DNA of 64,000 nt from Bacteroidota bacterium (GTDB lineage: Bacteria > Bacteroidota > Ignavibacteria > Ignavibacteriales > Ignavibacteriaceae). Positions within the stretch are counted from its first letter, which is position 1; every line of letters begins with the position of its first letter. The notes under the pieces were generated by a model. It saw only the letters and a program-made list of their open reading frames with translations, searched no databases and had not been told where the DNA came from. The translations under genes were made by a program, and so were the position numbers. Of the stretch, positions 1 to 64,000 are shown piece after piece. The stretch covers positions 62,001-126,000 of the forward strand of contig JAKAGV010000013.1 in the NCBI GenBank assembly GCA_021815405.1, read 5' to 3'.

Positions 1-928
1 CGTATTTTGTATTTACGTTTGAACCTTCAACTATGGGAAGCAGATCGCGCTGAACGCCTTCTCTGGAGACATCCGGTCCCTGACCTTTTCCGCCACCGGC
101 AACTTTATCAATCTCATCGATAAAAACTATCCCGGATTCTTCCACACGCTCTATTGCTTCCTTCTGAACAGCATCCATATCAATTAGTTTCTGCGCTTCT
201 TCCTGTGCTATAAGGACTCTTGCCTCGGAAATTTTGGTTTTTCTTTTTTTCTTTTTCTTCGGCATAAGGTTTCCCATGATTTCCTGGAAGTTAATTCCAA
301 GGTCGTCAAAGCCGAATGGTCCAAGCACCTGCATCCCGATAGCATTTTGAGAATTCGCATCAAACTCTATCATCTTATCATTTAGTTCGCCTGCTTTTAA
401 TTTTTCTCGCATCCAATCACGTGTCTTTTGGTTTTGATATGCCTCGCTGTTAACATCTCCTTCTTCAGGCTGATTTACATGATTTTGTGTTTTCTTAACA
501 GGCGGAATTAAGAGATCCAGAATTTTCTCCTCGGCAAGTTCTTCGGCTCTTGCTTGAACTTCCAGTGTCTTTTCTGATTTAATCATGTTGACAGCATAAT
601 CTGCCAAATCCCGAATCATTGACTCAACATCTCTGCCGACATAGCCTACTTCGGTATATTTGGATGCTTCAACTTTTACGAATGGTGCATCGGCAAGCTT
701 GGCAAGTCTTCTTGCAATTTCCGTTTTACCTACTCCGGTGGGTCCAATTAAAATTATATTGTTCGGCAGAATTTCTTCTCTTAGTTGATCTGGAATCTGC
801 TGTCGTCTCCAACGGTTTCGCAATGCAATTGCTACCGCTCTTTTTGCCTCGGTTTGCCCTATAATAAATTTATCAAGCTCAGTTACTATTTGAGTAGGTG
901 TTAAAGTTTTTCTGGATTTATTCTTCAT
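1..928 (-). CDS. hslU: ATP-dependent protease ATPase subunit HslU (partial, C-terminus outside window)
   Basis: HslU is the AAA+ unfoldase that feeds proteins to the HslV peptidase in the cytoplasm. Reading the minus strand from the ATG at 928 gives about 309 residues before the window edge. The N-terminus has the family pattern [16 protein letters not shown], followed by a Walker A motif GPTGVGKT and the sensor-like stretch [13 protein letters not shown]. The middle holds the charged I-domain with a KKKKKRKTK patch, then a Walker [10 protein letters not shown]. The C-terminal end of the ATPase domain and the C-terminal tail that docks into HslV are cut off. The gene lies 6 bp downstream of hslV, the usual hslVU operon order. 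Confidence 0.96.
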
Positions 929-934
929 AATATT

Positions 935-1471
935 TTAAATGACTTCCACATTAATTTTATCGTTTGTGTAAATACAAATTTCAGAAGCTGTCTTCAACGC
1001 TTCTTCAACAATTTCTTTAGCAGAAAGATTGCTGTACTTCCTAAGCATTCTTGCTGCAGCCAAAGCATACATGCCGCCGGAACCGATTGCAACTATCTGA
1101 TCATCGGGTTCAATCACATCGCCGTTACCTGAAATAATCATTGCTTTATCTTCTGTAATAACAGCAAGCATCGCTTCAAGCTTGCGAAGAAATTTATCGG
1201 TTCGCCAATCCTTTGCAAGCTCAACCGCAGAACGGTCTACATTTCCTCTATACTGTTCAAGCTTGTCTTCAAATCTTTCCATTAAGGTAAACGCATCGGC
1301 AGAAGCTCCGGCGAAGCCGCACAAAACTTTGCCTCCGGCAAGTCTTCTTATTTTTAATGCATTATGCTTCATCACTGTGTTGCCTAGCGTAACCTGACCG
1401 TCACCGCCAATAGCAGATTTTCCGTTGTGTACAACGCCTATAATCGTAGTTGCATGCATTTTTGTTTCCAT
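935..1471 (-). CDS. hslV: ATP-dependent protease proteolytic subunit HslV
   Basis: HslV is the proteasome-like N-terminal-threonine peptidase of the HslUV complex. The 178-residue product is of normal length. The nucleophile should be Thr8, exposed by removing the short propeptide METKMHA; the following pattern [10 protein letters not shown] and GGDGQVTLG are typical. It could also start at Met5, leaving a three-residue propeptide as in several Gram-positive HslV proteins. The family stretches [10 protein letters not shown] and [15 protein letters not shown] are present. It is followed directly by hslU on the same strand, so the two are probably co-transcribed. Confidence 0.97.
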
Positions 1472-1650
1472 TATTCAGCTCCAAACTTTCAAACTTCGGT
1501 GTAAATTAAAAACATAATTCTTAAAATCGCAATTTTTATGAGAGTATTGATCCCGAACTTTAAATATTTTTGATAAAGACAACAATAAAAATTTCGATTA
1601 AAATAAATGGATTTTTTTCAATTGGTAAAGTACAACTTTTTTTGATTATT

Positions 1651-2292
1651 TCATGAACCGGATTTTGAATTCGGAAATGCAAATGGAATAATTCTGGGAA
1701 CGGTTTTTTGATAATTCAAATATTCATCTCCGAATTTTTCCAACAGCTTCTTCTCTTCATAAAAAGAACCAATATAAAAATAAACAATAATTGCAATCAA
1801 AAATGTTAAATAGGATAAATCCATTTCTGCTCGGAATATCAAGAATAAAATTGAAAAAAGATAAATGGGATGGCGGCAAATTTTATAGGGACCTCTGACA
1901 TTTAACGTCAATTTTTCATCAAGTTCTTTCGAATCGTATTCTTTATTGAACCACCGGAAGATCTGGTTTATTCCAAGGAACTCCTTGGCATCAAAATATT
2001 TTAATGTCCAGATAATTCCTGACAGACTAAGGAACTGAGGAATCAGAACGATAAAATCAAACGGGTAAGGCAAATCATATATAATTAAAATAGGATGAGG
2101 GACGGTTTCATAAAGGAAATAAAAAGTGATAATTGAAATTAGATTATAAACCAAGCGGTAAAATGCAACCGAACTTCCGTACCGCTCAGCCAAAAATTTT
2201 TTTAACTTATTTGAAGCTAAATAAGTATGAAGAAAGGCGAAGAGTGTAAAACCAAAAAGTATAATTAAAACATCGGCAGCATCGATTATCAT
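1651..2292 (-). CDS. Integral-membrane methyltransferase of the ICMT/NnrU-like type
   Basis: This 213-residue protein has five or so hydrophobic segments and a C-terminal signature GPYKICRHPIY followed by E-LL-FGDEY--Y---VPR. That pattern is shared by isoprenylcysteine carboxyl methyltransferases, phospholipid methyltransferases and MddA-type thiol methyltransferases, where the RHPxY and the downstream Glu/Tyr bind S-adenosylmethionine. The substrate cannot be read from sequence. Its ATG overlaps the rpoN stop codon by 4 bp (ATGA), so it is translationally coupled to rpoN, an unusual partner for which I know no functional link. Confidence 0.75.
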   Translation of the reverse strand: MIIDAADVLIILFGFTLFAFLHTYLASNKLKKFLAERYGSSVAFYRLVYNLISIITFYFLYETVPHPILIIYDLPYPFDFIVLIPQFLSLSGIIWTLKYFDAKEFLGINQIFRWFNKEYDSKELDEKLTLNVRGPYKICRHPIYLFSILFLIFRAEMDLSYLTFLIAIIVYFYIGSFYEEKKLLEKFGDEYLNYQKTVPRIIPFAFPNSKSGS

Positions 2293-3749
2293 AATTCCCG
2301 GCGCAGCCTTGCAATAGGCAGCCTTAATTGCTCTCTATATTTCGCAACAGTTCTTCTTGCAATATGAATTCCTTCTTCATTCAACATTTCTGCAAGTTTG
2401 TCGTCGCTGTACGGAAAATTCTTGTCTTCTGAACTGATAATTTCTTTAAGTCTTTCTTTGATATGCTTATTAGAAACTTCCTCGCCTGAATCGGTACTTA
2501 AACCTTCGCTGAAAAAATATTTCAGTTCATGAATTCCCATCGGGCTTTGAACGTACTTACCATTAACCACACGACTGATTGTCGAAATATCCATATTGAT
2601 TTCGTCAGCAATATCTTTATAAATCATCGGCTTAAGAAGTTTCGCACCCTTCTCAAAAAATTCATATTGTTTCTCTACAATTGCCTGCATGATTTTCATC
2701 AACGTTTCGCGCCTCTGTTGAATACAAGCGATAAACCATTTTGCAGATTCAAACTTTTCTCTAAGGAATTTGTAAGTATTCTTTTCGCGCGGTGACGATT
2801 TTCTTCCCTTTTTGTTTTGTTCTATCATTTCAAGATAAGTTTTGCTGAGTGTTACCGATGGAACGCTCCTGTCATTCAATGTTATTACGAAAGAGTCATC
2901 AACTTTTTCAACAATAAAGTCCGGCGTAATTTGGTTCATCTCAACAGATTCAATGTTGCCTTCGCCGGGTTTCGGATTTAAGCTCTGTATAAGTTCAATA
3001 GTTGCTTTCAAACTTTCATCAGTAAGATTCATCTTCTGTTTGATTACATCGTACCGTTTCTGAGTAAAGTCATTGAAATATTTTTCCAGTAATTCTTCGG
3101 CAAGAAAAGAATAGTAAGGATCGAAAGACAAGTTCCGTAATTGAACTAAAAGACATTCTTGAAGGCTCCTGCATGCTATCCCGACCGGATCAAAAGTCTG
3201 AATTTTTTTCAACATTGCTTCAGCATCTTCCTGAGATATTTGAATATGCTCGAACATGTCAAGTTCCTTCAAAATATCAGACAGGTTTCCCTTCAGATAA
3301 CCGTCGGCATCAAGGTTACCTATAATTTCTTCTCCGAGCATATAAAGATTGTCGTCAAGATTCAACATATTTAACTGCTCTCTCAGATGCTCACTCAAAC
3401 TTTCTTTTGCAGGCGCAAGTGGTTGGTAAATCTCATCATCTTTGCTGCGGTTAAGTTTGTCGGATTCGAAGTCAGTATCGTTCATAAAATCTTCAAGTTC
3501 GAACTCATCTTTTTCGTTGCGTTCAAATTCCTCGTCAATCTCATTTTCCTCAGAGTTCTCTTTCCCGTCAACTTCAATTGACATGTCGATCTCATCTTCC
3601 ATCACTTCTTCAAGTATCGGATTCAGCTCAAGTTCGTTTTTAATTCTTTGTTCAAGAGCGATTGTATTTAATTGTAAAAGCTTTTGATACTGTATTTGCT
3701 GCGGAGAAAGCTTTTGCTGCTGCGAAAGTTTCTGACTAAGTGTTAACAT
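2289..3749 (-). CDS. rpoN: RNA polymerase sigma-54 factor
   Basis: Sigma-54 directs RNA polymerase to -24/-12 promoters and needs an AAA+ activator. The 486-residue product has the Gln-rich region I (SQKLSQQQKLSPQQ and repeated Leu), an acidic region II around residues 50-115, the core-binding domain with the FDPVGIACRSLQECLLVQL motif, the helix-turn-helix segment DIADEINMDISTISRVVNGK, and the RpoN box ARRTVAKYR at residues 464-472. It overlaps the 3' end of the upstream DUF3109 gene by 14 bp and the downstream methyltransferase gene by 4 bp. No sigma-54 activator is encoded in the window. Confidence 0.97.
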   Translation of the reverse strand: MLTLSQKLSQQQKLSPQQIQYQKLLQLNTIALEQRIKNELELNPILEEVMEDEIDMSIEVDGKENSEENEIDEEFERNEKDEFELEDFMNDTDFESDKLNRSKDDEIYQPLAPAKESLSEHLREQLNMLNLDDNLYMLGEEIIGNLDADGYLKGNLSDILKELDMFEHIQISQEDAEAMLKKIQTFDPVGIACRSLQECLLVQLRNLSFDPYYSFLAEELLEKYFNDFTQKRYDVIKQKMNLTDESLKATIELIQSLNPKPGEGNIESVEMNQITPDFIVEKVDDSFVITLNDRSVPSVTLSKTYLEMIEQNKKGRKSSPREKNTYKFLREKFESAKWFIACIQQRRETLMKIMQAIVEKQYEFFEKGAKLLKPMIYKDIADEINMDISTISRVVNGKYVQSPMGIHELKYFFSEGLSTDSGEEVSNKHIKERLKEIISSEDKNFPYSDDKLAEMLNEEGIHIARRTVAKYREQLRLPIARLRREL

Positions 3750-4320
3750 TTTCCTTCCCGATATTTTCCTTCAATATTGAATACCATTTTTTACCATATA
3801 ATCTAATTAACGAATCTTTACAAAAATCTATCAAGTTTATGTTATTCTTTGCACCATTTTCAAGTGCGGCAGAACATTCATTAAATTTTTCAAACCTCAA
3901 AACGTCGCCTCCGAATTTTGAAACACGAATCGGAAAAAGGTGACATGAAATTGGCTTTCTGAAATTAATTTTTCCGTCATTGAATGCGCGCTCGATTCCG
4001 CATTTGGCAATTCCGCGTTCAAAATATACAAATACACAGGCTTTATTGTCCACACTCCTTGTAACAAGTTCACCTTCTTTTTCCTCATAAAAACCTTCGT
4101 CTTCAATAATATCTAAATGTTTTTTAGGAAGATAAGGTTTTACTGCATCTAATACTTTTTCTATTTCACCAATCTCTTCTTTAAGAAGCGGTGCACCGTA
4201 CGGACTTTCAAGCGTGCAGCAGGCACCTTTACATTTTTTTAAATCGCACGCAAACTTAATTTCTGCTATTTCTTGACGAATTATTACGTCTTCAGCTCTG
4301 ATAAAATTATTAACAAACAT
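3736..4320 (-). CDS. DUF3109 family cysteine-rich protein
   Basis: The 194-residue product has a cysteine cluster at Cys25, Cys30, Cys34 and Cys35 (CDLKKCKGACC) and later single cysteines in NKACVF, AKCGIE and ISCHLFP. This layout is that of the DUF3109 family of Bacteroidota/Chlorobiota, which probably binds a metal or iron-sulfur cluster; the function is unknown to me. It starts a minus-strand operon with rpoN, overlapping it by 14 bp. The ATG at 4320 is preceded by an AT-rich intergenic region shared with the divergent SDR gene. Confidence 0.8.
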   Translation of the reverse strand: MFVNNFIRAEDVIIRQEIAEIKFACDLKKCKGACCTLESPYGAPLLKEEIGEIEKVLDAVKPYLPKKHLDIIEDEGFYEEKEGELVTRSVDNKACVFVYFERGIAKCGIERAFNDGKINFRKPISCHLFPIRVSKFGGDVLRFEKFNECSAALENGAKNNINLIDFCKDSLIRLYGKKWYSILKENIGKENVNT

Positions 4321-4446
4321 TGGAATAATTTTTGAAGAAAAGATACTAATTTGTTATCTAATAGAAAAATTTAAATATCATATGTTAATTTTTATTCAGT
4401 ATAAAAATAGAAGTATATTTGTCTTTAATTTTCAAAAAATGAATTT

Positions 4447-5202
4447 ATGGTACTTCAAGATAAGAATATTTTAATCACTGGTGCATCTAGCGGCATCGGT
4501 TTTGAAATATCCAAACAACTTGCCGGCAAAGGCTGCAACCTTGCCTTTCTTAATCGCCGAACTGAAATAACCGATAAATTCACCAATGAACATTCAACTC
4601 GTAAAAATAAAATTATTTCATTAAAGTGCGACGTTAGCCGCCGAGAAGAAGTATTGAGTGCCGTTACTCAAGTTAAAAATATTTTCGGTAAGATTGATAT
4701 TGCCATATTGAATTCAGGAATCAGCAAAAGATTTAAGGTTGAGAATTTTGATTCTGATTTTATTCGTCAAACCTTTGAAGTAAATGTCTTAGGAATGTCT
4801 TACTGCATTGAAGCATTGCTGCCGGATTTTATTAAACTGAAAAGCGGGATGATCGTTGGTATTTCTAGTTTAGCAGATGGAAGAGGATTTCCTAAGAGCG
4901 GTTCTTATTGCGCTAGCAAAGCTGCTGTTACTCTTCTTCTCGAAAGCCTGAGAATAGAATTGAAAAAGCATAATATCAAAGTCATTACCGTAAAACCTGG
5001 GTTTGTCAAAACTCCAATGACTGATAAAAATGAATTTCAGATGCCTTTTCTTATGAAAGTCGACAAAGCTGCGGAAATTATTTTAAAAGGAATTGAAAAG
5101 GAAAAAAGGACCATACAATTTCCTGCACCAACAGTTTTTGGTGCGAGACTGTTAAAGATTATTCCGGATTTTATTTTTGATAAGATAGCGGAAAGGACAT
5201 AA
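4447..5202 (+). CDS. Short-chain dehydrogenase/reductase
   Basis: A classical SDR of 251 residues. The nucleotide-binding motif TGASSGIG lies at residues 11-18, the NAG-like element appears as LNSG (88-91), and the catalytic residues are Ser141, Tyr154 and Lys158 (YCASK). The C-terminal part with KPGFVKTPMTD is typical of NADP(H)-dependent oxidoreductases acting on lipid or sugar carbonyls. The substrate cannot be inferred. It is divergent from the rpoN operon and has no obvious partner. Confidence 0.9.
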   Translation: MVLQDKNILITGASSGIGFEISKQLAGKGCNLAFLNRRTEITDKFTNEHSTRKNKIISLKCDVSRREEVLSAVTQVKNIFGKIDIAILNSGISKRFKVENFDSDFIRQTFEVNVLGMSYCIEALLPDFIKLKSGMIVGISSLADGRGFPKSGSYCASKAAVTLLLESLRIELKKHNIKVITVKPGFVKTPMTDKNEFQMPFLMKVDKAAEIILKGIEKEKRTIQFPAPTVFGARLLKIIPDFIFDKIAERT

Positions 5203-5311
5203 ACATCTTTCTGCTGTAATTCTCAGCTCATCATTCCAAATTTTATTTTTATAAAATGATTTTTTATTAGGAGACTTATCTTTATATTTCGAATAGAAAG
5301 GGGGAAGTACA

Positions 5312-8300
5312 ATGAAAAAATTATTCCCTTTAGCTTTTCTATTTTCAACGTGTTTTCTATATGCTCAGTCAAATTCAACTTTGACATTTAGCGAAGTTAT
5401 GTTCTATCCTGAGTCCGGCAACAATGAATTTGTTGAGATTTATAATTTGTCTTCTACCGAAAGCATCGATCTAACAAATTATAAAATTAAATATTATACT
5501 TCATCACCGGATATCATAACCTCAGCCGGATCCGAGACAATTCTGCAGCCGAATTCTTTTGCAATCATTTTTGAGGGAGACTATGATTTTGAGAAGGGCA
5601 TTTATAAAAATTTAATTCCGCCTTCCGCTTTGGTACTTAAGATTTCCGATAATGCATTCGGTTCTTCCGGGATGGCAAATACAACAAGCCGTCAACTTGT
5701 ACTGTTAAGTCCAGGCAATGACACCTTGGATGTTTACACTTATTCGGCTAACAACAAAGCGGGATTTTCAGATGAGAAAATTTTGTTAACTAATGATAAT
5801 TCAGCAAGCAATTGGGAAAACTCTAAAATAATAAACGGTACTCCAGGTTTTATGAATTCTGTTTCGCCTTTGAATTTTGATCTTGAATTATCATCAATTA
5901 AAATCGCGCCGCAAAATCCGAGTTTAAATGTATCTGTAAATATTACAGCCATTGTTAAGAATAAAGGAACGTCTTCAGCAAATAACTTTTCAGTGGAATT
6001 TTATAATGACAAAGATTTAGATTCTATCCTCTCGCCTGCTGATTTACTCTCATCTCAAATATTCCAAAATTTAAATTCTTCTGATTCTGTTTCAGCAATT
6101 GCAAGTTTAACAGTTGATCACCCGGGAACTTACTTAATTCTCGTAAAAGTAATCTTCAGTTCAGATGAAGATACTGCAAATAATTTTCTTGCACATAAAT
6201 TTGTAGCTGCCGGGAAACCAGTTAATTACAATGATGTCGTAATAAATGAAATAATGTATGCTCCTCTTCCCGACGAGCCGGAATGGATTGAACTTTATAA
6301 TAAATCGACGGCGATCATCAATTTAAATGGTTGGAAGATTGGTGATAATTCCAAATCAACATCGACAATAAAAAATGATGTTTTGATTAAGCCGCAATCT
6401 TACATAGTAATTAGTAAAGATTCTTCCGTGACAAATATATTTAATATCAAGTCACCGGTAATAGTTTCGAATTTCCCATCCTTAAACAACACCGGCGATG
6501 CTGTTGTAATAAAAGATTCTGCAGGAACCAAGATTGATAGTTTAGAATATACTCCCGGCTGGGGAGGAAATTATGGTTCGTCGCTTGAAAGAATTTCTGT
6601 TGATGCTCAATCAACAAACTCATCAAACTGGAAGACTACCGAAAATAAAAATAAAGGAACTCCGGGCTATGTAAATTCTGTTTCACAAAAAGATTATGAC
6701 ATTGAACTAGCAGATATTATTTTCAATTCTCCTACACCGATGGTTAATGACCATGTTTCACTATCAGCAAAAATTATAAATAAAGGGAAACTTTCTCAGC
6801 CATTTTCACTTCAACTTTATGAAGATACAAATCAGGATTCCTTGCCAGATGTCCACTTAGCTAACCTGGAATTTCTAAAAGTTAATCCATCCGACTCTTC
6901 AACTTTTCTATTTAATTATTCAATTGAAAATATTTCTTCTCCGCATTCATATTATGTTGTTGCTCAAATGGAAAATGACCAGGACACGAGTAATAACTAT
7001 TTTTACAAAACCATTTCGCCCGGATACCCGACAGGAACAATTCTGATTAATGAAGTAATGTATGCGCCGATAAAGAATGGACCTGAGTGGATTGAATTAG
7101 TTAATTGTTCAAATTTTCCGGTAAATTTGAAAAACTGGTCTTTAAGCGATTTACTTACCACACCTACTAAAAATAAAATTGCAGATAAAGATTTAACAAT
7201 GTTACCGGGAGAATATTTAGTTATCTCAAGAGATTCTTCAATTATTAATTATTATCCTGGATTAAAATCAAAAATTGCCATTGTAAATTTCGGTACTCTT
7301 GGAAACACCGAAGATGGAGTTGTTATTACTGATTTTAGGGATTTGACTATCGACAGTCTTCATTATAATAGCTCCTGGGGCGGCTCAAACGGACATTCAT
7401 TGGAAAGATTGTCTTTATCTTCTCCAACAAATGACATCACAAATTGGGCAGCTTCATTATCTGAAAACAACGGTACTCCTGGCGAAGCAAATTCAATTAT
7501 AAATATTTCTGCTTATAATCGAAACGACTTGGTAATAAATGAAATAATGTTTGATCCCGGTGAGGATAACAGCGAGTTTATCGAATTCCTAAATCTCGGC
7601 AGCAAAGAAATCAACATAGGCGGCTGGAAAGTTTTAACCGGTAAAGATAACAAGTACCAGCTTTCGGAAATTAATAATTATATACCTGCAGGTGCATACT
7701 TTGTTCTGGCTGCAGATTCATCAATTCTATTGAAATATCATTTGGAGAATTACGAGTATAAGACAATTCTTAATTCCACTGATCTTAATTTGTCAAATGA
7801 CAACGATGCAATAATTCTTACCGACATGAAAAATAATGTGATTGATTCAGTTCATTATTACAGTTCGTGGCAAAATAAAAATTTTACTGCAACCAAAAAT
7901 ATTTCACTTGAAAAGATCAATCCTAGACTCGACGGCAACCGGAGGGCAAATTGGTCTAGTTCCGCAAGCAGAACCGGAGCTACTCCCGGTAAACAAAATA
8001 GTATTTACGCTGTCAATCAAAATTCAAGTTCAAATATTTCAGTCTTTCCAAATCCTTTTTCTCCTGACAATGACGGCTTCGAAGATTTCGCAATTATCAA
8101 TTACAGCTTAAGCCAGCCAGTTGCACAGATCAGAATAAAAGTATTTGACAGCCATGGCAGACTTGTTCGTACAATTTCAAATAATCAAGCAAGCGGACAA
8201 ACCGGTTCGGTAATCTTTAATGGATTGGATGAAAGCGGAAGAGCACTGCGAATCGGTATCTATATAATTTTTCTTGAAGCGGTTAACAATATCTATTCAA

Positions 8301-8347
8301 TTGTAGAGAATTTGAAAACTGTCGTTGTCATAGCAAAGAAATTTTAA
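5312..8347 (+). CDS. Large exported protein with four lamin-tail domains and a FlgD-like C-terminus
   Basis: The 1011-residue product begins with a signal peptide (MKKLFPLAFLFSTCFLYAQS). Lamin-tail-like domains start near residues 22, 306, 574 and 739; each has the pattern (V/L)INE(V/I)M--P----EWIEL or a variant, and ends with a GTPG(Y/E/K)-NS element. CARDB-like beta domains (DIEL--I---, LV-V/IV-NKG) lie between the first three. The last 100 residues start with PNPFSPDNDGFED and form a FlgD/Ig-like domain of the kind often found at the C-terminus of secreted proteins in this phylum. It is probably a surface or extracellular adhesive protein. A purine-rich ribosome site GGGGGAAGT precedes the ATG. 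Confidence 0.85.
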   Translation: MKKLFPLAFLFSTCFLYAQSNSTLTFSEVMFYPESGNNEFVEIYNLSSTESIDLTNYKIKYYTSSPDIITSAGSETILQPNSFAIIFEGDYDFEKGIYKNLIPPSALVLKISDNAFGSSGMANTTSRQLVLLSPGNDTLDVYTYSANNKAGFSDEKILLTNDNSASNWENSKIINGTPGFMNSVSPLNFDLELSSIKIAPQNPSLNVSVNITAIVKNKGTSSANNFSVEFYNDKDLDSILSPADLLSSQIFQNLNSSDSVSAIASLTVDHPGTYLILVKVIFSSDEDTANNFLAHKFVAAGKPVNYNDVVINEIMYAPLPDEPEWIELYNKSTAIINLNGWKIGDNSKSTSTIKNDVLIKPQSYIVISKDSSVTNIFNIKSPVIVSNFPSLNNTGDAVVIKDSAGTKIDSLEYTPGWGGNYGSSLERISVDAQSTNSSNWKTTENKNKGTPGYVNSVSQKDYDIELADIIFNSPTPMVNDHVSLSAKIINKGKLSQPFSLQLYEDTNQDSLPDVHLANLEFLKVNPSDSSTFLFNYSIENISSPHSYYVVAQMENDQDTSNNYFYKTISPGYPTGTILINEVMYAPIKNGPEWIELVNCSNFPVNLKNWSLSDLLTTPTKNKIADKDLTMLPGEYLVISRDSSIINYYPGLKSKIAIVNFGTLGNTEDGVVITDFRDLTIDSLHYNSSWGGSNGHSLERLSLSSPTNDITNWAASLSENNGTPGEANSIINISAYNRNDLVINEIMFDPGEDNSEFIEFLNLGSKEINIGGWKVLTGKDNKYQLSEINNYIPAGAYFVLAADSSILLKYHLENYEYKTILNSTDLNLSNDNDAIILTDMKNNVIDSVHYYSSWQNKNFTATKNISLEKINPRLDGNRRANWSSSASRTGATPGKQNSIYAVNQNSSSNISVFPNPFSPDNDGFEDFAIINYSLSQPVAQIRIKVFDSHGRLVRTISNNQASGQTGSVIFNGLDESGRALRIGIYIIFLEAVNNIYSIVENLKTVVVIAKKF

Positions 8348-8464
8348 TTAAACAGCGTGAGTTCTATCAAAACGATTTTTGATTAAAATAGATTTAACAA
8401 TTACTTAATTGTGCTATATAAATTTTAATTATAAGTTGGCTGCAATAAAATTTAAGAGGTTACC

Positions 8465-8914
8465 ATGTTGAAAGAATCTTTAATTGAAATCTTTGATCGC
8501 GATTTAAATAAATTAAAAATAGAAATAAGTTCATATGAAAATGAATCGAGTCTTTGGCTGATTAAAAAGGATATTAAAAATTCTGGCGGAAACATATGCC
8601 TTCATCTAATCGGCAATCTGAAACAATTTATTGGAAATATACTTGGAAAATTTGATTACATCAGAGATCGTGATTTCGAATTCGGAAAGAAGGATATTCC
8701 TAAAAAAGATTTAGTTCACGAAATAGAAGAAACAAAAGAAATTGTTCTAACCTCGTTAAGAAATTTAGATGAGAGTGATTTCGGGAAAATTTTCCCGATC
8801 AACGTCTTTAATAAAGAAATGACAACCGGATTCTTTCTTATTAATCTCGTCGCGCATTTGAATTACCATCTTGGTCAAATAAATTACCATAGGCGAATCA
8901 TTAGTAATAAATAA
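8465..8914 (+). CDS. DinB-like four-helix protein
   Basis: A 149-residue protein with the spacing of the DinB superfamily: His47 in CLHLIGN and the pair His131/His135 in HLNYHLGQINYH are the likely metal ligands. Members related to DUF1572 are mostly uncharacterised; some relatives act as thiol-dependent transferases. The gene has a good ribosome site (AAGAGGTTACC before the ATG). The frameshifted cupin gene follows 17 bp downstream, so the two may once have formed an operon. Confidence 0.8.
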   Translation: MLKESLIEIFDRDLNKLKIEISSYENESSLWLIKKDIKNSGGNICLHLIGNLKQFIGNILGKFDYIRDRDFEFGKKDIPKKDLVHEIEETKEIVLTSLRNLDESDFGKIFPINVFNKEMTTGFFLINLVAHLNYHLGQINYHRRIISNK

Positions 8915-8931
8915 AACTTATGGAGCTTGGG

Positions 8932-9275
8932 ATGGACAAGGTAAATATTCAAGAAACGAGTACTGGAGTCCGCATATTGCAGGCGATCTCAACGGTCAGC
9001 AAGTTAAGCTGGTAAAATTTCAAAGTCCTTTCATCTGGCACAAACATGAAAATGAAGATGAATTATTCTTTGTGGTTAAAGGCAGTTTCACAATGAAGTT
9101 CCGAAATAATCAGTTTGAAGTAAATGAAAGTGAGTTTATTATCGTTCCGAAAGGAGTTGAACATAGACCTGTTGCTGAGAACGAAGTACATATTATGCTA
9201 TTTGAGCCGGCTTCAACTTTGAATACCGGTAATGTAGTAAATGAAATGACTGTCATAAATCCGCAAAAAGTTTAA
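8932..9275 (+). pseudogene. Cupin-domain protein with an apparent 5' frameshift
   Basis: The frame running to the stop at 9275 encodes a complete small cupin: NEYWSPHIAGDLNGQ, then WHKHENEDELFFVVKG with the metal-binding His/His/Glu, then VPKGVEHRP. There is no ATG in that frame upstream of the cupin core; the first codons in frame are an internal GTG at 9072, which would delete the metal site. A ribosome site (GGAG at 8922-8925) is correctly placed before an ATG at 8932 that begins MDKVNIQE, the expected cupin N-terminus, but that frame soon stops. The two parts join if about one base is added or removed near 8955. This is either a recent mutation or a sequencing error. Confidence 0.65.
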
Positions 9276-9469
9276 TACCTTCTAATACAAGTCCCTCAAA
9301 TCACATAAGGTTTCAGATGCACATTTCTGTCGAAACTTTTTTGGCTATGTATTGTCTAATCTTCAGAAATAAAAAATGCTGAAATGATTCTGGCATTATT
9401 GATTAGATTACGATAACGATGATTACAACTTAAGATATGGTGGCAAAGCTAGATAACAGAATCATTTTG

Positions 9470-9500
9470 AAAGCCGTCATGGCAGTCGTGACGGCTTTTT
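9470..9500 (+). terminator. Rho-independent terminator
   Basis: The sequence AAAGCCGTCA, a 9-base loop, TGACGGCTTTTT forms a 10-bp stem followed by T residues. It lies between the convergent cupin and LOG-family genes and can serve both directions, since A residues flank the left arm. Confidence 0.8.
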
Positions 9501-9516
9501 AACTTTAACAAGACAA

Positions 9517-10119
9517 TCATTTATTATTTTTTCGAAGAGTAGCAAAGTTTCTCGCACTTTCGCTCCATTCGGGCGATTCTTCTATTGCATTAATAATCTT
9601 TGAAGGTTCATCAACAATCCGCCACATATCCCTGTTTCTCTCATCCATGAACTTTTCATCCACTGCTTTTTCAAGAAGCTGGATACAAGGGTCATAGAAA
9701 TTTTTCGTATTCAATAAAATAACCGGACTCAGGTAAACACCAAGCCTTTTCATAGTCAATGTTTCAAATAGTTCTTCAAAGGTACCGGAGCCGCCGGGCA
9801 AGGCAATTGCAGCATCAGTATCTTTTCTCATCAATTCTTTTCGCTCGCTCATCGTTTCAACTATTTTCATTTCGGTCAAAGCAGGGTGTCCCCATTCTAG
9901 TTCATACATAAATTTCGGAATAACTCCAATAACTTTTCCGCCTCTGGATAAAGCGCCGTTGGCAGCCATTCCCATTAATCCGGCAGCACCTCCGCCGTAA
10001 ACAATGGTAATGGAATTCTCTGCTAGAATTTCACCCAGCCGGTAAGCGGCATTTAAATAAACAGGGTTTACATAATCGCTTGATGCGCAGTAGATACAAA
10101 CTCTTTCAATCATCAACAA
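9517..10119 (-). CDS. LOG family protein (TIGR00730-like nucleotide monophosphate ribohydrolase)
   Basis: LOG-family enzymes cleave nucleoside 5'-monophosphates such as cytokinin ribotides to base and ribose 5-phosphate. The 200-residue product shows the Rossmann start VCIYCASSD, the glycine-rich loop YGGGAAGLMG (41-50), MSERK (90-94) and the signature PGGSGTFEE (108-116). All residues usually cited for activity are present. It stands alone on the minus strand and converges on the cupin gene. Confidence 0.9.
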   Translation of the reverse strand: MLMIERVCIYCASSDYVNPVYLNAAYRLGEILAENSITIVYGGGAAGLMGMAANGALSRGGKVIGVIPKFMYELEWGHPALTEMKIVETMSERKELMRKDTDAAIALPGGSGTFEELFETLTMKRLGVYLSPVILLNTKNFYDPCIQLLEKAVDEKFMDERNRDMWRIVDEPSKIINAIEESPEWSESARNFATLRKNNK

Positions 10120-10192
10120 TCTCCAATTTAAGACTGCGAAATATAACTTTTTAAAACAAATTTTTTATCGGAAAAATTCCTTTATAAATCAT

Positions 10193-10312
10193 TAAAGTTA
10201 TGTAAGGATACAAAAAATGTCATACTGAACTTGTTTCGGTATCTACCAAAAGTGCAAAAAGAGATTCCGAATCTAGTTTAGAATAACAAAACATTATTTT
10301 GCGTAACTTCAA
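10193..10312. repeat. Degenerate copy of a ~110-bp palindromic repeat element
   Basis: Read on the minus strand, this segment matches the element at 26957-27066: both start with GTTACGCAAAATAATG and then carry TTC-GAATCT and GAAACAAGTTCAG motifs. The inverted ends are imperfect here. It fills most of the 268-bp gap between the LOG gene and the small membrane protein. Confidence 0.65.
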
Positions 10313-10387
10313 TTTATCATTAGTTTGAATATTAATAATAGGAAGCTTATGTTCGTAACTGGTTTTTAAGATGATAAAGATAAAGTT

Positions 10388-10696
10388 ATGAAATTATTTG
10401 AAGTAGGATTAATTGTTTTTTTGTTTAATGTTCCTTTCGGCTATTGGAGATCTAATGTAAAAAAGTTTTCGCTTCAGTGGATACTGGCAATACATCTTCC
10501 TGTGCCTTTTGTAGTTGCAATAAGATTTTTATCAGGAATAGGTTTCGCCTTCATTACTTACCCGGTACTCGTATCAGCATTCTTTCTTGGACAATATGTA
10601 GGTGCAAAGCTTCAATTATGGTGGAGAAAAAATTTGCAAGCTCCAGTTTCTTCTTGTCTGCCGTGTGACTTAGTGCGGATATTCAACTCCAAATAA
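10388..10696 (+). CDS. Small hydrophobic membrane protein
   Basis: A 102-residue protein with three likely membrane segments at about residues 4-20, 31-54 and 56-75. The pattern VFLFNVPFGYWR--VKKFSLQW-LAIHLPVPFV looks like a conserved hypothetical family of Bacteroidota/Chlorobiota, recalled from memory rather than searched. The C-terminal 25 residues (after GAKLQLWWRKN) are less convincing. No function can be suggested. Confidence 0.6.
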   Translation: MKLFEVGLIVFLFNVPFGYWRSNVKKFSLQWILAIHLPVPFVVAIRFLSGIGFAFITYPVLVSAFFLGQYVGAKLQLWWRKNLQAPVSSCLPCDLVRIFNSK

Positions 10697-10803
10697 ATTC
10701 TCAGCAAAGCACAGAGAGCATACTGCAGAACGTCACTTTGCGCTATGCTAAGATTTTTCATTATTTTTACACATCCTAATTCGGAAATAAAACATCACGT
10801 ATA

Positions 10804-12069
10804 ATGAACTATTTTGAATCAGAATATTTTAAATACAAAGGCTATCAACTATTTTGCGAAAATGTTCCTCTAATAGAAATTGCCGATCAACAGAGTACTC
10901 CGACCTATGTGTACAGCAATAAATTTTTTATTGATAGATATAAAGAATTTGACAAAGCATTTGCCGGCTTAGACCATCAGATCTTCTTTGCCTGCAAATC
11001 TAACTTCAATCTCAGCGTGATTAAAACTTTTGTGGACGCCGGCAGTGGTGTAGATGTTAATTCCGAAGGTGAACTGTTTAGAGCTTTGAAAGCCGGTGCA
11101 AGCCCGAAAAAGATAATTATGTCTGGTGTTGGTAAAACGAAAAATGAAATAAAGCTTGCGCTTGAAAATGATCTTCTGATGATTAAAGCCGAATCTGAAG
11201 AAGAGATTCTGCTGATAAATGAAATTGCAGGTTCATTAAATACAAAGGCACGAGTTGCAATAAGAGTTAATCCTGATGTAGATGCGAAAACCCATCCTTA
11301 TATTTCTACTGGTTTGGCAAAAAATAAATTCGGTGTAGACGCAGCAACAGCTTTAAGATTATTCAAACTGAAAAAGGATTTGAAGAATATTAAATACACC
11401 GGAATTGATATGCATATTGGTTCTCAGATAACTAAAGTAGAGCCTTTTGTAGAAGCTATTGAGAAACTTGGCGAGTTGTTCCAAAAAGTCAAATCCGAAG
11501 GAATTAGTTTAGAACATATTGACTTAGGAGGAGGAATAGGTGTAGCTTACAATAACGAAAAAACTTTTTCAGCGGAAGAATTCTCAAACGCTGTCAGCCC
11601 TATTTTAAAAAAACTGAATTGCAAAGTATTTTTTGAGCCGGGTCGTTTCCTTACTGCTAACGGCGGGGTCTTAATCGCTCAAGTTCTTTATACAAAGAAG
11701 AACCACGATAAGAATTTTATAATTACAGACGGTGCAATGAATGATCTTCTTAGACCAAGCATTTACGGTGCATACCATCATATACAGCCGCTTACTTTAA
11801 CGAAAGATAAGAAAGACATAACTGCAGATGTTGTTGGACCGGTATGCGAAAGCGGAGATTTTTTGGCAAAGAATGTTCAAATAACAGAATGCAAACGCGG
11901 AGAATTTATTGCCGTGTTATCTGCCGGAGCGTACGGAATGGTGATGTCTTCCAATTATAATATGCGAAGAAGACCGGCAGAAGTTCTTGTTAGCGGCAAC
12001 AATTTCAAAGTTGTCAGAAGAAGAGAATCATTTGAATCTCTGCTTAAAGATGAAATTGATCTTCTCTAG
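10804..12069 (+). CDS. lysA: Diaminopimelate decarboxylase
   Basis: LysA converts meso-diaminopimelate to lysine, the last step of the DAP pathway, with pyridoxal phosphate. The 421-residue product is of normal length. The PLP lysine is Lys65 in FFACKSNFN. Other family marks are the MHIGSQI segment, the phosphate loop DLGGGIG, EPGRFLTANGG, and the catalytic cysteine region GPVCESGDFLA. A lipoprotein gene follows after 28 bp. Confidence 0.96.
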   Translation: MNYFESEYFKYKGYQLFCENVPLIEIADQQSTPTYVYSNKFFIDRYKEFDKAFAGLDHQIFFACKSNFNLSVIKTFVDAGSGVDVNSEGELFRALKAGASPKKIIMSGVGKTKNEIKLALENDLLMIKAESEEEILLINEIAGSLNTKARVAIRVNPDVDAKTHPYISTGLAKNKFGVDAATALRLFKLKKDLKNIKYTGIDMHIGSQITKVEPFVEAIEKLGELFQKVKSEGISLEHIDLGGGIGVAYNNEKTFSAEEFSNAVSPILKKLNCKVFFEPGRFLTANGGVLIAQVLYTKKNHDKNFIITDGAMNDLLRPSIYGAYHHIQPLTLTKDKKDITADVVGPVCESGDFLAKNVQITECKRGEFIAVLSAGAYGMVMSSNYNMRRRPAEVLVSGNNFKVVRRRESFESLLKDEIDLL

Positions 12070-12097
12070 TTCAGTAATACTTCTAAAGGAATTAAAA

Positions 12098-12649
12098 ATG
12101 AAAAAAATTATTTCGATTACCTCTTTAACAGCAATACTGCTTTTACCGATGTTGTTAAACGGGTGTTTAACATTTCATAAAGTCTCTTATGTTGTAAAAT
12201 TGGAAAATCCAAACGAAGGTACTGTCCTTCTAACCGCATACGATATTAGATCAACAGCAACTACAAAAAAAGAACTGGATGAGGATAAGAATAATCTTTT
12301 TAATTACATGTTAAAGAGCAGTAAATTTATAAAAGATGAGGAAGGACAGGGAAAAGAAATTGTATCGAGAAAGCTTTTCCTGGAAAATGGTCAGCTTGTT
12401 GGGCAAGGTGAATATAAATTTACAGACATTAACAATGTTGAAGGAATGAAATACGAAAGCGGATTTCATTACTTAAACCTTCAGCCGGACGATAGTGTTA
12501 TCGCAACCAACGGTACGATAATAAAATCAAACGGATATAAGAGGATAATGTGGGACAGTACTTATACCGAACTTAAATTTACAATGCTTGGTAATCCGTT
12601 TACAATTAAATCTAAATTTAAATCTTTAGCGCCGTATTTTAAACCGTAG
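12098..12649 (+). CDS. Predicted lipoprotein of unknown function
   Basis: The 183-residue product begins MKKIISITSLTAILLLPMLL and has a lipobox LNGC, so it should be lipidated and anchored in the membrane. A longer in-frame reading from 11987 overlaps lysA, but the ATG at 12098 is preceded by AAAGGA at 8-bp spacing and gives a proper signal peptide, so I chose it. The mature part looks beta-rich (VVKLENPNEGTVLLTAYDI) and is not recognised. Its stop codon lies in the hairpin at 12649-12669. Confidence 0.7.
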   Translation: MKKIISITSLTAILLLPMLLNGCLTFHKVSYVVKLENPNEGTVLLTAYDIRSTATTKKELDEDKNNLFNYMLKSSKFIKDEEGQGKEIVSRKLFLENGQLVGQGEYKFTDINNVEGMKYESGFHYLNLQPDDSVIATNGTIIKSNGYKRIMWDSTYTELKFTMLGNPFTIKSKFKSLAPYFKP

Positions 12650-12669
12650 CACAGATTATTAATCTGTGC
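12649..12669. terminator. Hairpin between lipoprotein gene and priA
   Basis: GCACAGATT, a 3-base loop and AATCTGTGC make a perfect 9-bp stem. There is no T-run after it, so it may pause or stabilise RNA rather than terminate transcription. Confidence 0.4.
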
Positions 12670-12700
12670 CCCGATTATCGAATTATAATAATAAAATATT

Positions 12701-15166
12701 ATGTACGCCGAGATTGTTTTTCCTCTTCCATTTAGAAATGCGTTCACTTACTCTATCCCGGAAGAGCTTGAACAATCAGCAGTAGTCGGCGTCCGTGCGG
12801 TAGTTCCATTTGGTAAACGCACACTTACCGGATTCATAATAAACCTTGTAAAGACTCCGCCTTCAACAGAAAAAATAAAACCAATAAATGATGTTCTTGA
12901 CGAAGCGCCGGTGTTCGATGAAAAGTCGCTTGAATTTTACCGGTGGCTTTCGGAATATTATCTTTCTTCGCTCGGCGAAGCAATGAAACTTGGAGTTCCT
13001 GTAGGTTCCGAGGTTGAAACTAAAAGAAAAATATTAAGCGACGAGAAAGCATGCGCCGAGCTTCTTCAAAAGGAAAAGAACAAAGATTCCGTAAAATCAA
13101 ACATTCTTAAAGTCCTTGCCGAAAAAGAAGAAATAAATCTCTCTTATCTTCAAAAGAAAGTGCGGAAGAAAAATATCTATTCAACGCTTAGGAGTTTGGA
13201 GAATGCCGGAGCGCTTAATATTCTGGATGAAATTGAAGAAGCAAAGGTAAAAGTAAAAACCGCAAAGTTTGTTAAGCTGGATAAACCGCTTGCCGAAATC
13301 TACGCTTACTTCCCGGAGCTGGAAAGCCGCTCGCCAAAGCAGGTAAAAATTATCCTTGATCTGGTAGAGAAAAAAAACAAACCGGCTGCCTTAGCCGATC
13401 TCTTAAAGAAGTCTGAAGCTTCGCAGTCGTCGGTTGAATCTCTTGAAGCAAAAGGATTGGTAAAGATCTTTGAGAAAGAAGTTGACCGGCGATATTCCGA
13501 AGAATATAAAGAAGAGCACGTAAGGATTATTCTTACCGATCAGCAGCAAGAGATTGTTGATGAAGTTTCCAAAGAAATAGAAGAGGAAAAATTCCAGCCG
13601 TATCTTTTGCATGGGGTAACCGGAAGCGGAAAGACGCAGGTCTATATCGAACTGACATCCAAAGTACTTGCCGGCGGAAAGTCCGCAATGATCCTTGTTC
13701 CGGAAATTTCTTTAACGCCTCAAATGACTTCACGCTTGTACAACAATTTCGGGAAAGAGGTAACGGTTATCCACAGCAGAATGTCAATGGGAGAGCGTTA
13801 CGATTCATGGCGGAGAATATTAAAAGGAAAATCGAAAGTTGTAATCGGTGCAAGGTCGGCTTTGTTTGCGCCGTTAAACAATATAGGTCTTATTGTAGTG
13901 GATGAAGAGCACGATGCAAGCTACAAGCAGTTTGAATCGCTGCCTAAATACAACGCACGCGACGCCGCAATAATATTAGGAAGCATTCATAAATGTCCGG
14001 TTATACTCGGCTCGGCAACGCCGTCCATCGAAAGCATGTTTAATGCGCGTTCAGGCAAGTATAAATTATTAAGCCTTCCTCAAAGAGTTGATAACGCAAA
14101 GCTTCCCAAAATAAGTCTGGTTAACATCGCCATCGAGAAAAAAAAGAAAAAGATGGAGAATGTTTTTACCAAACAGCTTTTGGATAAAATTGAAGATCGT
14201 CTTAAAAAGAAAGAAGGAATAATTATACTTCAAAACAGAAGAGGATTTTCAACACAGATTTACTGCGAAGACTGCGGAGAGATTGAAACATGCGACAACT
14301 GTTCCGTGCCGATGGTTTATCATATCAACCAAAACATTCTTCAGTGCCACTACTGCGGATTGACAAAGAAAGTCCCGAATGCATGTACTCATTGCGGCTC
14401 GCTCAAAATAAAATATTTCGGAACCGGAACCGAAAGAGTTGAAGATGAGTTGGAGTTTTATTTTCCAGGAGTAAAAATAAAAAGAGTCGACTCCGATTCA
14501 ATTTCAAAAAAATCTTCTTTAGGTAAAATCCTTTTTGAATTTGGAAAAGGAGATATCGATATACTTGTCGGCACTCAAATGGTTTCCAAAGGATTGGACT
14601 TTCCGCGCTTAACTTTAGTCGGAGTTATTTCTGCGGAGACGACTTTATGGCTGCCGGACTTCCGCGCCGATGAAAGAACATTCCAGCTTCTCACTCAAGT
14701 TTCGGGAAGAGCAGGCAGAAGCAGAGTTGAAGGCGAAGTAATAATTCAGACTCAGAATGAAAATCATTTTGCGCTTCAAAAAGTTTTGCATAACGACTAC
14801 GAAGGATTTTATCAGAAGGAAATAATTGAAAGGGAAAAATTAGGCTATCCCCCGTTTACAAGAATATGCTTGATTGAAACAAAGGATCCGGACGAAGACA
14901 AAGCCAGGGGCGCAATAATGGATTTTCATAAAGAGCTTTCTGCTTATAGCAAATGGCTTAAGTTATCTTCACCAACTTCGGCAATAATAGCGAGGATAAA
15001 AAGCAACTACAGATTTCACATCATGATAAAGAGCCCGCGTACAACAGATCCCGGCGGAAAAATATTAAGACAGGCAGTCCTCAATTCATTTGTTGAGTTC
15101 AACCGGAAGTCACGTTATAGAGATGTAAAATTAATTTATGATGTTGACCCGCAGAGTATATTGTAA
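12701..15166 (+). CDS. priA: Primosomal protein N' (replication restart helicase)
   Basis: PriA binds stalled replication forks, unwinds lagging-strand DNA and reloads the replisome. The 821-residue product has the N-terminal 3'-binding domain (YAEIVFPLPFRNAFTYSIP), Walker A GVTGSGKT near residue 304, Walker B DEEHD near 399, and ILGSATPS. The zinc region near residues 522-568 has paired cysteines (CEDCG, CDNC, CHYCG, CTHCG). The helicase end has GTQMVSKGLDFP and QVSGRAGR. Length and motifs are complete. Confidence 0.96.
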   Translation: MYAEIVFPLPFRNAFTYSIPEELEQSAVVGVRAVVPFGKRTLTGFIINLVKTPPSTEKIKPINDVLDEAPVFDEKSLEFYRWLSEYYLSSLGEAMKLGVPVGSEVETKRKILSDEKACAELLQKEKNKDSVKSNILKVLAEKEEINLSYLQKKVRKKNIYSTLRSLENAGALNILDEIEEAKVKVKTAKFVKLDKPLAEIYAYFPELESRSPKQVKIILDLVEKKNKPAALADLLKKSEASQSSVESLEAKGLVKIFEKEVDRRYSEEYKEEHVRIILTDQQQEIVDEVSKEIEEEKFQPYLLHGVTGSGKTQVYIELTSKVLAGGKSAMILVPEISLTPQMTSRLYNNFGKEVTVIHSRMSMGERYDSWRRILKGKSKVVIGARSALFAPLNNIGLIVVDEEHDASYKQFESLPKYNARDAAIILGSIHKCPVILGSATPSIESMFNARSGKYKLLSLPQRVDNAKLPKISLVNIAIEKKKKKMENVFTKQLLDKIEDRLKKKEGIIILQNRRGFSTQIYCEDCGEIETCDNCSVPMVYHINQNILQCHYCGLTKKVPNACTHCGSLKIKYFGTGTERVEDELEFYFPGVKIKRVDSDSISKKSSLGKILFEFGKGDIDILVGTQMVSKGLDFPRLTLVGVISAETTLWLPDFRADERTFQLLTQVSGRAGRSRVEGEVIIQTQNENHFALQKVLHNDYEGFYQKEIIEREKLGYPPFTRICLIETKDPDEDKARGAIMDFHKELSAYSKWLKLSSPTSAIIARIKSNYRFHIMIKSPRTTDPGGKILRQAVLNSFVEFNRKSRYRDVKLIYDVDPQSIL

Positions 15167-15191
15167 GATTGAAAAGGAACTCATCTCCCAG

Positions 15192-15216
15192 CCTCTTCTC
15201 TTGGGAAGAGAAGAGG
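15192..15216. other. Perfect hairpin downstream of priA
   Basis: CCTCTTCTCTT, a GGG loop and AAGAGAAGAGG give an 11-bp perfect stem 25 bp after the priA stop. It lacks a T-run on either side. It may be a 3' processing or pausing structure. Confidence 0.5.
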
Positions 15217-15231
15217 TGACTAATTGAGAGA

Positions 15232-15505
15232 ATAGACAATAAAAAATTATCATCTTGAAAATATTTCTTTGCCTGATATGTTTAGGTAAAGATGAGCGGC
15301 TGTCCAAAAAGTAATTTTGTCATCACGAGCAAAGCGAACTGATCCGAATTTTGAATTAAAAACAAAAGATTGCTTCGTCGTTTCACTCCTCGCAATGACT
15401 TCTACTCTACTTTTTGGACAGTCCCGTGATTTATTGAAAACATAGACAATATAAAATTATCATCTTGAAAATATTTCTTAGCCTGATGTGTTTAGGTAAA
15501 TATGA
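15232..15505. repeat. Pair of 64-bp direct repeats flanking a 122-bp inverted-repeat element
   Basis: Copies at 15232-15295 and 15442-15505 differ at only 4 of 64 positions; both carry ATCATCTTGAAAATATTTCT and CCTGAT-TGTTTAGGTAAA. The element at 15300-15421 lies between them. Nothing in either repeat looks coding. Confidence 0.85.
15300..15421. mobile_element. 122-bp MITE-like element with CTGTCCAAAAAGTA inverted ends
   Basis: The ends are perfect 14-bp inverted repeats (CTGTCCAAAAAGTA at 15300-15313; its complement at 15408-15421). The minus-strand interior contains GTCATTGCGAGGAGTGAAAC, a dispersed intergenic repeat motif common in Bacteroidota and relatives. It has no reading frame, so any movement would need a transposase from elsewhere. 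Confidence 0.7.
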
Positions 15506-15676
15506 TACTCCACAAAGTGGAAAGATAATCCAGCCTTGGGCAGCTCCCATAGGAAAAATAAAAGCACAAAAATATTTTCTCTGAAAGAGAAAAATAAAAA
15601 TGATTTTTTTATCTCAATCCTTCAGAGTTCAGATGAAAAATGTTTTTGAGATTCACAAATTATATTTCATTTCTTA

Positions 15677-15705
15677 TTGACTTTCTTTTTCTATTTTAGT
15701 AATTA
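15677..15705 (+). promoter_or_regulatory. Possible sigma-70-type promoter
   Basis: TTGACT at 15677-15682 and TAATTA at 15700-15705 are separated by exactly 17 bp. A transcript would enter the hairpin-rich segment and the 21-bp repeat array. Promoter rules in this phylum are uncertain, so this is a weak call. Confidence 0.3.
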
Positions 15706-15803
15706 TACTACGTGAAATTTTCAGAATAGAGGTTCGGGAGCTTTTTTATTATGAACATTCATCTCAGATTTACAAACTGCTCAAACCATTGGGACAAGCG
15801 CAG

Positions 15804-15909
15804 GAACTAATTGCATCTCCTGTTAAATCTTCCGCAATTAGTTCTTTAAAACAGTCTACTACCATTCCGGGAAATTGGGTCCCGTGTAAAAAACGGTCTG
15901 TACCGTTTT
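15804..15909 (+). ncRNA. Hairpin-rich, possibly structured RNA segment
   Basis: Three consecutive inverted repeats occur in 106 bp: GAACTAATTGC/GCAATTAGTTC (11-bp stem, 15804-15844), a short CGGGA/TCCCG hairpin (15869-15884), and AAAACGGT/ACCGTTTT (15890-15909) that ends in T residues like a terminator. No open frame longer than about 20 codons crosses it. It could be a small RNA or a leader for the downstream repeats; nothing identifies a known family. Confidence 0.3.
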
Positions 15910-16006
15910 CAAACCGGTTAATTAAAATTTTAACCGCTGTATTTAAGTCAAATTATTAAATAAACATTTTAGATTTCTTTTCATTTTAAATTGATAGAAA
16001 AGGGAT

Positions 16007-16546
16007 TTGACTTTAGCAGATAATATAGGGAAAAGAAAGAAATCCGTTTGCATTAAACAGATAAGCAGTCCATACGGCAAATATATAGATGCTTTAACCG
16101 GACAGCCATCTGACTTGAATGGAAATTCATCCGGTGTAAATGGACAGCCATCGGAGATGAATAAAAGACTATCCGATGTGAATGGAAAGCAATCCGTTGC
16201 GGTTGGATGCCCAACCGGTCTTAATGGAAATCCGTCCGGAACCTCCAGAAACCCATCCGGTTTTGCCGGACGCACATTTAATCTTGCTGGAAATCAATCC
16301 GATTCAGCCGAAAGGCGACCCGGAACGGCTGAATATCCATCCGGTTTGATCAGATGCACATCCGATATAACCAAATGCACATCCCTTTTTGTTAAAAATC
16401 CATTTAATTTTAAAAGAAATCCATCCGGAATATCTGGAAGCACATCCGTTTTGACCAGACGCACATCCCAAGCTGATGGAAATCAATCCGGTTTAATCGG
16501 AAGGCTAACTTTTAATCCAAAAATAGCAATTAAATCTAAAAAATAA
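16007..16546 (+). CDS. Possible repeat protein of heptad units G-N-P-S-G-x-x
   Basis: The plus-strand frame from a TTG at 16007 (AGGG at 16001-16004, rather close) encodes 179 residues: a short basic N-terminus, then twenty 7-residue repeats such as GNPSGTS, GQPSDLN and RNPSGIS, and a basic tail. There is no signal peptide or membrane segment. Two minus-strand frames through the same array are also open, so absence of stops is not proof of translation; the array may be a non-coding minisatellite. I list it as doubtful. Confidence 0.3.
   Translation: MTLADNIGKRKKSVCIKQISSPYGKYIDALTGQPSDLNGNSSGVNGQPSEMNKRLSDVNGKQSVAVGCPTGLNGNPSGTSRNPSGFAGRTFNLAGNQSDSAERRPGTAEYPSGLIRCTSDITKCTSLFVKNPFNFKRNPSGISGSTSVLTRRTSQADGNQSGLIGRLTFNPKIAIKSKK
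16100..16519. repeat. Tandem array of twenty 21-bp units
   Basis: Twenty diverged units in perfect 21-bp register fill this stretch. The consensus is near GGAAATCCATCCGGTNTNAAT; the central ATCCG is the most constant part. No unit is lost or gained by a non-multiple of 21. Individual units differ widely, so the array is old or under selection for variety. It lies inside an open frame on the plus strand and overlaps open frames on the minus strand. Confidence 0.85.
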
Positions 16547-16602
16547 CGAATATGAGCGTTTTTCAAACAAAAATTCTAAAATAATTTAGGAGGGTACACA
16601 CA

Positions 16603-17304
16603 ATGGAAATACATGAATCAAATAAGGTTTTTATGTTAGATGGTCTAATTGGGCTTTACAATCAACAGCAGCCCAGGTTCGCAGTTCATAAAAGAATCCC
16701 GATTGTAATGGACAGAATTATTGCCGGAAGATTAGAAATAGGGAACTGCCAGCAAATACTTTCGCTTGGAACAAGCGGCAAGACAAAAGTAAAAACCGCA
16801 ACAAGAGAAGATATTTCGGATGAAGCTGTAACTATCTTCGGCGACCTTTACGAATACGCCGATGATAAAAAGGATCTTGAACTAATGAGTTTCGCCGATC
16901 AGAACGATTCAAAAATAAACGGGCTGACCAATGTTGCTCATAGAACCTTAATGGAATCTCTTGATAGTAAACTGGATGGACTTGGCGCAAGCCTGGATGA
17001 CACAGAGATTACTCAAGAGGTTAGAACTAACTTCAAAACTATGTTACAGTCTTACATTCAAGTAACCGGTTCCGCCGGCGTTGCAAGAACGGATGTAACT
17101 GCAGCGAGAGAAAAAATGACGCTGCAATTTCTGCAGATCGATCATGACCTTGACTTACTTGACAGGCTTATACGCAAGTTTAAAAAAACAGATCCCGATC
17201 TTTTTGCACGCTACATCTCTGCACGAGTAATAATAGATAGAGGCGGGAGCCATGGCGGCGATGATACTCCGCCTGATACACCTCCAACGCCGCCGGCGCA
17301 GTAG
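16603..17304 (+). CDS. Unknown 233-residue protein downstream of the tandem array
   Basis: I do not recognise this protein. A strong ribosome site (AGGAGGG, 16588-16594) precedes the ATG. Predicted mostly helical, with stretches like ITQEVRTNFKTMLQSYIQV and FLQIDHDLDLLDRLIRKFK, and a C-terminal tail rich in Gly, Asp and Pro (HGGDDTPPDTPPTPPAQ). It has no signal peptide or membrane segment. It lies between the 21-bp repeats and two large palindromes upstream of the integron, a region of clear genome plasticity, and codon use resembles the chromosomal genes. Confidence 0.65.
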   Translation: MEIHESNKVFMLDGLIGLYNQQQPRFAVHKRIPIVMDRIIAGRLEIGNCQQILSLGTSGKTKVKTATREDISDEAVTIFGDLYEYADDKKDLELMSFADQNDSKINGLTNVAHRTLMESLDSKLDGLGASLDDTEITQEVRTNFKTMLQSYIQVTGSAGVARTDVTAAREKMTLQFLQIDHDLDLLDRLIRKFKKTDPDLFARYISARVIIDRGGSHGGDDTPPDTPPTPPAQ

Positions 17305-17309
17305 GTGGT

Positions 17310-17406
17310 ATCTTCCGGTCGCTTCGATACTTCGATTGACGCTGAGTTGAGGGCATTAGCCCGAAGTATCGAAGTGTCCATCGAAACTCAGCGACCGGGA
17401 GAAGAT
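17310..17406. repeat. 97-bp interleaved palindromic repeat (REP-like)
   Basis: The outer arms TCTTCCGGTCGC and GCGACCGGGAGAAGA pair. Inside, CTTCGATACTTCG (17322-17334) has an exact inverted copy at 17362-17374, and CGCTGAGTT has an inverted copy AACTCAGCG. The pairs are interleaved rather than nested, so a pseudoknot or alternative folds are possible. Confidence 0.7.
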
Positions 17407-17437
17407 TTAATCTCTATAACACAGGTAATGGTATAGG

Positions 17438-17546
17438 GGTATAAGGGTATACGAGTATAAGTTTTCCGGAATAGTTAATTTGTGCAGAAAGATTAAAAAT
17501 ATTATTTAGTCTATCATCTTAGCATTATAACCTATACCCTTATACC
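17438..17546. repeat. Inverted repeat of GGTATAAGGGTATA
   Basis: The 14-mer at 17438-17451 has a perfect inverted copy at 17533-17546, with weaker complementarity continuing outside both arms. The 81-bp loop holds no gene. It lies in the 427-bp gap before the integrase; the rest of that gap shows nothing identifiable. Confidence 0.65.
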
Positions 17547-17731
17547 CATATAACTTTATAACTGAAGACCGAAACATTTTTATTTACTTATTAAGATTAA
17601 TTAGTTAAGTTGTAATTGATAAAAGTTTGACACTATGAATTAAGCATACGGACAGGGATGGTTAGGGCGAGCTTGCGAATGAAAATTTACAACACATAAT
17701 TTTTAATTTACAATTTTCGGACAGGAAGAGT

Positions 17732-18772
17732 TTGGGAAGAATTCAATATTTTAATTATAACACGATGAACGGCGCGATTGGAAATATTGAAACTACTAAG
17801 CATATTTATTTAAGCAAAGACAAAAAGCCGAAGCTGCTGGAACAAATAAGAATCCATATGAGAAGTAAGTACTATAGCAGAAAAACGGAAGAAGCATATA
17901 TAAAGTGGATACGGGATTTTATAATTTTTAACGGGAAGAAATATCCAACGGAACTAAATAAAACGCATATAGAAAAATTTCTTTCTTATTTAGCAGTGGA
18001 AAAGCATGTATCGGTATCTACACAGAACCAGGCATTATGTGCAATAGTTTATTTGTATAAAAATTTTCTTGTTAAAGATTTCGGCTGGATAGATGAAGTG
18101 GTAAGAGCTACCAACAGAAAAAAGCTTCCGGTTGTGTTTACAAAATCGGAAGCATTGAGCGTAATAGAGAATCTTTCCGGAACGATTAAAATAATAGCTT
18201 CGCTACTATATGGCGGTGGTTTAAGGATTAATGAATGCCTTCATCTTAGGATAAAGGATATAGATATCGCATATAAAAGTTTAACAATAAGAGATTCAAA
18301 GGGTGAAAAAGACAGGACAACTTTGTTACCTCAAAAAATAATTCCGCAGTTGCAGGAACATTTGAGAAAAGTAAAGAAGCTTCATGAAGATGATTTAAAA
18401 AGAGGACGTGGCGCAACATCGCTACCTAATGCATTAGATAAGAAATATCCGAACGCATCTAAAGAGTTTGGCTGGCAATACGTATTTCCAGCAGATAAAT
18501 TTGTTAAGGATGAAGCGAGCAATAAAATAGTAAGGTTCCATATTCATGATTCGACAGTACAAAAGGAAATAAAAAAAGCAGTGAAGAAAGCCGGCATTAA
18601 TAAATCAGCATCGGCACATACATTCAGGCATAGTTTTGCTACACATTTATTAGAGGCTGGTTACGATATAAGGACTATACAAGAATTGTTAGGGCATAAG
18701 TCAGTACGCACGACAATGATATATACTCATATTATTGAAAATTTGCACGGAGTTAGAAGCCCATTGGACTGA
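17732..18772 (+). CDS. intI: Integron integrase (tyrosine recombinase)
   Basis: IntI recombines attI with single-stranded folded attC sites. The 346-residue product has the SAM-like N-terminal domain ([23 protein letters not shown]) and catalytic residues Arg165 (GGLRINE), Lys190, His296, Arg299 (HTFRH), His322 (LLGHK) and Tyr331 (TMIYTH). The integron-specific insert lies at about residues 216-256: [12 protein letters not shown] followed by [12 protein letters not shown] and FGWQYVFPA, which separates IntI from XerCD. The C-terminus GVRSPLD is also IntI-like. The TTG at 17732 follows AGGAAG; an ATG at 17765 is the alternative start and would lose no conserved part. Confidence 0.95.
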
Positions 18773-18941
18773 TGGAATTATCATGAAGAAACCGGATTAT
18801 AATAATTATTTAGTTTGCACTTTATCGAGAATAAATATTGTGATTATAAAATGTTTTTAAGAATTTAAGTCGTGATAAATAAAACTTTAAATACATATTA
18901 GAGAATTAAATATCAGATAATATGCAAAAGATACGCGGGTG

Positions 18942-18967
18942 TAAATCCGTATAAATATATGTTAGGC
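18942..18967 (+). other. attI-like primary recombination site
   Basis: The core GTTAGGC lies at 18961-18967, 188 bp after the integrase stop, and marks the start of cassette 1, whose own R'' box GCCTAAC is the exact complement. The bases before it (TAAATCCGTATAAATATAT) have no attC-type inverted arms, as expected of attI. A close copy of this sequence recurs at 25077-25100. Confidence 0.75.
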
Positions 18968-18977
18968 ACATCATTGT

Positions 18978-19532
18978 ATGAAAGATTATTATTACATTCT
19001 GGGAATAAAAAAAGAGACAAACGCTGACGATATAAAATCAGCATATCGAAAATTATCAAAGAAATTCCATCCTGATGTAAATAATGGTGATAAATTTTTT
19101 GAAGAGAGATTTAAGGAAATTCAAGAAGCTTATGAAACATTAAGCAACATTGACAAAAGGAAACTTTATGACGAATCTTATAAAAATTATTTTAGTGTAA
19201 AGGATGAAAATTTTCCAGTCAATAAATCAAACAATACCGAACAAAAGGAAGAAGCAGATTTTTTTTATAAGGAATATCAAAACGAAAATAAAAAAACAAA
19301 TAAAGGATTTGAAAAAGCATTTAAATCAAAGAATGCAAAAAATATTTCGGAAGTAAAGTCATCAAAATCCTCTAATGATAGGTTTGGGACAATTGCAATT
19401 GTTCTAATTTATTTTTTGGGGGTATATCTTTATGCATCCTTAGTAGGTAAAGCAGATTCATTAACATTGACGTTTATTCTTATTTTTGGAATTGTCGCAA
19501 TAATAGGTGCATTTTTAAGTACGCGAAGTTAA
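18978..19532 (+). CDS. Cassette 1: J-domain protein with C-terminal membrane segments
   Basis: The 184-residue product begins with a J domain (YYYILGIKKETNADDIKSAY, HPD at residues 31-33, AYETLSN), which stimulates the ATPase of DnaK-type chaperones. A Lys/Asn/Ser-rich linker (about 65-130) leads to two predicted membrane helices (about 136-157 and 162-180). There is no Gly/Phe region, zinc finger or substrate-binding domain, so it is a specialised membrane J protein rather than DnaJ. The ATG lies only 11 bp inside the cassette from the recombination point, so it may depend on external transcription. Confidence 0.85.
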   Translation: MKDYYYILGIKKETNADDIKSAYRKLSKKFHPDVNNGDKFFEERFKEIQEAYETLSNIDKRKLYDESYKNYFSVKDENFPVNKSNNTEQKEEADFFYKEYQNENKKTNKGFEKAFKSKNAKNISEVKSSKSSNDRFGTIAIVLIYFLGVYLYASLVGKADSLTLTFILIFGIVAIIGAFLSTRS

Positions 19533-19625
19533 GGTAAAGAAATATATAAAAATTTTAATGATACATTTTCTTATATAAAATTCACTGATTACTAATACGG
19601 TTAAAATAAATTTAACATGTAATGT

Positions 19626-19814
19626 GCCTAACATGCCGCTCAACCGGACAGCTTCTTCGCATTTGGTATTTTCGTAATTGTCGGGTTTGTTAGTTCGTGT
19701 CGGCTAACTTGCTCAAGGTTGTTAGGCAAAAAAAGTTTTTTAATAATTATCGGCGTTGCAGTTTTAAGCGGCATTCCTTCTCTGGGCTGCCGGTTAGCGG
19801 CAACATCGTTAGTT
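19626..19814 (+). repeat. attC of cassette 1 (189 bp)
   Basis: R'' GCCTAAC lies at 19626-19632 and the following core GTTAGTT at 19808-19814. The inner arms CCGCTCAACCGGACAGC and GCTGCCGGTTAGCGG pair with single unpaired bases on the left arm, the extrahelical bases known to orient attC recombination. The loop is about 130 bp and includes an internal GTTAGGC. Confidence 0.85.
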
Positions 19815-19838
19815 GCTACATTAAAATGAGGAAAATTT

Positions 19839-20753
19839 ATGGAAATAATATCGGTCATTAATTACAAAGGCGGTGTTGGGAAAACCACAATTACAGCCAA
19901 CTTAGCCGCTGAACTTGGATTTAGAGGTAAAAGAGTTTTATGTATTGATTTGGATCCGCAAGCAAGCTTAACTTTTTCATTCTATAGTGTTGACGAATGG
20001 CAAAGGAACTTTGAAAAAAATAGAACAATAAAAAATTGGTATGATGCTTTTATTGATAAGGATACAGACTTAGATTTATCAAGTTTGATTTCAACGCCTG
20101 GTAGAGTTAATACTGGAATGAGTGGAAAAGTCGATTTAATATGCTCACATCTTGCACTAATAAATGTTGACTTGGAATTAGCAACACGATTAGTTGGAGG
20201 GACTGAAAGAGATTTAAGAAATAATTTTTTACGTGTTTATTCTCGACTAAAACAAGGAATTGAACACTTAGAAGAAGATGCTTATGATTTTGTTTTTATA
20301 GATTGCCCTCCTAATTTTAACATAGTCACAAAAAATTCAATAATAGCAAGTGATTATGTTCTGATTCCAACAAAACCAGACTATCTTTCAACACTTGGGA
20401 TTGAACAACTAAAACAGCATTTAAAGGAATTAGTAAATACATATAATAAACACACTCGTAATTCTAATTCAGATGATTGGGCAGAAGCAAAACCTGAAAT
20501 ATTAGGAGTTATTTTTACAATGATTTCTGTTCGTAATGCGAACCCAATACAAGCATTACAACAATATATTGAGCAAGTTGAAGTTCCTTGTTTTGATACT
20601 TTTATTCGCGAAAATAAAACAATATATTCCTCAGCACCTGAATATGGTGTTCCTGTTGTCTTGAAACGTGTTTCTGGTCAAACATATGAAAATGTTCAAG
20701 AAGAATTAGAGAGTTTAACAACAGAATTATTGGAGAAACTTGGTTATGTATAA
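19839..20753 (+). CDS. Cassette 2: ParA-family ATPase
   Basis: The 304-residue product has the deviant Walker A motif KGGVGKTT (residues 10-17), the switch CIDLDPQAS, and Walker B-like DFVFIDCPP. These are marks of ParA/Soj/MinD ATPases that move DNA or protein cargo on the nucleoid or membrane. It lacks an N-terminal DNA-binding domain. Insertions at about residues 55-85 and 200-215 make it longer than Soj. The downstream gene overlaps its end and is probably its partner. As a cassette gene on a chromosome it is unlikely to partition a plasmid here; a defence or localisation role is a guess. Confidence 0.85.
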   Translation: MEIISVINYKGGVGKTTITANLAAELGFRGKRVLCIDLDPQASLTFSFYSVDEWQRNFEKNRTIKNWYDAFIDKDTDLDLSSLISTPGRVNTGMSGKVDLICSHLALINVDLELATRLVGGTERDLRNNFLRVYSRLKQGIEHLEEDAYDFVFIDCPPNFNIVTKNSIIASDYVLIPTKPDYLSTLGIEQLKQHLKELVNTYNKHTRNSNSDDWAEAKPEILGVIFTMISVRNANPIQALQQYIEQVEVPCFDTFIRENKTIYSSAPEYGVPVVLKRVSGQTYENVQEELESLTTELLEKLGYV

Positions 20754-21180
20754 AAATGAAATCGCAGAATTTTTACTAGCAATGGGGAAATTTATAAAAT
20801 CTATGAGCGATGATGATTATGCTAAATTCTTGAAAGGTGATTTACAATTGCAAGAGTTAAAACAAAAGAAAGTTAGAATAAAGGACTCGCTCAAGAAATT
20901 AACTGACAGTGATATTGAAATAATTATTGACAAAATAAAAATCACAAACAATCGAGATGAAGCAAAAACTATTCTAGCAAACGAAGAATCGCTTTCACTT
21001 AAAGAAAATTTGGTTAAAGTTGCTCGTGCATTGAAAATCCATATACAAAAGATTGATAAGAAGGAAGATATAGAGAATAAAATTATCGAATTTATTATTG
21101 GTTCACGCTTGAGGACAGACGCGATCAGAGGATTGAACTTAGGTGAGAATCAAGATGAATCAAATATTAATCGCAACTAA
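20746..21180 (+). CDS. Cassette 2: small protein coupled to the ParA-like ATPase
   Basis: A 144-residue protein I do not recognise. The ATG at 20746 overlaps the last codons of the parA-like gene by 8 bp, so the two are translationally coupled; a TTG two codons upstream is an alternative start. It is charged and helical (MSDDDYAKFLKGDLQLQELKQKK), with no ParB-type helix-turn-helix that I can see. By position it may be an adaptor that stimulates or targets the ATPase. The stop codon falls inside the R'' box of attC2. Confidence 0.7.
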   Translation: MYKNEIAEFLLAMGKFIKSMSDDDYAKFLKGDLQLQELKQKKVRIKDSLKKLTDSDIEIIIDKIKITNNRDEAKTILANEESLSLKENLVKVARALKIHIQKIDKKEDIENKIIEFIIGSRLRTDAIRGLNLGENQDESNINRN

Positions 21181-21363
21181 CCAGCCAATCAAGGCGGACG
21201 CCGTTTTCGCATTTGGCATTTGTATAATTATTGGCTTTGTTATTCCGTGTAATGTTGTTTTGTAAAGTAGTTCTGTTAAATAAATGTTTTTAAATTCATT
21301 GGCAGTTGTCATTTAAGCGGCATCACTGTTCTGGGGCGCCGCTTATCGGCAACGCCGTTAGCC
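21175..21363 (+). repeat. attC of cassette 2 (189 bp)
   Basis: R'' AACTAAC at 21175-21181 complements the start of its cassette (GTTAGTT), and the next core is GTTAGCC at 21357-21363. The inner arms AAGGCGGACGCC and GGCGCCGCTT pair with an unpaired A on the left arm. Confidence 0.85.
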
Positions 21364-21382
21364 AGTTAAACAAAAAATTATT

Positions 21383-22714
21383 ATGATAAAAGAAAAAGAG
21401 AAATTAGTATTATTATTTGGTGGCGTTGCTAATGATGGTATTGTCGGACAAATTAGGTCGGCTAATAAAAAATATGTTCAGCGTATTTTACATTCTTCAC
21501 CTGATAACTGGGAAAAAATCAATTTGCTTTTTGAAGAATTTGATATTAGCACTGTAATCGGCAAAATAACCACTAGGACTTTTGAATATCTATCCGATGA
21601 AAATTATAATAATATCAGAGACAAATTATTTAACAACATTTCAAAAGTACCACATATTATATTTGTTTTTGAAGGTTTAATCACTGGAGCTGAAGAAATT
21701 GAAAATGTAGATTACATAGACTATCCCTATGAAACTCATTTACCCAGTGAAGACGTGTTGGAAAATGTTAATAATTTTTTATCAGCTTTGAACTTAAATA
21801 TTCAACCCTATATAAGGACTAGCGAACTAACTCTTCTTGCACAAAGTTTTATTGAACAAGTTGAAGAAGGTTTAGTTTTTAGAATTTACTTACCCCAAAA
21901 TCATTACTTATCAAATGAAATAGATAAAATAATAGTTTTATTTAGTGATTATTTAAGCAAAGTATTAAGTAAAAAAATCAGATTAGACCAAGTGAGAACT
22001 AATTTGGGAGTTATTTATGCTTTTCATACCCAAGATGAATCATACGAGAGAAATATTTCAAAGAATTTTAATGAGTTTACAGACATATTAAACTTGTGTT
22101 TAACTAATCCTCAAAAAGCCGAAGAAATATTAAAACAAAGTTTGTCAAGTTCAAAACAAGTTGATGATATAATTTCTAGATATACAAAAGAAGCAAGAAG
22201 AATATTATTAGATATTAAGCATAGCAGTGAGTCTAAAATTCTTTCTCTTAAGCAAAGATTGGAATCAGAACTTATTGATTATGTCCAAGACGAAAATGAA
22301 ATTAGTTGCATTATAAATAAGATTATTCCCCAATTAATTCATCCAGAGATAAATTCCATACCTTCATTTTTAACACAAACACCGTCTGATAAAAATTTAA
22401 CAATAAATATTAATCAGAAAATATATGAGAAAATAGAAGGAATAGTTATTGATGAATTTTCGGGTTCGTTACAATATAATAACAATGAGAAATTACTATT
22501 AGAATTATTTCAAAAATATGAAGAGAACTCTTATAATGAACTTAAAAGTGCATTAAATGAATTAAAAGATAACTCCGTTCCAACTAAGTATAAAATAGAA
22601 TCTAAACAAAAAATTAAAAACTTTTTAATAAAATTTGGTTCTAAAATGGGTGATGTTGCGTTTAATCTTTTACAAAAATATATAGAGCATCAAATTTTTC
22701 CGGGCACTGGCTAA
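21383..22714 (+). CDS. Cassette 3: 443-residue protein of unknown function
   Basis: I do not recognise this protein. The N-terminal 150 residues look like an alpha/beta domain (KLVLLFGGVANDGIVGQI, then VPHIIFVFEGLI), and the rest is predominantly helical with possible coiled-coil (EARRILLDIKHSSESKILSLKQRLESE is one such region, residues ~270-300). It has no membrane segment or signal peptide. It is strongly A+T rich compared with the chromosome around it. It is the only gene of its cassette, and its stop codon lies within the R'' box of attC3. Large, single, orphan cassette genes are often defence systems, but that is only a prior. Confidence 0.7.
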   Translation: MIKEKEKLVLLFGGVANDGIVGQIRSANKKYVQRILHSSPDNWEKINLLFEEFDISTVIGKITTRTFEYLSDENYNNIRDKLFNNISKVPHIIFVFEGLITGAEEIENVDYIDYPYETHLPSEDVLENVNNFLSALNLNIQPYIRTSELTLLAQSFIEQVEEGLVFRIYLPQNHYLSNEIDKIIVLFSDYLSKVLSKKIRLDQVRTNLGVIYAFHTQDESYERNISKNFNEFTDILNLCLTNPQKAEEILKQSLSSSKQVDDIISRYTKEARRILLDIKHSSESKILSLKQRLESELIDYVQDENEISCIINKIIPQLIHPEINSIPSFLTQTPSDKNLTININQKIYEKIEGIVIDEFSGSLQYNNNEKLLLELFQKYEENSYNELKSALNELKDNSVPTKYKIESKQKIKNFLIKFGSKMGDVAFNLLQKYIEHQIFPGTG

Positions 22715-22897
22715 CAAGTGCTTCAACCCGACAGCGTATTCGCATTCGGCATTTTACAAGTTTTAATGTTAGTCGTTCCGTTTCGGCTAACTTGTTCAAG
22801 GTGTTCTTACAAAACAAAATATTTAAAATCATTAATGTTTGTGCTTCTAATCGGCAGCCTTGTTCTGGGCTGCGGGTTAAGCACAACGCCGTTAGGT
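22709..22897 (+). repeat. attC of cassette 3 (189 bp)
   Basis: R'' GGCTAAC (22709-22715) complements the cassette start GTTAGCC; the next core is GTTAGGT at 22891-22897. Inner arms GTGCTTCAACCCGACAGC and GCTGCGGGTTAAGCAC pair with two unpaired bases on the left. Confidence 0.87.
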
Positions 22898-22932
22898 AGC
22901 AACAGTATCATTTAATATAGAAGGAGATAATT

Positions 22933-23604
22933 ATGGCAGTTAAATTCCCTTATACTAATGGCAGTGGTCCTCTCATTCAAGTTCTTGAGCAATTGCGAAA
23001 TAATTTTCCACAAAGCGTTACAGCAGAGACTCTGAAAAAACTTGGGATAGCATCTAACAATGAGAGTTATATAATCAACGTTTTAAATTTTTTAGGAATG
23101 CTTGATGAGAATGGAAATAAAACTGATAAAGCATCTAAAATCTTTTCTCTTGTAGATGATAAAGAATTTTCAAATGAATTTGGAAGTTTGGTAAGATCAT
23201 CTTATAAAGAATTATTTGATTTACATACAGATAATTCGTGGACTTTAGATTTGAAAAAACTAACTGCTTTCTTCCGCCAGTCAGATCAATCTAGTTCTGT
23301 TATTGGAGATAGACAAGCTAAAACTTTTCAAGCATTATCATCGCTTGCTGGTTATGTTCAACCACCTTCACAAAGGAAAACAACTAAACAAGTTTCGCAA
23401 AATTCAAAAGAAACCAAGAATCCAAAATCTAGTAAACCGAAAGTTAAAGATGCAAAACAGCCAGAGACTGAAGGCGGCCTTAAAAATGGGCGAGATATTG
23501 GATTGACTGTTAGAATTGAGATAAACTTGCCTGCCCAAGGTGACCAAGAAACATATGATAGGATATTCAAAAGTATTCGTGAGAATTTGATTAATGCTAA
23601 ATAA
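22933..23604 (+). CDS. Cassette 4: DUF5343-like protein
   Basis: The 223-residue product opens with FPYTNGSGPLIQVLEQL and a winged-helix-like stretch ending VLNFLGMLDENGNKT, which resembles the DUF5343 family (recalled, not searched). A Lys/Ser/Pro-rich linker (about residues 138-178) precedes a short C-terminal domain LTVRIEINLPAQGDQETYDRI. DUF5343 proteins often neighbour TIGR02391 proteins and defence genes. It has a strong ribosome site (AAGGAGATAATT) and overlaps the next gene by 11 bp. Confidence 0.75.
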   Translation: MAVKFPYTNGSGPLIQVLEQLRNNFPQSVTAETLKKLGIASNNESYIINVLNFLGMLDENGNKTDKASKIFSLVDDKEFSNEFGSLVRSSYKELFDLHTDNSWTLDLKKLTAFFRQSDQSSSVIGDRQAKTFQALSSLAGYVQPPSQRKTTKQVSQNSKETKNPKSSKPKVKDAKQPETEGGLKNGRDIGLTVRIEINLPAQGDQETYDRIFKSIRENLINAK

Positions 23605-24073
23605 GATAAAATCATTTGAGTTCATAGTCCGACGTGCATATAAGTACACCGAAAGTGAACCTTTGCTTATGCAAAATGCGCACCCATTTGAAATACGGAA
23701 TATTCATCAAAATTTTCCAATTAATGTTAAAGAATTATTTGATGATGGTCATTTTTCTCAAGCTACTTTCGAAGCCTATAAATTCATTGATAAAGAGGTT
23801 CAAAAGCATACTAATTCAAATGAATCTGGTTTTAAATTAATGATGCAAGTTTTTGGTGGAACACCACCAGAAATAGCGCTTACTAATCTTGTTACTACAA
23901 CTGATATTGATGAACAGAAAGGTTATCAATTTATTTTTGCTGGTGGAATGCTTGCAATTAGAAATCCTCGGGGTCACGAGTACACGATTAAAGATGATCC
24001 GGATCTATGTTTAGATCATCTAAGTTTGGCTTCAATGTTATTACGTAGACTTTATGACGCTGGATATAAATGA
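23594..24073 (+). CDS. Cassette 4: TIGR02391-like protein with HEPN R-X4-H motif
   Basis: The 159-residue product matches the recalled pattern of TIGR02391 proteins: NVKELFDDGHFSQATFEAYKFID, then GGMLAIRNPRGHE. Residues Arg123 and His128 form R-X4-H, the catalytic signature of HEPN ribonucleases found in toxins and abortive-infection effectors. The overlap with the DUF5343-like gene suggests a stable two-component complex in which one subunit may sense and the other cleave RNA. The RNase role is an inference from the motif. Confidence 0.75.
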   Translation: MLNKIKSFEFIVRRAYKYTESEPLLMQNAHPFEIRNIHQNFPINVKELFDDGHFSQATFEAYKFIDKEVQKHTNSNESGFKLMMQVFGGTPPEIALTNLVTTTDIDEQKGYQFIFAGGMLAIRNPRGHEYTIKDDPDLCLDHLSLASMLLRRLYDAGYK

Positions 24074-24089
24074 TATTAATTAAAATGCT

Positions 24090-24279
24090 ACCTAACCAGC
24101 TTTTCCACCCGACCGCGTTGTCATTGCGGCAGTATTAATATTTTCGGGTTTAGTGGTAAAGGTAAGCGTTGTTGTTAGGTTTTGTTCTGTGAAATAAAAT
24201 TGTTAAAAATTATTGGCGGTAGCTTTTCAGTTCGGTATTGCTGTTCGGGGCGGACGGGTGAAAAGCCACGCCGTTATAT
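24090..24279 (+). repeat. attC of cassette 4 (190 bp)
   Basis: R'' ACCTAAC (24090-24096) complements the cassette start GTTAGGT; the next core is GTTATAT at 24273-24279. Inner arms around TTTTCCACCCGACCGC and GCGGACGGGTGAAAA pair with unpaired bases. Confidence 0.85.
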
Positions 24280-24357
24280 GCTCAGATAATAATATTGAAG
24301 TTGTCGTAATATGGTCTTATATTTAGTCCAGAATAAAGACAATAAAAGGATACAATA

Positions 24358-24648
24358 ATGAAGAACATCTTAGTTGCAAATGATATAATTCCAGTTGGCC
24401 AATTCAAATCTGGTTTGGCTAAATATCTTAAAGAAATCCAGAACAAGCATAATTCTTTAATTATCACTCAAAATGGAAAACCTGCCGGAGTATTAATCTC
24501 TCCATCGGAATTTGATGATTTGAGACAAACAAAGTTGTTTATCGATTCGATTTCACGCGGTTTATCTGATTCTGAAAAAGGAGAAGTTTTATCTACTTCT
24601 CAACTCAGAAGTGAATTGCGTAAAACTCGTGCCGGAAAAGAGCGATGA
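24358..24648 (+). CDS. Cassette 5: Phd/YefM-type antitoxin
   Basis: The 96-residue product has the antitoxin pattern DIIPVGQFKSGLAKYLKEI, SLIITQNGKPAGVLISPSEFDDL. Phd/YefM antitoxins bind their own operator with the N-terminal part and neutralise the toxin with the C-terminal part. The gene overlaps the toxin by 4 bp (ATGA) and has an AAAGGA ribosome site. Antitoxin-first order with autoregulation is usual. Confidence 0.9.
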   Translation: MKNILVANDIIPVGQFKSGLAKYLKEIQNKHNSLIITQNGKPAGVLISPSEFDDLRQTKLFIDSISRGLSDSEKGEVLSTSQLRSELRKTRAGKER

Positions 24649-24950
24649 AATTATTATGGACTAAAGAGGCTTTACTTCGATTGGAAGAAATTGAAGAATT
24701 TATATCGAGAGATAATCCCAGTGTCGCAACTGAATTTGTTGACAAATTAATTTCAGTGGCTGAAACAATTATTCATAATCCGAAAATAGGCAGAATTGTT
24801 CCTGAATTATCTCTTGAAAACATACGAGAAATATTACATAAGAATTATAGAATTGTTTACTTGGTTAAGAAAAACTCGATTGATATACTTACAGTATACG
24901 AAGGACACCAATTATTAAAGGAAGAAGAAATAATTAAGAATAAGAACTAA
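24645..24950 (+). CDS. Cassette 5: ParE/RelE-superfamily toxin
   Basis: The 101-residue product has the fold pattern of the RelE/ParE superfamily: WTKEALLRLEEIEEFISRDNP, IGRIVPEL, IREILHKNYRIVYLV, IDILTVYEG. ParE members poison DNA gyrase and RelE members cleave mRNA; the NPKIGRIVPE-REI--KNYRIVY pattern is nearer ParE. It forms a toxin-antitoxin unit with the preceding gene, which would stabilise the cassette array against loss. Confidence 0.9.
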   Translation: MKLLWTKEALLRLEEIEEFISRDNPSVATEFVDKLISVAETIIHNPKIGRIVPELSLENIREILHKNYRIVYLVKKNSIDILTVYEGHQLLKEEEIIKNKN

Positions 24951-24957
24951 GAAACGC

Positions 24958-25102
24958 ATATAACCCGCCAATCAAGCGGATGCCGCTCCTACCTGCCGGC
25001 AGGCAGGTTCGCATTCGGCAGCTTTATAATTTATGGTTTAATTTATTTCTTGATTAGACAAATTGAGGGAGATTCTTAAATCGGTCTAAATATATGTTAG
25101 CC
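24958..25102 (+). repeat. Hybrid site after cassette 5: attC left arm joined to attI-like right end
   Basis: R'' ATATAAC (24958-24964) and a normal left arm (CCAATCAAGCGGATGCCG) are present, but the complementary right arm found in the other sites is missing. Instead the last 24 bases before and through GTTAG (25077-25100) match the host attI at 18942-18965 with two differences. A palindromic insert, CCTGCCGGCAGGCAGG, interrupts the left half. The site is 145 bp. Confidence 0.75.
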
Positions 25103-25165
25103 CATTAATGTAAGGTTGACAATAGGCATACATTATTGTTAAGTTTAAAATAAAAAAACGACAAT

Positions 25166-25441
25166 ATGAAGTATTTTGAATGGAATGAAGAAAAGAACGA
25201 AAAATTGAAAAGTGAAAGAAATATTTCGTTCGAAATAATAGTTAGTCAGATTGAACTAGGACATCTGCTTGATATTATAGAGCAACCTAATAAAGAAAAG
25301 TATGCAAATCAATATATATATGTGGTTGAGTATGAGAAGTATGCTTATTTAGTTCCATTTGTAGAAGATTCAGATAAAGTATTTTTGAAAACTATTATCC
25401 CAAGCAGAAAAGCGACAAAAAAATATTTAGAAGGAGAATAA
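25166..25441 (+). CDS. Cassette 6: BrnT-like toxin
   Basis: The 91-residue product begins FEWNEEKNEKLKSERNISFE, close to the BrnT pattern FEWD--KN---L-KH-ISFE, and ends KVFLKTIIPSRKATKKYL. BrnT toxins are small RNase-like proteins of the RelE fold. The internal YANQYIYVVEYEKYAYLVPF region differs from typical BrnT. The next gene, 1 bp downstream, encodes a ribbon-helix-helix protein, the expected BrnA-like partner; toxin-first order also agrees. Confidence 0.8.
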   Translation: MKYFEWNEEKNEKLKSERNISFEIIVSQIELGHLLDIIEQPNKEKYANQYIYVVEYEKYAYLVPFVEDSDKVFLKTIIPSRKATKKYLEGE

Positions 25442-25442
25442 A

Positions 25443-25709
25443 ATGAAGTTAGACAAAGAAGAGAAAAAGTTATTAAAATCATACGAAAAAGGTGAATGGA
25501 AATCAGTAAAGGATTTGGAAAAGAAAAAGTTAGAATATCAGCGATATGCTAAAAATACGGCTGCTAAAAACAAAAGGATAAATATCCGTCTAACGGAAAG
25601 AGATTTAGCAAACTTAAAAGCTAAATCATTAGAAGAAGGAATGCCCTACCAAACACTCGTAGCAAGTATAATTCATAAATATATTTCCGGAAAATTTAAG
25701 GAAGCATAA
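25443..25709 (+). CDS. Cassette 6: ribbon-helix-helix antitoxin
   Basis: The 88-residue product has an acidic/basic N-terminal half that could bind the toxin, and a C-terminal ribbon-helix-helix KRINIRLTERDLANLKAKSL followed by GMPYQTLVASIIHKYI. The latter is the standard pattern of CopG-like antitoxins. It should bind its own promoter together with the BrnT-like toxin. A GGAG ribosome site lies in the end of the toxin gene. Confidence 0.88.
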   Translation: MKLDKEEKKLLKSYEKGEWKSVKDLEKKKLEYQRYAKNTAAKNKRINIRLTERDLANLKAKSLEEGMPYQTLVASIIHKYISGKFKEA

Positions 25710-25727
25710 ACATAATTTATAAAAATG

Positions 25728-25916
25728 GGCTAACCAGCCAATCAAGCGGACGCCGTTTTCGCATTTGACAATTTCGTAATTATTGGCATTGTAGTTCCGT
25801 GTTAAGTTTCTTGTTCATAGTTGTTCTGTTAAATAAAAATTATAATAAATAAAAAGTTGTTGGTATTATTCGGCATCCTTGTTCTGGGGCGCCGCTTATT
25901 GGCAACGCCGTTATGT
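25728..25916 (+). repeat. attC of cassette 6 (189 bp)
   Basis: R'' GGCTAAC (25728-25734) complements the cassette start GTTAGCC; the next core is GTTATGT at 25910-25916. Inner arms CCAATCAAGCGGACGCC and GGCGCCGCTTATTGG pair with single unpaired C and A on the left arm. It is the most regular of the set. Confidence 0.88.
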
Positions 25917-25938
25917 GGCACGTTAATTAGAGGTTAAA

Positions 25939-26303
25939 ATGAAATACTTAAAGTTTCTGTCACAGAAAAACATTGACCCGTTAGGTGATTATTTTCAAAC
26001 TAATTTTACTTTTTTATTTATGATTCACCTGAGAAAGCAAAAAATAATAATGAGGAGATAAAAATTGTGGAAGTTAGAATCACTGGTAGAGAAGATGCAA
26101 TTTTACGAGCTAATTATAGTAGTTACGAACTTGAACCTGCATTATTCACAATTGCCATAAATTATCTTATTTCAAAAATCAAATCGCGAGAAAAAATAAA
26201 ATATAAGGAAAATGTTTTTCCTAATGCTACTAAATATTTATTCCTTGATTCTGAGCCATTGGAAGAATTTCATAATAAAGAAATAAAAATAGAAATCGAT
26301 TAG
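25939..26303 (+). pseudogene. Cassette 7: small gene with a frameshift in a T-run
   Basis: The ATG at 25939 opens a frame MKYLKFLSQKNIDPLGDYF that stops at 26061. A second frame picks up as YDSPEKAKNNNEEIKIVEVR and runs to 26303. Adding one T to the six-T run at 26010-26015 joins them into one protein of about 121 residues. A GTG at 26067 could start the downstream part, but the coherent joined sequence favours a single ancestral gene. It may be an inactivated gene, a base-calling error, or slippage. I do not recognise the family. Confidence 0.55.
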
Positions 26304-26318
26304 TTATAAAAAATTAAT

Positions 26319-26813
26319 ATGGGAATATTGGCAAAAATATTTGGCGGTTCTAAAAAACAAACTATCGAACTTCTTGAAGCATCTATAACCCAACTAAGAG
26401 TTGGATTATTTTCAAGGCTTTCAAAAAATTATTATCCAATTTATGGAAAACAAAAGGGAGAATTCTTAAGTGCTGCTCTTCTTAATAATGTTCTTCTAAA
26501 AAAACCCGGGAATAAAGATGGAGAGCATTTCTATCTAAATAATGTTGTCTTAATAGAGGAAGAGTTAAAAAAGCTTTCTTCTGATACGGTTATTGCAGAA
26601 GCACTTTCATATTTATATGCTGCACAAACTTTATATCTTGTATTTATAACAAAAGACCCTTTTTCCAAAGGAGCACAAGAATTTGGTGAACAAGCCACTA
26701 ATTTATCTATTTATATCCCGAATACATATGATATTTGTGGAAGTGATAACGTTCAAGAGTGCGTTTTAGAAATTATGAAGTATTCTTCAAAGTTTATTGA
26801 CGAAAGTAAATAA
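26319..26813 (+). CDS. Cassette 7: 164-residue protein of unknown function
   Basis: I do not recognise this protein. It is helical and soluble, with ELLEASITQLRVGLFSRL at the start and a middle part LSYLYAAQTLYLVFITKDPF. It follows the frameshifted gene by 15 bp, so the two were probably one operon, perhaps an immunity or toxin-antitoxin-like pair, though no motif supports this. The cassette has lost most of its attC. Confidence 0.6.
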   Translation: MGILAKIFGGSKKQTIELLEASITQLRVGLFSRLSKNYYPIYGKQKGEFLSAALLNNVLLKKPGNKDGEHFYLNNVVLIEEELKKLSSDTVIAEALSYLYAAQTLYLVFITKDPFSKGAQEFGEQATNLSIYIPNTYDICGSDNVQECVLEIMKYSSKFIDESK

Positions 26814-26840
26814 TTTAAAAATCAAGAATCTGTAAATACA

Positions 26841-26847
26841 ACATAAC
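26841..26847 (+). repeat. R'' remnant of the last attC
   Basis: ACATAAC is the exact complement of the GTTATGT core at the start of cassette 7 and lies at the expected place, 27 bp after the last gene. No attC arms follow; the array ends here. An unrelated 110-bp repeat begins 110 bp further on. Confidence 0.6.
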
Positions 26848-26956
26848 CTGTATTAAAGGATAAAAGTCAAAAGGCAATAAAAATTCCCGACGAAAAAGAT
26901 TCAAAAAAATCGTTTATGTTCCGGACGCAAACCGAAAGCAAAAATAAATTAATAAG

Positions 26957-27066
26957 TGAAGTTACGCAAAATAATGTTTTGTCATTCCGAACTTGTTTCG
27001 GAATCTTTATTTTTAAGCTGTTTTTAGATGCTGAAACAAGTTCAGCATGACAATTGCGTAACTTCA
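26957..27066. mobile_element. 110-bp palindromic element with 13-bp perfect inverted ends
   Basis: TGAAGTTACGCAA at 26957-26969 and its exact complement at 27054-27066 bound the element. Inside are CATTCCGAACTTGTTTCGGA and GCTGAAACAAGTTCAGCATG, themselves partly palindromic. Related copies are at 10193-10312 and 54935-55070. There is no reading frame. The remaining bases of 26848-27186 show nothing identifiable. Confidence 0.75.
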
Positions 27067-27186
27067 GTTAATAACTCAAGTTAACCGCTTAAATGAGCAG
27101 TTGTTAACAAACCGTTGAAAAGGTTATATAAATAAGCTATTAGTTTCATTAAGCAACGGATTAATCCATGAGTTAATAAAAAAATA

Positions 27187-27693
27187 ATGAATCAGAAATT
27201 ACATTCATATAAAGAATACGCGATACAAGAAGCAAAGAATGAAGACATTCTGTTCATTAAGAATGTAGTATTTACGGTACTTCGGGAATACGGCTTATCC
27301 CCTGACGAAAAAGGAAAAGATAAGGATTTAAATGACATCGAAAATAATTACTTTAATAAAAACGGGTTCTTCGGAGTTTTGACAGAAGATAATGAACATG
27401 TTATAGGAACCTTCGGCATATTTCAAATCGACAAAGATATTTGCGAACTAAGAAAGATGTATCTTCTAAAAGATTACAGGGGCAAAGGTCTGGGTAAGTT
27501 CATGCTGGCAAACGCATTAAATATTGCAAAAGAGAAAAAGTATAAGAGGATTATCCTGGAAACTATTACACCTTTAAAGGAAGCAATATCATTATATAAA
27601 AAATTCGGATTTACTGAGATAATGCCTAAAGAGAAAAACAGCCGTGTAGATCAGGCATTTCAATTAATATTAACGGGAAATAAGCATGATTAA
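27187..27693 (+). CDS. GNAT family N-acetyltransferase
   Basis: The 168-residue product has the GNAT core: LRKMYLLKDYRGKGLGKFML carries the acetyl-CoA pyrophosphate loop (R-G-K-G-L-G-K), followed by IILETITPLKEAISLYKKFGF. The substrate is unknown. It lies just outside the integron and has no attC, so it is probably chromosomal. No partner gene is adjacent. Confidence 0.9.
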   Translation: MNQKLHSYKEYAIQEAKNEDILFIKNVVFTVLREYGLSPDEKGKDKDLNDIENNYFNKNGFFGVLTEDNEHVIGTFGIFQIDKDICELRKMYLLKDYRGKGLGKFMLANALNIAKEKKYKRIILETITPLKEAISLYKKFGFTEIMPKEKNSRVDQAFQLILTGNKHD

Positions 27694-28000
27694 TATACTT
27701 TATTTTTCTCGGTTTACTATATTCCTTACTAAGCAGAGGAACAATAAAACGGAATTGAGTTGAGCTGCCGCGGTTTGGCAACAGCATAAAAAAGTATATT
27801 ATATAAAATCAAATATAAAAGAAGTAAGTTACCCAATTGATAATAGGAACTGGAACCCAAGTTTAATACCGGGTGCTATTGCATTTATTTCTAAATAGGA
27901 TTCGAGTGATAATCCGAAAATAGTACCCAAATGCTGAATTCAATGGTATGGAAACAAAAGGATAACAAAATCCGGTTTGAGCTTAACTAAGGCAGCATAA

Positions 28001-28225
28001 ATAAATGCTACGCTGATAAATGAGTGCAAGACACATCCGGAATGTAAGTTAGTCGATACTAAAAAAATCGGCAGCGGTTTTGTAATTTTCGGAGAAATAA
28101 TAGCAGCCACAATTTTGGAAGATATACTTAATGCATCTTCGGAGGAGCGGGACGAACTTTTGGATCAAATAATATATTTGGAAGATAATTTATTCTCATC
28201 GATAAATAAGGTTATAAAACTATGA
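28001..28225 (+). pseudogene. Remnant of a flavin-reductase-like gene
   Basis: The open segment reads LINECKTHPECKLVDTKKIG followed by SGFVIFGEII, the C-terminal half of the flavin reductase-like (DIM6/NTAB) domain, and ends at a TGA overlapping the GH5 start codon. There is no start codon, and upstream (27900-28000) only broken, stop-interrupted similarity such as EFNGMETK can be followed. The 27694-27900 part of the gap shows nothing identifiable. The gene is decayed. Confidence 0.65.
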
Positions 28226-29697
28226 AACGAACAAATTATTTATTGCCGTTTATTCTTCAGTTCTTGTTTTTACTTGGTATTTATACCGAGGAAAGTCAAG
28301 CAGAAAAGAAATCAGAAAATGAACACTGGCTCCGGGTTTCGGGAGATCATATTGTCAATGCAATCGGCGATACTGTTTACTTACGCGGCTTCGGACTTGG
28401 CGGAATGCTTCACATGGAAAATTTTATTGACGGCTATCCGGCAAATGAAGAATCCATGCGCGAAGGTCTGAAAAAAGTATTGGGAGAAAGAAAATACAAT
28501 CTTTACTTCGATACTTTTTACAAAAGTTATTTTACCGAACCTGATGCTGAATACATTCAAAGCCTTGGCTTGAACCTGGTACGCATACCAATCAATTACC
28601 GTCTATTTGAAGATGATATAAATCCGGGTGTTATTAAAAAAGAAGCATTTGAATATCTTGACAAAGTAATTGAGCTATGTGCAAAGCATCAGATATATAC
28701 AATCATCGATCTGCATGCTTTGCCTGGAAGCCAAAATCAGCACTGGCACAGTGACAATCCTACACACGTTGCAGCTTTCTGGATATATAAAGAATTTCAA
28801 GACAGGGCTGTACACTTATGGGAGGCAATTGCAGAACACTATAGAAATCAGCCGTGGGTTGCAGGCTATGATCTGATCAATGAACCGGCTGATCCTTCCG
28901 GTGAAAAGCTTTTCCCATATTACAAACGCCTTCGTGAAGCAATTAGAAAAATCGATGAGAAACATATTCTGTTCCTGGAAGGTGACAGGTATGCAACGGA
29001 TTTTAGCAAGTTCACCGAGGTTTGGGAAAATGTAGTTTATACTAATCATGATTACGCTATGCCCGGATTTATTTTCGGCGGAGATTATCCAGGTTATACC
29101 CGCGAAAAATATTATGACAAGGATACACTTGAAAAAGATTTCTTGGAGAAGAGTGAATTTATGTTTTCACACTCTGTTCCGCTTTGGGTTGGTGAGTTTG
29201 GTCCTGTGTATACCGGAAGTCCTGAAAAAGACGAAATGCGATACCAGATACTGAAGGATCAATTAGCTTATTACAATAAATACAAAGTCAGCTGGTGTAT
29301 CTGGCTGTATAAGGATATGGGTTTGCAAGCCATCATGCATCAAAAAGACAGCACGCCGTACATGAAACTTGTTTCGGCATTTCTTGCAAAGAAAGATTCT
29401 CTCGGAGCTGATGCATGGGGATCGACAGATAAAAATATCAGGCAGGTTATGGAGCCATTGGAAAAGTTATTTAAAAAAGAATTTCCGGATTATAATCCTT
29501 ATCCAAAAGGTCAGCAAGGCGAGATAGATTTGCTTGTCAGGCATATCTTGATAGCCCAGGCTCTTGTACCTGAATATTGTAATTTGTTTAAAGATAAATC
29601 AGATAAAGAACTTGTTGCGCTAGCTGAATCCTTTCGTTTTGAAAACTATGTAAAGCGTAACAGGCTGGAAGATATTTTGACGGGCAAAGAAAAGTAA
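28222..29697 (+). CDS. Secreted glycoside hydrolase family 5 (cellulase-like)
   Basis: The 491-residue product begins with a signal peptide (TNYLLPFILQFLFLLGIY). The GH5 (beta/alpha)8 barrel shows LNLVRIPINYR, YTIIDLHALPGSQ, the acid/base Glu221 in LINEPAD, and the nucleophile Glu325 in WVGEFGP. GH5 enzymes hydrolyse beta-1,4 glucans, mannans or related glycans by a retaining mechanism. The 100-residue C-terminal extension after the barrel is unassigned. It is likely periplasmic or exported for plant polysaccharide use. Confidence 0.92.
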   Translation: MKRTNYLLPFILQFLFLLGIYTEESQAEKKSENEHWLRVSGDHIVNAIGDTVYLRGFGLGGMLHMENFIDGYPANEESMREGLKKVLGERKYNLYFDTFYKSYFTEPDAEYIQSLGLNLVRIPINYRLFEDDINPGVIKKEAFEYLDKVIELCAKHQIYTIIDLHALPGSQNQHWHSDNPTHVAAFWIYKEFQDRAVHLWEAIAEHYRNQPWVAGYDLINEPADPSGEKLFPYYKRLREAIRKIDEKHILFLEGDRYATDFSKFTEVWENVVYTNHDYAMPGFIFGGDYPGYTREKYYDKDTLEKDFLEKSEFMFSHSVPLWVGEFGPVYTGSPEKDEMRYQILKDQLAYYNKYKVSWCIWLYKDMGLQAIMHQKDSTPYMKLVSAFLAKKDSLGADAWGSTDKNIRQVMEPLEKLFKKEFPDYNPYPKGQQGEIDLLVRHILIAQALVPEYCNLFKDKSDKELVALAESFRFENYVKRNRLEDILTGKEK

Positions 29698-29795
29698 GTG
29701 AGTATCATATCTTAAGCATTCAACTATCATAAGGTTGATGGAGTATTTATAAATGGTGTTCCATCAATCTAAATGGTTCTTAAATTGAGCAAAAA

Positions 29796-29835
29796 AGTGA
29801 GACTCATCCCTTTTAAAACCGGGATGAGCCGCACT
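29796..29835. terminator. Bidirectional terminator between convergent genes
   Basis: AGTGAGACTCATCCC and GGGATGAGCCGCACT pair with a 10-base TTTTAAAACC loop and a three-base internal mismatch. A-runs on the left and right let it serve the GH5 and the Yip1 genes. Confidence 0.75.
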
Positions 29836-29843
29836 TAAAAAAT

Positions 29844-30671
29844 TCAACCTCCAAAGAAGCTTAAGAACGGAACAGCTTTAGCAATAAAGAAAATCAATAA
29901 GCCGCCGATGAGCCAGATTCCGAAGACGGTGATATAATATTTCCCGGTAGTTTGGGATTTAAACATCTTCGCCAATCCAATGCTCAGCACTATGTAAATC
30001 CATATTGAAAAGATATCAAGTTTGGAGAAAATAAATCCACTGAAAGAAAGCTTATTTGAATCCATAAAGCTGGCAAGACTTGTATCAGGCAATAATCTTC
30101 CAAGTGCAAAAGTAAAAATTGTAGCGAGTATTATCTGTATTATTGCAATGTAAAACGTTAAGCCGCTGGCAACTAGCACGGAATTAAAATTACCGTCTCC
30201 CTTCAAAAGAAATTTAACAAACAAATAATAGATTCCCGAAACAATGAAGAAAACAATAAAGCCTCCGATGAAAACGCCAACGAAAATAAACACAATCTGA
30301 ATGCCGCCGAATGTGTCCATTCTATCCTGCATTGCGTTTAATTGCTGGTTAGCCTGGTCTTGAGTAATTTTACCATCTTTTACTGCTTTATCAAGGTTTT
30401 CCTGCACACGGGTCATCTGCTTATCAACTATCTGTGAATGCAGCCCTTTGTTACTGTTAATTACAATTTGAGTAATTGCAATAACTAAAAAAGTCAGAAA
30501 AACAGGTAGAAACCAGTCAATTGTTTTAGTCGGAAACTTGGCAATAGATTCATAAGTTTTCGAAGGTTCGGTAAAGATGCCTATCATTTTATCTGAATGA
30601 TTAAGCTCCTCTTCGGTTTGCTGGTCATCAGCTTGTGGCGTGGAAGAAGTTGTTTCAGTAAAATCGTCCAT
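29844..30671 (-). CDS. Yip1-domain membrane protein
   Basis: The 275-residue product has a short acidic, Thr/Gln-rich N-terminus, a first membrane helix (WFLPVFLTFLVIAITQIVI), a charged helical loop QVVDKQMTR-to-QLNAMQDRM-type region, and four further membrane segments near the end. The IGIFTEPSKTYESIAKFPTK start and later pattern are those of bacterial Yip1-family proteins. Their function in bacteria is unknown. A gene-free 350 bp lies upstream. Confidence 0.8.
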   Translation of the reverse strand: MDDFTETTSSTPQADDQQTEEELNHSDKMIGIFTEPSKTYESIAKFPTKTIDWFLPVFLTFLVIAITQIVINSNKGLHSQIVDKQMTRVQENLDKAVKDGKITQDQANQQLNAMQDRMDTFGGIQIVFIFVGVFIGGFIVFFIVSGIYYLFVKFLLKGDGNFNSVLVASGLTFYIAIIQIILATIFTFALGRLLPDTSLASFMDSNKLSFSGFIFSKLDIFSIWIYIVLSIGLAKMFKSQTTGKYYITVFGIWLIGGLLIFFIAKAVPFLSFFGG

Positions 30672-31021
30672 TGATATCTCCTATAATTTTGAAAATAGAA
30701 AAGAACACGATGAAATTATTTATTGTTTTAACAAAACGCAATAAAAAAATAAAATTATCTCTTCATTACACAGCTTTCTGGAATAATGGAGTGTTGGAAT
30801 AGTCGATTAACAGGATTTACTAATTACTCCAGTGTTCCAGTGTTCCATTACTCCAAAACTTCAAGGAGTAGGTTTTCGTCCGATTCCTTTAGTTGTATTG
30901 AATTCAAATTTTGCTGAACTTTGAGAAGCAAAGAAAATTTGCTTTTGAAAGCTGAACCGGACAAAAATCCGGACGCAAAAATAAAACATTAAATTTATTT
31001 ACATTACACTTAAGGTATTTC
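30672..31021. other. Intergenic region with an imperfect inverted repeat
   Basis: GGAATAATGGAGTGTTGGAA (30780-30799) and an inverted relative at 30835-30854 match at 15 of 20 positions; the five differences are transitions. The remaining sequence has CCGGACAAAAATCCGG at about 30957-30972. No leader peptide resembling TnaC was seen upstream of tnaA. Confidence 0.5.
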
Positions 31022-32395
31022 ATGAAAACAATAATCGAGCCTTTCAAAATAAAATCCGTCGAGCCTATCCGGTTTACGTCGAAGGAAGAAAGAATCCGGC
31101 TTATAAAAGAAGCAGGCTACAATCCATTCATGATTCATGCAGATGATGTTTTAATAGATCTGCTGACTGACAGCGGAACATCTGCAATGAGCTCAAAACA
31201 GTGGGCAGGAATAATGGACGGTGATGAATCTTACGCTGGTTCAAAAAGTTTCTACAGGTTTGAAGAGACTGTAAAAAAAATTACGGGCTTGAATTACATT
31301 ATCCCAACCCATCAAGGAAGAGCTGCTGAAAAAATACTTTTCTCTGTTGTCGGCGGTAAAGGGAAATTTATTCCGAACAACACCCACTTTGACACAACAA
31401 GAGCAAATGTAGAGTTTACCGGAGCAGAAGCAGTTGATCTTCTGAATGAAACCGGGAAACATCCTGAGATCCGTGCAGACTTTAAAGGAAATATGGATGT
31501 ACAAAAGCTCGAAGATTTTATAAAGAATACCGGCAAAGAAAATATTCCTTTGTGCATGATTACGGTAACCAACAATTCAGGCGGCGGTCAGCCGGTATCT
31601 ATGCAGAACATACGCGAAGTAAAATCAGTTTGTAAAAAATACGGCATTCCTCTATTTCTAGATGCATGCCGCTTCGCAGAGAACGCATACTTCATTAAAA
31701 AGAGAGAACCGGGATATGCAGATAAATCAGTTTTAGAAATTGCACAGGAAATGTTCTCTTATGCAGACGGCGCAACAATGAGTGCCAAGAAAGACGCTCT
31801 CGTAAACATCGGTGGATTCCTCGCCTTAAACGATGAAGAGGTTGCACAGCAATGCAGAAATCTTTTAATAGTTACCGAAGGATTTCCGACTTACGGCGGC
31901 TTAGCAGGAAGAGATCTTGAAGCCGTGGCGCAAGGCTTGGAAGAAGTACTTGATGAGCACTATCTCCAATATAGAATTAGAAGTATCGAATACCTCGGCG
32001 AAAAGTTGGTAGCAGCCGGAGTGCCGATGATTGAGCCGCCCGGAGGGCATGCAATTTATCTCGATGCAAAAAGATTTCTTCCTAATATACCGCCGGAACA
32101 ATTTCCGGGACAATCAATTGTAATTGCATTGTATATTGAAGGCGGAATCCGCTCAGTGGAAATTGGCAGCGTAATGTTTGGCAAGTATGATTCGAGCGGT
32201 AAGTTAATTCCTCCGCCTATGGAACTTGTTCGTCTTGCTGTGCCGAGAAGAGTTTATACACAAAGCCATATTGATTACGTGCTTGAAATTATTCTTGAGG
32301 TTTTTAAAAACAGGAATTCTCTCAAAGGATATAAAATTGTTTACGAGGCGCCAATGTTAAGGCACTTTACCGCTAAGTTCGAAGAATTAAGATGA
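31022..32395 (+). CDS. tnaA: Tryptophanase (tryptophanase/tyrosine phenol-lyase family)
   Basis: The enzyme is a pyridoxal-phosphate beta-eliminating lyase. The 457-residue product has the PLP lysine at Lys257 (SAKKD), DACRFAENAYF, and GFPTYGGLAGRD. In overall wording it is nearer tyrosine phenol-lyase (FKIKSVE, SSKQWAGIMDGDESYAGS, FSYADG). However, the position matching the phenol-binding Arg381 of tyrosine phenol-lyase is Ile381 here (VEIGS), and the C-terminus reads LRHFTAKF, with the His of tryptophanase. I therefore favour tryptophan to indole, pyruvate and ammonia. The next gene overlaps by 4 bp. Confidence 0.85.
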   Translation: MKTIIEPFKIKSVEPIRFTSKEERIRLIKEAGYNPFMIHADDVLIDLLTDSGTSAMSSKQWAGIMDGDESYAGSKSFYRFEETVKKITGLNYIIPTHQGRAAEKILFSVVGGKGKFIPNNTHFDTTRANVEFTGAEAVDLLNETGKHPEIRADFKGNMDVQKLEDFIKNTGKENIPLCMITVTNNSGGGQPVSMQNIREVKSVCKKYGIPLFLDACRFAENAYFIKKREPGYADKSVLEIAQEMFSYADGATMSAKKDALVNIGGFLALNDEEVAQQCRNLLIVTEGFPTYGGLAGRDLEAVAQGLEEVLDEHYLQYRIRSIEYLGEKLVAAGVPMIEPPGGHAIYLDAKRFLPNIPPEQFPGQSIVIALYIEGGIRSVEIGSVMFGKYDSSGKLIPPPMELVRLAVPRRVYTQSHIDYVLEIILEVFKNRNSLKGYKIVYEAPMLRHFTAKFEELR

Positions 32396-33225
32396 AGAAA
32401 ATTAAAAGATTATATACCTACACAAGAAACAGGCAAATCTGGCGGCTTCTTCCTACGAATACAGGTAAACTGATAATCGAAGAGCGGGATATGAACTCCA
32501 GGGAAGCATTTTATAACTGCATTCAGATAGAATCCGGTGAAGAGATTTTTCACGACTTTCAACTTGAAGAAAAACACTGGTCTGGCATCGAATCCATTCA
32601 TAACGATATGATATATTTCCATAAATTTGCCAGCCGAGATATGCCCGATCATAAAGGCATAATTGCGTTTGATATCCTTTCTCAAAAAATTATCTGGCAA
32701 ACAAACGATTATATTTTTGATTTTATCAGCAGCGATAAAATATTTTGTTATAAAATTTATTTCGAAGGAAGAAGCTACTACATTCTTGATAGCCTAACAG
32801 GTAGTCTTTTAGAAGAGTTTGGCGACAATTCTACTGATGTTAATAGATTGAGAGAAGAATCATTTGAACAAAATAATTTTGAAGGTTATCTTTTCCCCGA
32901 ACCTTTCGAAGAAAGCAGTTCATCCTTTCCGCCAGCAGATCAAATAGTTGATTCAATAAGAAAGAAATATACTGTCGCAGGAAAAATTGAATATATTCCT
33001 TTGAACGAAATAATTCTTATGAATTTTCATGAATCTTTGAAAGACGGTAATTTTCAAAACACCTTCAAAGCTATTGATATTCTAAAGAAAAAGAGTATTT
33101 TAGAAATGGTTTTAAATGCGCATTCAAAGACATTTGTTCCTGATTCTTTTTTCATCAAAGACAATTTTCTATTTCTGTTGATTGAAAAAACTAAGCTTGA
33201 AGTTTGTTCTCTAAATATTAAATAA
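32392..33225 (+). CDS. DUF4905-like protein
   Basis: The 277-residue product has repeated beta strands of a propeller-like kind (QIWRLLPTNTGKLIIEERD, HKGIIAFDILSQKIIWQTND) and resembles the DUF4905 family of Bacteroidota and relatives (recalled). The function is unknown. Its ATG overlaps the tnaA stop by 4 bp, so it is translationally coupled. No signal peptide is visible. Confidence 0.6.
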   Translation: MKKIKRLYTYTRNRQIWRLLPTNTGKLIIEERDMNSREAFYNCIQIESGEEIFHDFQLEEKHWSGIESIHNDMIYFHKFASRDMPDHKGIIAFDILSQKIIWQTNDYIFDFISSDKIFCYKIYFEGRSYYILDSLTGSLLEEFGDNSTDVNRLREESFEQNNFEGYLFPEPFEESSSSFPPADQIVDSIRKKYTVAGKIEYIPLNEIILMNFHESLKDGNFQNTFKAIDILKKKSILEMVLNAHSKTFVPDSFFIKDNFLFLLIEKTKLEVCSLNIK

Positions 33226-33243
33226 TTTTTTTTTGAGGGATTA

Positions 33244-33825
33244 ATGGAACTTTCGGAGGAATCTAAAGGAATTCTTATGCTTGCTGCAAGAGACTCGATA
33301 GAGTCCTTATTCGGTGAAGCCCACTCGTCAATTATCGATTATAATTATTATCCTCAGCTTCAACAAACTGGAGCCGGTGTTTTTGTAACTCTTACTATTC
33401 ACAATCAGCTTAGAGGCTGTATTGGTTATATCACTTCAAAATGGAATTTATATGAAACTGTCTGCGATGCTGCAATGCAGGCTGCATCAAACGATCCCAG
33501 GTTTCCTCCATTGTCAGAGCAAGAGCTTCCGAAAATTAATGTAGAAATTTCCGTGCTGTCTCCCCTTTCCGAATTGGAAGACTATAACATGATAAAGCTT
33601 GGTGAACATGGATTGTATCTTGAAGAAGGAGATTACCGCGGACTTCTACTGCCGCAAGTTGCTGCTGAAAATAATTTTGATATCCCTGGTTTTCTAACTG
33701 CACTTTGTGAGAAGGCTGGTCTCCCGCAAAATGAATGGGAAATAAGAAAGCTGAACATAAAAACATTTACTGCATTAGTGTTTTCAGAAGTTGGTAATAG
33801 AACAAGAACGTATGAGCGATATTAG
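33244..33825 (+). CDS. amrA: AMMECR1-domain protein (AmmeMemoRadiSam system protein A)
   Basis: The 193-residue product has the AMMECR1 core GVFVTLTIHNQLRGCIGYI, ASNDPRFPPL and EISVLSPL. It is one of a three-protein set (AMMECR1, MEMO, radical SAM) widespread in prokaryotes; the joint reaction is not settled in my knowledge. It overlaps the MEMO gene by 14 bp. No radical SAM partner lies in the window. Confidence 0.92.
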   Translation: MELSEESKGILMLAARDSIESLFGEAHSSIIDYNYYPQLQQTGAGVFVTLTIHNQLRGCIGYITSKWNLYETVCDAAMQAASNDPRFPPLSEQELPKINVEISVLSPLSELEDYNMIKLGEHGLYLEEGDYRGLLLPQVAAENNFDIPGFLTALCEKAGLPQNEWEIRKLNIKTFTALVFSEVGNRTRTYERY

Positions 33826-34633
33826 AAAGCCTGCAGTTGCCGGCTATTTCTATCCATCTGACCCGGTTAAATTAAACGATGAACTAGAGACATTGCTTGC
33901 CATATCGAAGCCGCGCGAAAGCGTTGAAGATGTTATCGGGTTGATTTCACCTCATGCGGGTTACATTTATTCAGGAAGAACCGCTGCTTATGCCTACAAT
34001 CTAATCAAAAAGAAAAATGTAAAAACTGTCATCATAATTTCTCCCAGCCACAGAGAATATTTTCCGGGTATTTCAATTTATAAAGGCGATGCTTATTCTA
34101 CTCCACTTGGGGTCATAAGGATAAATAAAAAAATGGCGGCAAAATTAATATCTGGAAGTAAAAATATTTTTATCGGGACTCAAGGACACAAAGATGAACA
34201 TGGGATTGAAGTTCAAATTCCATTTCTTCAAAAAGTGATCAGTGATTTCGAAATTGTTCCTATTGTAATGGGAGATCAGAGCAGCTTTAATATTGAAGAA
34301 CTTGCCTCAAAGCTTGCGGATGCGGCTGATGATAATACGGTTATTATTGCAAGCTCAGATCTATCCCACTTTCATACTAAAGATGAAGCAGATGCACTGG
34401 ATTCAATTGTTGAAAGAAGGATTTCCGAATTTGATTATGAAACTCTCCAGTCCGATCTTGAAGTTCAGCGCTGCGAAGCCTGCGGCGGCGGACCTATTGT
34501 TGCCATGATGAAAGCTGCCGACTTGATAAATAAGAGACATTCGCTTGTCCTTCATAGAAGCGATTCCAGCAATTCCAGCGGCGACACATCCGAAGTAGTG
34601 GGCTATCTTTCGGCTGTTGTTTACGGCGGGTAA
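33812..34633 (+). CDS. amrB: MEMO1 family protein (AmmeMemoRadiSam system protein B)
   Basis: The product has 273 residues from the ATG at 33812 (MSDIRKPAVAGYFYP); a longer reading from a TTG at 33791 is less likely, because the family starts with RKPAVAG-FYP. The metal-binding pattern of MEMO is present: SPHAGYIYSG, GHKDEHGIEVQIPFL, SSDLSHFHT. MEMO resembles extradiol dioxygenases. It is coupled to the AMMECR1 gene. Confidence 0.92.
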   Translation: MSDIRKPAVAGYFYPSDPVKLNDELETLLAISKPRESVEDVIGLISPHAGYIYSGRTAAYAYNLIKKKNVKTVIIISPSHREYFPGISIYKGDAYSTPLGVIRINKKMAAKLISGSKNIFIGTQGHKDEHGIEVQIPFLQKVISDFEIVPIVMGDQSSFNIEELASKLADAADDNTVIIASSDLSHFHTKDEADALDSIVERRISEFDYETLQSDLEVQRCEACGGGPIVAMMKAADLINKRHSLVLHRSDSSNSSGDTSEVVGYLSAVVYGG

Positions 34634-34638
34634 TCTTT

Positions 34639-35550
34639 GTGAAGGATAAAAAGATTGTAATCATTGGCGCCGGAAAAATTTCCTACTCACTGACCGAAGC
34701 TTTAATAAATAGCGGATACAAAATCACATCAATTATTAGCAGAAAGAAAGAGTCAGCAAGAAAGCTTGCAATTAAATTCGGTATAAAAACTTTTTCAAAT
34801 AAAATAGATGACTTTTATGCGAAAGACTGCTTAGTTTTTGTATGCGTACCTGATAATCAAATAGAAAATGCAGCAATAGAACTTTCAATAACCAATAAAT
34901 CTCTTAAGAATAATTTATATGTTCATCTATCCGGTGCTCTTGATTCTTCCGTATTATATCCTTTAAGGAAGAAAGGCGCTAAAACAGCTTCATTCCACAT
35001 TATGCAGACTTTCCCATCACGAAAACCAGTGCCAATAAAAGGATGTTTTGCAGCTATAGAAACAAATGATAAAGAAACAGAAAAATTTTTATTTGCCCTT
35101 GCAAAAAAACTTTTGTTGAAGCCGTTCAAACTTAAAACCGGAGAAAAAGTCTTTTATCACATTGCAGGTGTATTTGTTTCCAACTTTATGGTAGGAAATT
35201 TTTATACAGCCGGAAAAATCTTCGATATGAAAAGCTTCAATTTTGTCAGATTGATGGAGACGATAACTAAAGCAACTTTCGACAATATTAAAAATGATGG
35301 TGCAGAGAAGGCATTATCCGGACCGGTTGAACGCGGAGATATTAAAACGATTACAGCTCATATAAATGCTCTAAAAAAAATTTCATCAAAAAGGAAAAGT
35401 TATACCTTTCTATTAAATTATTTATCACAGTCAATAAATCTTCTTGAAATCGTTAAATTAAAATCCGGAAGGCTTTCTCCGAATCACATAGCCATAAAAA
35501 GGTTATTGAAAACTGAGCTCAATAATCTAACCGAAGCATTGAAAGCGTAA
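34639..35550 (+). CDS. Rossmann-fold DUF2520 protein
   Basis: The 303-residue product begins with an NAD(P)-binding motif KIVIIGAGKISYSLTEAL and continues as F420-dependent/pyrroline-reductase-like dehydrogenases, ending in a helical DUF2520 domain (SFHIMQTFPS, FYHIAGVFVSNFM, ALSGPVERGDIKTI). Its substrate is unknown. The start is GTG at 34639, 5 bp after amrB, so it is probably in the same operon as tnaA-DUF4905-amrAB. Confidence 0.85.
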   Translation: MKDKKIVIIGAGKISYSLTEALINSGYKITSIISRKKESARKLAIKFGIKTFSNKIDDFYAKDCLVFVCVPDNQIENAAIELSITNKSLKNNLYVHLSGALDSSVLYPLRKKGAKTASFHIMQTFPSRKPVPIKGCFAAIETNDKETEKFLFALAKKLLLKPFKLKTGEKVFYHIAGVFVSNFMVGNFYTAGKIFDMKSFNFVRLMETITKATFDNIKNDGAEKALSGPVERGDIKTITAHINALKKISSKRKSYTFLLNYLSQSINLLEIVKLKSGRLSPNHIAIKRLLKTELNNLTEALKA

Positions 35551-35634
35551 TTATTTTGCAATCTCCCAGATGATTCAAACCGCTTAAATTTCTTCATGAT
35601 TTGTTATATTTGTACTCATTTTTAGAATTAAATT

Positions 35635-37140
35635 TTGGAGAATGTCATCATCGAAAAGCAGAAGAAAAACTTGAATGAATTGGTAGAGAAGATTGTTTCA
35701 CTCGCAAAGCGCAGAGGATTTGTTTTCCAGTCAAGCGAAATTTACGGCGGCTTAAACGGCTGCTGGGACTACGGTCCTCTCGGCGTAGAGCTTCTTAAAA
35801 ACATTAAGGAAGCTTGGTGGAAGTTCATGACTTACCGCAACGACATCGAAGGAATCGATGCTTCGATCTTAATGCATCCGAAAGTCTGGGAGGCGTCCGG
35901 TCATGTTGAGAATTTTACAGACCCTATGGTTGACTGCAAACAGTGTAAATCCCGTTTTAGAGTTGACGTTCTTGGTGAATCCATAAATGAAAAAAAACAG
36001 AAGAAGATTTTAGAAACCGTCGAAGAAAAAATTTCTAATGATAAAATTCTTCTCGAAAAATTTAAAACAATTTCCGAAAAGGCAGAAGATGTTTTTACAA
36101 CTATGCTTGAAAGCCTAGACTTCAATACTCTTCTCCTTGAAGAAATTAATTGTCCGCAGTGCGGAAACAAGAATACATTTACTGCCGCACGGCAATTCAA
36201 CTTAATGTTTAAGACATTTGTCGGACCGCTTGAAGATTCCAGCGCGGTGGTTTATCTTCGCCCGGAAACTGCTCAAGGAATTTATGTTAATTTTCTAAAT
36301 GTCCAGGGAACTTCAAGGCAAAAAATTCCATTCGGCATTGCGCAAATAGGTAAAGCTTTCAGGAATGAAATCAATACAAAGAATTTTCTTTTCAGAACCC
36401 GTGAGTTTGAACAGATGGAAATGCAATTCTTTGTTAAGCCGGGAGATGATAAGAAATGGTACGATTACTGGAAAGGTGAAAGACTGCAATGGTTCTACTC
36501 GCTTGGTATGACAAAAGAAAAGCTTAGATACCACGATCATCCTTATAACAAGCTCGCTCATTATGCTAAGGAAGCAACCGACATTGAATATGAATTTCCT
36601 TTCGGCTGGGGCGAGATTGAAGGAATTCATAACCGTACTAATTTTGATCTGACAAGACATGAACAGTTCTCCGGAAAGTCAATGAAATATTTTGATGAAG
36701 AATCAAAAGATAAATTTATTCCATTTATAATCGAGACTTCGGCAGGAGCCAGCAGATCATTCATGGCTTTCTTCATAGATGCTTATTACGAGGAAGAAGT
36801 GAAAGGTGAGATGAGATCTGTTTTAAAATTTAATCCGAAGCTGGCGCCGATTAAAGCTGCAATTTTCCCTCTTGTAAACAAAGATGGAATGCCGGAGATC
36901 GCTTTGAACATTGAGCAAGATCTCAGAAAGAATTTGAAAGTATTTTATGATGATAAAGGTGCGGTCGGCAGAAGGTACCGGAGGCAGGATGAAGCTGGAA
37001 CGCCTTTCTGCATTACAGTTGATACACAAACTCTAAGTGATCAAACAGTTACTGTTAGAGAACGCGATTCGATGGAACAAGTTAGAGTTTCAAACGATCA
37101 GATTTTGAATTATCTTCTGGAAAAATTGGCAAAATCTTAA
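35635..37140 (+). CDS. glyQS: Glycyl-tRNA synthetase (single-chain, class II)
   Basis: It charges tRNA-Gly with glycine. The 501-residue product has the class II motifs: [60 protein letters not shown], and the C-terminal anticodon-binding domain with [19 protein letters not shown]. The zinc-knuckle cysteines CKQCKS and CPQCGN are present. The only in-frame starts near the N-terminus are UUG (35635) or rarer codons; a nearby ATG at 35642 is in another frame, so the exact start is uncertain. Confidence 0.95.
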   Translation: [501 protein letters not shown]

Positions 37141-37172
37141 CCGCTCTCTACGGATAAGATATAGTAAATGAA

Positions 37173-38315
37173 TTGAAAAAATTATTCGCGATATTTTTTT
37201 TCTGTCTATTAATTGTTCCGTTGCATTCGCAAAGCACGGATTTCGATTCAACCGTTATAAGCGGTATAAAACAAATCTACAACATCAAATTCGATCAGGC
37301 AGATAAAACCTTTAAAGGATTGATTGCGGATTATCCTAATAGACCTGAAGGAAGATTCTTTTTAGCGATGATCGATTGGTGGAAAATTCTACTTAACCCG
37401 GACAATGAATCCCATGACGATATTTTTTTCCAGAAACTTGAAGATGTAATTTACCAATGTGATCAAATCCTGAAAAAAGATCCTGACAATGAAGAAGCTC
37501 TTTTTTTTAAAGGCGGCGCAATTGGCTTTCGCGGCAGATTAAGAGCTTTTAGGGAAAGCTGGCTTAAAGCTGCAAACGACGGACGGCTTGCACTTCCTAT
37601 TGTTGAAAAAGCGGCTAAGATCGATCCAAAGAATGTTGATGTCAAGCTTGGTTTTGGAATTTATGATTATTATGCAGCAGTCATTCCGAATGAATTTCCA
37701 CTTATAAAACCGTTAATGATATTTTTTCCGCCGGGTAACAAACAAAAGGGACTTGATGAATTGACCGATGTTGGACTTCACGGAAAGTTCGCAAAATATG
37801 AAGCAAGATATTTTTTAACGACATTATATTTCAGCTACGAGAATGATCCATATAAAGCAGATGAGTGGTGCAAAATGTTAACAACGGAATTCCCCGACAA
37901 TCCCGTCTTTGAGCGATGGCGCGGAAGAATTGCAGCTAAAATGGGCAATTATTACGCCGCTGATTTGATTTTCAAAGATGTAATGAGCAAAGCGGCAGAA
38001 AATTATGCTGGTTACAATAATGCAAATGCTAAAAGAGAGGCTTCGTATTATATTGGTTTCCAATATCGAATGCTCGACAAACTTGATTCAGCAAAAATAT
38101 ATTTTGATATGTGTGCTGATCTTTCAAAGCAGATTGATAAAAAAGAGACATCGGGGTTTCTTATAAACTCTTATCTTTATTTAGGAATGATAGACGATGT
38201 GCAAGGGAACCGGATTGGTGCAGTTAACTATTACAAAAAGCTTCTTGATTTAAAAGATTTTGAAAATTCCCACCTGCTTGCGGAAAAATATTTGAAACAA
38301 CCTTATAAGCGTTAA
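37173..38315 (+). CDS. Exported TPR-like protein
   Basis: The 380-residue product begins with a signal peptide (KKLFAIFFFCLLIVPLHSQ) and holds repeated helical pairs of TPR type (IKFDQADKTFKGLIADYPNRPEGR, CDQILKKDPDNEEALFFKG, DSAKIYFDMCADLSKQ). It probably acts in the periplasm as a binding scaffold. The start appears to be TTG at 37173; an ATG 5 bp upstream is out of frame. Confidence 0.75.
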   Translation: MKKLFAIFFFCLLIVPLHSQSTDFDSTVISGIKQIYNIKFDQADKTFKGLIADYPNRPEGRFFLAMIDWWKILLNPDNESHDDIFFQKLEDVIYQCDQILKKDPDNEEALFFKGGAIGFRGRLRAFRESWLKAANDGRLALPIVEKAAKIDPKNVDVKLGFGIYDYYAAVIPNEFPLIKPLMIFFPPGNKQKGLDELTDVGLHGKFAKYEARYFLTTLYFSYENDPYKADEWCKMLTTEFPDNPVFERWRGRIAAKMGNYYAADLIFKDVMSKAAENYAGYNNANAKREASYYIGFQYRMLDKLDSAKIYFDMCADLSKQIDKKETSGFLINSYLYLGMIDDVQGNRIGAVNYYKKLLDLKDFENSHLLAEKYLKQPYKR

Positions 38316-38319
38316 GCTG

Positions 38320-39288
38320 CTAGAACGACGTCGATACACTAATGCGGTTAATGCTTCCGATTAAGCCGAGGGAGGAATAACCATAATCGAATCTGTAGCC
38401 GGATATTAAAGCACCCAATCCAATGTTGATGCCTGCAAGACCTGCTGATTGACCGATTGCAAGATCACTTCGCTGTTGATTATTATAACCAAAACGGAGG
38501 GTTAAAACTTTACTTAAATAAAATTCCGCACCTAAGCTGAATGAATTGAATTTTTGAAAAAATGTATTCTGCTGCTGATTGAGGTCGTGAAAGTCTAATG
38601 ACAATCTAACCGGCAAATGTTCCATTCTTTTTGAAACACCGAGTGTAATATCAAGCGGAAGATTTTCTTTGGTAGTATAATATGATGAAATTTGAGAGCC
38701 AACATTCATGATCGCAAAACCGAAATCAATCATATCCGAAGGAATTGAATAATGCAGCCCAACATCAAAAGCAGCCGCAGTTGAAATACGGTCGGCAATC
38801 TTTGAGTAAATAAATACAGCGTTAAATCCATATGAAAAATTATTATCTAGTAAGTTTGAGTAACCGAGCAAGAAAGCAAACTCACCTGCACTAAATTCTC
38901 CTGTCTTATTTCCGAATTCATCAGCCTGTGTAAAAGTTCCATAATTGATATATTTTACTGCAGCACCTACTCTTCCGATCTTTGGAAGATCAGTAGCATA
39001 AGAAAGGCTTGCAAGATTTATATCAAGCAAGTGTTTAACGAAAGAAAAGGATGCCGCTGGTTTTTCAATAAATTGAAGACCGGCAGGATTATAAAAAATT
39101 ACATCCGGATCATCATTGTTAGAAACAAAGCTGCCGGCTAAAGCACCTGCACGAGCACTCATATCGAGCCTCATAAACTCGTAAGTGCTTTGGCTGTATA
39201 AATTATTAAATGATGAAAGTATAATAAAAAATGCAGTAATAATTACAGATGCCGTTTTCTTCATAAATTTCCCAAAATTCAGCTTCAT
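38320..39288 (-). CDS. PorV/PorQ family outer-membrane beta-barrel protein
   Basis: The 322-residue product has a signal peptide (ASVIITAFFIILSSFNNLYS) and the family start YEFMRLDMSARAGALAGSFVSNNDDPDVIFYNPAGL. It is rich in alternating beta strands. PorV/PorQ proteins belong to the type IX secretion pathway or act as related outer-membrane porins. A start at the internal MKKTASV (39264) is equally good for a signal peptide. Confidence 0.85.
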   Translation of the reverse strand: MKLNFGKFMKKTASVIITAFFIILSSFNNLYSQSTYEFMRLDMSARAGALAGSFVSNNDDPDVIFYNPAGLQFIEKPAASFSFVKHLLDINLASLSYATDLPKIGRVGAAVKYINYGTFTQADEFGNKTGEFSAGEFAFLLGYSNLLDNNFSYGFNAVFIYSKIADRISTAAAFDVGLHYSIPSDMIDFGFAIMNVGSQISSYYTTKENLPLDITLGVSKRMEHLPVRLSLDFHDLNQQQNTFFQKFNSFSLGAEFYLSKVLTLRFGYNNQQRSDLAIGQSAGLAGINIGLGALISGYRFDYGYSSLGLIGSINRISVSTSF

Positions 39289-39342
39289 ATTTAATTAGAA
39301 TATGAAAGAAAGGCAAGTGAAAAACTTATATAATTTATGAAC

Positions 39343-40374
39343 TTAAGGCTGAATATATTCTGAGTAAGCATCCCAGCCCCAAAGCTGATATCCTTCATTT
39401 TCATACTTGGTGCCGGAAAGAATGCTTTCAATAAATCCGTTCTTTTCAACAAGCAATGTATGCCACATTAAATGGTCGGGATTTCTTTTAAGAAAGAATT
39501 TTATTCTTCCGTTTAATGCAGTGTATTTAATAAACAGCGAGTCCGATTCATTTTGAAAATGAAAATCTTCAGACAGTCGGTTCTCCATCAGTTTGCTTCT
39601 ATAAAAAGTTCCGCCGTTAATTGTACCGATATCTTTACCGTTTATAATTACATGCCTGTCATCGTAAGCAATTGAGCAAAGATAATGGTCCGGTTCTGCT
39701 TTTAGCCACCGGCTAATTTTCCCTCCATGGTGCAGGCTGTCGGAATAATCATAATCGCTGTCAAGAAATGCAAGCCGCTTAATATTATTTGGAATTTTAT
39801 TAACACTGTTTATAAAACCAAAGACAAAGCTGCCTCCGCCGCTGTGCCCGTCAAGTACTATCTCAGTTGAAAAATTCCTAAAGATATTGGCAACTGAATC
39901 AACAACTTGTTTAAATATAAAATCATCTCCGGGATGTTTCATCCTCCACCACTGCCAGCTTTCTTCGGGAGACTCTAGATAGGCAATAACAATATTTTTA
40001 TCAGAAACAAGATTCCTTAAAAATCTTACCTGTGCTCCAATTTGCTGAATTTCATAGTGCCAATCAAGCCCGGGTATTTTTTGTCTTCCAATCGTTTCAG
40101 CTATTGTATTCATATTAGGCAGAGCATAAAAGATTAGCATTACTTTTTTATTGTTGTCAAATATACTTGCTGCCGGCGCATTTATTTCAATTTTTATTCC
40201 GTTGAAAATTTCTAACTTTAAAAGTTGTTCATCAAAGTAAGGACTTCTTGAAAAACCTTTAAGTGTTATTCTATTTTCAGCTTGGATGTAAGAAACTTCT
40301 CTGGCTTGTGCTTTTCCGCAGAGAAAAGAAATAAAAACTAAAGAAGCAGTTATTGCTATTGCCGGAGTTTTCAT
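39343..40374 (-). CDS. Exported alpha/beta-hydrolase-like protein
   Basis: I chose the ATG at 40374, which begins MKTPAIAITASLVFISFLCG, a clear signal peptide; a longer reading from 40476 adds 34 residues of low-complexity type. The nucleophile elbow is GHSGGG. An acid residue in FLDSDYDYSD and the His in DHLMWHTLL could complete the triad. It resembles esterase or lipase-like proteins but I cannot name a family. It is divergent from the protease-like lipoprotein. Confidence 0.7.
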   Translation of the reverse strand: MKTPAIAITASLVFISFLCGKAQAREVSYIQAENRITLKGFSRSPYFDEQLLKLEIFNGIKIEINAPAASIFDNNKKVMLIFYALPNMNTIAETIGRQKIPGLDWHYEIQQIGAQVRFLRNLVSDKNIVIAYLESPEESWQWWRMKHPGDDFIFKQVVDSVANIFRNFSTEIVLDGHSGGGSFVFGFINSVNKIPNNIKRLAFLDSDYDYSDSLHHGGKISRWLKAEPDHYLCSIAYDDRHVIINGKDIGTINGGTFYRSKLMENRLSEDFHFQNESDSLFIKYTALNGRIKFFLKRNPDHLMWHTLLVEKNGFIESILSGTKYENEGYQLWGWDAYSEYIQP

Positions 40375-40538
40375 CAATAATTCTCGATCAAATATTTTCA
40401 GTTTACTAAAAATAGGAATAAATCCGGAATAAAATTGTTGTGGAATAGTAAAAAAAAGATTATTGTTAAAAAGCAAGTTTTACAAAATATTTTTACAGTC
40501 CAGATTAAATTTCTTATTCTTTAAGCTGAGGAGGGAGC

Positions 40539-41585
40539 ATGTTTCGTTCGTCAGTTAAGGGGCTATTTTTAATGGCATTGCTGTTTATCAGTTTTTCATG
40601 CTCAACAGTAATTTATAAATCCAAAACAGCATCAATACAGAACAACGCTTATGACAGTGGATTCCCAAATTCGAACTGCTCAAAACAATTGGAAGAAATC
40701 TCTCAAACCGTTTATAGGATTAACTCTCTTGCCTTTTATAGAGTTTATATTTTCAGCGACACGAGTAAAATTAAAAAACCAGATTTAACCAAACAGGTAA
40801 TCGATAGTAGGCAAGTAAAATCTACTTATATAGATAGAACTAGTTCCGGGACTGGACTGTTGATTTATTCTTCTGCCGGAAAGGTTCTGCTTTTAACATG
40901 CGCTCATATTATAAATTTTCCGGATACAATTGTTACATATTTTTCCGATGCAAAAGGTGTTTTCACTGACGATGTACAAAGCATAGGATTCAAAGAAAAG
41001 GAAACCATTTATGTTGCAAGTTTTCCTGGCGACAGCCAAGTGAAAAAAATTTTAGTCGACAAAGATGAGGACCTGGCTTTACTCGGTAATGATTACGGTA
41101 CAACTAGTCATGCATATTTCCCTGTCTTTAATTTTCCATTTGGAAATTCAAAACAACTCGAGTGGGGCGATTTTGTATATCTTTTCGGTTACCCGATGAA
41201 TTATAAAATGATTACCAGGGCAATTATCAGCAGCCCTAACTTTGACAAGGAAGGCTCCTTTTTAGTTGATGCGGTTGTTAACCGCGGCTACAGCGGAGGA
41301 ATTGTACTTGCTTTAAGAGGCGGCGTTCCCAACTTTGAACTTGTTGGAATTGTCCAATGGATTACAGATGAAAATGAAAATGTACTTGAACCAGCAACTC
41401 TTGAAGGAACAATGAAGTATGATCCGACTGTTCCATATAAGGGAGAGATGTATGCAAAGCAGCTTCAATTATTGAGATATGGAATAACAAAAGTCATTCC
41501 TATTGAAAAAATAAAAAAATTTTTGGAGCGTAACGCCGAATTTCTTAATAAAGAAGGATACGCTCTACATAAGTTGACAAAATAA
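40539..41585 (+). CDS. Trypsin-like serine protease lipoprotein
   Basis: The 348-residue product has a signal peptide with lipobox FSFSC-type ending at Cys21. The chymotrypsin-fold triad is His123 (LLTCAHI), Asp178 (DEDLALLG) and Ser252 (NRGYSGGIVLAL), as in HtrA-type proteases, but without a PDZ domain. It should sit on the membrane facing the periplasm. The neighbouring histidine kinase is convergent. The ribosome site GAGGAGGGAGC is strong. Confidence 0.85.
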   Translation: MFRSSVKGLFLMALLFISFSCSTVIYKSKTASIQNNAYDSGFPNSNCSKQLEEISQTVYRINSLAFYRVYIFSDTSKIKKPDLTKQVIDSRQVKSTYIDRTSSGTGLLIYSSAGKVLLLTCAHIINFPDTIVTYFSDAKGVFTDDVQSIGFKEKETIYVASFPGDSQVKKILVDKDEDLALLGNDYGTTSHAYFPVFNFPFGNSKQLEWGDFVYLFGYPMNYKMITRAIISSPNFDKEGSFLVDAVVNRGYSGGIVLALRGGVPNFELVGIVQWITDENENVLEPATLEGTMKYDPTVPYKGEMYAKQLQLLRYGITKVIPIEKIKKFLERNAEFLNKEGYALHKLTK

Positions 41586-41597
41586 ACTTCAATTAGT

Positions 41598-43028
41598 TCA
41601 ACTTGCCTTGTTAAGAATGATTGAAAATTCTGTTTCTGAATTTGGAATTGAGGTAGCAAAAATTTCTGCGCCATGCCAGCCAACTATCGCTTTTACGACG
41701 GAAAGACCGAGCCCAACACCGCCAGTCTTGCGGTTACGGGAACTTTCAACACGATAAAATCTATCAAAAATTCTTGGGATTGCTTCTTCCGGAATTCCTT
41801 CGCCTTTATTAGTTACACTAACTTTGATTTTACTTGTATCGCAGTTTTCAGCTTTGATGGTTACAATGTTGTTTTCATCGCCGTACTTTATTGCATTATC
41901 TACTAAGTTTGAAAGTGCCTGCGTCATCAGTTCCTTATCTATTTCAACATCTGCTTTAGTTTGTGAGTTTACCACAAGCTTAATATTTTTTTCGGCACCG
42001 AGTATTTTCAGGTTATCAGCAATACCGGCAAGGAAAGCATCGATATTAACCCTTTCCTTCTTAATATCAATTAAAGAATGATCAATTTTAGAGATGAAGA
42101 AAAGGTTGTCAATTATCTTGGTTAAGCGTATCGTTTCTTCATAATTGCTTTTTAGTACTTCAATGTATTCTTCAGGCATCTTTGGAGACTTAAGTGCAAT
42201 TTCAGTTTCGCCGCGTAGAATTGTCAGCGGTGTTTTAAGTTCATGAGCAGCAGAAATAGAGAACTGATTCATATAATCTATAGAAGTCTTAATTCTGCTT
42301 ATCATCTCGTTCATCTTTTTTACAAGTCTGCCATATTCATCGCTGTATTTTTCCCCAGAGATTTTTTCATCAAGGTTTTGCGCAGTTATCTCCTCGGTCT
42401 TTTTAATTATTGCATCGATACGAGATAGCGCCTTTGCCGAGATAACACTGCCGCCGATGATTGAAACGAGAAAAAATATAGGAGCTAATAAAACAAAAAT
42501 ATGAACAAGGCTGCTAAGCGTTTGATCTATATTTTGAATGGGGAATGCAACAAAAATTTTATAATCTTTAGAAACAAGCTTTACACACCGGATTTCCTTG
42601 GGTGAAAGAGTAGTATCGGCAAAACTGAATAAATTGATTGATGATTTCTTTTCCGGGAATGATAAATTAGTACCGTTTAAATTATCTGTACTGAAAATAT
42701 TCCGGTTCTTATAGTTGATTTGAATAAAACTGTTTCGGAGATTGAAAGCAACTTCATTATAAATGACATCCCAAACAAGATCTTCCGGTGCGGCATAAAC
42801 AGAATCAGGCACAAAGTGTTCGATGTCCATATGTTTTTCCGAAACTAACCTAAGGATAGCCTTGGCTTGAGTTTTCAAACCGTAATCAAGGTTATCCATC
42901 ATCGTGCCATAAAGATAGAAGTAAATGAAAATCCCTAGCAGAATTTCGAGTACAAGAAAAAGAGATGAATACCAAATAGTCGATTTGAAGCGTGTGGAAG
43001 ATACAAAATGTTTTAAATTCTCAAACAT
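41598..43028 (-). CDS. Sensor histidine kinase
   Basis: The 476-residue product has two membrane helices (LFLVLEILLGIFIYFYL and HIFVLLAPIFFLVSIIGGS) around a periplasmic sensor, a HAMP region, the phospho-accepting His in SAAHELKTPLTILRG, and the ATPase motifs NLVDNAIKYG (N box), GEGIPEEAIPRIFDRF and GGVGLGLSVVK. It is the partner of the response regulator upstream (31-bp gap). Confidence 0.95.
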   Translation of the reverse strand: MFENLKHFVSSTRFKSTIWYSSLFLVLEILLGIFIYFYLYGTMMDNLDYGLKTQAKAILRLVSEKHMDIEHFVPDSVYAAPEDLVWDVIYNEVAFNLRNSFIQINYKNRNIFSTDNLNGTNLSFPEKKSSINLFSFADTTLSPKEIRCVKLVSKDYKIFVAFPIQNIDQTLSSLVHIFVLLAPIFFLVSIIGGSVISAKALSRIDAIIKKTEEITAQNLDEKISGEKYSDEYGRLVKKMNEMISRIKTSIDYMNQFSISAAHELKTPLTILRGETEIALKSPKMPEEYIEVLKSNYEETIRLTKIIDNLFFISKIDHSLIDIKKERVNIDAFLAGIADNLKILGAEKNIKLVVNSQTKADVEIDKELMTQALSNLVDNAIKYGDENNIVTIKAENCDTSKIKVSVTNKGEGIPEEAIPRIFDRFYRVESSRNRKTGGVGLGLSVVKAIVGWHGAEIFATSIPNSETEFSIILNKAS

Positions 43029-43059
43029 AACACCGGATATAAAGAAGCATTTCTAAATT

Positions 43060-43734
43060 TTAACCATCGTCTTTAAGTATGTAACCGATACCTCTGATTG
43101 TATGTATTAAAGGCTTATCTTCAGAGCTGTCAATCTTTGAGCGAAGTTTATTGATATAAACATCAATTATATTTGTTTCGGTATCAAAATGGTAGTCGTA
43201 AACATGCTCAATAAGTTTAGTTCTTGAGACCACTTTGTTACGATTTCTCATAAGATATTCAAGGATCGAATATTCTTTCGGCGTCAAAATAATTTCACGG
43301 TTATCCCTGGTTATCTTATGTGAAAGCAAATCTATTTCCAAATCACCGGCAGAAAGTTTAGAGATTTTCGATTTTTCATTTCGTCTCAGCAGAGCTCTTA
43401 AGCGGGCAATCAATTCTTCAAATGCAAAAGGTTTAGTAAGATAATCATCAGCGCCCGCATCCAATCCTTCAACCTTATCTTTTATGCTGTCCTTAACTGT
43501 CAACATAAGCACCGGAGTAAGAATATTTTGCTTCCTAATCTCTTTTACTAGAGTAAAGCCATCCATGTAAGGAAGCATTACATCCATGATTATAACATCA
43601 TATTCTTCGGAAGTTACGAGCTTAAGTCCTTCCCTTCCGTCAAAAGCAATATCAGCGACAAAGTATTCTTCTTCCAAACCTTTTTTAATGAAAGAAGCTA
43701 CTTTTTTCTCATCCTCTATAATTAATATTCTCAT
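43060..43734 (-). CDS. OmpR/PhoB-type response regulator
   Basis: The 224-residue product has a receiver domain with phospho-acceptor Asp51 (IIMDVMLPYMDG), Lys in LTKPFAFEEL, and a winged-helix DNA-binding domain (LTPKEYSILEYLMRN, DVYINKLRSKID, IRGIGYIL). It is transcribed first in the pair with the kinase. The target genes are unknown; the nearest is the Lys-rich protein upstream. Confidence 0.96.
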   Translation of the reverse strand: MRILIIEDEKKVASFIKKGLEEEYFVADIAFDGREGLKLVTSEEYDVIIMDVMLPYMDGFTLVKEIRKQNILTPVLMLTVKDSIKDKVEGLDAGADDYLTKPFAFEELIARLRALLRRNEKSKISKLSAGDLEIDLLSHKITRDNREIILTPKEYSILEYLMRNRNKVVSRTKLIEHVYDYHFDTETNIIDVYINKLRSKIDSSEDKPLIHTIRGIGYILKDDG

Positions 43735-43749
43735 GTAAGAAATATAAAT

Positions 43750-43781
43750 AAAAAAGGAGAGTCAAGAAACTCTCCTTTTTT
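43750..43781 (-). terminator. Rho-independent terminator
   Basis: AAAAAAGGAGAGT and its complement ACTCTCCTTTTTT-type arm (AAAGGAGAG/CTCTCCTTT) around a short loop give a 9-bp stem with T-run on the minus strand. It ends the Lys-rich gene transcript, separating it from the two-component pair. Confidence 0.8.
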
Positions 43782-43807
43782 GATCAATCACATGAGAAAG
43801 AAAATTT

Positions 43808-44113
43808 TTACTTCTCTGAAGCTTTCTTTAATTCTTTCTTTTCTTTCTTAGTGGCTTTTTTCTCCATTTTCTTTGGAGCTTTCTTTTCTTTCTTAACTAC
43901 TTTCTTTTCAGCTTTCTTCTCAGTTTTCTTTACTGCTTTCTTTTCTTTCTTAGCGGCTTTTTTCTCCATCTTCTTTGGAGCTTTCTTTTCTAGTTTCTTT
44001 TCGACTTTAGCTTTTTCTTGTTTCTTAGCTTGTGGAGTTGTTTGAGCAAAGCCTACACCAACTGTAAATACGAAAGCAACAAGAACAAATAAGGATAAGA
44101 TACGAGATCTCAT
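43808..44113 (-). CDS. Exported Lys/Ala-rich repeat protein
   Basis: From ATG at 44113 (GAGAGG ribosome site just upstream) the 101-residue product has a signal peptide (MRSRILSLFVLVAFVFTVGV, cut after GFAQ) and then an extremely basic tail of KK-x repeats, such as KKAPKKMEKKA (twice) and KKEKKAVKK. More than half of the mature chain is Lys. An ATG at 44131 is the alternative start. The coding DNA is itself a near-repeat. It may bind acidic surface polymers, DNA or the cell wall; this is unverified. Confidence 0.7.
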   Translation of the reverse strand: MRSRILSLFVLVAFVFTVGVGFAQTTPQAKKQEKAKVEKKLEKKAPKKMEKKAAKKEKKAVKKTEKKAEKKVVKKEKKAPKKMEKKATKKEKKELKKASEK

Positions 44114-44343
44114 TTTTTTACCTCTCATCAATTATTGATTTAATTTTTAAAAATTTAAATATCGTAAACTCACTTTGAATTTACATATCAAACTTATCTT
44201 TACTGAATTAATGGAAGCTTAAGATAGGATTAAAAAAAATTAATCTAAGAACCGTACTTTTGGTTAATTTTCAACGATATTATTAGGTTTTTGATTTCTT
44301 AACTACTCGAATAATTAAATCTTTGCCTGGATGGCTTTTCTTT

Positions 44344-45078
44344 TTATAGCTCAGACTGAAAATTAAATTGTAACCCGGTAGGAAGTGTTTGAATATTATT
44401 AAGTCCAACTGAAACATTCCATCCTACTTCTGGAGATTGTCTCTTGTTATAAGCAGCTGTCAAACGTGCTGCGTTAATTACACTGATTATTCGATTTAAT
44501 ATCATAGCTCCGACTACAAACCTCAAATTATTACGTGCCTGCTCACTAGAAGACCAAAGATTGCGATAAGCTTTCCGTTCGTTTTCAGTATTCCAATTCC
44601 AGTAGTAAGAGTTACCCCACATTTGATTGAAGCTGCCTTGAAGCGCCATTGCATTGTTGTATTCATCGATGTTTGAATAACCGCCAATGGTTGCATAATA
44701 ATCGGCGTTTTTATTTTGAGTATTTACTCCTCCGGTAGAAGCAGCATAAGAAATGTATTGGTTTTTCAACCAGCTGCTGTAAGTGTTCATCCCGAAGTAA
44801 ACTCCCCAAAGAGTTCCTTCGGCGATTGTAAAATATTTTCCGCTTGAATATGAATCGGCATACAATTCGCCCATTCCCGGAAGTATTGCCGAAAATAAAA
44901 TTGCAAGACCGACACTTTTTTTATTGCCTTCGTTAGAAACAAATGCAGATTGGTTTATTCCTTGATCGGTTTTTATATCTTTAATAGAATTTTTGAGAGC
45001 TAATAAATTTTGGTTTCCCGAATTTTGAGGAAAAGCGAAATTAGATACAACAATAAGTGCCAGGAGAATTTTTTTCAT
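44344..45078 (-). CDS. Exported DUF5683-like protein
   Basis: The 244-residue product has a signal peptide (MKKILLALIVVSNFAFPQ) and the stretch VGLAILFSAILPGMGELYADSYSSGK, which resembles the DUF5683 family of small membrane/exported proteins. Further membrane-like stretches occur near FVVGAMILNRIISVINA. The function is unknown. It follows mtaB by 25 bp and may share its transcript. Confidence 0.65.
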   Translation of the reverse strand: MKKILLALIVVSNFAFPQNSGNQNLLALKNSIKDIKTDQGINQSAFVSNEGNKKSVGLAILFSAILPGMGELYADSYSSGKYFTIAEGTLWGVYFGMNTYSSWLKNQYISYAASTGGVNTQNKNADYYATIGGYSNIDEYNNAMALQGSFNQMWGNSYYWNWNTENERKAYRNLWSSSEQARNNLRFVVGAMILNRIISVINAARLTAAYNKRQSPEVGWNVSVGLNNIQTLPTGLQFNFQSEL

Positions 45079-45103
45079 ATTTTTTTTACTGCAAGTATAA
45101 TTG

Positions 45104-46453
45104 TTAACAAGCGATTAAGTCAATTGATTTTTCTGTCCCTTTTATTTCTCCGCTGCAAACATCGCCGTTAATTTCCGAAACAATAACATCCGAAAATTTG
45201 TTTACAAGGTTGTAATTAAAAGGTGTTTCTATTCTAATATAATTTGAAGAAAAGCCTCTCATCATTCCATTTTCATTTTCTGCCTCGAAGAGAACTTTTT
45301 CTTCTTTGCCAACTGCTTCGGCATAAAAAGCGTTTTTCTTTTTTGTACTCAAAATCCTCAGCATATTAGTACGTTTTTTTCTTTTATTAACATCAACAGA
45401 GTTTGGCATATTTATAGCTTTGGTATCCGGTCGTTCCGAATATGTAAATACATGAAGATATGAAACCGGAAGATCTCTTAAAAATTCATAAGTCTCTAAA
45501 AAATTTTCTTCGGTTTCACCGGGGAAACCGGTAATGACATCCACGCCAATTCCAAGCTCCGGTATTTTTTCTTTTAATTTGAAGATAAGTTTTGAATAAT
45601 CAGATGCTTTATAGCGCCTTTGCATAAGCTTCAAAACATTCGGACTTCCGCTTTGCAAAGGAATATGGAAATGTTTGCACATCTTTTCGCTTTCAGCAGT
45701 CAGTTCCAAAATTTCATCTGTCAGGAGATTCGGTTCAATTGAACTAATACGGATTCTAAAATCTCCTGGAACTATATTCATCTTCAAAAGAACTTGATAA
45801 AGGTTTGTTCCGAAAGCTTTACCGTAATCTCCAACATTAACCCCGGTAAGAATAATTTCTTTGTATCCTTTTTCCACGAGCAAAGAAAATTCTTTTACCA
45901 ATTCTTCCGGGTTCATGCTTCTGCTGTTTCCTCTCGCAAGCGGAATAGTGCAGAATGAACATTTGTAATCACAGCCATCCTGAATTTTAAAGTAGGCTCG
46001 CGTTCTGCTGTCGGCATCCGTTGAATGTGCGGCGCCAAATTCATTCAACTGCTGGGTTGGAGAAACATAAATGCAAGCAAGTTCATTTTTTTGAAAGCTG
46101 TCAATCAAAGAAAACAATTTGAATTTTTCTTTACTGCCGAGTACGACATCCACACCTTCAATCTTAGAAATTTCTTCAGGTCGAAGTTGTGCATAGCACC
46201 CGGTAACGGCAACAAATGCATCAGGATTTTTCCTAAGCACTCTTCGAACAAGCTGCCGGCATTCCTTCTCAGCATTTTCAGTTACGCTGCAAGTATTGAA
46301 AATATAAATATCGGCTTTCTCAACCGGCGAATAGATTGATTTCCAGAAATCAATTATCTCATAACCGTTAGAAAGAAATTGGCTGCCGATAGTAGAAGTC
46401 TCTGAAAAATTCAGCTTGCAGCCGAGAGTATGTAATGCAACTTTGTTAGGCAT
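45104..46453 (-). CDS. mtaB: tRNA t6A37 methylthiotransferase MtaB
   Basis: MtaB adds a methylthio group to t6A37 of tRNA. The 449-residue product has the three-domain layout: N-terminal UPF0004 with cysteines in TLGCKLNFSE, NTCSVT and TGCYAQL; the radical SAM triad in DGCDYKCSFCTIPLARG; and a short C-terminal TRAM-like end. GVNVGDYG, SSIEPNLL and GVDVITGFPGETEE also support MtaB over MiaB or RimO. Confidence 0.93.
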   Translation of the reverse strand: MPNKVALHTLGCKLNFSETSTIGSQFLSNGYEIIDFWKSIYSPVEKADIYIFNTCSVTENAEKECRQLVRRVLRKNPDAFVAVTGCYAQLRPEEISKIEGVDVVLGSKEKFKLFSLIDSFQKNELACIYVSPTQQLNEFGAAHSTDADSRTRAYFKIQDGCDYKCSFCTIPLARGNSRSMNPEELVKEFSLLVEKGYKEIILTGVNVGDYGKAFGTNLYQVLLKMNIVPGDFRIRISSIEPNLLTDEILELTAESEKMCKHFHIPLQSGSPNVLKLMQRRYKASDYSKLIFKLKEKIPELGIGVDVITGFPGETEENFLETYEFLRDLPVSYLHVFTYSERPDTKAINMPNSVDVNKRKKRTNMLRILSTKKKNAFYAEAVGKEEKVLFEAENENGMMRGFSSNYIRIETPFNYNLVNKFSDVIVSEINGDVCSGEIKGTEKSIDLIAC

Positions 46454-46473
46454 TTATATCAGTTTAAAATTTT

Positions 46474-46500
46474 AAGAGCGGAGAACTTCCCCGCTCTTTT
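46474..46500 (-). terminator. Terminator between rpsA and mtaB
   Basis: AAGAGCGGAGAACTTCCCCGCTCTT folds into an 8-bp stem flanked by A and T residues on both sides. On the minus strand it lies just after the rpsA stop. Confidence 0.75.
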
Positions 46501-46521
46501 AATCAAATTATTTTCTTAGAA

Positions 46522-48348
46522 TTAATTTGTCTGCGCTTCCGGAGGAACTGGTGATCCTTCATCCGGCACTTCGAAGATCGGGAAATCGGAAGAATCGATA
46601 GCTCCGGTTTCAGCCGTCTGAATTTCCTGAACTGAAACTCTGTCGAACTTATGCTTATCAAGATAAGCTCGGATTTCTTCTTCTGATTTTTCCTTCAAGG
46701 CTGCAATTGCACTGAGTACAATCTTCTTATTTTCACGGTCGAACTCAATTACCTTTAACGGGATAACATCATCAATCGGAAAATGATTTGCAACATTTTT
46801 AATCTTTGAAGTGGCAAGCAAAGTCGATGGAACAAATCCGTCAACATGCTCTGGAAGTTCGGCAATCAAGCCTTTTTCGATTATTCGAACAACTTTACCG
46901 TCGGTAATTGTTCCAACTGAATAAAGCTTTTCAAATTGATTCCACGGATTATCTTCAACCTGTTTATGTCCCAAAGAAATTTTTCTTTGTTCAACATCAA
47001 CATTCAAAACGATAACCTCAAGCTTCTCTCCTCTCTTAACAACTTCACCGGGATGGCGGATTTTCTTTGTCCACGATAAATCAGAAATGTGAACAAGTCC
47101 GTCAACTCCCGGCTCTAGTTCAACAAACACACCGAAGTTTGTAAGATTGCGTGCAATTCCGGTATGCCTTGAACCAACAGGATATTTTGCCATTAAAGAT
47201 TCCCATGGATCTGGCTCAAGCTGCTTAATGCCGAGAGAAATCTTTTTCTCTTCTTTATCAAGGCTAAGGATGATCGCTTCAAGAACTTGTCCCATAGAAA
47301 CAACCTGCGATGGATGTTTGATATGTTGTGTCCAGCTCATTTCGGAATTGTGTATTAGACCTTCGATTCCTTTTTCAATCTCGATGAAAGCGCCGTAGTC
47401 GGTTAAAGAAACCACACGACCGGAAACTTTGTCACCAATCTTAAACTTGTTATCGATATCTTCCCATGGATGCGGAAGTAGTTTCTTCAAGCTGAGTGAA
47501 ATTCTCTTCTTCTCTTCATCAAAATCAGTAACAACAACTTTAATGATTTGATCAAGCTTAACAACTTCATTCGGATGATTTATTCTGCCCCAGCTCAAAT
47601 CGGTAATGTGGATTAAGCCGTCAACGCCGCCTAAATCAACGAACACGCCGAAGTCTGTAATTGCTTTAACAGTGCCTTCGAGGATTTGTCCTTTCTCAAG
47701 ACTATTGAGTATAGCATCTCTTTGGTCGGCAATTTCTTCTTCAACTAAAACTTTATGTGAAACGACAACGTTCTCTGTCGGAATATTAACTTTCACAACT
47801 TTGAAGTCCATTGTCTGTCCGACAAAAGCGTCGAAATCGCGGATAGGTCTTATATCGATTTGAGAGCCGGGAAGGAACGCTTCCATGCCCATTAAATCTA
47901 CAACCATTCCGCCTTTAATTCTCTTAAGAATTTTACCTTGAATAATTTCGCCGGTTTCATGAGCCTTAACAACCTTTGCCCAAATTCTTAAGAAGTCTGC
48001 TCTCTGTTTGCTCAGAACCAGATTGCCTTCTTGGTCTTCAACACTTTCAAGAACTACTTCAACTTCCTGACCGACTTTAATTTCTTCGCCTTCATAGAAT
48101 TCGCTTTTTGGAATTGATCCTTCGGATTTGAAGCCAACGTCAAGGATAACATGGTCTCCCTGAATGCGAACGATTTTACCTTTAATCAGCTCGCCTTCCT
48201 TTACGTCTTTAAATGAATCGGAATAAATCTTTGCTAAAGTAAGAAATTCTTCCTGCGAATATTCCTCATTATTAAATTGTCTTTTAGCTTTCTCATAATC
48301 ATCTGCAGTCAAAACAATTTTTTTCGTATCTTTTGTCTCTTCGGACAT
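46522..48348 (-). CDS. rpsA: 30S ribosomal protein S1
   Basis: S1 binds mRNA on the small ribosomal subunit and aids initiation. The 608-residue product has six S1 (OB-fold) repeats, visible as G-(I/V)-V--(I/L)-DFGVFV-L----GL-H-SD-SW units (for example GTVKAITDFGVFVDLGGVDG, GRVVSLTDYGAFIEIEKGIE). The acidic N-terminus and Pro/Glu-rich C-terminus are typical. A consensus ribosome site (AGGAGG) precedes the ATG. It lies next to cmk, a common pairing. Confidence 0.96.
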   Translation of the reverse strand: MSEETKDTKKIVLTADDYEKAKRQFNNEEYSQEEFLTLAKIYSDSFKDVKEGELIKGKIVRIQGDHVILDVGFKSEGSIPKSEFYEGEEIKVGQEVEVVLESVEDQEGNLVLSKQRADFLRIWAKVVKAHETGEIIQGKILKRIKGGMVVDLMGMEAFLPGSQIDIRPIRDFDAFVGQTMDFKVVKVNIPTENVVVSHKVLVEEEIADQRDAILNSLEKGQILEGTVKAITDFGVFVDLGGVDGLIHITDLSWGRINHPNEVVKLDQIIKVVVTDFDEEKKRISLSLKKLLPHPWEDIDNKFKIGDKVSGRVVSLTDYGAFIEIEKGIEGLIHNSEMSWTQHIKHPSQVVSMGQVLEAIILSLDKEEKKISLGIKQLEPDPWESLMAKYPVGSRHTGIARNLTNFGVFVELEPGVDGLVHISDLSWTKKIRHPGEVVKRGEKLEVIVLNVDVEQRKISLGHKQVEDNPWNQFEKLYSVGTITDGKVVRIIEKGLIAELPEHVDGFVPSTLLATSKIKNVANHFPIDDVIPLKVIEFDRENKKIVLSAIAALKEKSEEEIRAYLDKHKFDRVSVQEIQTAETGAIDSSDFPIFEVPDEGSPVPPEAQTN

Positions 48349-48454
48349 TAATCCTCCTAAATAACATTGTTTCTGCGGTTAATGCTTAAGCCATCCAAAA
48401 CACTAAGGCAGAAAAATTAGTTCAACATATTTAATTATTGACGGCTTATTAAAA

Positions 48455-49141
48455 TCAATTTTCCCAGGCTTTTTTAATCAGCCCAAGAATTATTTCCACT
48501 TGCTGTTCAATTGTAACTCTTGAAGTATCTACCTCGACAGCATCAGGAGCCTTTACCAGCGGACTTACGTCTCTTGTCGAATCGATTACATCGCGCTGCC
48601 GGATATTATCTTCAACTTCTTTTAAGGAAATACTAATTCCTTTTTCTTCAAATTCTTTTGTCCTTCTCTTTGCTCTCTCTTCGATGGAGGCAGTAAGAAA
48701 AATTTTTACATCGGCATTGGGGAGCACAACCGTACCGATATCTCTTCCTTCCATAACAACTCCGCCGTTTCTTTTAGCGTATTCCTGCTGCTTTTCTACC
48801 AGGGCTTCGCGGACTTCTTTAATCTTGCTTATCTCACTTACATTACTATTTACTTCCGGAGTACGAATTTTATCAGTAATATCATTTCCATCAACGGAAA
48901 CGTGGGTTACTCCGTCAATAAATTTTAAATTAATGTCGGAGCTTTTTGCAATTTTTATTACAGCTTCGTTATCTTGAAGAACGTTATTTTCCATTGCCAG
49001 ATAAGTTACCGCACGGTACATGGCACCTGTGTCGATATATAGATAGCCCAACTTCTTAGCGACAAATTTGGCTGAGGTGCTCTTACCGGAACCTGCCGGA
49101 CCGTCGATTGCAACGATTAATCTTTTTGGCATAGTCATCAA
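48455..49141 (-). CDS. cmk: Cytidylate kinase
   Basis: Cmk phosphorylates CMP and dCMP with ATP. The 228-residue product has the Walker A GPAGSGKST, the CMP-specific insert region, DTGAMYRA, EGRDIGTVVLPNADVKIFL and RQRDVIDSTR. The length is normal. It precedes rpsA by 106 bp, as in many bacteria. The ATG at 49141 is followed by a second at 49138; either may be used. Confidence 0.96.
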   Translation of the reverse strand: MMTMPKRLIVAIDGPAGSGKSTSAKFVAKKLGYLYIDTGAMYRAVTYLAMENNVLQDNEAVIKIAKSSDINLKFIDGVTHVSVDGNDITDKIRTPEVNSNVSEISKIKEVREALVEKQQEYAKRNGGVVMEGRDIGTVVLPNADVKIFLTASIEERAKRRTKEFEEKGISISLKEVEDNIRQRDVIDSTRDVSPLVKAPDAVEVDTSRVTIEQQVEIILGLIKKAWEN

Positions 49142-49225
49142 AAATAGGGAATATTTATTTATTTTTCAAAAATTTCAGGTGTGTAAAAAATCAAAAAATA
49201 GCTTAAAATAGCCTGGTTAGCGCTT

Positions 49226-50890
49226 TCACAGCATTTCTTCGCCGCTAAGTTCAGTTAAAATTGCATTTACGTATGGATCACTATTCTCATTATTTTCTTC
49301 TTTTGAATTATTATCAGATACTGAAGAAGAAACAGTTTCATCCGAAGTTGAATCCTGGCTAAATTGAAAAAAAATTTTCTTTCCGAAATATTCCTGAGTT
49401 TTTTTTGCGATGTAATCTTGCTGCCTGTCAATAATATCTTTGAAGTGAGAGTCTTCGGAATATATTTTAAGCTTGTTACCATCAATTCCGACAAGCTTTG
49501 CGCTTTTAATATACGGTCCGAATATCAAGCCTTTTTCGGAACTTACTTGTTCGACAAATCCAGCCCACTTTCGAACTACCGATTCAAAATTCAGGTCAAA
49601 GTTTTCTGCAACAAGTGTTTTTTGCTGAATGGGATTTACGGCAGCACTAACCGTTTTTTTTTCTTTTGCTGAATTTGTGTAGGAAACTTCTTTAACCGGT
49701 TTTTCTTCGTGAACGTATACCGCTGGCTTCTGAGATTCATAAGAATTCGAAGCCGGCATTGCATTATTATTTAATTCGGAAATTATCTCGCTTATAGTCG
49801 AAGTTTTTTCAAGACCGACTAAATGGCTGAGCGAAATTTCAATCTTAAGTTTCTGATTTTGGGAATACTTTAGCTCCTGCTGAGTCTTGCTTAAGAAGTT
49901 AAGTAACCTAAGAATATCACCTTCAGAAAATTTTTCTATATATTCCAAGTATCGTGATTTGAAGACATCAGCCGCCTCAACAAGAGATGCATTTTTACTT
50001 AAGATGACCGTCATAATATTTCTGAAATGCTCTGTCAATCCGTCGGTGAAATCGATAAAATTCCAGCCGTTGTCATATATCATCTGAGTTACTTCAAAAA
50101 CAGCCTTGAAATTTTTAGAAAGGACAGCATCAGAAATGGTAAAATAGATTTCATCGTCAATCAAGTTGAGCATCTTGGAAACAGTCTCGAAATCAATTTC
50201 ATTCCCACAGAAAGAAACAACCTGGTCGAATAGACTTTCTGCATCGCGAAGCGCGCCGTCAGCTTTCTTTGCAATTGTAGTTAAAGTCTTATCATCCACT
50301 TTTATTTTCTCTTCGGAAGCAATTTTGTTCAGTGTAGATTTGATCGTATCAAGCTGAATTCTTCTGAAGTCAAATCTCTGACACCGCGAAATAATTGTAA
50401 GCGGAACTTTATGTACATCAGTTGTCGCAAAAATAAAAACAGTGTGAGCCGGAGGTTCTTCCAAAGTTTTGAGAAACGCATTGAAAGATTCCTTCGTCAA
50501 CATATGAACTTCATCGATAATATAAATTTTGTATTTGCCTTTTGTCGGCGCATACTTTACCGAATCACGCAAAGTTCTTATTTCATCAATTCCGCGATTG
50601 GAAGCACCGTCAATTTCAATTATGTCGAGCGATTGAGTCGTTTGAATCGACTGGCACATTTCACATTCATTACACGGCTCGGCATCATGCGGATTAAGAC
50701 AGTTCAAAGCCTTAGCAAGTATTCTGGCAGTTGAAGTTTTGCCGACTCCACGCGGACCCGTAAATAGATATGCATGTGCTATCCGGTTATTCTTTATCGC
50801 ATTGATCAATGTTGCCGAAATATGTTCTTGACCGATTATATCGCCGAATTTTTGCGGTCGCCACTTGCGGGCAGTTACTAAGAATGCCAT
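49226..50890 (-). CDS. dnaX: DNA polymerase III subunit gamma/tau
   Basis: DnaX is the clamp-loader ATPase that opens the sliding clamp and links the polymerase cores. The 554-residue product has Walker A GPRGVGKTS, the zinc cysteines CLNPHDAEPCNECEMCQS, Walker B IIDEVHML, the sensor TTDVHKVPLTIISRCQRFDF, and a divergent C-terminal tau-like region rich in Ser/Lys ending SDPYVNAILTELSGEE. No obvious slippery sequence was checked beyond the A-runs. Confidence 0.95.
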   Translation of the reverse strand: MAFLVTARKWRPQKFGDIIGQEHISATLINAIKNNRIAHAYLFTGPRGVGKTSTARILAKALNCLNPHDAEPCNECEMCQSIQTTQSLDIIEIDGASNRGIDEIRTLRDSVKYAPTKGKYKIYIIDEVHMLTKESFNAFLKTLEEPPAHTVFIFATTDVHKVPLTIISRCQRFDFRRIQLDTIKSTLNKIASEEKIKVDDKTLTTIAKKADGALRDAESLFDQVVSFCGNEIDFETVSKMLNLIDDEIYFTISDAVLSKNFKAVFEVTQMIYDNGWNFIDFTDGLTEHFRNIMTVILSKNASLVEAADVFKSRYLEYIEKFSEGDILRLLNFLSKTQQELKYSQNQKLKIEISLSHLVGLEKTSTISEIISELNNNAMPASNSYESQKPAVYVHEEKPVKEVSYTNSAKEKKTVSAAVNPIQQKTLVAENFDLNFESVVRKWAGFVEQVSSEKGLIFGPYIKSAKLVGIDGNKLKIYSEDSHFKDIIDRQQDYIAKKTQEYFGKKIFFQFSQDSTSDETVSSSVSDNNSKEENNENSDPYVNAILTELSGEEML

Positions 50891-50902
50891 TAAATTCCTT
50901 CT

Positions 50903-51391
50903 TTATAAAATTTCTTCAGTAATGAATTTTACAATCTCTTCAAGATATTTTTTGTCTGTTTCATCAAATGAGTTGAACTCGGCGCTGTCAAGATCAAGCA
51001 CGCCAAATAATTTTTCGTTCTTCAAAATTGGAAGGACTATTTCAGATTTTGAATCTGCGTCGCAAAAAATATGTCCCGAAAATTTATTTACATCAGGCAC
51101 AACAATAGTTTCTCCCCTTTCGGCAGCGGTTCCACAGACTCCTTTGCCAATCTCAATACTTGTGCATGCAACTTTTCCCTGGAACGGACCGAGATACAAT
51201 TTCTTTCCATCGAAAAAATAAAAACCAACCCAGCTTATCTTTTCAAAAGTCTGCTTGAGTGCAGCAGTAAAATTAGAAAGGTTAGAAATCATTTCATCGT
51301 TTTTAGATAAAAGTGATTTTAGCTGCTCTGTTAGCTGTTGATATTGTTCTTCAAGCGAAAGATTTTTATCAACAAGAATTGATTCAGCCAC
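50903..51391 (-). CDS. msrC: Free methionine-(R)-sulfoxide reductase (GAF domain)
   Basis: The enzyme reduces free methionine-R-sulfoxide, protecting cells from oxidation. The 162-residue product is a single GAF domain with WVGFYFFDGKKLYLGPFQGKV-type start and three cysteines Cys76, Cys86 and Cys110, with the same spacing (10 and 24) as the catalytic Cys84/94/118 of the E. coli enzyme. The start is GTG, directly after the lon stop with no gap, so it depends on lon transcription. Confidence 0.9.
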   Translation of the reverse strand: MAESILVDKNLSLEEQYQQLTEQLKSLLSKNDEMISNLSNFTAALKQTFEKISWVGFYFFDGKKLYLGPFQGKVACTSIEIGKGVCGTAAERGETIVVPDVNKFSGHIFCDADSKSEIVLPILKNEKLFGVLDLDSAEFNSFDETDKKYLEEIVKFITEEIL

Positions 51392-53839
51392 TTACTTCAC
51401 CTTCTTTTTAGGACTTTTGGTTTTCTTACCGTTCACCTTTGGTGTAGTCTTTGTCTTGCCGAAGACGTAAGGAATTGCATCTTCAATTTTTTCAATCGGA
51501 ATTATTTTTAAGCCTTCCTTCACCGAATCTTGAATTTCACTCAAATCGATTTCATTATCCTTCGGAATAAGGATCGTAGTAATGTCATTCCGTTTTGCTG
51601 CAAGCAATTTTTCATTCAAACCGCCGATAGCAAGAACCTCACCGCGCAATGTAATCTCGCCGGTCATTGCAATATTGTTTGATGCCGGTCTGCCGGTAAC
51701 TGCCGAAAGAAGAGCCATCGACATTGTTATTCCTGCAGACGGACCATCCTTCGGAATAGCGCCTTCCGGAAGATGAATATGAATTTCTCTGCCCTTGAAA
51801 AAGTTCGGATCGATATTAAACGTTTTCGCATTCGAGCGGATATAACTTAATGCCGCTTGAGCTGATTCTTTCATTACGTTTCCCATCTGCCCAGTAAGTG
51901 TAAGCCGCTCCGAGCCAATCATAGTGGTAACATCGACATTAAGAATTTCACCGCCGACGCTCGTCCACGCTAAACCGGTAACACTGCCGACTCTAAATTC
52001 TTTGTCGTGTTTATGCAACCTGTACCGCGGCACTTTCAAATATTCTTCCACTTTATTTTCATCAACAACGTAATGATGTTTTCCATTCTGTTTACCGTTC
52101 GAAGATTCTTTTACAACAATATCTCTTGCAAGCTTCCTGCATACTGACGCTAATTCTCTTTCAAGATTACGAACACCGGCTTCGCGAGTGTATTCGGTAA
52201 TTATTTTTTTTATTGCGCCTTCGGTTATTTCAACATGCTTATTATTCAAACCGTGGTTCTCCAACTGCTTGCGAACTATATGACGCTTTGCAATCTCAAT
52301 TTTATCATATTCAAGGTAACCCGGTAATTCAATTATTTCCATTCTATCCTGAAGCGGGAGTGGAATATTGTATCGTACGTTTGCGGTTGTAATAAACATT
52401 ACCTGAGATAAATCGTAATCAACCTCAAGATAATGATCATTAAAAGTATGGTTCTGTTCCGGATCCAAAACTTCAAGCATTGCTGATGATGGATCGCCTC
52501 TAAAATCCATGCTCATCTTGTCTATCTCATCGAGAAGCATTACCGGATTTATCGATCCGGCTTTCTTCATGGATTGAATTATTTTCCCCGGCATCGAACC
52601 AATGTAAGTTCTGCGATGACCGCGGATTTCCGCTTCGTCCCGAACGCCGCCAAGGCTTATTCTAACAAAGTTTCTGCCCAGAGCGCGAGCAATGGATTTA
52701 CCTAGTGAGGTTTTCCCAACTCCGGGAGGTCCGACAAAGCAAAGAATTTGTCCCCGCATCTGTTTTACAAGATTTAAAACCGCAATATGCTCTACAATTC
52801 TTTCCTTCGGCTTCTCAAGTCCGAAATGATCTTCGTCCAAAATTCTTTGAACATGGGACACATCAAGATTATCCTTTGTCTTCTTAGACCACGGTACATC
52901 TATCAGCCAGTCGAGATAATTTCTTATTACTGTCGATTCTGGAGACATTGGCGGAGTTTTCTTAAGCTTGTTCAACTCTTCCATCGCCTTTTCTTCGGCT
53001 TCCTTAGGCATCTTGGCTTTCTTTATTTGCTCCTTAATCTTAACATACTCAGGAGTGCTGTCTTCCTCATCGCCTAATTCATCTTGTAAAATTTTTATCT
53101 GTTCCTGGATTATGAACTTGCGCTGTGTCTTCGCAATATTTTCCTGAACCTTATTATCGATTTCCTTTTCAATTTTAAGTATGTCAATTTCAGAGTTTAG
53201 AATTTTTATAACTTCATAGAATTGTTCTTTAAGCGTAAACTTCTGAAGTATTGTCTGCTTAACATCGATAAGCTGATTTATGTTTGCAGCTACATAAAAT
53301 AATTTTCTGTCCGGTTCTTCTATGCTTTCGAATGCTGAAATAGCTTCGTTGGGAACGTTGCGGCTGATCTTAACATAATCTTTAAAAAGCTGCGTCATCT
53401 GTCTTACGAGAGCATTCATTTCATGATCATTTACAAACTGCGGTACTATGACTTCAATTTTTGCTTCGAAGAAATTTTTATTGTTTGTAAACTCAGTTAT
53501 CTTACCTTGCAGCAGTCCATCAACCAATATTTTCATTAAACCGTTTGGCAACTTTAGTATTTGGACAATCTTTGCTATTGTGCCTTCCGTATAAATATCT
53601 TCTATTTTGGGATCTTCTATATTTGATATTTTTTGGGTTGCAAGAAAAATATATTTTGTATTATCGAGCGCATAGTTTGCCGCTTTGATCGACTGTTCCC
53701 TTCCGACAAGAACTGGATATATCATATAAGGGAAAATTACCACATCTCTAAGTGGTAAAACCGGAAGCACTTCCGGCATATCATCTACAATTGAATTTTC
53801 GGTTGTCTCTTTCAATTCAAAATCCTTTGAATCCTTCAA
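51392..53839 (-). CDS. lon: ATP-dependent protease Lon
   Basis: Lon degrades damaged and regulatory proteins in the cytoplasm. I chose the TTG at 53839, which has AGGAG 8 bases before it, giving 815 residues; a longer ATG reading from 53938 adds 33 residues, mostly hydrophobic and without counterparts in Lon. Domains: N-terminal substrate domain (LPVLPLRDVVIFPYM), AAA+ with GPPGVGKTS and LLDEIDKM, and the proteolytic domain with the Ser/Lys dyad (PKDGPSAGITM, then the lysine in LNEKLLAAKRN). The C-terminus is Lys-rich (GKKTKSPKKKVK). Confidence 0.96.
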   Translation of the reverse strand: MKDSKDFELKETTENSIVDDMPEVLPVLPLRDVVIFPYMIYPVLVGREQSIKAANYALDNTKYIFLATQKISNIEDPKIEDIYTEGTIAKIVQILKLPNGLMKILVDGLLQGKITEFTNNKNFFEAKIEVIVPQFVNDHEMNALVRQMTQLFKDYVKISRNVPNEAISAFESIEEPDRKLFYVAANINQLIDVKQTILQKFTLKEQFYEVIKILNSEIDILKIEKEIDNKVQENIAKTQRKFIIQEQIKILQDELGDEEDSTPEYVKIKEQIKKAKMPKEAEEKAMEELNKLKKTPPMSPESTVIRNYLDWLIDVPWSKKTKDNLDVSHVQRILDEDHFGLEKPKERIVEHIAVLNLVKQMRGQILCFVGPPGVGKTSLGKSIARALGRNFVRISLGGVRDEAEIRGHRRTYIGSMPGKIIQSMKKAGSINPVMLLDEIDKMSMDFRGDPSSAMLEVLDPEQNHTFNDHYLEVDYDLSQVMFITTANVRYNIPLPLQDRMEIIELPGYLEYDKIEIAKRHIVRKQLENHGLNNKHVEITEGAIKKIITEYTREAGVRNLERELASVCRKLARDIVVKESSNGKQNGKHHYVVDENKVEEYLKVPRYRLHKHDKEFRVGSVTGLAWTSVGGEILNVDVTTMIGSERLTLTGQMGNVMKESAQAALSYIRSNAKTFNIDPNFFKGREIHIHLPEGAIPKDGPSAGITMSMALLSAVTGRPASNNIAMTGEITLRGEVLAIGGLNEKLLAAKRNDITTILIPKDNEIDLSEIQDSVKEGLKIIPIEKIEDAIPYVFGKTKTTPKVNGKKTKSPKKKVK

Positions 53840-54166
53840 ACAGTTACTCCTTTGTATTTCAAGCTTTAAGTTTTTGTATTGAAATATACCAAAAATCGTT
53901 CCGGCTATCAAGGAAAGAAAGGTAGTGGTATGGTGCAAGTTGTGATATTTTGATGCTTGTCGCTAAATATTTTTTAAAGATGAGCAAAATCAGTTGAAAT
54001 GATTAGGGATTTTGCAAATAATATTTTTAAGTTTGTTTTATATCAATTTTAATATTAAATCCTGGAAGTTATCCTAATAGAGCAAACATCAATTTACACT
54101 GCAAAATTTTACTCCCTAATTAAGAACCGAATAATTTTTATATTTGAAGAAAAAATTTTGGAAATT
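53840..54166. other. Divergent promoter region of lon and suhB
   Basis: About 327 bp separate the two divergent start codons. It must hold the promoters, but I see no clear operator, CIRCE element (TTAGCACTC) or sigma-54 site. Confidence 0.3.
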
Positions 54167-54934
54167 ATGATAGAAGATATAATTCAAATTGCTAAAGAAG
54201 CAGGAAGTATTATTAGAGAAGGTTTCGGAACAAATTTCGGAATAGAATTCAAAACAAATGAATCGAATTTAGTTACGGAAATTGACAAAGCTTCGGAAAA
54301 ATTAATAACCGGATTTATAAAGAAGAAATACCCTTCTCATGGAATAATTGCCGAAGAAGGCGGAGAAACTAAAAACAGCTCAGAGTATGTTTGGGTGGTT
54401 GACCCGCTTGACGGAACAACAAACTTTGCACACGGATTGCCGATCTTTTCTGTTTCAATCGGCGTGCAAAAAAGCGGTGAGACAATTGCCGGCGTTGTTT
54501 ACGATGTAATGCGGGATGTTGTTTACTCTGCAGAACTGGGAAGTAAGGCTTTTGCGAACGGTAAAAAGATAGCTGTAAGTAAAAATGCAAATTTGAAAAG
54601 ATCGGTTCTCGTTACCGGATTTCCATATAACATTTCGGAAAATCCCGATAATGCTCTTGAAAAATTTTCCGCGCTTACTGTAGCATCAAGAGCTATGAGA
54701 AGACTTGGTTCGGCAGCAATAGATTTTTGCTACGTTGCTCAAGGAGTGTTTGACGGCTTCTGGGAAGTTTGGTTAAACCCATGGGATATGTGTGCCGGCA
54801 AACTTATCGTCGAAGAAGCCGGGGGATTAGTTACTGACTTTAATGGAAAACCGACGGACATCTTTACAAAAAAAATTCTCGCAACCAACGGTTTGGTGCA
54901 TAACGAAATGGTAAAGATACTTTTAGAAAATTAA
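54167..54934 (+). CDS. suhB: Inositol-1-monophosphatase family protein
   Basis: A Mg-dependent sugar-phosphate phosphatase of the SuhB/IMPase family; it may also assist ribosome assembly as in E. coli. The 255-residue product from ATG at 54167 shows the metal motifs EEGGE (loop 1) and WVVDPLDGTTNFAHGLP (D-P-L-D-G-T-T-N), then NPWDMCAGKLIVEEAGG. A TTG three codons upstream could also start. It converges on the DEAD-box gene. Confidence 0.95.
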   Translation: MIEDIIQIAKEAGSIIREGFGTNFGIEFKTNESNLVTEIDKASEKLITGFIKKKYPSHGIIAEEGGETKNSSEYVWVVDPLDGTTNFAHGLPIFSVSIGVQKSGETIAGVVYDVMRDVVYSAELGSKAFANGKKIAVSKNANLKRSVLVTGFPYNISENPDNALEKFSALTVASRAMRRLGSAAIDFCYVAQGVFDGFWEVWLNPWDMCAGKLIVEEAGGLVTDFNGKPTDIFTKKILATNGLVHNEMVKILLEN

Positions 54935-55070
54935 TTTCTAACTTACGTTACGCACAATTAAGGATCTAATTTACTTTGTCATTCCGAACTTGATTCGGAA
55001 TCTCATTTTTCAGCATTTTTGGGATGCTGAATCAAGTTCAGCATGACATGTGCGTAACGTGAGTTTCTAA
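54935..55070. mobile_element. Third copy of the palindromic repeat element
   Basis: Left end TTTCTAACTTACGTTACGCACA and the right-end inverted copy, ending at 55070, bound a 136-bp palindrome with CATTCCGAACTTGATTCGGA and GCTGAATCAAGTTCAGCATG inside. It fills the gap between two convergent genes and its right end overlaps the last codon of the helicase gene, so it may also terminate transcription. Confidence 0.75.
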
Positions 55071-56653
55071 TTAATCTTAACAGGTTCAATCAACTCTGCC
55101 GGCGGATAAACACAATTTAGTTTATGACCCAAAAATTTTTCAATCGCCGGAATATTAAATGAATCATCCTCTGAAGCGAAGCTGATTGATATACCGGAAG
55201 CGCCTGCTCTTCCGGTACGCCCAATTCGATGAACATAATCCTCCGGGTCTTCAGGCAATGTATAATTTATAACATGGCTGACAGCTTCAATGTGAATGCC
55301 GCGACCGGCAACATCGGTTGCAACCAGAACACGGATATTTCCCGATTTAAAATCGTTAAGTGTTTTTAATCTTTTCCTCTGCTCAACATCTCCGGAAAGA
55401 ATTTCATTATTAATTCCGAACTTATCAAGCATATCTTTAACAATTTTAGTTTCATCTTTTCGGTTCGTAAAAATTATTACGCGAGAGAGATTCTGTTTTA
55501 CAATTAAATTGTATAAAAGCGGAAATTTTTCTTCGTTGGTTACAATATACACAAATTGCTCTATGGCTTCACCGGCTTTTCTTTCAGGTTCAATCTCAAT
55601 ATTGATTGCTTCTTTCGTCCATGAAGAGGCAAGCCTTTTTACAAATGAATTTAATGTTGCACTGAAGAAAAGAGTTTGCCGTTTTATTTTAGGAGGTGTG
55701 CTGTGAATAATCTTTCTGACATCAGGTATGAATCCCATATCCAGCATCCGGTCCGCTTCATCAATTACAAGGATCTCTACTTCATTTAAGAAAATATCTT
55801 TCTTGTTCATAAAGTCCAAAAGCCTGCCGGGAGTAGCAACAATGATTTCTGCATTCATGCTTCGCAGTTTATTTCTCTGCTTGTTAAAATCCATTCCTCC
55901 GAAGACTTCTACGGTTTTGATCGATGTATATTTTGAAAGCGCTTTTGCATCATTGCCAATCTGAATAACAAGCTCTCTTGTAGGCGCTAAAATCAATGCC
56001 AGCGGTGCCCTTGGATTCCTCTTTATCATGTCACCTTTAGAAAGCAGTCTTTCAAAAATTGTTATTAAGAAAGCAGCAGTCTTACCGGTTCCTGTCTGTG
56101 CTCTGCCTGTAGCGTCAATCCCTTTAAGAGAAGGTTCCAGTATTTCTTTTTGTATTGGAGTACAATATTGAAAATTCAAGTCGGCAATTGCATGCATTAT
56201 CTCTGTATGAAGCTTGAGATCATGAAAGCGCATTTTGCCTTCTTGTTCCGGTACATTGAACTGCGAAATTTGCCAGTTGTCTTTTTCTTTTACTGCCTGC
56301 TTTATTTTTTCAGGACGGATCTCATCGGCATTTTGCTGAACTCTTGGAGCAGGCTTAGGCTGCCGCGGACGCCTTTGCAAATTTTTCGGTTTAGCCTGAT
56401 TTTCTTTTTCATCTCTTGTATGACGAACAGATCTAGACTGATTTTCTTCTTTTGGTTTTCTGTTATCCCTATTTACTTCATGCTTTTTATAAGGCTGCCT
56501 TGCTCTGTTTTCAGATGTTCTGTCCTTTGGTCTGGAATCATTTGCCGCAATAGCGTTTACTGTTTTTTTTGTTGACTTATTACTTTGCTTTGTTTTTCTG
56601 CCAGTGATGCTTTTTATCTTTTCACTTAAGCGCTTAAATAACTTCTTTACCAA
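55067..56653 (-). CDS. DEAD-box RNA helicase
   Basis: The 528-residue product has a basic, disordered N-terminal extension (about 120 residues of Lys/Arg/Asn/Gln), a Q motif (MRFHDLKLHTEIMHAIADLN, Q in PIQ), AQTGTGKT, PTRELVIQI, TPGRLLD, DEADRML, FFSAT, and HRIGRTGRAG. It resembles the RhlE/CshA group, involved in RNA decay or ribosome assembly. The basic tail suggests RNA binding. Confidence 0.95.
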   Translation of the reverse strand: MVKKLFKRLSEKIKSITGRKTKQSNKSTKKTVNAIAANDSRPKDRTSENRARQPYKKHEVNRDNRKPKEENQSRSVRHTRDEKENQAKPKNLQRRPRQPKPAPRVQQNADEIRPEKIKQAVKEKDNWQISQFNVPEQEGKMRFHDLKLHTEIMHAIADLNFQYCTPIQKEILEPSLKGIDATGRAQTGTGKTAAFLITIFERLLSKGDMIKRNPRAPLALILAPTRELVIQIGNDAKALSKYTSIKTVEVFGGMDFNKQRNKLRSMNAEIIVATPGRLLDFMNKKDIFLNEVEILVIDEADRMLDMGFIPDVRKIIHSTPPKIKRQTLFFSATLNSFVKRLASSWTKEAINIEIEPERKAGEAIEQFVYIVTNEEKFPLLYNLIVKQNLSRVIIFTNRKDETKIVKDMLDKFGINNEILSGDVEQRKRLKTLNDFKSGNIRVLVATDVAGRGIHIEAVSHVINYTLPEDPEDYVHRIGRTGRAGASGISISFASEDDSFNIPAIEKFLGHKLNCVYPPAELIEPVKIN

Positions 56654-56685
56654 CTTATCTTTCTCTTAACTTAATTCTCTATGAT

Positions 56686-57471
56686 TTACTTACCCTGAAG
56701 CTTCTTTATCATTTCCTGCGCATGTTCGTTTTTCGGATCTAACTGAAGCACTTTATAAAAATTCTCTACCGCTAATATCTTGTTATTCTGAAACATGTAT
56801 GCATCGCCAAGAGCTTCATATATATCTTCAGACTTTGGATAAGTCTCCGCATTCAGCTTTAGCAATGCAATTGCAGGCTCAAACATTCCATTTCGCATGA
56901 ATCGAAAAGCCAGACCGTTAATTTGGTCTTCGTCAAAATCATATTTGTCTTTTTCAGTTTTATATAATTCATGATATTGTGCAACCGCTGAATCGATTCC
57001 TTTTTCAAATATAGTTGCCATTAAAGTATCAGCAAGCGAAAGTTTTGGAACACTCACACTCATTAGTTGAGTATCAAAAATTAAAGTTGCATTTGGAGGA
57101 ATTACTCCGCCTGCACCATTAGCTCCATATCCAAGCTGAGGAGGTATAATCAGACGAAATTTATCTCCCACATGCATCAATGCAATGCCTTCGTCCCAGC
57201 CTTTAATTACTTTGCCTTCACCTAAAACAAATTTTATCGGTTTTCCTCTTTTATAAGAGTCGTCAAATACAGTACCATTGGCAAGCTTACCAATATAGTT
57301 AACTGCTACTTCTTTACCGGCAACAGCCTGTTCACCGGTTCCCTTTTCCAGCACTATATATTTTAAGCCGGATGGTGTTGTTACCGTATCTTGAGCGGGG
57401 TTTGCTGTTTGAGCTTTCATAAATCCTGGTAGAAATAAAATTAAAACGAAATAAAACAAATATTTTTTCAA
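56686..57471 (-). CDS. Exported FKBP-type peptidyl-prolyl isomerase with TPR tail
   Basis: I chose the TTG at 57471 (AGGAAAT upstream), giving 261 residues with a signal peptide KKYLFYFVLILFLPGF. The FKBP domain is marked by GKEVAVNYIGKLANGTVFDDSY, GEGKVIKGWDEGIALM and GYGANGAGGVIPPNATLIFD. A TPR-like tail (AETYPKSEDIYEALGDAYMF, FYKVLQLDPKNEHAQEM) follows. It should help folding of exported proteins. Confidence 0.9.
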   Translation of the reverse strand: MKKYLFYFVLILFLPGFMKAQTANPAQDTVTTPSGLKYIVLEKGTGEQAVAGKEVAVNYIGKLANGTVFDDSYKRGKPIKFVLGEGKVIKGWDEGIALMHVGDKFRLIIPPQLGYGANGAGGVIPPNATLIFDTQLMSVSVPKLSLADTLMATIFEKGIDSAVAQYHELYKTEKDKYDFDEDQINGLAFRFMRNGMFEPAIALLKLNAETYPKSEDIYEALGDAYMFQNNKILAVENFYKVLQLDPKNEHAQEMIKKLQGK

Positions 57472-57564
57472 TGCACATTTCCTATTTAAATGAAAATAAA
57501 AATTAACCATTCCTTAAACAATTTCCAATCTAATTTTAGATAGATATCTTCAATTAATTTAATT

Positions 57565-58923
57565 TTGAAGTATGAATTTGAAAATAATTGGCAGATGCAT
57601 TCTTCCGAAGAACTGACTTTCAAAAAGATTTTTTTATTCTGGATCCCGCTTTCGGCAACATGGCTTATGATGGCGGCTGAGGGCCCTTTCCTTTCTGCGA
57701 TAATTGCCAGGATGATAAATCCTGAATTTAATCTTGCCGCCTTTGGAGTCTCGATTTCATTTGCGATGATTGTAGAGGCGCCGGTTATATTGCTGATGTC
57801 CGCTTCAACCGCGCTTGTTAAAGATATTCAATCTTACATTAAACTTAGGAATTTTACCTTCGTTCTTAATCTTTGTGTTACAGTCATAATGCTGCTGTTC
57901 ATTACACCTTCCATATTTTATTTTATTACAATAAATCTAATTGAACTTCCGGTTGAGGTAGTAAAGCTTACTCATATCGCCATGATACTTTTAATTCCCT
58001 GGCCTGCCGCTATCGGTTACAGAAGATTTTATCAGGGAATTTTAATCAGACATAATTTAACAAGAAGAGTTGCTTACGGAACAATAGTCAGATTATCTTC
58101 AATGGCATTAACCGGACTTGCGCTTCATTTCTTTACTAAAGTTGATGGTTCTGTAGTTGGCGCAGGGGCACTTGCAACCGGAGTTACCTGCGAAGCTGCC
58201 GCTAGCAGAATTATGGCTTGGAAGATTGTTAAGAAAATAAAATCCGGGAAAATACCTTATACCGAAAAAAGTGATATTTCCTATAATCAGATCTTCAAAT
58301 TTTATTTACCGCTTGCTTTAACATCACTTGTTTCTCTTGGCGCTCAGCCAATGGTAACATTTTTTATCGGACAAAGCCGCATGGCAATCGAATCGCTTGC
58401 AGTACTCCCGGTTATCAATTCATTCGTGTTTATTTTTAGAAGCGTCGGAATTTCTTTCCAGGAAGTCGGCATTGCTTTAATCGGGAAAAATAAGGAAGGC
58501 TACCTGCCGCTCCGAAATTTTGCAATAAAACTTGGAATTGCACTTGTATCTTTTATGGGAATAATTGCATTAACGCCGCTTGCAAATGTTTGGTTTCATA
58601 ACATATCGGGTCTTTCGATTGAGCTGACAGACTTCGCTCGATTTCCTTTGATACTTATGATTCTAATGCCCGGACTTGCAGTACTTCTCAGTTTTGAAAC
58701 GGCAGTACTTGTCGAATCCAAAAACACAAAGCCGATTACCTTTTCAACGGTAGTTGAATTTGTAACGATCGTAGTTATTATGTTTCTTTCAATAAAAATC
58801 TTTAACTGGGTCGGAGCAGTTGCCGCTTCATTTGGATTTATGGCAGGAATGGTGGGTGCTAATACTTATCTATTACCACCCTTCATTAGTTCAATCAACA
58901 ATAGACAAATTAAAAAAAAATAA
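57565..58923 (+). CDS. MATE-like multidrug/flippase membrane protein
   Basis: The 452-residue product has about twelve membrane segments and resembles the MOP superfamily (MATE, flippase-like), with AAEGPFLSAIIARM at the start and a second half beginning FYLPLALTSLVSLGAQPMV. The two-fold repeat is visible as similar halves. The transported substrate is unknown. The TTG at 57565 is the reading used; an ATG at 57595 is possible and loses only ten polar residues. Confidence 0.75.
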   Translation: MKYEFENNWQMHSSEELTFKKIFLFWIPLSATWLMMAAEGPFLSAIIARMINPEFNLAAFGVSISFAMIVEAPVILLMSASTALVKDIQSYIKLRNFTFVLNLCVTVIMLLFITPSIFYFITINLIELPVEVVKLTHIAMILLIPWPAAIGYRRFYQGILIRHNLTRRVAYGTIVRLSSMALTGLALHFFTKVDGSVVGAGALATGVTCEAAASRIMAWKIVKKIKSGKIPYTEKSDISYNQIFKFYLPLALTSLVSLGAQPMVTFFIGQSRMAIESLAVLPVINSFVFIFRSVGISFQEVGIALIGKNKEGYLPLRNFAIKLGIALVSFMGIIALTPLANVWFHNISGLSIELTDFARFPLILMILMPGLAVLLSFETAVLVESKNTKPITFSTVVEFVTIVVIMFLSIKIFNWVGAVAASFGFMAGMVGANTYLLPPFISSINNRQIKKK

Positions 58924-59073
58924 ATAAATAATCCGAACCGACAGTAAAGTTAAACGTCAAAAGCGTATTGAAACAAAAAATAAGTTTCATATATAGTGAA
59001 ATATTCAAGTAATTTCCATAAGTTTGGCACGGGATTAACTAAATTTTTACATTCTCTTTAAGGTAGAAAAAAT

Positions 59074-62004
59074 ATGACTGTCAAATTAACCCGACGAATA
59101 ATAGGAACTTTTGTGTTCTTATTATCCACCGTGATTTTATTTTTAACAGTGCAGCCTTCGGTTTCCTTTTGGGATCCCGGAGAAATTTCTGCTGCTTCAT
59201 ACTCTATGATGGTACCGCATCCTCCGGGAGGACCGCTGTGGTTAATCATCGGCAGATTCTTCTCCATGATACCATTTGCACAAAACATCGGGTTTAGGAT
59301 AAACACAGTATCTGTCCTGTCGGGCGGTTTTACCGTATTGATTCTTTACCTCGTCGGCATAAAGCTTATAGAAACTTACCGCGGCAAGAATTATAAAAGT
59401 AATTTTGATGCCATTGTAACATATATTTCATCGGCAGTCGGAGCCTTAGCGTTTGCTTTCTGCGATACTTTCTGGTTTAATGCTGTTGAATCTAACTATT
59501 TTGCATTAAGCACATTGCTGTTCGCTTTAATTGTTTGGCTAATGATGATCTGGTATGAACATGCAGACGAGCATGGAAGCGAGAAATATATAATCGTAAT
59601 GGCTTACTTAATTGGTCTTTCTTTCGGCGTTCATCTTATGAGCGTACTTGCAATCTTTACTTTCGTCTTTGTTGTAGTGATGAGAAAGTATGTTACTGAT
59701 GATGAAACTTTTAAGAAAACCGCATATTATTTTTTAATTCACCTTGGTATACTACTAGTTATTGCAATTGCTATTTGGGCTGGTCAAACACAAACTACGC
59801 CTCCAACTCAAGCACAATATAAAGCGTTCGATTCAAAATTTGTATGGATAATGCTTGGTGCATCCGTAATTTATATTGGTGCAATGTGGAAGAAAATTAT
59901 TCATAGGGATTCTTTTTACATCCCAATCATCATTGCCGGTGTAACTCTGTTGCTGGCTTATCCGGGAATTGTTAAAGGAATTCCGAAAATTCTGCTTGCT
60001 CTTGGCGGATCAGATGCAATTTCAAATTCAATAATATTTCTCGTAATTCTTGGTATTATAGTTTACGTTATTTACTGGTCAAATAAGAATAAAAAAGGCA
60101 CGGTAAATCTAGCTGCAACTGCACTCTTATTCGCCATGCTTGGCTTTACGACTTATGCGATGATAATAATCCGCTCAAACCAGAATCCTCCAATGAACGA
60201 GAACTGGCCGGATAATTTCCATAAGTTAATGTACTATCTCGACCGCGAGCAATACGGCGACTTCCCTATCTTCGAAAGAAGATTTTCTATGGAACCTCAT
60301 CAGCAGGGAATTTATACGAACTATAGCAGCGATCTCGATTTCCTCTGGAGATATCAGATTGACCATATGTTCAACAGATATCTTTACTGGAATTTTATCG
60401 GCAAAACTTCTACCAACCAGGATGCACCTTCTACATGGAAGCAGCTTTACGGCATTCCTTTTCTCATGGGACTTATCGGGCTTTACTTCCTATTTAAGAA
60501 GAACTGGAAAATGGGAACAACCTGGCTGATGCTATTTATTTTTATGGGATACCTAATTGCCTTTTACCAAAACCAGCAGCAGCCTCAGCCGCGTGATAGA
60601 TTTTATTTTTATCCCGGCGCATTCTTCGTGTTTGCCATCTGGATAACGGTCGGCGTACGGGAGCTTACCGAGTTCCTGCGTGAGAAGGCAAAGAGCCAAA
60701 ACCTTAAGCAAGTGGCTGTTGCCGGATTTCTTACTTTCAGTATTTTATTTATTCCGGCAAATATGCTTCGGACAAATTATTTTACTCACGATAGATCCCA
60801 TAACTGGCTGCCGTGGGATTTTGCTTACAACCTTTTACAAAGCTGTAAGCCGAATGCAATTCTTTTTACAAACGGTGATAACGATACCTTCCCTCTCTGG
60901 TATTTGCAGGATGTGGAGGGAGTTCGTCGCGATATAAGGGTTGTATGCCTCAGTCTTGCTAACACTGATTGGTATAATGAGCAGCTTAAAAATCAAATGC
61001 CTTATGGTGCTAAAAAAGTTAAGTTCAGTATGACTGATAATCAGATTGAGCAGCTTGGACCGATTGAATGGAAAACACAGCAGGTTACTATCCCTGCAAA
61101 TAAGAATGATCTCGAAAGTTTTCTTTCTACAGATAAGAAATATTTAACTGCAAATGATTCTGCAAATATTATGAACTCGCCCGGTATTACCTTCTCAATG
61201 AAACCGACTATCAACATCGGCGGCATTGAAGGAATCAGAATACAGGATATAATCGTCAAAGATATTGTTGAAAACAATATTTGGGATAGACCAATATACT
61301 TTGCTTCAACTTGTTCACCGGATTGTTTTATCGGTATGGATGATTACCTGGAAACGGAAGGATTAGCTTCGCGCGTAATGCCGGTAAAGAGGCAAGGTAT
61401 GGATTATATGAATGTCGGAATAACAAAGGATGATCTATTTCATCTTAATCCAAGTTTTTCGAAAACATACGATACTGGTTTCAAATTCAGAGGATTAAAA
61501 AATAAAAATGTTTTCTTTGATGAAACTGAAACGCGGCTAATTCAGAATTACCGCAACGTATTTATCCAGCTTGCATATCATTATAAGTACACAATGAATG
61601 ACAATCAAATGTGCATAAATACTCTTAACAAAATGGAACAAGAGATTCCAAGAAAGGTTGTACCGTTTGATTACAGGCTGCTTTATAACGTGGCAAACTT
61701 GTATCAGAGCTGTGGAGATACCACCGAATTCAGAAGCGTTGCCCAAGATGTTATTGAGCAGGCAAAGCAGGATCTAAGCGATGTTTCTATGCAGGATCTT
61801 TCTTCTCCGTATAATGCATATAGCATTCTTGAAAGACTTTATGTTAACATGAATGAATATGATAATGCTATTGCAGTACTTCAACAGTTGCAGACCCAAC
61901 TGCCGGAAGCAGGAGGTGTGCAACAGGAAATTGCAAGGATTAAGGCAATGCAGCAGCAGGCTCTTCATCCGCCTCAAGCAAAAGATTCAACTGTTAAGAA
62001 GTAA
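59074..62004 (+). CDS. DUF2723 membrane protein with C-terminal TPR-like region
   Basis: The 976-residue product opens with the DUF2723 signature SVSFWDPGEISAAS and MMVPHPPGGPLWLIIGR, found in a family of membrane proteins related to protein-O-mannosyl-type glycosyltransferases. About twelve membrane segments fill the first 600 residues. A soluble periplasmic part follows (FTNGDNDTFPLWYLQDVEGVRR), then helical repeats like TPR (NQMCINTLNKMEQEI, DNAIAVLQQLQTQLP). It may glycosylate exported proteins. The rest of the N-terminal half is typical. Confidence 0.88.
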   Translation: MTVKLTRRIIGTFVFLLSTVILFLTVQPSVSFWDPGEISAASYSMMVPHPPGGPLWLIIGRFFSMIPFAQNIGFRINTVSVLSGGFTVLILYLVGIKLIETYRGKNYKSNFDAIVTYISSAVGALAFAFCDTFWFNAVESNYFALSTLLFALIVWLMMIWYEHADEHGSEKYIIVMAYLIGLSFGVHLMSVLAIFTFVFVVVMRKYVTDDETFKKTAYYFLIHLGILLVIAIAIWAGQTQTTPPTQAQYKAFDSKFVWIMLGASVIYIGAMWKKIIHRDSFYIPIIIAGVTLLLAYPGIVKGIPKILLALGGSDAISNSIIFLVILGIIVYVIYWSNKNKKGTVNLAATALLFAMLGFTTYAMIIIRSNQNPPMNENWPDNFHKLMYYLDREQYGDFPIFERRFSMEPHQQGIYTNYSSDLDFLWRYQIDHMFNRYLYWNFIGKTSTNQDAPSTWKQLYGIPFLMGLIGLYFLFKKNWKMGTTWLMLFIFMGYLIAFYQNQQQPQPRDRFYFYPGAFFVFAIWITVGVRELTEFLREKAKSQNLKQVAVAGFLTFSILFIPANMLRTNYFTHDRSHNWLPWDFAYNLLQSCKPNAILFTNGDNDTFPLWYLQDVEGVRRDIRVVCLSLANTDWYNEQLKNQMPYGAKKVKFSMTDNQIEQLGPIEWKTQQVTIPANKNDLESFLSTDKKYLTANDSANIMNSPGITFSMKPTINIGGIEGIRIQDIIVKDIVENNIWDRPIYFASTCSPDCFIGMDDYLETEGLASRVMPVKRQGMDYMNVGITKDDLFHLNPSFSKTYDTGFKFRGLKNKNVFFDETETRLIQNYRNVFIQLAYHYKYTMNDNQMCINTLNKMEQEIPRKVVPFDYRLLYNVANLYQSCGDTTEFRSVAQDVIEQAKQDLSDVSMQDLSSPYNAYSILERLYVNMNEYDNAIAVLQQLQTQLPEAGGVQQEIARIKAMQQQALHPPQAKDSTVKK

Positions 62005-62013
62005 AATTCAAGT

Positions 62014-62046
62014 GAGACGCATCCCAATTAACCGGGATGCGTTTCA
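62014..62046. terminator. Terminator-like hairpin
   Basis: GACGCATCCC, a loop AATTAACC and GGGATGCGTTTC pair over 9 bp after the DUF2723 gene. The T-run is short. Confidence 0.65.
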
Positions 62047-62243
62047 TATATAAAAACAAAATGCTAAAGGGGTAATTAAAAATAAACTAAAAGTTCTTTA
62101 ATGCTCCTTACTTTCAGAAATTCTCTGATTAAGCTACTACTCTTCTCTTTTTACCTCCCATTCTTAACAATTTCTTCACATTAAATTAATCTTAGCTTAA
62201 CATTGCCGGATTATCTTTGACTCGAAAATATTATAGAGTATGA

Positions 62244-63158
62244 ATGAGAATAGTTCACATATCGGATTTACACTTTACCACTTTTTTCAGTACAAACAAT
62301 TTAAACCAGATTGAACAGGCACTGAAGTTTGCAATTGAATTGGAGTGCGACCATATTGTAGTTACGGGAGATTTGACAGATAATGCAACCCCGAAAGATT
62401 TTCTTAAACTTAGAGAGCTTTTTGAAAAGTTAGGGATTCTTAACGGTAACAAACTCTCTCTTGTTATCGGGAACCACGACATCTTCGGCGGAGTGCAGAC
62501 CGCCGAAGATATTTTTTTATTTACTGATAAATGCAGCCGTACCGATTACAGCAAAAAAGTAAAAGAATTTTATCTCTACTTCCCGGAACTTTTTGACAAC
62601 GCTGCTTACTTTAATCAGGAGATGATTTTTCCGTTTGCCAAAATTATTGATAACTTCCTTTTTATCGGGATGAATTCAATTGCCGAATATTCTAAGGTAA
62701 ATAATCCTTTTGCATCAAACGGTATTATTAATATGACGCAGATAGCGGAGACAATAAGCATCCTTGATAAATTCAGTCACCTTCATCTCCGCAAAGCAAT
62801 TATGGTCCATCATCATTTTAATAAGATTAAATTAAGAGAAAATTCTCAGAGCAGTTTCTGGCAGAATATAGAAAAACAGACAATGAAGCTGAAGAAAAAG
62901 AAGAGACTCTTAAAAATTTTTAAGAGTGAAGGAGTTGAACTAATTCTTCATGGTCATTATCATGAGTCGAAAGATTATGAACGAAAGGGAATCAGATTCT
63001 CAAATGCAGGCGCAAGCTTCATCAATGCAAACAAGAAAGAAATAAACGTTAACATAATTGACGTTGATAAGAAAATTGACATTAACATTGCAAAGCTCCC
63101 GGTATCTGAAAATATTCCGGCGGAAATTGAATTGACTATTGATGACGAGGAAGTATAA
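62244..63158 (+). CDS. Metallophosphoesterase
   Basis: The 304-residue product has the calcineurin-like metal motifs in order: ISDLHF, VVTGDLTDNATPK, VIGNHD, VHHHFNKIKL and HGHYHES. The protein lacks a signal peptide. Its substrate (phosphodiester, phospholipid headgroup or UDP-diacylglucosamine) cannot be told. It precedes the glycosyltransferase by 162 bp. Confidence 0.9.
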   Translation: MRIVHISDLHFTTFFSTNNLNQIEQALKFAIELECDHIVVTGDLTDNATPKDFLKLRELFEKLGILNGNKLSLVIGNHDIFGGVQTAEDIFLFTDKCSRTDYSKKVKEFYLYFPELFDNAAYFNQEMIFPFAKIIDNFLFIGMNSIAEYSKVNNPFASNGIINMTQIAETISILDKFSHLHLRKAIMVHHHFNKIKLRENSQSSFWQNIEKQTMKLKKKKRLLKIFKSEGVELILHGHYHESKDYERKGIRFSNAGASFINANKKEINVNIIDVDKKIDINIAKLPVSENIPAEIELTIDDEEV

Positions 63159-63320
63159 GCTGGAACTATCTTCCGGATATTAGATTCTGGATATTTAATC
63201 TTAGATCCAGAAGCAAGTATCCAGGATCGAGCATCAAGAAAAGTGTCATAATTTTTGACCGGTATAAAACTAAACCTGATAACAACTACAAACGTCTAAT
63301 CGAAAAATTTCGGAAATGTT

Positions 63321-64000
63321 ATGCAAGAAAAAATTAGGATAGCATATTTTGCCGGCACAATGAAGCAGGGACAGGACGGAGTTACACGTGTACTTTATAA
63401 AATGATTGAACAGCTAAACGAGAACGGCATAGAACATATTTTTTTCTCACCGATCATTCCCGAAGAATCCGAACAACCGACAAAAATGTTTGAAGTTCCT
63501 TCTTTCACCTTTCCAGCTTATAAGGAATATAAAGTAGCCGTTCCCGGTTATAAAAATTTTGAAGATGAACTTAAGAAATTTAAACCCGATATTCTGCATA
63601 TAAACTCTCCATGCTCACTTGGTTATGCCGCAGTAAAGTACGGGCAAAAAAATAACATTCCGGTAGTTGCAACCTATCATACTCATTTTCCCAGCTATGC
63701 TAAATATTATAAGGTGAAAGTACTCGAGAACCTTGGATGGAATTATTTGCGCAACCTCTATAATAAATGCGAAGCTGTTTATGTTCCCTCCGAGCCAATA
63801 ATGAAGGAACTTGAAGAGCATGGTTTGGATACCATTAAATTTATTCCTCACGGAGTAGATTCAAAGCTATTCAATCCTTCATACAGATCTTTGGGATGGA
63901 AAGAAAGTTTGGGAATCAAAGATAAAAAAATAATTCTTTACGCAGGCAGATTAGTCTGGGAAAAAGATCTTAAAATCTTAGCAGATAGTTATAGTATAAT
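63321..64000 (+). CDS. Family 4 glycosyltransferase (partial, C-terminus outside window)
   Basis: From ATG at 63321 (GGAAATGTT before it) the frame is open to the window edge, giving 226 residues. The N-terminal Rossmann part reads RIAYFAGTMKQGQDGVTRVL, FKPDILHINSPCSLGY, VVATYHTHFPSYAKYY and FIPHGVDSKLFNP; the start of the GT-B C-domain IILYAGRLVWEKDL is seen. It resembles sugar transferases acting on lipids or polysaccharides, such as MgtA-type enzymes. Confidence 0.9.
   Translation, partial: MQEKIRIAYFAGTMKQGQDGVTRVLYKMIEQLNENGIEHIFFSPIIPEESEQPTKMFEVPSFTFPAYKEYKVAVPGYKNFEDELKKFKPDILHINSPCSLGYAAVKYGQKNNIPVVATYHTHFPSYAKYYKVKVLENLGWNYLRNLYNKCEAVYVPSEPIMKELEEHGLDTIKFIPHGVDSKLFNPSYRSLGWKESLGIKDKKIILYAGRLVWEKDLKILADSYSI

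Follow-up and report, generated by a model that had tools for sequence, protein, structure and literature searches.

Within the 64,000-nucleotide stretch of DNA analysed here (the window), an attI-like sequence lies inside an array of integron cassettes rather than in front of it, and this raises the question of what kind of recombination site occupies positions 24958–25102, between cassettes 5 and 6, and how it came to be there. We put a probability of about 0.9 on the site being a hybrid of attC and attI, in which the left part is cassette 5's own attC and the right part, which adjoins cassette 6, reproduces 20 nt or more of the attI end that leads up to the crossover.

The integron and its ordinary recombination sites

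The host genome (4.97 Mb in 31 contigs, 99.98% complete) contains in this window a complete integron, with intI, an attI core and six cassette recombination sites. Both its integrase gene, which scores above the TIGR02249 cut-off, and the presence of an attI adjoining intI followed by attC-bearing cassettes (five attC sites with paired arms) place the locus among the integrons. The cassettes and intI share one orientation, with intI reading towards the array. The features flanking the site under study are as follows.

17771–18769, + strand: intI, integron integrase (TIGR02249, E 7e-125, 416 bits against a cut-off of 265)
18942–18965, + strand: resident attI core TAAATCCGTATAAATATATGTTAG, crossover between 18961 and 18962
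19626–19814, + strand: attC1, end of cassette 1; arms pair (z −7.1), R'' complementary to the cassette 1 start
21175–21363, + strand: attC2; arms pair (z −2.4)
22709–22897, + strand: attC3; arms pair (z −4.4)
24090–24279, + strand: attC4; arms pair (z −4.1)
24358–24950, + strand: cassette 5 genes, a Phd/YefM antitoxin (24358–24648, PF02604) and a ParE/RelE toxin (24645–24950, PF05016); homologous cassettes occur in other genomes
25166–25709, + strand: cassette 6 genes, a BrnT-like toxin (25166–25441, PF04365) and a CopG-like antitoxin (25443–25709, PF12441), both domain matches lying under their curated cut-offs
25728–25916, + strand: attC6, an ordinary attC; arms pair (z −4.2), R'' complementary to the cassette 6 start

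The resident attI core lies approximately 173 nt 3' of the intI stop codon and, because both this spacing and the core itself recur in the closest relatives (loci L041, L042, L072 and L014), its identity as attI rests on synteny, beyond mere resemblance. Direct reading of the sequence shows that the R'' element at the end of each of cassettes 1–6 is the reverse complement of the start of its own cassette. No resistance gene was recognized in cassettes 5 and 6, and an Rfam search of the region returned no match. The Phd/ParE cassette (window 24262–24964) is shared with four other loci (L140, L142, L145 and L148), with 81–89% DNA identity up to R'' and a different sequence beyond it in each, and the cassette 6 gene has 96% protein identity with a cassette gene of genome G123.

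Two further observations concern integron elements of the same genome. At window positions 27988–28010 the sequence TAAGGCAGCATAAATAAATGCTA has a profile score like that of an attI core; it reads GCT where the core has GTT and is possibly a decayed attI. In addition, contig C16 carries a second, frame-broken intI (242413–243367) with at least four attC sites and an attI of its own type, GAATTCGGCTTAAATAATAG; we considered this copy as a donor of the attI-like end and rejected it, as the attI types differ.

The junction between cassettes 5 and 6

The junction can be divided into the following parts.

24958–25040, + strand: left half of attC5, with R'', L'' and some of the spacer; similarity to its subfamily's attC sites extends to about 25035–25040
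24992–25007, + strand: palindromic insert CCTGCCGGCAGGCAGG in the spacer of attC5
25035–25076, + strand: filler of approximately 42 nt, whose similarity to attI leaders, attC sites and intI is no better than that of shuffled sequence
25077–25100, + strand: attI-left copy (ΔattI) plus core, with two mismatches to the resident attI; crossover between 25096 and 25097

The left half is a genuine attC5 beginning, with an R'' of GCATATAAC (24956–24964), the complement of the cassette 5 start GTTATATGC, and the homologues of cassette 5 stop at or near R'', with other sequences beyond. To assess the right half we relied on direct arm-to-arm pairing, because global minimum-energy folds, in which the outer arms were paired in just some of the true attC sites, were uninformative and were dropped. 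The outer 40-nt arms of attC1, 2, 3, 4 and 6 pair with energies of −15.4 to −24.3 kcal/mol (z −2.4 to −7.1), whereas those of the 24958–25102 site reach only −5.5 kcal/mol (z +1.1). Complementary arms that could fold into an attC hairpin are therefore lacking here, the right arm being absent, just as the preliminary description of this DNA had claimed when it noted that the arm is present in the other sites.

The same description had reported an attI-like match with two differences, and indeed the 24-mer TAAATCGGTCTAAATATATGTTAG at 25077–25100 is identical with TAAATCCGTATAAATATATGTTAG at 18942–18965 at 22 of 24 bases, the differences falling where they had been placed. A search of the window allowing up to three mismatches found only these two sequences, 100 shuffles gave no match at this threshold, and in the whole 4.97-Mb genome there is a single third match, at C9:2906, with three mismatches and with no intI in the 12 kb searched around it. 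The 24-mer is thus not a frequent genomic repeat, the finding that was to have counted against an attI origin. We then compared 27 related integrons (272 kb of downstream sequence), in 25 of which the best internal same-strand copy of the array's own attI-left has 6–11 mismatches, as against two mismatches in the window and in genome G136, the only other array with a comparably close internal copy; opposite-strand controls gave 6–10 mismatches. Given the shuffles, the genome search and this comparison with its strand controls, the attI-like match stands far outside the background.

The right-hand limit of the site is set by the homologues of cassette 6 in G123 (92.5% DNA identity) and G144, which align from exactly 25096 and have unrelated DNA upstream. 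As cassette 6 starts precisely there in two other genomes, 25096/25097 marks a genuine boundary between cassettes, with the attI-like sequence lying outside cassette 6. Together with the synteny of attI in the relatives, this exact boundary supports the earlier suggestion that cassettes 6–7 sit beside a second attI half. It is a half and not a whole: the conserved core is present up to the crossover (25077–25096, 2 mismatches in 20), but a neighbouring intI and an attI leader are not. When the region is aligned with the resident attI, the shared sequence begins at 25077 with none to its left, and neither an intI relic nor any attI-leader similarity was found left of that position, so that a secondary attI in complete form, one of the three origins originally proposed, is not borne out. 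Neither the 73 attI leaders nor the 33 attC sites nor the 3' end of intI matched the filler at 25035–25076 above the level of shuffles.

A palindrome had also been noted in this site. It is certainly present, but it is not specific to the site, since CCTGCCGGCAGGCAGG is a dispersed repeat found in 46 of the 164 genomes of the order, with up to 50 matches per genome (both strands) and zero control matches. A similar attC in genome G126 (L127), whose right arm is normal, contains a near-identical palindrome in the corresponding position. We therefore rejected a role for the palindrome in forming the hybrid; it is an independent insertion, unrelated to the hybrid site.

Origin of the hybrid

Of the origins suggested beforehand, the best fit is a recombination scar joining attI to the left arm of an attC, and we lean, at slightly better than even odds, towards an aberrant attI × attC insertion. 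Cassette 6 would once have been first in the array, directly at attI, and cassette 5 would then have been inserted at attI without its single-stranded attC hairpin being copied through. Once past the left arm, synthesis would have abandoned the hairpin and continued on the parental attI strand, immediately to the left of the crossover, and attI-left would in this way have been preserved ahead of cassette 6; four further cassettes would later have been added ahead in the normal way. Both this order of events and the copying mechanism, including its template-switch step, are what we infer from the arrangement of the segments. An aberrant insertion would yield the observed order from one event and would account for a break inside the hairpin. 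It is favoured by the attI synteny, the outlying match, the exact boundary, the genuine attC5 left half lacking its right arm, the ΔattI-type cassettes known from class 1 and 2 integrons (PMC12901181, PMC4670013) and the occurrence of similar hybrids in genome G038. In G038 (L199), an attC left arm, AACCAGCAAATCAACCGAACC, is followed by GGTATAAGTAATAG/TTA, of which 17 nt are identical with the attI core of the congeneric genome G034, and these sites show that short attC/attI hybrids like that of the window exist elsewhere. On contig C263 of the same genome, cassette ends on the − strand at 252, 1939 and about 2340 have in common an attI-like right half, either GGCAGTCAGGTTTGGTATAAGTAATAG/TT or nearly so, and one of these ends also has an attC left arm; possibly this is a repeated hybrid site.

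Three points speak against an aberrant insertion. The attI-left copy and the resident attI disagree at 2 of 20 positions, while the attI of a congener (L119) differs at only 1 of 20, and a foreign origin is therefore possible; the filler of approximately 42 nt between the halves has no match above shuffles; and the comparable internal attI of G136 stems from a relic platform and not from a copying error.

This last case gives substance to the duplicated platform of the preliminary description, which we retain as the main rival, though a less likely one. Here two integrons would have been joined by cointegration or duplication, cassettes 6–7 would derive from the other integron, and after deletion of its intI and attI leader the end of its attI would have become fused to attC5. 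G136 (L170/L200) provides an instance of such an arrangement, with a second attI at position 2592 that has two mismatches to the primary one and, roughly the usual distance ahead of it, an intI relic (81% identical over 21 residues), and with a degenerate attI-like site at position 3764 preceded by an N-terminal intI fragment; these copies and relics show that the order does contain stacked relic platforms. Genomes G109, G097, G017 and G018, where apparent attI sites have a truncated intI or none in the vicinity, point the same way, and a relic platform would also explain why the attI-left copy is not identical with the resident attI. The window resembles G136 in having a second attI within the array with two mismatches to the primary, but in G136 an intI relic lies ahead of the internal attI, whereas the window retains no remnant of intI or attI leader left of 25077. 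Moreover, the fusion would have had to fall by chance both within attC5 and just left of the attI core.

A further reading, which we consider very unlikely, is that of a double-stranded recombination between the L box of attI and R'' of attC followed by rearrangement. This reaction was put forward for, and explains, the common ΔattI1-11 form among class 1 integron cassettes (PMC12901181, citing Partridge et al. 2000), but it should replace attC from R'' onwards, and the site in the window retains R'', L'' and some of the spacer alongside at least 20 nt of attI. Lastly, that an otherwise normal attC, whose right end is unusual and AT-rich, came to resemble attI by chance or convergence is hardly credible, even in this AT-rich region, given the lack of shuffle matches, the position exactly at the crossover, the non-complementary arms, the next-best matches of at least six mismatches in 25 of 27 related arrays, and the few close 24-mer matches in the order among the matches listed, of which those examined are attI-like sites.

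We also recorded attI-like sequences elsewhere in the order. The four such sites of G136 (contig C3, − strand, 10746, 8230, 3764 and 2592) lie within approximately 8 kb, two with intI relics ahead, and apparently represent stacked, decayed integron platforms. The loci L121 and L122 (G109), L120 (G097) and L125 (G017) have attI-like sites with cassettes or genes downstream and no intact intI nearby, L121 possibly keeping a C-terminal intI relic. In addition, the attI-like core GGNNTAAKTAATAGTTR occurs in 3–5 copies per genome in G107, G099, G108, G125, G144 and G145, above the reversed-pattern control, and not all of these copies are near an intI.

Relation to known ΔattI cassettes and predicted behaviour

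Class 1 and 2 integrons are already known to contain ΔattI-type (unusual) gene cassettes (PMC12901181, where they are given as type ii of Partridge et al. 2009). In these, a fragment of attI, mostly 14–18 nt, replaces attC from R'' onwards; how they arise is described as an open question, and several are excised by IntI1 at 4% or more (PMC12901181). The window site shares with them the loss of the attC right arm and a terminal piece of attI that is cut short, runs to the crossover and is followed by the next cassette. Its 25077–25096 segment, 18/20 identical with attI-left and directly before cassette 6, corresponds to the definition of ΔattI as a 3' site ending in partial attI. The attI fragment does not start at R'', a feature typical of ΔattI although outside the wording of that definition, and as R'', L'' and part of the spacer are retained we regard the site as a variant ΔattI. 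It differs from them in the retained attC left arm (approximately 80 nt of attC left half, plus filler) and in its setting, a chromosomal integron, in an environmental Ignavibacteriales-type bacterium, whose intI is oriented as the cassettes are; in the open-licence literature we found no description of a ΔattI-type cassette in a chromosomal integron of this group. In the blaGES-1/aacA4 fusion, where the two genes are mobile together but not singly (PMC4670013), the attC of the first cassette is likewise replaced by part of attI (attI1), but just 6 bp of attC are left, whereas both halves are longer in the window, for which co-mobilization is a prediction.

As the hybrid cannot fold as an attC, cassette 5 is probably mobilized only together with cassette 6, through attC6, and position 25096 may be at most a weak double-stranded attI-like site. 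Both predictions draw on analogues, namely the blaGES-1/aacA4 fusion and the ΔattI cassettes excised by IntI1.

The retained left arm shows that a break within the attC hairpin is possible, for which the proposed L-box × R'' crossover offers no explanation, and G136 and G038 provide a natural comparison between a relic platform and short hybrid sites. New cassettes, as a rule, join an array at its front; if hybrid sites were active, cassettes could enter mid-array, contrary to this rule. That hybrid attC-left/attI-right sites form a recurrent, working class in the chromosomal integrons of Ignavibacteriales seems to us unlikely, but if it were true, arrays would gain internal docking points for new cassettes, and neighbouring cassettes, such as both toxin–antitoxin pairs here, would be locked into joint units.
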